From IMG/VR virus record IMGVR_UViG_3300009788_000304, positions 1 to 23,484 of that record: 23,484 nucleotides of DNA; one strand, given 5' to 3'. Each line of letters opens with the position of its first letter. The stretch's first letter is position 1. Shown one piece after another: positions 1-23,484 of this stretch. The position numbers were made by a program, and so were the translations under genes. This DNA comes from a virus. Under the pieces are notes generated by a model. That model was not told the origin of the DNA, searched no databases, and worked only from the letters and a program-made list of their open reading frames with translations.

Positions 1-409
1 ATCCCGCCGAGCGAAGCGCGAAGGCGAGCATCCACGGCTGGCCGACCATGTCTTTCGGCTTGAGGCCAGAGCAACTACGGTTGGGCGACGCACCGCCCTC
101 TACGCCCTGCTTCCTTCCGTCCAGTGTAGACCCGCCGCCACGTCCCCATGATGGTTGCGATGCGTAGCAATCCCCCATGTTGAGCCAGAGCGTGCCGTCC
201 TTGCGGAGCAGCCGCCGGACCTCCTCGAAGACGGCCGTCATCCGCTCAATGTACTCCTCGATTGTGGGCTCAAGGCCGAGTTGTCCGTCGACGCCGTAGT
301 CTCGCAGCCCCCAATACGGAGGACTCGTCACGCAGCAGTGGACCGACTCGTCTGGTAGACCCGCAAGCCGCTCTATCACGTCGCCGACGAGGATCCTGAT
401 ATCGTTCAT
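1..409 (-). CDS. Site-specific DNA methyltransferase, amino-methylating type (partial, cut by window edge)
   Basis: This gene starts at the ATG at 409-407 and runs off the left edge, so only the first 136 residues are visible. An AGGA Shine-Dalgarno lies 7 nt upstream. Near residue 30 it reads TSPPYWGLRDYG, the SPPY/DPPY catalytic loop of N4-cytosine and N6-adenine methyltransferases that act on exocyclic amino groups. Next come a helix-rich EEYIERMTAVFEEVRRLL segment and DGTLWLNMGD, typical of the strand after the catalytic motif in the beta class. The S-adenosylmethionine FxGxG motif should lie beyond the edge. It sits 48 nt downstream of a C5 methyltransferase gene and is probably co-transcribed with it. 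Such phage enzymes usually protect DNA from host restriction. SPPY slightly favours N4-cytosine, but the target base and site cannot be read from this part. Confidence 0.88.
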   Translation of the reverse strand, partial: MNDIRILVGDVIERLAGLPDESVHCCVTSPPYWGLRDYGVDGQLGLEPTIEEYIERMTAVFEEVRRLLRKDGTLWLNMGDCYASQPSWGRGGGSTLDGRKQGVEGGASPNRSCSGLKPKDMVGQPWMLAFALRSAG

Positions 410-457
410 GCGATTTCCTGTCCGGTTATCCCCAAGAACCCCACCCTTTTCGTCTTG

Positions 458-1594
458 TCACGCCATCGCGGACGTTTTTTCGTGGGCCTCTACGTGCGCC
501 CGGATGAACTTCGCCGCGACCCACGGATTGATCGCATTGCCGTAGCCCCGCAGGAGCCCCATATTCTCGGGTAGCCTTGGAGCCAGCGGGAATGTTCCGG
601 GTTCAATACGGCACCACTCTCCACCTCCACTTGGCTTGCGACGCCAGCAGAGTTCAAAATCAGTCCAGAAATCATGCCCGCCTGAGCTCCCAGCGTACAA
701 CCCGCGCCGTTTCCGTTCCCGTGCTTCTGCTTCAGCCTGGCCAGCCGAGCTATGTGCTTCTCTGGGTCCGCGCCCACGTTCATCGCTTGGGCGTCTGGGC
801 TGGCCCACCCCGCCAGCTTCGCTTGCCTCGGCAGTTTCTGAAACTTGACCCGCTTCCCGCCCGGCCCCTTGATGTATGAGTAGTCGCTCCCCTTGGAGTC
901 GTTGACTGTTGGCGTTTGCCAACCTGCGAGCGCCGCTTGATCTTCCAGCTTCCGTAGCCCGCCGCCCGGACTTGTGCGTCTCGTCTGCGCCCCGCCGCTC
1001 GGGCACTTCGGGGTCTGCCATCCCGACAGTTTCGCCGCACCGTAGAGCGTCGGATTGCCCCGCTTGTGCGCTTGCTGATGCTCCGTGCTTTTCGGCGTCG
1101 GCCACCCACCATAGGCGTTGTCTGATATCTGGCGCGCCGACGCACGCAGCCGGAAGATCACCCGTCCCGAGGGCATAGCCAAGTTCTTCCAGGTCAAGCG
1201 ATATTCCATCGAGCCATTCAGGTCCATCACCGCTCGCAGTCTGCTCTCCATAGATCGTGTCAGGACGGCACTCCGCAATGAGGCTGTACCAGACAGGCCA
1301 GAGGTGCCTTTCGTCCATCGCGCCCTCTCTTTTGCCGGCGCACGAAAGGGGTTGACATGGACAGCTTCCGGTCCAAAGAGGGATGTCTGGACTGACGCCA
1401 GCGATTCGCAAGGCGAGCGACCATCCTCCAATCCCGGCGAAGAAATGGCACTGAGCGTATCCGGCGAGGTCCGCGCCCCTGACATCCGTTATGCTCCTTT
1501 CGTCCACGTCGCCATCGGCGATGATGCCAGCCTTGATGAACTCGCGTAGCTGCGCCGCAGCCTGCGGATCATTTTCGTTGTAGTAAGCGCGCAC
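458..1594 (-). CDS. dcm: C5-cytosine DNA methyltransferase (Dcm-like)
   Basis: Transfers a methyl group to C5 of cytosine. Using the GTG at 1594 (378 residues), motif I FFAGIGG is at about 51-57, the catalytic PCQP loop at 79-82, a GEQ replacing the usual ENV motif VI at 116-118, RQRLWW motif VIII at 158-163, and a motif X-like GYGNAINPWVAAKF near 351-364. All motifs are in one frame, so the gene looks intact. The GTG follows the preceding stop by one base and has GGAG just upstream; an in-frame ATG at 1642 would overlap that gene. The target-recognition region (about 165-300) is odd: low complexity, rich in R, G, E and A, with repeated VADA/LANA. It overlaps a second long reading frame, listed separately. 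The gene belongs to a leftward unit of sigma factor, membrane protein and two methyltransferases, probably for defence against restriction. Confidence 0.88.
   Translation of the reverse strand: MRAYYNENDPQAAAQLREFIKAGIIADGDVDERSITDVRGADLAGYAQCHFFAGIGGWSLALRIAGVSPDIPLWTGSCPCQPLSCAGKREGAMDERHLWPVWYSLIAECRPDTIYGEQTASGDGPEWLDGISLDLEELGYALGTGDLPAACVGAPDIRQRLWWVADAEKHGASASAQAGQSDALRCGETVGMADPEVPERRGADETHKSGRRATEAGRSSGARRLANANSQRLQGERLLIHQGAGREAGQVSETAEASEAGGVGQPRRPSDERGRGPREAHSSAGQAEAEARERKRRGLYAGSSGGHDFWTDFELCWRRKPSGGGEWCRIEPGTFPLAPRLPENMGLLRGYGNAINPWVAAKFIRAHVEAHEKTSAMA
490..1485 (-). CDS. Overlapping +1-frame ORF nested inside the C5 methyltransferase gene
   Basis: A 331-codon frame lies wholly inside the methyltransferase gene on the same strand, shifted by +1. 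It has its own signal: AAAGGAG at 1500-1494, eight bases before the ATG at 1485. Its protein is not a methyltransferase. It contains a SMEYRLTWKNLAMPSG segment and then at least three GW(P/Q)TP repeats spaced by variable linkers. These repeats are the same DNA that reads VADA or LANA in the methyltransferase frame. From memory, similar proteins with LTWK..MPSG and GWPTP repeats are annotated as hypothetical in other phages and mobile elements; I could not check this. If it is translated, this is a 996-bp dual-coding region. If not, the frame is a by-product of repeats in the methyltransferase. No function can be assigned. Confidence 0.5.
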   Translation of the reverse strand: MSGARTSPDTLSAISSPGLEDGRSPCESLASVQTSLFGPEAVHVNPFRAPAKERARWTKGTSGLSGTASLRSAVLTRSMESRLRAVMDLNGSMEYRLTWKNLAMPSGRVIFRLRASARQISDNAYGGWPTPKSTEHQQAHKRGNPTLYGAAKLSGWQTPKCPSGGAQTRRTSPGGGLRKLEDQAALAGWQTPTVNDSKGSDYSYIKGPGGKRVKFQKLPRQAKLAGWASPDAQAMNVGADPEKHIARLARLKQKHGNGNGAGCTLGAQAGMISGLILNSAGVASQVEVESGAVLNPEHSRWLQGYPRIWGSCGATAMRSIRGSRRSSSGRT

Positions 1595-1595
1595 C

Positions 1596-1853
1596 CTACT
1601 CCACCACCGGCCGCGCCCGCACAAGCCGCTGCGTCTTGTCAATCTCGTCGGCCTTCGCCCGAATCTGGTCCTCGTTCAGCACTTCCGTTATCGCCATCAT
1701 CCGAGTGTTGACGCTCACCGACTGCTGCAGGAGCTTGAAGTTCTCCTTATACGTCCGCAGGAAATGCCGAGCCCAGATGGACCCGACGATGACCGCGCCG
1801 AACATGACGCCGAACGTGAACCCCCAGACAATGCCCGCCTCGAATCCGCCCAC
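1596..1853 (-). CDS. Small single-pass membrane protein
   Basis: An 85-residue protein with an N-terminal hydrophobic, glycine-rich segment at about residues 8-28 (GIVWGFTFGVMFGAVIVGSI), then a basic, helical, soluble C-terminus with many K, E and R. This predicts one membrane helix with a cytoplasmic tail, possibly a short coiled coil. The start is a GTG at 1853 with AGGGG about 6 nt upstream. It lies 14 nt after the sigma factor gene, and its TAG is one base before the methyltransferase GTG, so the genes are likely translated from one message. I do not recognise a family. Small phage membrane proteins include holins and superinfection-exclusion proteins, but the sequence does not decide between them. 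Confidence 0.65.
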   Translation of the reverse strand: MGGFEAGIVWGFTFGVMFGAVIVGSIWARHFLRTYKENFKLLQQSVSVNTRMMAITEVLNEDQIRAKADEIDKTQRLVRARPVVE

Positions 1854-1867
1854 AGTACACCCCTTTC

Positions 1868-2488
1868 CTATCCTTGCGCCACAAGTTCCTTCAGCATGGG
1901 AACGCGGCTCAGTTTCTCGAGCGCGGCCCGCATTCGCATGAGCGCGCCGACCTTTGAGATATTCAAGTGCGCGCCAAGCGCCTCATACGTCCAGCCATCG
2001 CAATACCGCATCCGCATCATCTCGGCATCTCGCTTTCCGACCGTGTCATGCACCTTCGCCCAGATGAGCGCGCCATCAAGGCGGTCGTCTACATCATCGA
2101 AGCGACGTGTCGCGGCATGGTCTCGGAGGTCGAGCGCCGGGGCGTGTTCCTTCTCGGCGTGATTGTAGCGGTGAATCGAGAATTGCTCTATGCGAGGCCG
2201 GAACTCGGACCGAAAGAACTCCAGCGCCGCATACCGCGCCTTCGTGACAAGGAAGTTGACGAACACCCCCTCGGCAGGATCAAACCTCTTGATCGTGGCG
2301 AGAATGACAATCGGCGCGAGCGCGAGCACGTCGTCTTCCGTGTGGGGCTTCAACGATCTTCGGGAGCACATGCTGCTCAGCTGCTTCTCGACCATCGGCA
2401 GGCACGCGACCATCAACGCATTGCGGGCATCATCGGTCGGATCGTCCCGATACTCCGCGAGGCGAGCATTGATCGTCTTCGTCGTCAA
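1868..2488 (-). CDS. Phage-encoded sigma-70 family RNA polymerase sigma factor
   Basis: A 206-residue protein with the two-domain layout of small sigma-70 factors. Residues about 30-95 resemble region 2, including KRFDPAEGVFVNFLVTKARYAALEF, close to the FDP..G..F..YA..R..I..E..R core. Residues about 145-200 resemble region 4: RDAEMMRMRYCDGWTYEALGAHLNISKVGALMRM, a helix-turn-helix for the -35 element. The start is a TTG at 2488 with AGGGG about 7 nt upstream. It would direct host RNA polymerase to phage promoters. It is encoded apart from the tail block, in a leftward unit with a membrane protein and two methyltransferases, so it may time late transcription; this is inference. The promoters visible in the window look like ordinary TTGACA promoters, so this factor's targets may lie outside. 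Confidence 0.72.
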   Translation of the reverse strand: MTTKTINARLAEYRDDPTDDARNALMVACLPMVEKQLSSMCSRRSLKPHTEDDVLALAPIVILATIKRFDPAEGVFVNFLVTKARYAALEFFRSEFRPRIEQFSIHRYNHAEKEHAPALDLRDHAATRRFDDVDDRLDGALIWAKVHDTVGKRDAEMMRMRYCDGWTYEALGAHLNISKVGALMRMRAALEKLSRVPMLKELVAQG

Positions 2489-2529
2489 GTCTAACCCCTA
2501 TGCCATCAAGGCAGGTATCGCGGTGCGCG

Positions 2530-2874
2530 TCATGCGTCAACGGGCTTCGCGTAGTCTTTCTGGCCCTTGATGGCACGTATGTCCACCTTGCAGCACTCCG
2601 CTTCCAGGTTGAAGTCGTGGCGGCAGACATCGCAGACGCTTGTCGGTTTCGTGTCTTGCTTCTCCACGTCGGGCGGCCCGCACTCCGCCAACCCCATCGA
2701 CCGGCGGACGTCGTTTTGGTCGGAGGCGTGTTGCTTGGCGGATTCGGCTTGAAGCTCAAACGCCAGCCGCATCGTATCTTGACTGGTATCAGGATATTCG
2801 CGCCGCTGCCCGACTGACACATACTTCAGAATCTCGCCCAACGCCAAGTCCCGCAACCGTTCAACCTCAGTCAT
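2530..2874 (-). CDS. Small hypothetical protein with a CxxC motif
   Basis: A 114-residue protein. The chosen ATG at 2874 begins MTEVERLRDLALGEIL and lies downstream of an intrinsic terminator; the upstream extension to 3000 would read through that terminator and looks non-protein-like. The N-terminal half is a charged helix. The C-terminal part has CDVCRHDF and a later CC pair, a possible metal-binding knuckle. The Shine-Dalgarno is weak (AAGG about 11 nt upstream). It is followed 41 nt later by the sigma factor TTG start, so it may open that transcription unit. I do not recognise a family. Confidence 0.55.
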   Translation of the reverse strand: MTEVERLRDLALGEILKYVSVGQRREYPDTSQDTMRLAFELQAESAKQHASDQNDVRRSMGLAECGPPDVEKQDTKPTSVCDVCRHDFNLEAECCKVDIRAIKGQKDYAKPVDA

Positions 2875-2926
2875 CCGCCACCGCCTTCCCGTCAACACCC
2901 TACAGGCTGGCGGTAGTCCTGTCCAT

Positions 2927-2960
2927 AAGAAAAGCCCCGGCATCCGAAGACACCGGGGCT
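2927..2960 (-). terminator. Rho-independent terminator
   Basis: On the minus strand, AGCCCCGG pairs with CCGGGGCT around a 12-nt loop (plus coordinates 2933-2940 and 2953-2960), followed by TTTTCTT at 2933-2927. It lies just downstream of the lipoprotein gene ending at 2978 and before the gene starting at 2874, so it ends the lipoprotein message and separates it from the sigma-factor unit. Confidence 0.85.
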
Positions 2961-2977
2961 CATTCGTCTGGGTAAGG

Positions 2978-3337
2978 CTAGGCGAGAATGTAGGCGCCAC
3001 TCGGGCGCCCCGCTCTCACCCCGACGCCGCGGGAACCCTTCATGGTCTCGTGGCCGAAGAGGTCGTCGTGTTTATCCCCGCCTGCATGGGCGAGCGCACG
3101 CGTCTCTCTCATGGTCTTCGGGTACGTGTCGATCATAGTGAATTCGTGCGACGTGACCTGCTCGAACTCTCGTCCGATGCCGAGCATGTCGTTTGACGCG
3201 TCGGCGCACTGCGCCGCGCCGGGAACCCCGGCAGGGCAGAGCATCGTCTCCGCATCGGTCGTGACGTCGCTCCCGAGCTTCGGGACGCACGCCACGGCAA
3301 CCGCGATGAGCAACGCGACAACAGCAAACACCCTCAT
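2978..3337 (-). CDS. Putative exported protein, possible lipoprotein
   Basis: A 119-residue protein from the ATG at 3337, with AGAGG about 9 nt upstream. The N-terminus is a classic signal sequence: a short basic start, a hydrophobic stretch (VFAVVALLIAVAVA) and then a cysteine at about position 17. The A-V-A-C sequence before it is a weak lipobox because it lacks the usual Leu/Val/Ile at -3, so both lipoprotein and plain secreted protein are possible. The rest is polar with a few cysteines and ends SGAYILA. It has its own promoter (3394-3423) and terminator (2927-2960), making it a single-gene unit. Independently transcribed phage lipoproteins often alter the lysogen surface or block superinfection; that role is only a guess. 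Confidence 0.62.
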   Translation of the reverse strand: MRVFAVVALLIAVAVACVPKLGSDVTTDAETMLCPAGVPGAAQCADASNDMLGIGREFEQVTSHEFTMIDTYPKTMRETRALAHAGGDKHDDLFGHETMKGSRGVGVRAGRPSGAYILA

Positions 3338-3393
3338 ACAGCACCGCCTCTCTTGGGACTTGTCCCATCCGCCTCCGTCATGATCACGCGGGC

Positions 3394-3423
3394 ACGATAC
3401 CACGATGAGCGACGCGCTGTCAA
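3394..3423 (-). promoter_or_regulatory. Sigma-70 type promoter for the lipoprotein gene
   Basis: On the minus strand, TTGACA (3423-3418) is followed after 18 bases by TATCGT (3399-3394), four of six matches to TATAAT. The predicted start lies about 50 nt upstream of the lipoprotein ATG at 3337. Between them is a tight inverted repeat TGGGAC-AA-GTCCCA. The -35 extends to TTGACAG, as in the promoters at 11148-11176 and 16604-16632. Confidence 0.55.
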
Positions 3424-3683
3424 TAGAATTCGCAAACAGTTAGGCCGAGCCCCGCGCTTGGCAAGACCCGACCAAGCCCTCTCATTTTCCGCGCCCGGGG
3501 CTTTGGGCGCGGTGCCGAGCCAGCTTTCGCCTCCCGGCGCGAGCCAAAAGCCTATCACGGACAGGAATGCGGTCAAGCGTTTTCTGATATTCTCCATCCG
3601 TATCCCCAGCCTTCAGTATAACCCTTTGATTCCCCGGACAGGCCACGCATACGCCCCTCAATCTTTTCGCTCTTTTCCTTGTT

Positions 3684-3711
3684 TTGTAGTGGTTTTCGCT
3701 TGCGTTGTAGT
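3684..3711. repeat. Two TTGTAGT direct repeats, possible operator
   Basis: TTGTAGT occurs at 3684-3690 and again at 3705-3711, exactly 21 bp (two helical turns) apart, just upstream of the likely plus-strand -10. This spacing fits a dimeric or tandem regulator binding one DNA face. The second copy overlaps the possible -35. Evidence is limited to the repeat and its position. Confidence 0.3.
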
Positions 3712-3727
3712 CGATAGGTGGTATTGT
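3700..3727 (+). promoter_or_regulatory. Candidate promoter of the plus-strand early operon
   Basis: TTGCGT (3700-3705) and TATTGT (3722-3727) are spaced 16 bases apart, about 20 bases before the first gene's start at 3749. An overlapping alternative uses TTGTAG (3705-3710) and TATTAG (3727-3732). Neither is a strong consensus, but the tract is T-rich against a GC-rich background, and a promoter is needed here for ten rightward genes. Confidence 0.35.
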
Positions 3728-3748
3728 ATTAGTGAATGGAGGTGGGCG

Positions 3749-3967
3749 ATGGGGACGACGGCAACGACGCAGGCGCGGGGCGCGCCGACCATGGAGGTTT
3801 GCGAGCGCTGCGGAAAGATGTTTGCGCCCACGTCCGAGTATGACGGGATCTGCGAGCCTTGCTACGCCGAAGAGTGCGCCGAAATCCGCGCGGAGCAGCT
3901 CGCCGAGAGCGCGTGGCTACGGTACGCCGAGAATCCGCCAGTGGTGGACGACCCGCGAAGCTACTAG
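3749..3967 (+). CDS. Small zinc-ribbon protein, first gene of the plus-strand operon
   Basis: A 72-residue protein with two CxxC pairs, CERC and CEPC, about 17 residues apart, a typical zinc ribbon or knuckle. A helical, acidic tail follows. The ATG at 3749 has GGAGG 6 nt upstream; a later ATG (residue 15) lacks a comparable signal. It is the first of ten rightward genes, most of them tiny. Such early proteins often bind host proteins or nucleic acids, but nothing identifies a partner. Confidence 0.75.
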   Translation: MGTTATTQARGAPTMEVCERCGKMFAPTSEYDGICEPCYAEECAEIRAEQLAESAWLRYAENPPVVDDPRSY

Positions 3968-3994
3968 CTGCCGGACAGGAAAGGGAGGCGGAGG

Positions 3995-4195
3995 ATGGGT
4001 GACCAGACTGCGGGCGCAATGCTGTGCCCGTTTGACAACGTGCCGGGTAGCGCTGGCGAGTGTTACAAGGAGCAGTGCAGTTTGTGGGTCGGGCAGTGCG
4101 CGTTCCGCGAGATAGCGCTCGCTCTTGCCGGCATGGACGCCAAGGACGAACACCGGCTTGCGAATGAAGCCGCCGCGCCAGCGAAGGGAGCCTAA
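3995..4195 (+). CDS. Small cysteine-rich hypothetical protein
   Basis: A 66-residue protein with four cysteines in the pattern CPF-x9-C-x4-C-x6-C, ending CAFREIALALAG and an alanine-rich tail. This may bind one zinc ion. The ATG at 3995 sits directly after a purine-rich GGAGGCGGAGG stretch. The TAA stop is one base before the next gene's ATG, so the two are likely co-translated. I recall similar short phage proteins with the CPF...C...C...C pattern, of unknown function. Confidence 0.72.
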   Translation: MGDQTAGAMLCPFDNVPGSAGECYKEQCSLWVGQCAFREIALALAGMDAKDEHRLANEAAAPAKGA

Positions 4196-4196
4196 C

Positions 4197-4409
4197 ATGA
4201 CCTTCGCAGCCTTCAAGACCTACGTCACAAACGTACTCGCAAGACTCGTCAAGGTCTGCATCCAGCACAGCATGACATCCGCCCGCGCGTTAGGCGTCAT
4301 GCGTTGGGCGCATCGGCAGACCTCGATGATCTGGGATTCATTCGAGGCCGACGAGCCGATTCAGGATGTGGCGGACGCGTTGTTTCGGATGGGGACGACG
4401 GAAGCGTAG
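4197..4409 (+). CDS. Small hypothetical protein
   Basis: A 70-residue protein starting MTFAAFKTYVTN at 4197, with AGGGAG about 6 nt upstream inside the preceding gene. It is helical and basic in its first half and acidic near the end, with no cysteine pairs or membrane segment. It lies one base after the preceding stop and 8 nt before the Topo VI A-like gene. The longer frame back to 4125 would overlap the previous gene and has no ribosome site. No family recognised. Confidence 0.62.
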   Translation: MTFAAFKTYVTNVLARLVKVCIQHSMTSARALGVMRWAHRQTSMIWDSFEADEPIQDVADALFRMGTTEA

Positions 4410-4417
4410 GGGGAGTC

Positions 4418-5455
4418 ATGCCGAAGATCGCATATCGTAAACAGAGCTTTCGCGGCGAGTCGCTTGACGCCATACACCACGCCGACCGCATTCTATGCGA
4501 GTATGCGGCGCAGGGGTATGACTTGACTCTTCGCGGGCTGTACTACAAGTTCATAGCCCGCGATCTGTTCCCAGATGACCGCAAGTGGATACAGCGCAAG
4601 AGAGATAAGAAATGGATACGCGACCCCAGCGGAACGAAAAACGCCCAGCCGAACTACAAGTGGCTAGGCGATAAGGTCAGTGACGCCCGTCTTGCGGGCC
4701 TGATTAGCTGGGATCATATCATTGACATGACTCGCCGCCTGTCTGGGTTGCGGCAATACGACACCCCAGAGGATGCCGTTGTGTCGCTATCCAGCACATA
4801 CCACATCGACATGTGGAAGAATCAGCCATATTACGTTGAAGCGTGGGTCGAAAAGGATGCTATGGTCAACGTGCTTCGCCCGGCCTGCAACATCTGGGAT
4901 GTTCCGTACTGTTCTACGAGGGGATACACAAGCCAGTCGTCCTGCCACGAGGCTGCGCAACGACTGATAGCAGCCGGGCAACTTCATGAGGACGGCGTGG
5001 TCATCTTGCACCTGAGCGACCATGACCCCTCTGGAATTGACATGGCGCGCGATCTGCAGGACCGCCTCAAGATGTTCCGCTGCGGACCGATCCAGTTTCG
5101 GAGGATTGCGTTGACGTTCGACCAAGTCGAGGAGCGCAGCCCGCCGCCAAGCCCGGCGAAGCTGACCGACCCACGTGCGGCAGGTTACATCGAGCGTTTC
5201 GGTGACGAGTCATGGGAGCTTGACGCATTGGAGCCCCAAGACATCGACACGTTGATTCGGGATGAAGTCATGGCCGTTGTGGATATGGATATCTGGAACG
5301 AATCCTGCGAAGAGGAGAAGCGCGGCCGATCAACGCTCTTGCAGGTGGCTAACGGCTGGCCTGAGTTGACAGAAGAGATCGACCCCGGCGCTGCGTTGGC
5401 GTTGGTCGAGTCGTATTGTGATCCTATTGAAGACGGACAGGACGGTGACTCATGA
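4418..5455 (+). CDS. Topoisomerase VI subunit A / Spo11-like protein, stand-alone phage form
   Basis: A 345-residue protein with both hallmark parts of type IIB topoisomerase A subunits. Near the N-terminus, LTLRGLYYKF (residues 36-45) matches the R-x-x-Y-Y catalytic tyrosine motif of the winged-helix 5Y-CAP domain; Y42 or Y43 is the likely nucleophile. The Toprim part has WVEKDAMVNVL with the metal-binding glutamate at E145 and LSDHDPSGIDM with D201 and D203. A conserved-looking VEERSPPPSPAKLTDPRAAGYI stretch follows. Topo VI A and Spo11 make a covalent 5'-phosphotyrosine double-strand break. No B (ATPase) subunit is visible nearby, so this resembles the Mini-A group described in mobile elements. 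The ATG at 4418 follows GGGGGAG; the longer upstream frame overlaps the previous gene. Roles in recombination, packaging or host DNA breakage are all possible. Confidence 0.82.
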   Translation: MPKIAYRKQSFRGESLDAIHHADRILCEYAAQGYDLTLRGLYYKFIARDLFPDDRKWIQRKRDKKWIRDPSGTKNAQPNYKWLGDKVSDARLAGLISWDHIIDMTRRLSGLRQYDTPEDAVVSLSSTYHIDMWKNQPYYVEAWVEKDAMVNVLRPACNIWDVPYCSTRGYTSQSSCHEAAQRLIAAGQLHEDGVVILHLSDHDPSGIDMARDLQDRLKMFRCGPIQFRRIALTFDQVEERSPPPSPAKLTDPRAAGYIERFGDESWELDALEPQDIDTLIRDEVMAVVDMDIWNESCEEEKRGRSTLLQVANGWPELTEEIDPGAALALVESYCDPIEDGQDGDS

Positions 5456-5676
5456 AGCGTTTCACCCTCGGCAACGAACACGCCGCCGGCTTCTACATCC
5501 TCGACGGCCGCAACATGTCAGTGGCCTACCTCGACGCCAAGGCGCGCGACGAGGCCCAAGCCTACGTGGACGCGGCGAACCAGATAGAGGATATCCGCGT
5601 GAAGCAGGCGGTTGACTTGGCGGCGGCAAAGGCGCGGCTGTATGCGTTCCTGAAAGGCGGCAAGTTTGCTGCATGA
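5452..5676 (+). CDS. Small hypothetical protein
   Basis: A 74-residue protein starting at an ATG that overlaps the Topo VI A-like stop (ATGA), with AGGACGG upstream. It begins MKRFTLGNEHAAGFYILDG, then has a long helix rich in A, K, D and Q (about residues 28-66). No cysteines or membrane segment. Its end overlaps the next gene by 11 nt. I do not recognise a family; tight coupling suggests co-expression with the Topo VI A-like protein. Confidence 0.7.
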   Translation: MKRFTLGNEHAAGFYILDGRNMSVAYLDAKARDEAQAYVDAANQIEDIRVKQAVDLAAAKARLYAFLKGGKFAA

Positions 5677-5923
5677 ACTGAAGACCTGGCCCGTCATGTT
5701 CGACGCCGTCAAGAGCGGCGAGAAGACTTTCGAGCTGCGCCGGGATGATCGGGACTTCAACGTCGAGGACCACCTGCTCTTGCGCGAGTGGGATAGCGTG
5801 GGCGGGTATACCAAGCGCAAGATCCTCGTCCGCGTGACCTACGTGCTTCGCCAGGCCGAGCGTTCCGGTCTCGCGCATGATTTCTGTGCGATGTCGGTTG
5901 TGCGTATCGAAAAGGGGAGCTGA
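5666..5923 (+). CDS. DUF3850 protein (ASCH/PUA-like fold)
   Basis: An 85-residue protein matching the DUF3850 pattern: HELKTWP at the N-terminus, then FDAVKSGEKTFELRRDDRDFNVEDHLLLREWD and a later strand KILVRVTYVL. ASCH/PUA-like domains of this kind usually bind RNA or modified nucleotides, and DUF3850 is common in phages. The start is a TTG at 5666, because HELKTWP is conserved at the very N-terminus; GGCGG lies a few bases upstream. It overlaps the preceding gene by 11 nt. Molecular role unknown. Confidence 0.85.
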   Translation: MLHELKTWPVMFDAVKSGEKTFELRRDDRDFNVEDHLLLREWDSVGGYTKRKILVRVTYVLRQAERSGLAHDFCAMSVVRIEKGS

Positions 5924-5925
5924 CG

Positions 5926-6228
5926 ATGGCAGAGCATACCTGCATTCGTTGCGGCAACGCTACAGACCCATGCACGCATCGGTGTGCCTGCGACGATACG
6001 GCGGACCTCACAAAGAGACTGCTGTATGCCGAGTCCGCACTCGCAGCACACGATGACATCGAGTGCGATACCTGCGAGACCAACTCGGATGCTATCACGG
6101 AACAGAGAGATGCCCTCCTCAAAGCCTGCGAAGCCGTCGCCTCTGACGTCAAGGCAAGAGGTAACGCAACCATTACTGGCAAGACGTGGGCGCTCGTGCA
6201 AGACGCTCTCAAGGAAACGAAAGGATAG
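5926..6228 (+). CDS. Small zinc-binding hypothetical protein
   Basis: A 100-residue protein with CIRC, then C and C-A-C in the first 25 residues, and a second pair CDTC near residue 48, separated by a helix. It looks like a small metal-binding domain joined to a helical tail. The ATG at 5926 has GGGGA about 7 nt upstream and lies 2 nt after the DUF3850 stop. I do not recognise a family. It is one of several CxxC proteins in this operon. Confidence 0.7.
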   Translation: MAEHTCIRCGNATDPCTHRCACDDTADLTKRLLYAESALAAHDDIECDTCETNSDAITEQRDALLKACEAVASDVKARGNATITGKTWALVQDALKETKG

Positions 6229-6230
6229 CC

Positions 6231-6476
6231 ATGATCGAGCAATGCGCGTGGTGCAAGCGCCTCCGCGTCGACCTGGAGGACATGGTCCACGAGGGCGAGC
6301 AGGAACCCGGCCCGGTCCAAGGCAAGGCGTGGCTGAAGCTCGCCGATGAGACACCGCTTGCGTCATCCTCGGATAGCACGGGATGCCTCGTGAGCCATGG
6401 GATGTGCCCGAGGTGCGCCAAAGGGCTAAGAGTCGTGGAAGATCGACAGGATCGAGGAACGGAAGGAGCGAGGTAG
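6231..6476 (+). CDS. Small CxxC...CxxC protein
   Basis: An 81-residue protein with CAWC near the start and CPRC near the end, the latter inside VSHGMCPRCAKGL. The pair of knuckles around a central hydrophilic strand region resembles a small zinc domain in which SHG(I/M)CP.C is conserved. The ATG at 6231 follows AAAGGA by 6 nt, 2 nt after the previous stop. The frame extended back to 6186 overlaps the previous gene and lacks a signal. The TAG overlaps the next GTG by one base. No specific function can be given. Confidence 0.7.
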   Translation: MIEQCAWCKRLRVDLEDMVHEGEQEPGPVQGKAWLKLADETPLASSSDSTGCLVSHGMCPRCAKGLRVVEDRQDRGTEGAR

Positions 6477-6670
6477 TGCCGAAGACCAAACCGAAGCGGG
6501 TGATCGTCAACTCCTTTGAGGTGAGTCCCGAGCTTCACGACCGCATGAAGCGCGCCATGGAGACCCACAAGGGTTTGCGGTGCGTCACGAGGAAGCGGAG
6601 CCCGTGGCTACGGGAGGCGGTTGAGGAGAAGTGCGAGAAGTCGGAGAAGAATGGGAAGGCGAGGAAGTAG
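6476..6670 (+). CDS. Ribbon-helix-helix-like small DNA-binding protein
   Basis: A 64-residue basic protein. After a lysine-rich start, VNSFEVSPELHDRMKRAM looks like a beta strand plus first helix, and SPWLREAVEEKCE like the second helix of MetJ/Arc-type repressors, where S..(F/L)(I/L)REA is usual. The GTG at 6476 has AAGGAG 7 nt upstream and its G is shared with the previous TAG; the in-frame ATG at 6383 would overlap that gene by about 90 nt. A small regulator in the early operon is plausible. The family call rests on a short pattern. Confidence 0.6.
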   Translation: MPKTKPKRVIVNSFEVSPELHDRMKRAMETHKGLRCVTRKRSPWLREAVEEKCEKSEKNGKARK

Positions 6671-6671
6671 C

Positions 6672-6929
6672 ATGGCACGTATAGTTGACGCCGACGAGGC
6701 GCGCGATTCCTTGGAATGGCTGCAGGTCAAGCATGACGACGCAGATACCCCGTGGTGGGTGATGGAGCTTCTGCAATGCCACGAGACGCAACCAGACGGC
6801 TCTATAAGCGAACGCGTCTATGGGGAGTGCGTTGCGAAATGCCTGACCTTTGTACTCGCGAGGTCTATTGTCCTGAAGCACAACGGCGGGCAGCTAGTTC
6901 ACATAACGAGGCGTGAGCCTTGGCCGTAG
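6672..6929 (+). CDS. Small hypothetical protein, last gene of the plus-strand operon
   Basis: An 85-residue protein starting MARIVDADEARDSLEWLQ at 6672, 1 nt after the previous stop, with GAGGA about 7 nt upstream. It contains WWVMELLQCHE and a C-terminal strand GGQLVHITRRE. No clear domain. The next gene is on the opposite strand and its stop is 26 nt away, so this is the end of the rightward unit, near a GGCGCGCC hairpin. Confidence 0.68.
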   Translation: MARIVDADEARDSLEWLQVKHDDADTPWWVMELLQCHETQPDGSISERVYGECVAKCLTFVLARSIVLKHNGGQLVHITRREPWP

Positions 6930-6945
6930 CGCCGCTCTGTGGCCC

Positions 6946-6973
6946 GGCGCGCCTTCAATCGTGGAGGCGCGCC
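6946..6973. terminator. GGCGCGCC hairpin at the convergent junction
   Basis: GGCGCGCC at 6946-6953 and 6966-6973 forms an 8-bp stem around a 12-nt loop. It lies between the ends of two converging operons and overlaps the last codons of the RuvC-like gene. No T-run follows on either strand, so if it ends transcription it may need a factor, or it may simply pause both polymerases. Confidence 0.35.
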
Positions 6974-7404
6974 AATCTCTTCGGATCGGTGGCGATCGAG
7001 TGCCCCAGCGCCACGGCATCCTTCGCGTGTTCCGACGCGTTTCCGAGCCCATAGATCAAAGCCACGTCCCGCGCCCGCCGTTCCTTCGTCCGCGAGTCCG
7101 CCTGCTTCTCGTGCCCTTCGACTCCCAGCGCCTGAAGAATTCTGCCGGCACCTTGAGCCTGAAGACGCATCGACCTTTGCCTCTCTCGAGGAATCGTCTG
7201 CCGGTCGTTTGTTTCGTACCAGACCTCGGGCTCCCACCCACCATGAGAAGTAACAGCGGAAAGGATCGTCTTTGCGCAGGTCGTGGCGTAGTCGGTCAGC
7301 ATCCGCTTGCCGCGCGTCACTGTTCCGTGGTCCACAAGGCGTAGACCATCGAAGACTGCGAAGCCACACGCGGTGGAACTCGGATCGAGGGCGACTAGGA
7401 TCAT
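6955..7404 (-). CDS. RuvC-like Holliday junction resolvase
   Basis: A 149-residue RNase H-fold nuclease. The N-terminus MILVALDPSSTACGFAVFDG has the first catalytic aspartate (D7) in the strand found in RuvC (IxGIDPGS..TG). A second acidic site is in VWYETND (E64), and the C-terminal HAKDAVALGHS (D129) matches the DA.D/A helix of the family. Length is close to RuvC. It would cut four-way junctions made in phage recombination or before packaging. The ATG overlaps the preceding stop (ATGA), making it the last gene of the replication operon. Phage relatives often cut other branched DNA too. Confidence 0.78.
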   Translation of the reverse strand: MILVALDPSSTACGFAVFDGLRLVDHGTVTRGKRMLTDYATTCAKTILSAVTSHGGWEPEVWYETNDRQTIPRERQRSMRLQAQGAGRILQALGVEGHEKQADSRTKERRARDVALIYGLGNASEHAKDAVALGHSIATDPKRLARLHD

Positions 7405-7688
7405 GACTTCTCGGACGCCTCCACCGCCTCGCGCAACCGCTCCATCAACTGTCTGTCTGGCGGACAGCCGCGCGCGCCCTCGGAGTCACGGCCCGTCCAC
7501 TCGCGACAGACATCCTTCGCGGCATCGACCATCGGCCGCGCCCCGGCAACCTCTGCCTCAAGCCAAACGATCAAGTCGAGAATGGTCCTCCGAACGCCAC
7601 GGTCGCCCTTTGGCTCGTCGTCTTGCAAGACCTCTGTTATCATCTCGCGAGTGCCCGCGTCCTCCGCCGCCAGTGGTTTGCCGCCCAT
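7401..7688 (-). CDS. Hypothetical protein
   Basis: A 95-residue acidic, helical protein starting MGGKPLAAEDAG, with GGGAA about 7 nt upstream of the ATG at 7688. The centre, RRTILDLIVWLEAEVAGARPMVDAAKDVCREW, looks like paired helices. Its stop overlaps the RuvC-like start, so the two are coupled. No family recognised. Confidence 0.6.
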   Translation of the reverse strand: MGGKPLAAEDAGTREMITEVLQDDEPKGDRGVRRTILDLIVWLEAEVAGARPMVDAAKDVCREWTGRDSEGARGCPPDRQLMERLREAVEASEKS

Positions 7689-7795
7689 CCAATTTCCCTT
7701 CCCGTTCCGTGCCTCAGAATCCGCCTATTCGTGCTTGCCAGACCATCGCGGACGTTTTTCTCGGCGACGCCGACGTGGTCCAGACGGTGTCCGCC

Positions 7796-7999
7796 TCACC
7801 GCTCGATCACAGGGATGTTGCCCAACCGTCTCGCCAGCATCCGCGCTTGGCGCAGGCAGTATCGCCTGCCTGCCTTACCGGCCATCGCCCCTTTGACGCG
7901 GAGCGCAAGACCGTCATTGGGGCTCATCACGTCGGACTCCAGGTAGACGCCCCACCAGCCAGGCTCCCCCTGAATCACGAGTCGAGCGTACCCAGCCAT
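7796..7999 (-). CDS. Small basic hypothetical protein
   Basis: A 67-residue protein with a very good GGAGG 6 nt before the ATG at 7999. The first half is strand-like (YARLVIQGEPGWWGVYLESD) and the second is an arginine-rich helix (YCLRQARMLARRLGN). Basic surface and small size suit nucleic-acid binding, but nothing specific is seen. It lies 49 nt after the preceding gene, and a 107-nt gap follows it. Confidence 0.68.
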   Translation of the reverse strand: MAGYARLVIQGEPGWWGVYLESDVMSPNDGLALRVKGAMAGKAGRRYCLRQARMLARRLGNIPVIER

Positions 8000-8048
8000 C
8001 CGTCACCTCCCTTGTGCAGCACACCCACCGTGTGCATGGCGGTGTCCG

Positions 8049-8396
8049 CTATGTGAAAAACGGCAAGTCCTTGAAGCACCGCTCCGGTGCTTGCCGCCCG
8101 GATCCATGGCAAGCACTGCACGCACACAGGCCCTTGCAGTGCGGGCACTCTGGTAACGCCTCGAATACATCATCGTTGCGGACCGTAATTGACAGCCACT
8201 TCTCGGGGCCATGTTTGCACCCATAGCGCGTCTGCCCCGCCTCATCCCGGGTTCCCTGTCTGTCTTCTATAGCCTCTTGCACAAGCATCAGTAGGTTACT
8301 CAAACCCGCTACATTCCCGTGTATGAGTACCTGCTTTGCGGAGGCAGGCGGGCTCGCCTGTGATACCTTCAGGGTCGGGAACTGTCGCTTCGCCAT
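8049..8396 (-). CDS. Hypothetical protein with a DnaJ-like cysteine cluster
   Basis: A 115-residue protein. The ATG at 8396 was chosen because AAAGGAG lies 6 nt upstream; an ATG at 8447 has no such signal. The C-terminus has CPHCKGLCACSACHGSG, with the C-x-x-C-x-G and C-x-x-C-H-G-S-G pattern of DnaJ-type zinc knuckles, but only about one zinc site's worth. The middle part is helical. The 5' end lies just after the initiator-like gene's stop. Possibly a replication accessory factor because of position; no direct evidence. Confidence 0.65.
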   Translation of the reverse strand: MAKRQFPTLKVSQASPPASAKQVLIHGNVAGLSNLLMLVQEAIEDRQGTRDEAGQTRYGCKHGPEKWLSITVRNDDVFEALPECPHCKGLCACSACHGSGRQAPERCFKDLPFFT

Positions 8397-8439
8397 GTCC
8401 TGCTCCTTTGCCACTGTTGCCCCACCATCGTCCGCCTCA

Positions 8440-9492
8440 TCACCCATCGCCCGGCGGATCACACCCGGACCCGACCTCAGACAACAGCGCACCGATCTGC
8501 TCGGGCTCGCCGCGGGCTCTGTCGGGCGTCGGATCTTCGTCCGGCGGTGGATGCTCCGACTTCCCGAGCGCGGCCCACGGGGCTCGAATCCTCCCGGCCT
8601 TCCACGCGGCGTCGATCATCCGTACCGTGGCCTCTGCGTCCTTCGGTCCGTTAGCCGCTAGGATCGCTCCTAAGCGCCGCACGCCACCATCCCGCCCACC
8701 TACGGGCCAATGCCTCGCAATCGCCGTTAGGCGCCGCCAGTCGGCTTCGACAACGTTACCTGGGGTCGGCAGGTCGTGATCCGTCGCCGTGCCCCCCGGG
8801 TCATTTCCCGGCACGCCGTTTGCCTTACGTCGTGGACGGCGTGCTTGTATGTCTGCTTCTACGTCTAAGTCTACGTCTACGTCTGGAAATGATCGTTTAT
8901 CTATCGTGGAACGATTAGGTAATGATCGTTTCTCGGCCGGTTCCGTAAGTGTGGCGTGCTCGGCACGTTGCGTCTGGGGGGGTGTCTCAATCTGGGATAT
9001 TTTTTCTGGAGTCGATTCTGGGTGCGAAACGGCTTCGGATATTTTTTCTGGGATCGTTTCGGCCTTCGGTCTGCCTTGCGGGGCGTGCTCCGCGAACGCC
9101 TCGACGTCCAGGCGGTCCCCAGGGTTCGCATCATTCCACGCGCGGGCCTCTTCGCGCTCGTCAATCCATCCGATCTGCTCGCCGTGCTTGTCGCGTTGGC
9201 CGATGATCCGCAGCCGCCCGTCAGGCAGTTTCGCTACCAATGGCCGCGGCACCTCGGATGCCAACTCCTCGACGGCCTTGCGCGTCGTGCCGGCAGTTCG
9301 CCCGCGCAGTCGCGCAATAACTTTTGGATCCGAGTATTCGAGCGGAAGGAATTCTCCATGATGTTTCAGGACTCGCGCGCAGAACCACCAAAAGAGAGCT
9401 TGAGCAGCGTCGGAGCGTCCGGCGTACTGAGCGTCATTCAGGACGAACTCAGTGCCGCCTCGCACCCATAGACCTTTGACGCCTTTTGGCAA
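8440..9492 (-). CDS. Putative replication initiator / replisome organiser protein
   Basis: A 350-residue protein. The N-terminal 120 residues look like the winged-helix start of phage replication organisers: LNDAQYAGRSDAAQALFWWFCARVL, then RLRGRTAGTTRKAVEELASE (likely recognition helix) and a wing, PDGRLRIIGQR. Residues about 130-225 are low complexity with two PEKIS repeats and a DVDVDLDVEAD run. The C-terminal 110 residues form a helical domain, RLTAIARHWPVGGRDGGVRRLGAI and later RAPWAALGKSE, like the DnaD/O-type C-terminal part. The TTG start at 9492 is supported by GTAGGGA 6-8 nt upstream. The low-complexity part coincides with DNA repeats that could be the origin, as in the lambda O gene. 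No helicase-loader gene was recognised nearby. Confidence 0.55.
   Translation of the reverse strand: MPKGVKGLWVRGGTEFVLNDAQYAGRSDAAQALFWWFCARVLKHHGEFLPLEYSDPKVIARLRGRTAGTTRKAVEELASEVPRPLVAKLPDGRLRIIGQRDKHGEQIGWIDEREEARAWNDANPGDRLDVEAFAEHAPQGRPKAETIPEKISEAVSHPESTPEKISQIETPPQTQRAEHATLTEPAEKRSLPNRSTIDKRSFPDVDVDLDVEADIQARRPRRKANGVPGNDPGGTATDHDLPTPGNVVEADWRRLTAIARHWPVGGRDGGVRRLGAILAANGPKDAEATVRMIDAAWKAGRIRAPWAALGKSEHPPPDEDPTPDRARGEPEQIGALLSEVGSGCDPPGDG
8858..9062. repeat. Cluster of short repeats inside the initiator-like gene, candidate replication origin
   Basis: Within an AT-richer patch of a GC-rich genome there are TCTA(C/A)G hexamers four in tandem at 8858-8881, AATGATCGTTT at 8888-8898 and 8921-8931 (33 bp apart) with GATCGTTT again at 9052-9059, and GGATATTTTTTCTGG at 8995-9009 and 9037-9051 (42 bp apart). 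The spacings are multiples of about 10.5 bp. Iterons plus T-rich repeats inside an initiator gene are the lambda-type origin layout. The same repeats also encode the PEKIS and DVDV protein repeats, so a purely protein-level origin is possible. Confidence 0.42.
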
Positions 9493-9501
9493 GATTGATC
9501 C

Positions 9502-9795
9502 CTACCAGACTGTTGACGCCAACACGACCGGCACGCTTGGAGTCGGCCTGGCTAGATGCTCGCGCACTACTTGCCGCAACGGAATTGGATACCCGCCGCT
9601 CTCGTCGTCTGTGATGGTCACCTTGTCTTGATCTGTCAACTGCGGCTTTGACAACTCGCAGTCCGCGCGCTCTGCTTCGTTCGCGCAATACGTTTCATAG
9701 AAGCATCTCGTAGCATCCTCGGGCTTCTCTGCGAGAATCCAATGCCTCTCGCCGTCATCGACTTCATAGACATGAAGGTTTGCGACGTCGGTCAT
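9502..9795 (-). CDS. Conserved-type phage hypothetical protein
   Basis: A 97-residue protein starting MTDVANLHVYEVDDGERHWILAEKPEDATRCF and ending VVLASTVW. From memory, phage proteins with a HWxxAE...A strand-helix start, an ITDDE strand and a final ST(V/C)W are common and uncharacterised. The ATG at 9795 has GGGGA 5 nt upstream; an ATG three bases earlier (9798) could serve instead. It precedes the initiator-like gene by 9 nt. Function unknown. Confidence 0.65.
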   Translation of the reverse strand: MTDVANLHVYEVDDGERHWILAEKPEDATRCFYETYCANEAERADCELSKPQLTDQDKVTITDDESGGYPIPLRQVVREHLARPTPSVPVVLASTVW

Positions 9796-9843
9796 CATCT
9801 TCCCCAATCCTTTGCTCGCCTGCCTCGTCGGCACCGCGTGGCG

Positions 9844-10116
9844 CTAGGCCAGTGCTCTTTGTTGCCCGTGTAGTTCGCGGGTGCACCCGTTATCGCAACT
9901 CGTGCCGCGCATATGTTCGCCTGGGTAGTATTCGTCCCAGCCGCTATCGCTAAAGGCCTTTGCGCACTCTATGTGCATGGCGCTGGATTGAAAGTCCATG
10001 TCGTGGATGCCAGTCCAGCGCGAGTACTGCTCGCCCTTCGGTATCTCTTCAAGGCAGTAGTTACACTGATGCGCCTTGCGGGCCACCGGAGTCGTTGACG
10101 ATAGGGTTGTGCTCAC
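9844..10116 (-). CDS. Small zinc-binding phage protein
   Basis: A 90-residue protein. The chosen start is the GTG at 10116, which overlaps the preceding stop (GTGA); longer frames lie inside that gene. It has HQCNYCLEEIPKGEQYSRWTGI followed by SAMHIECAKAF and a late CDNGC. The C-x-x-C...H-x-x-C arrangement with RWxG between is a recurring phage zinc module that I recall but cannot name. Role unknown. Confidence 0.68.
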   Translation of the reverse strand: MSTTLSSTTPVARKAHQCNYCLEEIPKGEQYSRWTGIHDMDFQSSAMHIECAKAFSDSGWDEYYPGEHMRGTSCDNGCTRELHGQQRALA

Positions 10117-11009
10117 GCCGCGCCCCCCTCCACTACTGGCAACTTCAACTCCCTCACCATCTCGCGGGGCGTCTTCCACCGCTGCCCTGACTTCTCCGGC
10201 AACTGCCCCCGCCTGTCCTTGTCTGCCTGGAGCCCCGTGCATCCATAGAACGGGGTCTTGTCTACGTGTTCGATGAAGCGTAAGGATTTCTCGAGGAGGG
10301 CGATGCGCTCTTGCGCGTCCTTGCAATCAGATTCCCATTCCGCCGCGCCTTCCTCGACGCCGTGCGCTATCAGCTTGGCTTCGTCGGTTTCCCGCTTCAG
10401 CCGCTCGATGTCATCGCAGGCCGTCAGCACCATAGAGTAGAGCGTGTTAGGCGTGCCGGGCTTGCCATAGCCTACCGCCTCCAAGCGATCAAGCAGGTCA
10501 ATGGCGTTCCGTTGCGGAACACAGGTGGCGTTTCGGTCTGCGAGTTCACGCCGCGCCGCCTCAAGCGCCTCCAGCCGACTCGCCGCCAAGCCTTCCCATT
10601 CGGTGGCGCGTTCGCGTTCGCGACCCTCCAGCGCGTCCATACCAGCCTTCGACATCAACCATGCGCGTATGTCGATCATCTCGTAACATCTGTAGAATGA
10701 TTTGGCATAGATGCGGGTTTCGCCGAGGTTGTGCTTGTTCTGGCGTATGTAGATTTCGCAGGCGTGTTCCGTGAAGGCTACCATGACATCGCGCCAGTGG
10801 TCCTTGTAGTACACCTTCCGCGCCCCAGGCGTGGCCTCCGTCGTTTCCTCGCAGTCATCGTCAATCCAGACATAGTCCACGGCATAGTCCGGATGATATC
10901 CGTATTCTCTCCGCCTCTCCTGAACGCAGAACATCGGCTCGGCGGTGCATCGGTCGTCTTGCGTCTTGAGCCGTGCCGCGATTGCCAGTAATTCGCAGTC
11001 GAGCTTCAT
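10113..11009 (-). CDS. Phage hypothetical protein with coiled-coil C-terminal half
   Basis: A 298-residue protein. The N-terminal 125 residues contain TQDDRCTAEPMFCVQERRREYG, YYKDHWRDVMVAFTEHACEIYI and NKHNLGETRIYAKSFYRCYEMI, a block I recall from many uncharacterised phage proteins. From about residue 125 to 250 it is rich in E, A, R and L with heptad-like spacing, probably coiled coil. The start ATG at 11009 has GGGGA about 4 nt upstream and overlaps the stop of a 35-codon leader frame (ATGA). It is the first full gene of the replication operon and lies just after a strong terminator, so its expression should depend on read-through. Confidence 0.72.
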   Translation of the reverse strand: MKLDCELLAIAARLKTQDDRCTAEPMFCVQERRREYGYHPDYAVDYVWIDDDCEETTEATPGARKVYYKDHWRDVMVAFTEHACEIYIRQNKHNLGETRIYAKSFYRCYEMIDIRAWLMSKAGMDALEGRERERATEWEGLAASRLEALEAARRELADRNATCVPQRNAIDLLDRLEAVGYGKPGTPNTLYSMVLTACDDIERLKRETDEAKLIAHGVEEGAAEWESDCKDAQERIALLEKSLRFIEHVDKTPFYGCTGLQADKDRRGQLPEKSGQRWKTPREMVRELKLPVVEGGAA

Positions 11010-11113
11010 CCAATCCCCATTCTAGCATATCGAATGACACAAAAAAGCCCCGCAGCGGTGCTAGGTCGCGCCGGAGGGCGCAGACTTTCCGCTGCGGGGC
11101 CAGACTTCAACAT
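11006..11113 (-). CDS. 35-residue leader peptide frame upstream of the replication operon
   Basis: The ATG at 11113 has a perfect GGAGG (11124-11120) 6 nt upstream. The frame runs 35 codons through the terminator hairpin and its T-run, and its TGA (11008-11006) overlaps the next gene's ATG at 11009 as ATGA. The peptide is rich in A, P, G and R with no known motif. Its Shine-Dalgarno lies in one arm of an inverted repeat, so base pairing would hide it. The design suits a leader peptide whose translation is coupled to attenuation and to the next gene, but translation is not proven. Confidence 0.5.
   Translation of the reverse strand: MLKSGPAAESLRPPARPSTAAGLFCVIRYARMGIG
11041..11100 (-). terminator. 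Intrinsic terminator between recombination and replication operons
   Basis: The 12-bp perfect stem GCCCCGCAGCGG/CCGCTGCGGGGC followed by TTTTTT (11046-11041) on the minus strand is a strong intrinsic terminator. It should stop transcripts coming from the recombination operon and also those starting at the promoter at 11148-11176. The long 30-nt loop contains the A' arm of element 1, so pairing of A with A' would compete with its folding. Confidence 0.85.
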
Positions 11114-11141
11114 GGTGAACCTCCGGCTTTGACGACCTAGC
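11041..11141 (-). ncRNA. Structured RNA with interleaved A-B-A'-B' stems (element 1)
   Basis: Read on the minus strand. Arm A is GCTAGGTC (11141-11134) plus GCCGGAGG (11127-11120). Arm B is GCCCCGCAGCGG (11100-11089). Arm A' is CCTCCGGC (11077-11070) plus GACCTAGC (11067-11060). Arm B' is CCGCTGCGGGGC (11058-11047), followed by six T. A pairs with A' over 16 bp with a 6x2 internal loop; B pairs with B' over 12 bp. The pairs cross, so the stems exclude each other or make a pseudoknot. AAGTCTG occurs on both sides of B. The predicted transcription start is at the first base of A, so promoter, structure and terminator define a transcript of about 100 nt. It is either a stand-alone small RNA, an attenuator, or both. 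Confidence 0.55.
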
Positions 11142-11147
11142 GCCAGC

Positions 11148-11176
11148 ATTCAACCCCAAGCCGCGCGACCTGTCAA
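11148..11176 (-). promoter_or_regulatory. Strong sigma-70 type promoter of the replication operon
   Basis: On the minus strand TTGACA (11176-11171), a 17-base spacer, and TTGAAT (11153-11148), four of six matches to TATAAT. The predicted start, 6-7 nt further, falls on the G at 11141, the first base of arm A of element 1. It lies directly after the HNH gene ending at 11184. Confidence 0.68.
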
Positions 11177-11183
11177 GACAAAT

Positions 11184-11570
11184 TCAGGAAAGCCTCCCCA
11201 GCGAACGCCGCGGCTTGAACTGCTTCACCTTGCCGAGAGTTGAGAGGCGATCGCCAGACAGGCCCACAAGTTCCCCGGTGTTTCGGTAGCGCGTCGCTTC
11301 TCCGATCACAAAGCCTGGTGCCATGCGCGCGGGCATCGGTCCTTCGGTGTCGCCAAGTCTACAGCTAGGGAATAGCGCCATCCACATTCCCAAGTTGACC
11401 ACCCGCGCCCTGACCGTCTTCGCGAGCTGTTGGCCGCAGATGGAGTGATAGAGCGAATGGCAATCGCGGCATGCCGGTACTTCGCCCTCATCTGCACCGC
11501 CTTGGGACTTCGGCCACGGGTGGTGAGGATCGCGCGCGAGCTTGCCGCAGCAGATGCAGAGGGTTGTCAC
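11184..11570 (-). CDS. HNH-type nuclease
   Basis: A 128-residue protein with CICC near residue 5, then DPHHPWPKSQGG and PACRDCHSLYHS. This matches the HNH beta-beta-alpha-metal finger: one CxxC pair, the catalytic HH, a second CxxC pair and a final histidine. The chosen start is the GTG at 11570 overlapping the preceding TGA (GTGA) with AAGG upstream. The remaining 70 residues have no known motif. It ends the recombination operon, next to a terminator and the replication promoter. HNH proteins in such places may process recombination intermediates, assist packaging, or be mobile; the operon overlap argues for a built-in function. Confidence 0.78.
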   Translation of the reverse strand: MTTLCICCGKLARDPHHPWPKSQGGADEGEVPACRDCHSLYHSICGQQLAKTVRARVVNLGMWMALFPSCRLGDTEGPMPARMAPGFVIGEATRYRNTGELVGLSGDRLSTLGKVKQFKPRRSLGRLS

Positions 11571-11761
11571 TTTGCCTTGTACCCGTTCCGCCCCGCCCAA
11601 CTCAAGCAGAGCCGTTCGATCAAGGCCCCGCGCGTGATCTTCCGCTCCTCCGCTTTGCCGGCGAGGAAGTCCGCAAGCTCGGCCCGGGACCGTGTCGTCG
11701 GGTCCAGCTTGTTTGACAGCTTGTCCCTGCGCCTGTGCGAGGGTATAGCTTTCCGGGGCAT
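11567..11761 (-). CDS. Small basic hypothetical protein
   Basis: A 64-residue basic protein, overlapping the upstream gene (TAATG) and the downstream gene (GTGA). It begins MPRKAIPSHRRRDKLSNKL and has a helix RSRAELADFLAGKAEERKITRGALIERL, which could form a helix-turn-helix or ribbon-helix-helix-like unit, though I cannot match it to a family. It is likely co-translated with the Rad50-like ATPase and the HNH protein. Confidence 0.62.
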   Translation of the reverse strand: MPRKAIPSHRRRDKLSNKLDPTTRSRAELADFLAGKAEERKITRGALIERLCLSWAGRNGYKAK

Positions 11762-13155
11762 TACTCCACCACCTCGCCGTCCTCGATGACGACCGCGCCC
11801 TCCGATGGGCCAGCGTCCGGCATCACCTGGGCCTCGATGAGCCGGAACCCCTTCTTGACGGCCATCTCCGCGACCGTGCGCTTTGTCTTCTTGTCCATCT
11901 TCTCCGCGTCGTCGATGAGCACGACCTTCAACATCTTATTCTCGTTCAGCTCCATCGAGACGGCGCACGATATTACGGCAGTGGCCGATTTGCCCGCCTG
12001 GCTGAACGGCTTGCCCTTGTAGGTGACGACGCCTTCGTCGCTGAAGCCGAGGCCCTTGACCGGCAACCGACTCTCGGCGTCGACGAGCATCTGTTTCTTG
12101 TCGACGTCAAGCTGTTCGATATGCGCTGTGAGGTCGTCGGCCTCTGCCAACGCGGCCTTGTAGTCCGCTCCTGTCTTGGCGTGCTTCGCGTTGCCGCGGA
12201 CCTTCGCGTTGATCGCGTCGGCGTCGTCAATCTGGCCGCGCACGTCGTCCTCGTTCATGGGCGCGAACTCCGCGAGCTTCTGTATCGTGTCCGACTCGGC
12301 AACCTCGGCGTGGGCGATCTCTGCCGCAGCGGCCGCCAGCTTCTCCTTAGCCTCGACCAACGCAGAGCGCATCCCGCCGAGTCGAGACGAGATATTTGCG
12401 AGGTCCGTGTCCAGCTCAGAGCCTTTCGCGTTGTGCTTGCTGCGGCGGTCCAGCTCGGCCATGAGTTCCGCGACGACGACCTCATCTTTCGGAGCGTCTT
12501 CGTGGAAGGTGGTCGCGCCGTGCTCGGCTTCAAGCCTCTTGACGTCGCGGTTCACTTCAGTCCGCTCGTCAAAGAGTCCCTTGCGCTTGCCGTTGATCGG
12601 CACGAGGTCAAGGCCGGCCAGCTCCGCGAGGATCTGCTGCTTCTCCGCGTCGGGCATCCTCTGGAACTTGAGGGGATCGAGCGCGATGCAATCCATCAGG
12701 ACTTCGAAGATCGTTTGCGGACTGGCGAGCGAGTGTCGCTGGCCGTCAATTCTCAGCGTCAGCTTCGGTTTCTGGCCGCGCTTGAACTCACGAGTCGCGA
12801 CGAGCTGTCCAAACTTCTCGACGCCCAGGCTCGGGTCGTCGATGTCAACCGGGCGCTCGATGTCGAAACGCGAGACGACCTTGCCCTCGCCGTGATCGTC
12901 GTGGATGGGGTCGGCGGGGATGACCGAAGCGCCCGCTATCGACATCTCGATACTCTTGAGGGCAGAAGTCTTACCCGACTCGTTCTCGCCCTGGATCGTG
13001 ACGACGTTGCCGTGTTTGTCCATGTCGAGGCTGAATGCGTTGATGCGGAGGACGTTCTCTGCCCGGACCGATGTCAGCTTGACCGACGTGACTTCTATCA
13101 GCTCGTCCGGCAGGTCCTCTTTCGTCGGTTGCTTCGCCTTGCGTTTCTTCGCCAT
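11761..13155 (-). CDS. Rad50/SbcC/SMC-like ATPase, short coiled-coil type
   Basis: A 464-residue protein. Walker A GENESGKT is at 56-63 after an NVVTIQ strand, as in RecF/SMC/Rad50 proteins. The middle (about 180-360) has heptad-rich helices (VNRDVKRLEAEHG, DLANISSRLGGMRSALVEAKEKLA), a short coiled coil. Near the C-terminus FSQAGKSATAVIS (about 384) may be the ABC signature, and VVLIDDAE (411-418) is Walker B. The start ATG at 13155 follows GGACA and opens MAKKRKAKQP; the longer frame back to 13290 overlaps the RecT-like gene. It lies between the RecT-like protein and the HNH gene, and a YqaJ nuclease sits upstream, so it probably acts in DNA end processing with them. It is much shorter than SbcC, and no SbcD-like phosphoesterase is visible. 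Confidence 0.78.
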   Translation of the reverse strand: MAKKRKAKQPTKEDLPDELIEVTSVKLTSVRAENVLRINAFSLDMDKHGNVVTIQGENESGKTSALKSIEMSIAGASVIPADPIHDDHGEGKVVSRFDIERPVDIDDPSLGVEKFGQLVATREFKRGQKPKLTLRIDGQRHSLASPQTIFEVLMDCIALDPLKFQRMPDAEKQQILAELAGLDLVPINGKRKGLFDERTEVNRDVKRLEAEHGATTFHEDAPKDEVVVAELMAELDRRSKHNAKGSELDTDLANISSRLGGMRSALVEAKEKLAAAAAEIAHAEVAESDTIQKLAEFAPMNEDDVRGQIDDADAINAKVRGNAKHAKTGADYKAALAEADDLTAHIEQLDVDKKQMLVDAESRLPVKGLGFSDEGVVTYKGKPFSQAGKSATAVISCAVSMELNENKMLKVVLIDDAEKMDKKTKRTVAEMAVKKGFRLIEAQVMPDAGPSEGAVVIEDGEVVE

Positions 13156-13180
13156 TGTCCTGTCCCCTTCGTGTATTCCC

Positions 13181-14326
13181 CTAGAGCAAATCCATCGCCT
13201 TGATGAGGCGGCGACACTCATCCTTGAGCGTCCCGGTCGTTGTCGTCGAGATTTCCTTTCGATCCTCGCCCGCCTGACGCGCGAGGTCACTGTAGAGCTT
13301 CACGACCGCGATGCGCTCCGCCCGCATGTCGGCGTCCGTCTTCGGCTCTGGCGCGTCCAGCACCGCGAACCGTGCGTCACGCGGCGGCTCATCCGCGACG
13401 GCGCCGAGCGACATCTGGCCGCTCTTGGATGCCGCCGGAGCGGGCGCGGTAGTGTCGTCAGATGACTCCGGCTCCTGGCGGACGCCGCCTTGCTGCGCGC
13501 CCTCGATAGGCGTTGACGATTCGGCGAGAGACTCAGACAAGGGTTTCTCGTCTGGCGAGGGAGCGGGGAGGCTTGGCGTCGAAGAAGCCGTTGCCGACTT
13601 GACCGCCTCCTTGATCTCGTCGCGGTGCGGCGGGATGACCTCGACGTCAATATCTCTCGGCCCGATGTCTTCCAGCTCCGCCACGGTCCGCATGCCGAAA
13701 AGAATCTCGGGGTGGTAGACTCGGATGAGATTCATCGCCGCGCGGTAGCGCAGCATCATCTCCGGCATCACCGTCCACTTTGACGGGATTGTCCCCTTCC
13801 CGTTGCGAAGCGTCACGGGCTTCGTCCATCCGGCGCGGTTCGCGTCGGCAATGCTGCATGACATCTCGCACTTCTCGCCGCTCTTCGCGTCGATCCCCCA
13901 CGCGGTGCATTCGCGGTCCTGGCCGTGCTTCTCGCCGGTCATCTTGTACTGGATCGGCCCCTCGAAGACGCAAGCATTGTTGACGAGCGCGATTGCCAGC
14001 TTCGACTCCATGCCCGGAGTCCCGTAGACGACATAGACATTCTGCATGAATCCGAGGACATCCGCGCCGTGCTTCAGCGCCATCGCGATCACGATAGCGC
14101 AGTCGTTCTTCTTGTCCTTGTAGCGGTCCGGCACGAGGCCGGAATTCGAGAAGACCTCGGCAACGCGCATCAGATTGTCGATGCCCTTTGCCGCCTCGAC
14201 GGACCATATCCCGCCCACGCCCGATTGGATCGTTTCGAGCGCGAAGCTCTCCTGCTCCTGCTTCGGCTTGGCCTTCTTGCGGCTCTTCTTCTTCGCGCCC
14301 GTCGTCTGTCCTGTCCCCTTCGCCAT
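13181..14326 (-). CDS. recT: RecT-family single-strand annealing protein
   Basis: A 381-residue protein. Residues about 45-235 have the RecT pattern: LMRVAEVFSNSGLVPDRYKDK, AIVIAMALKHGADVLGFMQNVYVVYG, GMESKLAIALVNNA, then WTVMPEMMLRYRAAMNLIRVYHPEILFGM. This family anneals complementary single strands coated or exposed by a partner exonuclease. Residues about 240-330 are a low-complexity S/P/E linker, followed by a helical C-terminal tail. The lysine-rich N-terminus is also disordered. The ATG at 14326 has GAGGTGGG just upstream. It pairs with the YqaJ exonuclease immediately upstream, the usual two-component phage recombination set. Confidence 0.84.
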   Translation of the reverse strand: MAKGTGQTTGAKKKSRKKAKPKQEQESFALETIQSGVGGIWSVEAAKGIDNLMRVAEVFSNSGLVPDRYKDKKNDCAIVIAMALKHGADVLGFMQNVYVVYGTPGMESKLAIALVNNACVFEGPIQYKMTGEKHGQDRECTAWGIDAKSGEKCEMSCSIADANRAGWTKPVTLRNGKGTIPSKWTVMPEMMLRYRAAMNLIRVYHPEILFGMRTVAELEDIGPRDIDVEVIPPHRDEIKEAVKSATASSTPSLPAPSPDEKPLSESLAESSTPIEGAQQGGVRQEPESSDDTTAPAPAASKSGQMSLGAVADEPPRDARFAVLDAPEPKTDADMRAERIAVVKLYSDLARQAGEDRKEISTTTTGTLKDECRRLIKAMDLL

Positions 14327-14391
14327 GTCCCACCTCGCATTCTGTTGAGAAGCATACAGCCCGCGCCGCCCATGTCCAGCATATTCCCGGT

Positions 14392-15519
14392 TTATTTCTT
14401 GCCCGCCCGGACCTTCTTCCAGTAAGGCCGGACGGACCGGGCCGCGCGCGTCTTGATGGTGTGCTTCTGGATCGCAGCCTTCACGTCCTCGGGGAAGAGC
14501 TTCTTGACCGTGGCGAGCAACATGCTCTCGTCAACTATGACGCGGCTCGACTCCGTCGCGGCCTTGAACTCCTCTGGATGTGCCATGTCTATCTCGTGGA
14601 GCGCGTCCTCCAGCGTGAACCGCGACCGCTCAGGCCCCGCTTTGTTCGTGACCTTGCCGACGTCAGGATCGAATATCCCCGCGTTATCGCCGATGGCCGT
14701 GGCCACAAGAGCCTTTGCCTCGACGTAGTCTTGCTCGGCGACCTTCGTGGCGTCGTGCGCCGCCTTCATCACGGCGAGTAGTTTGCGCTCGTCGGCATTC
14801 GCCTCAATGACGTCGCTCTTCTTCTCGGGCGCGAGAAGATCGGCGGGCGGCACCTTCTTCTCGATGTGCTCCGTCCAGAAGTGCTTCTCGCCCTTGATGA
14901 GCAGCTTGATCGTTGCGTCATCGCGGTCAATCGGGAAAACGGCGAACTCCGTGAGCGAATGCGGGCGGCTATTCTGAAGCTCGACGAACTCCGCGACCTT
15001 GCTGACATGCATGCCAGCGCGGATCATGTGCTGGAGCGCGCGGAACATATCGTTGTCGGCGAAGAGCACCACGAACTGATTCCGCTTGGCGCCCATGACG
15101 GCCATCTCGTGCTGTGCCTGGATGTAGTAGTCGATTGGCACCATCGGCGTCCCCGGGTCGCCGAACTTGTGACGAACCCAGGCCGAACTGGTTTTGACTT
15201 GGACCGCCGAGTTGATCCCGTCGTCAATCGCGTCAGGCGTCGCGGCCATGAAGGCGAAGTCTTTTGAGACAACCCACGGCCCCGGCAGGATCTTCCGGTC
15301 GACGCTACGCTCATAGAGGCGGATGACTAGCGGCTCCAGCTCGAGGCCGCGCTCCATGACCTCAGTCGATTCATCGACGACCGCGCCGATCTTGCTTTGG
15401 TATACCTGATAGGGGGATCGGTACGGCGACTTGCCGATTGCCGCGGCCGCGTCCGATCCGCCGAGAAATCCCCGTCTTTTCTCAAGCCATTCAGATTTTG
15501 ACATTTCCGCTGACTTCAT
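14392..15519 (-). CDS. YqaJ-like viral exonuclease (lambda exonuclease superfamily)
   Basis: A 375-residue protein from the ATG at 15519 (an ATG at 15534 is possible). GFLGGSDAAAAIGKSPYRSPYQVY (18-40) is the YqaJ N-terminal signature. ELEP (60-63), ATPDA with D96, and QVKT (107-110, K109) follow, and YYIQAQHEMAV is the usual helix after the active site. These exonucleases resect duplex ends 5' to 3' for the annealing protein. One oddity: the D...ExK active site has Q107 where glutamate is usual in lambda exonuclease; I believe some phage YqaJ proteins also read VQVK. It overlaps the upstream 79-residue gene and precedes the RecT-like gene by 65 nt. Confidence 0.82.
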   Translation of the reverse strand: MKSAEMSKSEWLEKRRGFLGGSDAAAAIGKSPYRSPYQVYQSKIGAVVDESTEVMERGLELEPLVIRLYERSVDRKILPGPWVVSKDFAFMAATPDAIDDGINSAVQVKTSSAWVRHKFGDPGTPMVPIDYYIQAQHEMAVMGAKRNQFVVLFADNDMFRALQHMIRAGMHVSKVAEFVELQNSRPHSLTEFAVFPIDRDDATIKLLIKGEKHFWTEHIEKKVPPADLLAPEKKSDVIEANADERKLLAVMKAAHDATKVAEQDYVEAKALVATAIGDNAGIFDPDVGKVTNKAGPERSRFTLEDALHEIDMAHPEEFKAATESSRVIVDESMLLATVKKLFPEDVKAAIQKHTIKTRAARSVRPYWKKVRAGKK

Positions 15520-15730
15520 CACTCCCCGTCCCTTCATTCGCCGCCCCCATACTCGCCAGCGTCGGCACAATCTCATCCACCGTGCATCCGAGCATCACGG
15601 CGATCTGCCGCAGCTTGGCAAGCGCCGCGTTCCGCTCTTCCCGGAGTGCGTCTTCGATGGCGTGGCCTTCGTCTTGGGCTGCGCGGCGGCGGTATGTGGC
15701 TATGACTTCGAGGGATTCGTCTTTGGGCAT
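15491..15730 (-). CDS. Small helical hypothetical protein
   Basis: A 79-residue protein from the ATG at 15730, whose first bases overlap the previous stop (TGATG). It is mostly helical and charged (RRRAAQDEGHAIEDALREERNAALAKLRQIAVMLGCTVDEIVPTL). The end, LRQIAVMLGCTVDEIVP, resembles the tail of an XRE-type helix-turn-helix (LA..L.V....L) but the domain is incomplete. It overlaps the YqaJ start by about 29 nt. Confidence 0.62.
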   Translation of the reverse strand: MPKDESLEVIATYRRRAAQDEGHAIEDALREERNAALAKLRQIAVMLGCTVDEIVPTLASMGAANEGTGSDEVSGNVKI

Positions 15731-15945
15731 CAATCCACATCCCTCCTCGCGTCAAAAGCGTCCTCGCGTGCAGCCTCCCGCGCGTCGTCCTCGCATCGCA
15801 GCCTGTCCTCTTGACATTCGCAGGGGACCGCGCCGCCGCCCTTGCATGTCCGGCATGTCGTGCCGTCGTACATTCCTTCGCCGCTTCCGTTGCAGTCGGG
15901 ACAGGTGAGTGTGGCTTCGTCGTGGCAGAGGTTGCAGTCGGACAT
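15730..15945 (-). CDS. DnaJ-type zinc-finger small protein
   Basis: A 71-residue protein with four cysteine pairs: CNLC, CPDCNGSG, CRTCKGGG and a final CEC. CxxCxGxG repeats are the DnaJ cysteine-rich zinc domain. No J-domain is present, so it is a free zinc module, as in many phages. The ATG at 15945 has GAGGAAG just upstream and overlaps a preceding TGA (TGATG). It is the first confident gene of the recombination operon. Confidence 0.74.
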   Translation of the reverse strand: MSDCNLCHDEATLTCPDCNGSGEGMYDGTTCRTCKGGGAVPCECQEDRLRCEDDAREAAREDAFDARRDVD

Positions 15946-16574
15946 CACTTCCTCATTCCCATAGAGATAGCCAAGGGGGATAGAACAGCGGTCCACCGGC
16001 TACGGTGGCATATCCTACCCCCCGAGGCTTGCGGTTTATCGCCCTCACCGCCAACGGGTTTAGTTACCGACTTTCCTTCGTCGCGGACCTGCGTGTTTGG
16101 CTCTGGAGTGGTGGCCTGGCGCAGTATGCGCCGCCCGCCAGGTCTAAGCCAGGCTACTTTATCCGCGCGTTCACGGAGGCTGCGAACCCTCCGGTGGTCG
16201 TTGAAGAAGAGGGCGCCGGGCAAGCCGCGCATTGTGGGCCTCCCTGGGTTTTGTACAGCGCACTTTCCCAGTGCCCCGGCACCCAAATCCACACGGTCCC
16301 GGAACCAGAACGTACCGGCATTGGCCCACTCTTCCCATGTGACTAGAGATAGATCAGCGACGGCGGGATTGGATACCCGCCGTGTCCCCCTCGGCCCTCT
16401 GGGGTCTATTCGGACGGACCGGGGCTGCGCAAGACCCCCCGCCGCGCGCGGCGCCGCGCCGCTGATCTCAAAGGAAAGGGTCCGGCCGGTCGTTGGCGGA
16501 CACCCGGGAGAAGCCGCCCGGATAGGCGGCATCGGCGTGGCATCCCCGACCGGACCCATACTTGTGTGATACAT
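15945..16574 (-). CDS. Doubtful 209-codon leader frame over the structured region
   Basis: From the ATG at 16574 (GGGAG 5 nt upstream, promoter at 16604-16632) an open frame runs 209 codons and its TGA overlaps the next gene's ATG (TGATG). These are good signals. Against it, the first 70 residues are low-complexity P, G, R and A, the DNA is packed with hairpins, and a 252-codon frame is open on the opposite strand too, so openness means little here. The part VTWEEWANAGTFWFRDRVD looks more protein-like. I recognise no family. It may be a true gene with a structured 5' part, or a by-product of structured RNA. Confidence 0.3.
   Translation of the reverse strand: MYHTSMGPVGDATPMPPIRAASPGCPPTTGRTLSFEISGAAPRAAGGLAQPRSVRIDPRGPRGTRRVSNPAVADLSLVTWEEWANAGTFWFRDRVDLGAGALGKCAVQNPGRPTMRGLPGALFFNDHRRVRSLRERADKVAWLRPGGRRILRQATTPEPNTQVRDEGKSVTKPVGGEGDKPQASGGRICHRSRWTAVLSPLAISMGMRK
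15946..16470 (-). ncRNA. Highly structured leader region, possible large RNA
   Basis: This stretch between the element 2 stems and the recombination operon holds many inverted repeats: AGATCAGCG/CGCTGATCT (16351-16359 and 16460-16468) enclosing ACGGCGGG/CCCGCCGT (16360-16367 and 16376-16383), GGGGTCT/AGACCCC (16401-16407 and 16432-16438) and GCCGCGCGCGGC (16441-16452), which together draw a multi-branch junction. Further down are CGGAGG/CCTCCG (16174-16179 and 16188-16193), GCGCA-GTA-TGCGC near 16120-16132, and CCACCG-GCTA-CGGTGG (15993-16008). Such density suggests functional RNA, though GC-rich DNA makes chance stems common. Confidence 0.35.
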
Positions 16575-16596
16575 TGAAGCTCCCGTATCCGCCAAC
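16478..16596 (-). ncRNA. Structured RNA with interleaved A-B-A'-B' stems (element 2)
   Basis: Read on the minus strand. Arm A is GTTGGCGGATACGGGAG (16596-16580); arm A' is CTCCCGGGTGTCCGCCAAC (16510-16492). They form 17 pairs with one U-G and a two-base bulge, hiding the GGGAG Shine-Dalgarno. Arm B is GGGTCCGGTCG (16557-16547), pairing with CGACC-GGCC-GGACCC (16492-16478), 11 bp with a 4-nt bulge. A hairpin GCCGCC/GGCGGC (16530-16513) sits between B and A'. The stems cross exactly as in element 1. TTTCCTTT follows B', a weak T-tract. The predicted transcript starts at the first base of A or the base before it. Confidence 0.52.
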
Positions 16597-16603
16597 TGTG
16601 AAT

Positions 16604-16632
16604 ATCTAATCACATGGCGCACGGGCTGTCAA
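16604..16632 (-). promoter_or_regulatory. Promoter of the recombination operon
   Basis: On the minus strand TTGACA (16632-16627), a 17-base spacer and TTAGAT (16609-16604). The predicted start at about 16597 is at arm A of element 2. An interrupted palindrome TTTCC-T-GGAAA (16639-16649) lies just upstream of the -35 and could bind a regulator. The -10 is only a partial match. Confidence 0.55.
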
Positions 16633-16677
16633 CAGGTATTTCCTGGAAACTTTCGTTTGCTCAGGAGAAACCAAAAC

Positions 16678-16968
16678 TTAGGGCGCGATCTTTGGATTAC
16701 CTCTAAGGCCTTGCTCGGCCTCTCTCGCGCCTTCGATCCGAGCGATCCGAACGCGGTTGTCTTCGATCCGGTTCCGCATGGAATCGCGCTTCTCCCAAAG
16801 CTCCTCTATGTTACGGACCGATTTCTCGGCGAGAACGCGGGATTCCGTAACGGTACAGGACTGCGAGGCGCGGCGGCTCCACACGTAGATAGCCACGGGC
16901 GCCGCGACCGCAAGGATGGCGAGCCATTCGGTGGGGATGCTAACGACTACCGCGAGACTACCGATCAC
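16678..16968 (-). CDS. Membrane/coiled-coil protein, possible inner-membrane lysis protein
   Basis: A 96-residue protein with one N-terminal membrane helix (about 12-30: WLAILAVAAPVAIYVW) and then a long charged helix (VLAEKSVRNIEELWEKRDSMRNRIEDNRVRIARIEGAREAEQ), a coiled coil. This is the layout of inner-membrane spanins (Rz type) and of some accessory holin genes. The start is a GTG at 16968 with GGAG 7 nt upstream, overlapping the lipoprotein gene's end. It is the last gene before the recombination promoter. Its partner could be the adjacent lipoprotein. Spanin is an inference from layout. Confidence 0.55.
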   Translation of the reverse strand: MIGSLAVVVSIPTEWLAILAVAAPVAIYVWSRRASQSCTVTESRVLAEKSVRNIEELWEKRDSMRNRIEDNRVRIARIEGAREAEQGLRGNPKIAP

Positions 16969-17230
16969 GGGTCAACTCCAAGAGCTTCCGTGTATTCTCG
17001 ATGAGCCGGGACAGGTCGGCCTCGTGGATGAGCATATATCCCTGTGGTTCAATGGTCCGAAACGTGCCGACACGGTCCGAGCCTTCGACCACGACACGGA
17101 CCTTGCGATCTGCCAGCCGCATGACCCCGTCGATGTTCTCGGGAACCTTCGTCGCGCGCGCGTAGAGGACTTCAGTCCTCGTCAAGCATCCCATACAGGT
17201 CAAGCAGACGAGAATCAGGATCGTCCTCAT
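16958..17230 (-). CDS. Small lipoprotein, possible outer-membrane spanin
   Basis: A 90-residue protein with a signal sequence MRTILILVCLTCMGC; C15 in CMGC is the likely lipidated cysteine, although the lipobox is not ideal. The rest is soluble with a strand-rich middle and a C-terminal helix (ADLSRLIENTRKLLEL). The ATG at 17230 has GGAGG 9 nt upstream. Its first 59 bases overlap the 56-residue frame at 17172-17342 in another phase. Next to a membrane/coiled-coil protein, it may be an o-spanin-like partner; it is longer than most Rz1 proteins and lacks their proline richness. Confidence 0.6.
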   Translation of the reverse strand: MRTILILVCLTCMGCLTRTEVLYARATKVPENIDGVMRLADRKVRVVVEGSDRVGTFRTIEPQGYMLIHEADLSRLIENTRKLLELTRDR

Positions 17231-17342
17231 TGTCGATATCCTCCAGGGCCGGGACGGGGCTCCGCAGAACCCCGTCCGGCCTATTCCACAGCTTGACGAG
17301 TTCGCCGAAGAGCGACCGCAGAATCAGGGCTAGGAATTCCAT
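17172..17342 (-). CDS. Small 56-residue protein overlapping the lipoprotein gene
   Basis: Starting at the ATG at 17342, which overlaps the holin-like gene's TGA (TGATG), a 56-codon frame reads MEFLALILRSLFGELVKLWN, then RPDGVLRSPVPALED and an acidic tail ending LLDLYGMLDED. An amphipathic N-terminal helix and acidic end look protein-like. It overlaps the lipoprotein start by 59 nt in a different phase. There is no strong Shine-Dalgarno, so coupling to the upstream gene is needed. It fills an otherwise unexplained gap of about 110 bases. Function unknown. Confidence 0.55.
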   Translation of the reverse strand: MEFLALILRSLFGELVKLWNRPDGVLRSPVPALEDIDNEDDPDSRLLDLYGMLDED

Positions 17343-17887
17343 CACTGGCCCAGCTTCGCGATTGCCTTGCGTTTCTGGACGGCGGCGGAAATCTTCTCGA
17401 TGATCGTGGAGAAGGTATATCCTTCGAGCACCTTGCGCCCGGCGGTGCTGAGTATAGTCTTGGCGTGCTCAAGGGCTTTGTTCCTGAGCTTCGCGCGCTC
17501 GTCTGCGGTCAACTTGCGATCCCCGGCCTTGTGTTTCAGGTCACGGCCCATCTCTTCCCAGGAATGATCGACGCCGACAGTCAGCGCGTCCATGACCTCC
17601 TTCGCCCGTTCCTTGCTCGCGAGCTTTCGGACGATCCAGCCGACACCGAAGATGAAGATGGCCTTCCAGCCGACGCCTATCAGAGACACAATGGCATCGC
17701 AGAGCCCGTTCCAGTAGAATGGCACGTCGATGACGACCACTCCCTCCGCGAGATTCGTCCCGACCGGCGCGGCCTCCGGCGACACGTCTGCGGCGACAGC
17801 CTCCGCGACAGCCTCGGGCGTGACCTCTTGCGCGGATGCGGAGAGCGACAGGCAGAGGACGGCGAGTATGACGGCTATGGCCTTCAT
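17342..17887 (-). CDS. Exported membrane protein, holin-like
   Basis: A 181-residue protein from the ATG at 17887 with GGAGG 6 nt upstream. It opens with a cleavable-looking signal peptide (MKAIAVILAVLCLSLSASA, AxA site before QE), then an A/E/V-rich linker, then a membrane segment at about 78-98 (IVSLIGVGWKAIFIFGVGWIV), then a basic helical tail with LTADERAKLRNKALEHAKTIL. A signal plus one helix plus lysine-rich amphipathic tail recalls LLH-type phage holins, but the resemblance is general. It lies between a transglutaminase-like protein and the small lipoprotein block. A membrane scaffold in lysis is the best guess. Confidence 0.55.
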   Translation of the reverse strand: MKAIAVILAVLCLSLSASAQEVTPEAVAEAVAADVSPEAAPVGTNLAEGVVVIDVPFYWNGLCDAIVSLIGVGWKAIFIFGVGWIVRKLASKERAKEVMDALTVGVDHSWEEMGRDLKHKAGDRKLTADERAKLRNKALEHAKTILSTAGRKVLEGYTFSTIIEKISAAVQKRKAIAKLGQ

Positions 17888-17901
17888 GATGGCCTCCTTT
17901 C

Positions 17902-18375
17902 CTAATAGAATATGAACACGTCTTGAGTATCGCTTCCGAAGATCATGTACGCGACCTCTTCGGCTGTATCCGCGATCCACGGGAGCAAGACCATGTTCGA
18001 TATCACGACCCACCCGCCAGGCGTATGCCATAAGAGCGCAGCATGCCATCCGCGAGAGCTTTCAACGAACACCCGCAGAGTTTCGTACCCTCGCAGAATC
18101 GCTTCCGCCAACGCCATTGCGTCATCACAGTCGCCGCTCCCACGAGCGGCGGACACCCATGGGATAGACGTGAAGTCGAACCATCCCCCGAGCGGGTCCG
18201 CTTCGTCCGTCCACCATTCGATGTGAGGCCACGCTCCTGTTTCGGCTATCTCTACGCGCGTCTCTTCGATTCGCCGCACGCCTTCGTCGCGGTCGTCCAG
18301 GTGCATCGAGGCTTCGAGGCATCCTGCCGAGCCATTCCAAAGCGGCAGTATGACTAGGAACCAGAATCGTTGCAT
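17902..18375 (-). CDS. Exported transglutaminase-like cysteine protease-fold protein
   Basis: A 157-residue protein from the ATG at 18375 (GGAGA 5 nt upstream). It starts with a short signal sequence MQRFWFLVILPLWNGSAGC; C19 may be lipidated. GSGDCDDAMALAEAIL is the transglutaminase-like catalytic cysteine motif (GDCDD), GWHAALLWHT supplies the histidine, and WVVISNM the third residue (Asp or Asn). The C-H-D/N order and spacing match the transglutaminase-like fold used by many peptidases. As an exported protein next to tail and lysis-like genes it may cut or cross-link cell-wall peptides. No peptidoglycan-binding domain is seen, and no other endolysin is visible in the window. Confidence 0.6.
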   Translation of the reverse strand: MQRFWFLVILPLWNGSAGCLEASMHLDDRDEGVRRIEETRVEIAETGAWPHIEWWTDEADPLGGWFDFTSIPWVSAARGSGDCDDAMALAEAILRGYETLRVFVESSRGWHAALLWHTPGGWVVISNMVLLPWIADTAEEVAYMIFGSDTQDVFIFY

Positions 18376-18385
18376 CGGTTCTCCG

Positions 18386-19252
18386 TTACGGGTCACGGCG
18401 AGTAAGCATCTCGAACCCAAGCGTCTTGACCGTGATTGTCGCTGCGCCATTAGGATATGATGCGTAGATTTCTATTTGACTACTGCCATCAACTAGGACT
18501 CGGCCGCCACGCCCCATACCTTCTACTATCCCAGTATCCGGGTTATGAGTAATCCACGGAGCATTCGCGCCAGCCAAGCCCCCGTTGATCTCAATAGACA
18601 TGAGAGATGGCACGCCTCCCGCAGCCGCAGCCGTCGAATTGCTGAATGTCCCTGCAACCCGCGCAATGCTGCCGGGTGGCGCGGACAGTGTTTGCGTTGA
18701 CTTCGTGGTTGATGCGGTCGCGACTGCGTTCACGTCGGCGAAGAAGACGCCCCACTCGAAGATAGCTCCCTGTTGGGTATACGCGTAGAGGTTGGCCGAC
18801 CCGTCCGTCTTTACGGTCGCAATCAGCCGCTTGCTATCGTAGTCCGTCGGCATCGTCGGCGCAGAGAACGACGTCAAGAACAGCGCGTCCACCACGCCGG
18901 TATCGGATCGCTTGATGAGCCAGATTGCGTAGAGGGTATTGTTAGCAACAGAGCCCGCGTCTATCCCGCCCGCGTCGTCTCCGACAGCCCATGCCGCGTC
19001 GATCTGCTTCGTGAGGACGGCCGCTAGAACCATGTTCGTTACGTCGTCCGCGCTGCGAGCTACGCCAGCCGCGATGTCAATGTCATGGTCAGCATCGGTT
19101 CCGTTGCTCGTGATGAGCCCAGCGATGTCGTTCAGGGGCAACGGAAGCTCGGAGGCAGGCACCTGCTTGTCAACGCCGCTCTGCTGAACAAGTAGCTTGT
19201 CGGCTGCCACGACATTCGAGCCGACGTCCAACTCTCCAAGGCGCTTCGCCAT
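18386..19252 (-). CDS. Tail fibre or baseplate-associated structural protein
   Basis: A 288-residue protein. Residues about 40-150 contain LNDIAGLITSNGTDADHDIDIAAGVARSADD, TNMVLAAVLTKQIDAAWAVGDDAGGID, NNTLYAIWLIKRSDTGVVD and MPTDYDSKRLIATVKTDGS, a module I recall from many phage fibre and receptor-binding proteins. The C-terminal half is a beta-rich region, ending with TITVKTLGFEMLTRRD. The ATG at 19252 follows GAGGTGG. It comes after the gpI/DUF2612-like gene, where fibre genes are usually found. No receptor specificity can be read from the sequence. Confidence 0.72.
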   Translation of the reverse strand: MAKRLGELDVGSNVVAADKLLVQQSGVDKQVPASELPLPLNDIAGLITSNGTDADHDIDIAAGVARSADDVTNMVLAAVLTKQIDAAWAVGDDAGGIDAGSVANNTLYAIWLIKRSDTGVVDALFLTSFSAPTMPTDYDSKRLIATVKTDGSANLYAYTQQGAIFEWGVFFADVNAVATASTTKSTQTLSAPPGSIARVAGTFSNSTAAAAGGVPSLMSIEINGGLAGANAPWITHNPDTGIVEGMGRGGRVLVDGSSQIEIYASYPNGAATITVKTLGFEMLTRRDP

Positions 19253-19263
19253 CGGACCACCTC

Positions 19264-19824
19264 CTACAGACTGAAATTCACTTCGAGGTCTTCGCCGTCA
19301 TAGGTGCTACCCGTCAAGATGAATGCCTCGTCGTCGTATGTGCTGCCTGTCAACTCCAAGGCCTCAGCCACGATTACCTTGACGCCAGTGGGCGCCGATG
19401 CTTCGAGGGCGCTAAAGAGGTCAACTGGCAATTCGCCGGTCGTCGGCGTCAAGCGAATCTTCCCGGGGTAGATAGGCTCATACAGTATCCCCGTTGCAGC
19501 CGCCAACTGGATCATCCGTTCAATCAACTGCTCGGGCGTCCCGCTCGCCGTGATCCGTGCCGCCTTCGCATGCAGGGCCAAGCGATAGTTCACGTCATTC
19601 TGGCCCGCGCGCGGCTCCGTCAGAATATCCCCGATGCCGTCAAGCTGCGCCCCAATCATCGTGTCGATATTGAGCAAGTCGAGCATCGGAAAGACCGCGT
19701 CTTCGATGTCCTGCACTTCTGCGGCAATCGCGCGGACAAGGGCGATCATCAATTCCTTGCCAACGAACTGCTCGGGCAGCCGCGCTTGCGCGCGATCCTC
19801 GTGGTCCGTGATCTGCGTCACCAT
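19264..19824 (-). CDS. Baseplate protein, gpI/DUF2612-like
   Basis: A 186-residue protein with LNIDTMIGAQLDGIGDILTEPRAGQNDVNYRLALHAKAARITASGTPEQLIERM (53-106), the DGIG...(P)R.G..D..YR...A.I..N.S.GT core of DUF2612-type and P2 gpI-like baseplate proteins linking the baseplate to fibres. The C-terminal 30 residues contain two LTGSTYDD/LTGSTYDG repeats, probably the site touching the fibre. The ATG overlaps the baseplate J stop (TAATG). Confidence 0.72.
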   Translation of the reverse strand: MVTQITDHEDRAQARLPEQFVGKELMIALVRAIAAEVQDIEDAVFPMLDLLNIDTMIGAQLDGIGDILTEPRAGQNDVNYRLALHAKAARITASGTPEQLIERMIQLAAATGILYEPIYPGKIRLTPTTGELPVDLFSALEASAPTGVKVIVAEALELTGSTYDDEAFILTGSTYDGEDLEVNFSL

Positions 19825-21269
19825 TACGGAGCCTCCGAGACCGGGATGCGGGCCGTGTCGAAGAGCAAGAGCGTGTCTGCGTCGACCGCGATGTCACCCG
19901 CGCCATAGCCCGGTGTGTCGCCCGGGTTCGGCGTGACGTCGATGGTCACGACCACGCTCTGCAGGCCCGGCACGGTCCAGCACGCGGCTTCCAACTGTTG
20001 CACGAGGAGGTCTTGCCCCGGCGCGAAGTCAGCGCCCAAGGCGACAATCGCGTCCTTGATCGCATCCGCTCCATCGGTCGGGAATTCACTCTCGGAGTGC
20101 AGCGTGTAGACGACCTTGACCCATGCGTATTCGTTCACGGGCCGCGAGAAATTGATATCCTGATTGTTGCCCTGCGAATCCACGACCACCTCAGCCTCAC
20201 TGCCGAATGACGCGATGCCCGCAGGCTGTACCTCCCAGAGCTTGTCGGCCACGGCTTGATCGGTCCCGCCCTGGACGATGGCGTGGTATGAGTGCGCGGG
20301 CTGGCCGCTCACCACGGAGTCAGTGCGGTTGCTTATGATCGTGACGGATGAGACGCCCGGAACCTCGTCAAGCAGCCGACTCCTGATAGCCTCGTCGGTC
20401 GCGTAGCCCTGTCTGGCGGACTGGATGCGCAAGCGGAGCTCCACGTCTGTCTCGACGTCGCGGCCGACAATCGCATCCTCATAGTTCGTGACTGAGGCAA
20501 GGCCCGCAACCGGCGTGTCGATGACGGTGATCGTCCCGGCGAGCCCAAGAATAGAGCCCGTATTCTGGGCGGTCGTGGCGATGGGCGATGCGCGCTCAGT
20601 GATGTCGAGAGACCCGGCGCCAGTGGCCGCGACCGTGACAGAGTAGCCGGACTCCAGGTCGGTGGAGCGGATGAAGAACGATCCGTCCGCGTTGTCGGTC
20701 GCGTCCATGACGACTGAGTTGGTATTGATCTCAGTAACCAGAGCGTCAGCGATCTCAAGAGCCGTCGCGCTCCCGTCGCTCGTGATCTCATGGTCAACGC
20801 CATTGATGGTTACGGTGTAGTCTTGGCTGTCGTCCACGCCATCCACGTCAATGACGGCATTGATGGCGTTCGCAATGTCGATGGTAACCGCCGCGTCTGA
20901 CTCGAAGACCTCCGCAGTATCGTCAACGGAGAACTCAGTGGATATCGGAACCACGGTGCCTTGCGTGCCCGTCGCCGCGATAATCGACGTGCTGTTGCCG
21001 GCGGCGATCCGGGCCAGCCCCACAAGCTGCGCCACGTTGTCAAGCTGCGTGCCCTCTGCGCTGGCAGGATAGACGCCGAAGTAGACCGCCTCGGAAAGCT
21101 CCCAGACCGTGGACAAGCGTTCGGCGGTGACGCCCAAGAGCTTCCCGAAGACCCCATCTTCCGCCATGTTGATCGGGCCAAACGTGGCCTCGAGTTCGGT
21201 CCGCAGACTATCGAGGATGTCTTGCAAGCGCTTCCTGACAAAGCCATCTGAGGTCAGGCCGTAGCTCAT
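19824..21269 (-). CDS. Baseplate J-like protein
   Basis: A 481-residue protein matching the gpJ/Mu gp47 family: an N-terminal GVFGKLLGVTAERLSTVWELSEAVYFGVYPASAEGTQLDNVAQLVGLAR segment, RIQSARQGYATDEAIRSRLLDEVPGVSSVTIISN in the middle, and HSYHAIVQGGTDQAVADKLWEVQPAGIASFGSE, then a final domain with VPGLQSVVV. An inserted beta-rich part (about 125-250) is larger than in P2 gpJ. It forms baseplate wedges with gp25. The ATG overlaps the gp25 stop (ATGA). Confidence 0.9.
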   Translation of the reverse strand: MSYGLTSDGFVRKRLQDILDSLRTELEATFGPINMAEDGVFGKLLGVTAERLSTVWELSEAVYFGVYPASAEGTQLDNVAQLVGLARIAAGNSTSIIAATGTQGTVVPISTEFSVDDTAEVFESDAAVTIDIANAINAVIDVDGVDDSQDYTVTINGVDHEITSDGSATALEIADALVTEINTNSVVMDATDNADGSFFIRSTDLESGYSVTVAATGAGSLDITERASPIATTAQNTGSILGLAGTITVIDTPVAGLASVTNYEDAIVGRDVETDVELRLRIQSARQGYATDEAIRSRLLDEVPGVSSVTIISNRTDSVVSGQPAHSYHAIVQGGTDQAVADKLWEVQPAGIASFGSEAEVVVDSQGNNQDINFSRPVNEYAWVKVVYTLHSESEFPTDGADAIKDAIVALGADFAPGQDLLVQQLEAACWTVPGLQSVVVTIDVTPNPGDTPGYGAGDIAVDADTLLLFDTARIPVSEAP

Positions 21270-21643
21270 ACCAGCGTCTCCTCAAAGTCAACAGGACCAT
21301 ACACCGTATCCACGGTGAATGCAACGGAAACTGTTCGCGTGGCTGCGTCGATGCTCGACGCGTATGTCAACAGGCGGTTGACGCCAGCGGTTGCGATGAT
21401 CGCGGCGCGGAGAATCGAGTCAACCACCTCGACGGGCACGCCCTTTTCGAGGATTTCCTGATACCATGGGATTCCGGCATCTGCGTCGAGGAACCACTCG
21501 CCCTTGAAGAGTTGAAGGATGACCTTCAGGCGTTGCGCCACAAGCTCCGATCCGGACACCGTGGCGAGGTCGCGGTCCGTGAAGGTTAGGTCATTCGTCG
21601 TCACGTCCAACGCTAGATCGACGGTCGGGATGATCTCGCCCAT
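21266..21643 (-). CDS. Baseplate wedge protein, GPW/gp25 family
   Basis: A 125-residue protein with the gp25-like pattern: DLALDVTTNDLTFTDRDLATVSGSELVAQRLKVILQLFKGEWFLDADAGIPWYQEIL, i.e. an acidic start, a QRL...L..F.GEWFLD..GIP.....L core, and a VDFEETL end. It joins sheath and baseplate. The ATG overlaps the previous TAA (TAATG), and it precedes baseplate J as usual. Confidence 0.88.
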   Translation of the reverse strand: MGEIIPTVDLALDVTTNDLTFTDRDLATVSGSELVAQRLKVILQLFKGEWFLDADAGIPWYQEILEKGVPVEVVDSILRAAIIATAGVNRLLTYASSIDAATRTVSVAFTVDTVYGPVDFEETLV

Positions 21644-22245
21644 TAGATGGTCCCCGTAATTGTCTTGATCGCGGCGCTCGCGGCGATAATGTCTGTCGCA
21701 ACATACGGAGGAGTGGCGCCGGCAAACCCGGCGACCGCGTCGTCAAGTGCCTTGGCGACCTGCTCTAGAAGCTCCACCGTTGCGTTCCCAATGGCGACCT
21801 TCTCGTCTTCGAGCTTGACCTTGGTAGACCCATCCTTGAGCACCGTGCCCGTCTCGCCAGTCGGCCCATCCTTGAAACTGAAGGCGCCCGGAATGGCGAA
21901 GGCATCTGACATCGCGTGCGTGCGTGCGTCGCCAGCATCTACCTCCGCGCCTTCGGAAAGCCAACGGTCAATCGACCACTGAGCGAAGACGATCAAGACG
22001 GGGTCGCCAGCCGCAATCGGAAGCGTGAGGCTGGCGGTGCGCGTTCGCGGCAAGACGACAGGCACATTAGAGATGACCGGCGGGGTGAGTATCGTCCCAT
22101 CCGAATACCTCAAGCGCACGAGCGGCCGCACTTCGGCCTTGCCCGTGGTCAAGTCATACTTGACGACCTCGCCGGGAATCGCCGTATTCATGGCAATCGC
22201 CTTCGAGTCTATCATCGCCTGCATGACCTCGATGAGGCTAGGCAT
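21643..22245 (-). CDS. Baseplate spike protein, Gp138 N-terminal/gpV-like
   Basis: A 200-residue protein from the ATG at 22245 (GGGAG 7 nt upstream). IPGEVVKYDLTTGKAEVRPLVRLRYSDGTILTPPVISNVPVVLPRTRTASLTLPIAAGDPVLIVFAQWSIDRWL is the OB-fold of Gp138-type spikes, then a short beta region (DGSTKVKLEDEKVAIGNATVELL) for the membrane-piercing needle. It overlaps the hub gene's end by 8 nt. The helix is short, so it is a small spike. Confidence 0.74.
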   Translation of the reverse strand: MPSLIEVMQAMIDSKAIAMNTAIPGEVVKYDLTTGKAEVRPLVRLRYSDGTILTPPVISNVPVVLPRTRTASLTLPIAAGDPVLIVFAQWSIDRWLSEGAEVDAGDARTHAMSDAFAIPGAFSFKDGPTGETGTVLKDGSTKVKLEDEKVAIGNATVELLEQVAKALDDAVAGFAGATPPYVATDIIAASAAIKTITGTI

Positions 22246-23089
22246 TGCTCGACTCCCGAACGCGAAGCGTTGACGACCAATCGCCTTGATGCGTGTCACC
22301 CGCGTGCGTTACCTCTTTGATATGGTAGATGCCGCTCGCGTCGGCAATGTCGCTCACGATTTCGACGCGGTCGCCCGGCCCGAGCTCCGGTCGGAGAAGC
22401 GCCTTGACCTTCCAGCCAGATGATTGAGGCGCTGGCGTGATTGTCGATGTGTCCACGTCGCGCGTCGGTATGCCTATCAGGCCAGTCTTGGCGGAGAGCT
22501 TGAAGACAGGGCTTCCGTTGTGCCCGAGCTTCGGGGCAATCTGAAGCTCATTGTTCTGGAAGCTCCACTGAGCATTGATCTTTCCCATGAGCTTGTCGAG
22601 GATATCGCCGAGCGGGCCCATCTCGGAGAAGCCGTTTGCGAAGTTGGCATCGTCAACCTCGATGAGACTCTTGAGCGTCACGCCCGCATCAGCCGCGATC
22701 TTCGCGATGATTTCCTTGACCGACGTGCCTTCCTTGAAGGAATACGCCGACTTGACCTTCAGAAATTCCACGCCATCGCCGAGCCGCACGACCGTGATGA
22801 TGTCCGGGCCAGCCTGTTCCGTCACGATGTCCAGGATGTCCGCGGTGATGACGAGACGGCCCTTGTATTCGTCTTGACGGTAGCCCGCTTCAAGCTCTAG
22901 CGCATCGCCGATGTTCCGTATCTTGTCCCGGCTGAATTCCGCGAGGTTGAAGATGGACACGGTGCCGGAGTTCGGCGTCGCCTCATTCGATTTCGTGATG
23001 CTGAAGACAACGCGCATATCCTTAAACTCAAAGGCTTTCGCCCCGCGCGATCCGATCTTCACGGTGGCGAATCTGTCAAAGTTCGGCAC
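22238..23089 (-). CDS. Baseplate hub / late control D-like protein
   Basis: A 283-residue protein. MRVVFSITKSNEATPNSGTVSIFNLAEFSRDKI (25-57) and LELEAGYRQDEYKGRLVITADILDI match the N-terminal barrel of gp27/gpD-like hubs; KEGTSVKEIIAKIAADAGVTLKSL and a late GDRVEIVSDIADASGIYHIKEVTHAGDTHQGDWSSTLRV match the later domain that binds the spike. The start is GTG 23089 with GGAGG 6 nt upstream. It lies just before the spike gene, as usual. Confidence 0.7.
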   Translation of the reverse strand: MPNFDRFATVKIGSRGAKAFEFKDMRVVFSITKSNEATPNSGTVSIFNLAEFSRDKIRNIGDALELEAGYRQDEYKGRLVITADILDIVTEQAGPDIITVVRLGDGVEFLKVKSAYSFKEGTSVKEIIAKIAADAGVTLKSLIEVDDANFANGFSEMGPLGDILDKLMGKINAQWSFQNNELQIAPKLGHNGSPVFKLSAKTGLIGIPTRDVDTSTITPAPQSSGWKVKALLRPELGPGDRVEIVSDIADASGIYHIKEVTHAGDTHQGDWSSTLRVRESSNA

Positions 23090-23405
23090 GTTCGGCCTCC
23101 GGAATGTAGATGAGATGCAATCGCTCGCCCAAGTCGCCGAAGACGATGGGCTCGCCTGTCTCTGTGGTGTCGATCACCATGAGCGCGCCTTGCGGCAACG
23201 CGGCGATGTGCCGTGTGTTGTGGAGCAAGTCATAGTCAGGCACGACCTTGATGGCGCCATGAATCAGCACGTCGTCACGCGTCCAGAATTCCACAGTCCA
23301 ATACTGGCCCCGGTAGTTCCACTTGAAGATGAGCGTGAAGGGACGCGAGTCGAGGTCTACGTCGATGGAGTATTCCGCGACGGCGCGGAGCGGTATCGTT
23401 ATCAC
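23076..23405 (-). CDS. Baseplate plug-like protein (Pam3 gp18-like)
   Basis: A 109-residue protein beginning MITIPL, followed by FTLIFKWNYRGQYWTVEFWTRDD, then IHGAIKVVPDYDLLHN and LPQGALMVIDTTETGEPIVFGDLGERLHLIYIPE. This fits the small plug protein described in the Pam3 cyanophage baseplate, recognised from memory. The GTG at 23405 overlaps the preceding TGA (GTGA), so it is coupled to the partial gene upstream. It lies before the hub, as in that phage. Confidence 0.58.
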   Translation of the reverse strand: MITIPLRAVAEYSIDVDLDSRPFTLIFKWNYRGQYWTVEFWTRDDVLIHGAIKVVPDYDLLHNTRHIAALPQGALMVIDTTETGEPIVFGDLGERLHLIYIPEAERAEL

Positions 23406-23484
23406 TCTATGACACCCACTCCCTGCAATGTTCGGTAGAGCAGGGACGCCTTTGCCGTCTCGCCTTCGGAGTCAGTAGGCGGCG
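23402..23484 (-). CDS. C-terminal end of an upstream baseplate-region gene (partial)
   Basis: An open frame enters from the right edge and ends at TGA 23404-23402, overlapping the plug-like GTG as GTGA. The last residues read PPTDSEGETAKASLLYRTL and then QGVGVIE. The overlap pattern, common in this operon, supports it as a real gene end. Too short to identify; by position it may be another tail or baseplate component. Confidence 0.5.
   Translation of the reverse strand, partial: PPTDSEGETAKASLLYRTLQGVGVIE

Follow-up and report, generated by a model that had tools for sequence, protein, structure and literature searches.

The DNA analysed here (the window) is a 23,484-nucleotide (nt) stretch of viral sequence, IMG/VR record IMGVR_UViG_3300009788_000304, in which two major minus-strand operons are each preceded by a compact leader element, termed E1 and E2 (Table 1). 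The operon behind E2 encodes recombination-type proteins. The operon behind E1 had been labeled a replication operon in the preliminary description; this label is weak, as the family matches of genes 10113 and 8440 carried no indication of replication and just a weak RuvC-like match was seen downstream.

Table 1 Features of E1, E2, their operons and their homologues
Feature	Position	Strand	Remarks
E1, whole	11176-11041	minus	Read directly from sequence
E1 promoter	11148-11176	minus	TTGACA (11176-11171), 17-nt spacer, TTGAAT (11153-11148); read directly; same layout in E3 and E2'
E1 arm A1, GCTAGGTCGT	11132-11141	minus	At predicted +1; partner 11069-11060
E1 arm A2, GCCGGAGG	11120-11127	minus	Holds leader Shine-Dalgarno (SD); partner 11077-11070; identical in E3
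E1 leader frame, MLKSGPAAESLRPPARPSTAAGLFCVIRYARMGIG	11006-11113	minus	35 codons; crosses terminator; E3 peptide likewise starts MLK
E1 leader end, ATGA	11009-11006	minus	Overlaps start of next gene
E1 arm B, GGCCCCGCAGCGG	11089-11101	minus	Partner 11058-11046; begins +12 from A of ATG
E1 arm A', CCTCCGGC + GCGACCTAGC	11060-11077	minus	Anti-SD + A1 partner; pairing analysis
E1 arm B', CCGCTGCGGGGCT + T6 tail	11041-11058	minus	Intrinsic-terminator-like; sequence reading
First gene after E1	10113-11009	minus	298 aa; PHROG 3205, unknown function; Ea22-like
E2, whole	16632-16470	minus	Read directly from sequence
E2 promoter	16604-16632	minus	TTGACA (16632-16627), 17-nt spacer, TTAGAT (16609-16604); TGA before -10 (extended -10)
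E2 arm A1, GTTGGCGGATAC	16585-16596	minus	At predicted +1; partner 16503-16492
E2 SD arm, GGGAG	16580-16584	minus	Partner 16510-16506
E2 leader frame	15945-16574	minus	209 codons; weak coding signal
E2 leader end, TGATG	15947-15943	minus	At next gene's start
E2 arm B, GGGTCCGGTCGG	16546-16557	minus	Partner 16489-16478; begins +17 from A of ATG
E2 apical hairpin, GCCGCC-TATCCG-GGCGGC	16513-16530	minus	Within B-B' domain; conserved in E2'
E2 arm A', CTCCC-GG-GTGTCCGCCAAC	16492-16510	minus	Pairing analysis
E2 arm B', CCGGCCGGACCC + tail TTTCCTTT	16470-16489	minus	Pairing analysis
Operon headed by E2	11184-15945	minus	Small ORFs, YqaJ exonuclease, RecT-like protein, ATPase, small ORFs
YqaJ exonuclease	14392-15576	minus	E2 operon
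RecT-like annealing protein	13181-14326	minus	E2 operon
Rad50/SbcC-like ATPase	11761-13155	minus	E2 operon
E2'	L267:15693-15861		Ahead of early-operon genes of relative
E3	L278:7647-7780		Ahead of gene-8440 homologue of relative

Architecture of the two elements

Both elements display the order that had been described for them, a sigma-70-type promoter followed by arm A with the SD sequence, an ATG, and arms B, A', and B', and in both the RNA is predicted to start at arm A, which begins 7 nt (E1) or 8 nt (E2) past the -10 box. The A helix of E1 consists of 10 bp (A1) and 8 bp (SD arm) and its B helix of 13 bp followed by a T6 tail; the corresponding helices of E2 have 12, 5, and 12 bp, and its U-tract, TTTCCTTT, is interrupted. 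The leader frames of E1 and E2 do end in the stop/start overlap reported for them, a feature that extends to three of the four members once the homologues E3 and E2' (see below) are included. An open leader frame inside the elements is uninformative alone, shuffled elements remaining open 57 to 80% of the time.

The top two distinct interleaved-helix sites of the window are E1 and E2. A plain promoter/terminator scan of the window misses both, because their loops are long and their -10 boxes weak. An identity of the elements as tRNA or tmRNA was rejected, as was a plus-strand antisense promoter at position 16335 as part of the system, which was not seen in the related contig L267. Additional A:A' modules at other hairpins of the E2 leader were likewise discarded, the single marginal case lying at 16284-16211 (11 of 300 shuffles).

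Homologues in a related phage

The sole relative found is a phage contig in a Hydrogenedentota metagenome-assembled genome (MAG), with a tail protein 74% identical; it contains both kinds of element, a homologue of E2 (E2') in the same place and a homologue of E1 (E3). The preliminary description had made its proposal hinge on finding more homologues in which the A-A' and B-B' helices covary, and E3 and E2', ahead of early-operon genes, provide them. In a hand alignment of E1 and E3, anchored on the equal length of A and on B', 9 of the 10 pairs of the A helix are altered on both sides with pairing intact, and 4 of the 13 pairs of the B helix are double-changed. E2 and E2' share 34 of 35 pairs, with three compensatory double changes (the arm B helix has two double changes), four tolerated single changes, and one break; the A helix of E2' carries a mismatch and a bulge. 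A column-shuffle control on this two-sequence alignment, which has little power, reached the observed value in 56 of 500 cases. In both pairs of homologues stem letters differ while pairings are kept, as in the covariation-like pattern described earlier for E1 and E2. Spacing is also maintained in all four elements, with A 7 to 8 nt past the -10 box and B 11 to 17 nt past the ATG, and the leader frame stays open past B' in each. The linker motifs TTCA, ATGT, and AAGT, previously pointed out as common to E1 and E2, are indeed present in both, but they are not retained by the homologues (ATGC and AAAC in E3; no TTCA, and ATGA, in E2').

That the class is undescribed is consistent with Rfam: cmscan of the whole window against Rfam 15 at the gathering threshold, including the c4 family RF01695, gave 0 matches, and a relaxed search around E1 and E2 gave just sub-threshold chance hits. 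Outside the helices, the blocks ATCACACAAGTATG and GATGCYGCCTATCCGGGCGGC are exactly conserved between E2 and E2', third codon positions included, as would be expected if a phage or host protein or a small ligand bound arm A or the apical hairpin, with SD and ATG adding translational control of the leader. We consider this quite improbable, since no such block was found to be common to E1-type and E2-type elements, no aptamer-like core was recognized, and Rfam was silent.

Among 275 loci (4.37 Mb), an architecture threshold that demanded the same spacing, a U-tail, and at least -44 kcal was passed only by E1, E2, and E3, and by none of the shuffles. When YqaJ and RecT were each used as a single-protein query against viral contigs, nothing was returned. 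Scans based on alignments of the ATPase, RecT, and a topoisomerase-like protein yielded 240 distant loci, in none of which an element rose above the chance level. There was no match in IMG/VR to a DNA pattern of the E2/E2' linker, none when the lipoprotein adjoining E2 was used as a query, and no meaningful match of E1, E2, or E3 to phage records by blastn. Searches of 68 genomes of the MAG's phylum with gp47 and covariance models recovered the known contig only. An initial apparent match, in relative L200/L253, was rejected since it sits inside a helicase gene, and the other model hits inspected (L280, L282, and L283) were without the architecture.

Could the elements be ordinary strong terminators or palindromes with accidental A:A' complementarity? 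The genome is GC-rich, and the E2 leaders hold other long-loop terminator-like hairpins without a convincing A partner. Against this, when E1 and E2 were each dinucleotide-shuffled 500 times, 0 shuffles attained the pseudoknot score of the element, no other sites occur in the 4.37 Mb, and the relative keeps the pairing with altered letters; the homologues in particular make chance a very remote explanation.

Order, spacing, and kept pairings support treating E1, E2, E3, and E2' as one putative class (n = 4, from two phages), which is narrow, being confined to these two phages among the sequences searched. Common descent of the E1 and E2 types is hinted at by the layout and by a single weak match that the covariance model of E1/E3 made to E2 (17.7 bits, E value of 0.011 in 1.47 Mb); the E2 model recovered neither E1 nor E3, and convergence is the alternative.

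Predicted folding and proposed attenuation

When the nascent RNA was folded up to A', A:A' formed in all four elements with 79 to 100% of the SD paired, and folding of the full-length RNAs predicted a shift to B:B' in all four. The energy model permits nested structures only, and the mutual exclusion of A:A' and B:B' follows from that model, because interleaved helices could coexist as a pseudoknot. Such a pseudoknot would hide the SD and terminate transcription at once, and leader ribosomes would just antiterminate by melting B. A' and B' lie 1 to 2 nt apart and the RNA begins with the first base of A, which would allow end-to-end stacking, and the leader frame crosses B' in all four elements. 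Its loops, however, would have to span helices of 10 to 17 and 12 to 14 bp, and nested folding favors exclusion; we regard the pseudoknot as unlikely.

We lean toward E1 and E2 being cis-acting transcription attenuators at the extreme 5' ends of two minus-strand DNA-metabolism operons, as sequence and modeling suggest. The RNA would begin at arm A, which carries the SD of the leader frame; on leaving RNA polymerase, A' would pair with A, hiding the SD and keeping B off B'. If A were occupied, A' would stay free and B:B' could form an intrinsic terminator, stopping transcription about 100 to 125 nt past +1. The likeliest occupant would be a ribosome initiating the leader peptide, favored because B starts just where the front of that ribosome would lie; once advanced onto B, it would block the terminator again and transcription would continue. 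We infer that the elements are actually transcribed and terminate RNA, and ribosome occupancy is presumably the input, whose effect may have the sign outlined above. Judged by their sequence, the tails of E1 (T6) and E3 (TTTTCTTT) are strong and those of E2 (TTTCCTTT) and E2' (ACCTTTTC) weak; termination at E2 and E2' may be weak or Rho-assisted, because their U-tracts are poor.

The A:A' and B:B' helices reach -26 to -34 kcal in cis, whereas cross-pairing between E1 and E2 is -13 kcal or weaker; each element therefore recognizes itself. Strong pairing specific to each element would also suit control in trans, as by an immunity factor or small RNA of the P4 CI or Gifsy-1 IsrK kind: termination at B' would free an RNA of about 100 to 125 nt whose A', by pairing with A of new leaders, would mask the SD and either trigger or avert termination. 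The loop of the B-B' domain contains A', which is the complement of the SD arm, the A arms of E1 and E3 have almost wholly diverged with pairing kept, as would be expected of immunity-type self-recognition, and IsrK and P4 CI are prophage precedents (PMC4825925). As all the needed parts are present and fold in cis, and c4 and related Rfam families gave no match, we think control in trans unlikely.

With their common layout, and with pairings that survive changes of letters in the relative, the elements resemble a new, small family of RNA on/off switches. Tentatively, and with less than even confidence, we propose a new RNA class, A (with SD, at +1)-ATG-B-A'-B'-U-tract, wiring a leader start and a terminator together via interleaved helices into a ribosome-occupancy switch that sets two operons in parallel, with fast-evolving A arms and self-recognition. 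The operons could thereby be adjusted to translation state or infection stage. If this is true, the same small RNA device heads two DNA-metabolism operons of one phage and couples transcription to the host's translation state without a regulatory protein. The layout is compact (SD in the antiterminator arm at +1, B at the ribosome front edge, leader frame through the terminator) and could serve as a template for finding comparable switches in phages whose bacterial hosts are uncultivated.

Comparison with known systems

The leader-peptide attenuators of trp, his, and ilv resemble these elements in having a short translatable leader, a promoter-proximal terminator-like hairpin, and a competing upstream pairing. 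By sequence alone, an intrinsic terminator (stem and U-tract) lies near each promoter, and the competing antiterminator pairing A:A' is predicted to form first in all four, but the regulatory codon run of the trp type is absent from all four leaders (MLKSGPAAESLRPP..., MLKLDAATEHATSF..., MYHTSMGPVGDA..., and MNHTSMSPAGSA...). In the trp type the leader stops before the terminator, whereas here the frame is open past B' in every element, the competing arm holds the leader SD and forms the RNA 5' end, and the helices are interleaved (A-B-A'-B').

In isrK/orf45-anrP of Gifsy-1, a prophage leader with an intrinsic terminator, alternative structures of the readthrough mRNA gate the ribosome-binding site of an upstream ORF that is coupled to the next gene (PMC4825925). 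Terminator leader, gating by alternative folds, and ORF coupling are all shared, but in isrK the terminator comes before the ORF and the short RNA works in trans (PMC4825925). In the elements described here, the leader SD belongs to arm A and precedes the terminator, and no similarity to isrK was found in sequence or Rfam.

The P4 CI RNA (seqA/seqC) and c4 of P1/P7 likewise control phage operons by leader self-complementarity and premature termination. They act as antisense RNAs, however, and RF01695 is unmatched here; A:A' complementarity is present but is predicted to work in cis as well. Termination in P4 is Rho dependent.

In the erm and cat translational attenuators, an SD-pairing arm becomes accessible or masked as the RNA refolds, and ribosome occupancy acts as the switch. 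We propose the same principle for E1 and E2, with two differences: the hidden SD is the leader's own, and a U-tract terminates the alternative fold, which implies that the output is transcriptional.

Architecture of the two leader elements

E1 and E2, the two leader elements of the minus strand, both read as the preliminary description laid them out, with a promoter, an arm A bearing the Shine-Dalgarno sequence (SD), ATG, B, A', and B'. They were the top two window sites in a scan for interleaved strong helices, each with a score reached by 0 of 500 dinucleotide shuffles. An architecture detector, which requires in order an SD, a start codon, A over the SD, B, A', and B', scored them at -53.3 and -51.8 (next window site, -41.6). 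Standard promoter and terminator scans picked up neither, which we attribute to the terminator loop of 30 to 56 nt and the weak -10 boxes, and Rfam searches gave no match for either.

The window spans an entire IMG/VR virus record (23,484 bases). It is a fragment lacking end repeats and encodes a phage with baseplate proteins and a recombination cluster; a DNA-level search of phage records found none near it. The same phage was present in another sample (locus L254, covering 18866-23479 only). The replication role ascribed to the operon behind E1 found little backing, as neither window gene 10113 nor window gene 8440 has a match among replication families and a weak RuvC-like match downstream is the sole replication-related hint.

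Features of the window and of related loci (E1 and E2 by sequence reading)
Feature	Location	Strand	Sequence or content
Recombination cluster	window	-	YqaJ exonuclease, RecT-like protein, Rad50/SbcC-like ATPase
E1	window, ATG 11113	-	promoter TTGACA-17-TTGAAT; A starts GCTAGGTCGT at predicted +1; SD GCCGGAGG; B GGCCCCGCAGCGG; A' CCTCCGGC-GCGACCTAGC; B' CCGCTGCGGGGCT with T6
E2	window, ATG 16574	-	promoter TTGACA-17-TTAGAT; A GTTGGCGGATAC; SD GGGAG; B GGGTCCGGTCGG; A' CTCCC-GG-GTGTCCGCCAAC; B' CCGGCCGGACCC with TTTCCTTT
E2'	L267:15693-15861		directly after same lysis-region gene as E2; promoter TTGACT-16-TATTAT; A GCTGGCGGATAC; SD GGGAG; ATG; B GAGCCCGGCCGG; A' CTCGC..GTGTCCTCCAGC; B' CCGGTCGGGCTC; tail ACCTTTTC
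E3	L278:7647-7780		just upstream of homologue of gene 8440, not of 10113; promoter TTGACG-17-TAACTT; A TGGATAGTTG; SD GCCGGAGG; ATG; B GGACGCCGCAACAG; A' CCTCC..CAACTGTCCG; B' CTGTTGCGGCGTCC; tail TTTTCTTT
Stems behind E2	window 15945-16475 (16468-16351 and 16284-16211)	-	terminator-like, long loops
Stems behind E2'	L267:15862-16087	+	AAGTGGGCGACG/CGTCGCCCACTT+GATTTT and GGGGGCGCTGGC/GCCAGCGCCCCT+TGTCTTTT
Third interleaved site	window 16338-16200	-	A GTGGGCC before AATG; B GGGTGCCGGG; tail TCTTCTTC
Inverted promoter copy	window 16335-16350	+	CCATGTGACTAGAGAT
Tandem small genes	L267:16085-16545		MPRKFKVGDRVRVV..., MPYKFKVGDRVKVI...
Promoter-like stretch	L267:20695-20745		GTCTTTTTTGTCTACAATATCC
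Look-alike	L173:11180-11330 (IMG/VR 3300014656_000051)	+	GGTGAGCG/CGCTTGCC interleaved with AACGGGTGTG/CACACCCGTT + TTGTTG

Homologous elements in a related phage

In 240 loci encoding distantly related versions of the ATPase, RecT, or topoisomerase-like protein, no element rose above chance. Scanning genome contigs for gp47 identified JASJYE010000002.1 (loci L267 and L278), a phage contig in the bin of a Candidatus Hydrogenedentota MAG, whose gp47 is 74% identical to that of the window, whose tail and lysis genes are colinear, and which carries both element kinds, E2' (homologous to E2) and E3 (homologous to E1). Its place in the MAG hints, without proving it, that Hydrogenedentota is the host phylum of the window phage; gp47 had no match in 67 other genomes of that phylum.

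Pairings are kept while stem letters change in both homologous pairs. Of 35 pairs in E2 and E2', 27 are unchanged, 3 double-changed (in A, U-A to C-G; in B, G-C to A-U and U-A to C-G), 4 single-changed with pairing kept, and 1 broken, and agreement was lost when partners were slid by 1 to 3 columns; for an alignment of two sequences, a column shuffle is a low-powered control. MAFFT places A' wrongly in E1 and E3, so these were aligned by hand with the SD and B' as anchors. Their A helices are unlike at nearly every base, with 9/10 pairs double-changed and pairing kept, and the B helix has double changes in 4/13 pairs; GCCGGAGG, an A length of 22 nt, and the peptide start MLK are common to both. 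In all four elements, A starts 7 to 8 nt past the -10 box and B 11 to 17 nt past the ATG. The linker words TTCA, ATGT, and AAGT, once thought conserved, are not: E3 has ATGC and AAAC, and in E2' TTCA is missing and ATGA is present.

At the site before the gene-10113 homologue where E1 would be expected, L267 has only a T-tract and promoter-like stretch, which resembles sequence immediately downstream of E1 and may be a relic of the element's shift by about 1 kb to the E3 position.

The leader frame is open beyond the terminator in all four elements (35, 28, 209, and 111 codons), which inside the elements is weak evidence, since chance would give it 57 to 80% of the time. Past the elements, where the sequences stop aligning, E2-type frames stay open in both phages (chance probability, 0.004 and 0.13; weak codon signal) to a stop/start overlap (TGATG, TAATG); E3 has no such overlap. 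Directly behind E2', two tandem paralogous small genes replace the window's small cysteine-rich ORF.

Both phages also have, behind E2 and E2', two more long-loop terminator-like stems in tandem, in regions that do not align between them. Stems with T-rich tails, E2 itself included, number 3 (window) and 5 (L267) versus 0.2 and 0.05 in shuffles, perhaps forming a series of attenuators or one long structured RNA. The third, weaker interleaved site was equalled by 11/300 shuffles. On the plus strand, CCATGTGACTAGAGAT matches the inverted -10 region of the E2 promoter at 88% and may act as a promoter (TTGGCC-17-TAGAGA) for a convergent antisense transcript; no such promoter was seen in L267.

Rarity and descent

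A scan of 275 loci (4.37 Mb, both strands, one spacing window) gave three sites at -44 or better, namely E1, E2, and E3, and none in shuffles. The L173 look-alike is weaker, at chance level. Covariance models from each pair, run on 68 genomes of the MAG's phylum, scored convincingly at known sites only. With the E1/E3 model, E2 was the best site apart from the two training sequences and their reverse strand (17.7 bits; E, 0.011; 1.47 Mb); the reverse search with the E2-type model found neither E1 nor E3. The two types thus share a layout, and common descent is weakly evidenced by these sequences. We regard the four members, in two phages, as a candidate new RNA class.

Three IMG/VR contigs from the RecT scan (L134, L136, and L126) share a near-perfect inverted repeat of 22 bp, GCGCAGCGGGGAGTGATCGGCG / TGCCGATCACTCTCCGCTGCGC, lying within a few kilobases of recT.

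Predicted folding and likeness to known systems

Predicted nascent-chain folds of all four elements agree. In RNA ending at A', A:A' is predicted to form (mean pairing probability, 0.81 to 0.97), with the SD 79 to 100% paired. Once B' is complete, B:B' is predicted to take over in E1 and E2 and to be near equal in E3, and in E2' A:A' still dominates until the tail is made. Removing A, which mimics a ribosome at the start codon, lets B:B' form at -27 to -53 kcal in the predictions; with B covered, none forms. The elements most likely follow attenuator logic, in which one arm serves both as antiterminator and as ribosome-binding site of the leader. A ribosome that lingers at the leader start would favor termination, and one on B would prevent it; the ribosome effect could be of either sign. 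Within the phage the arms are specific, with predicted pairing energies of -26 to -34 kcal in cis but no stronger than -13 between E1 and E2, so these two should not set each other via these arms. We infer the proposed input and benefit of the switch.

Alternatively, and less probably, a short terminated RNA could act in trans, its A' pairing with A of newly made leaders, with P4 CI and P1 c4 as the main models.

The elements would work in a manner like that of a leader-peptide attenuator but lack two of its defining features, a control-codon run and a stop before the terminator. They also resemble Gifsy-1 isrK, a prophage leader where gating of an upstream ORF depends on a terminator, readthrough, and alternative structures; unlike here, that ORF lies after the terminator and the short RNA acts in trans (PMC4825925).
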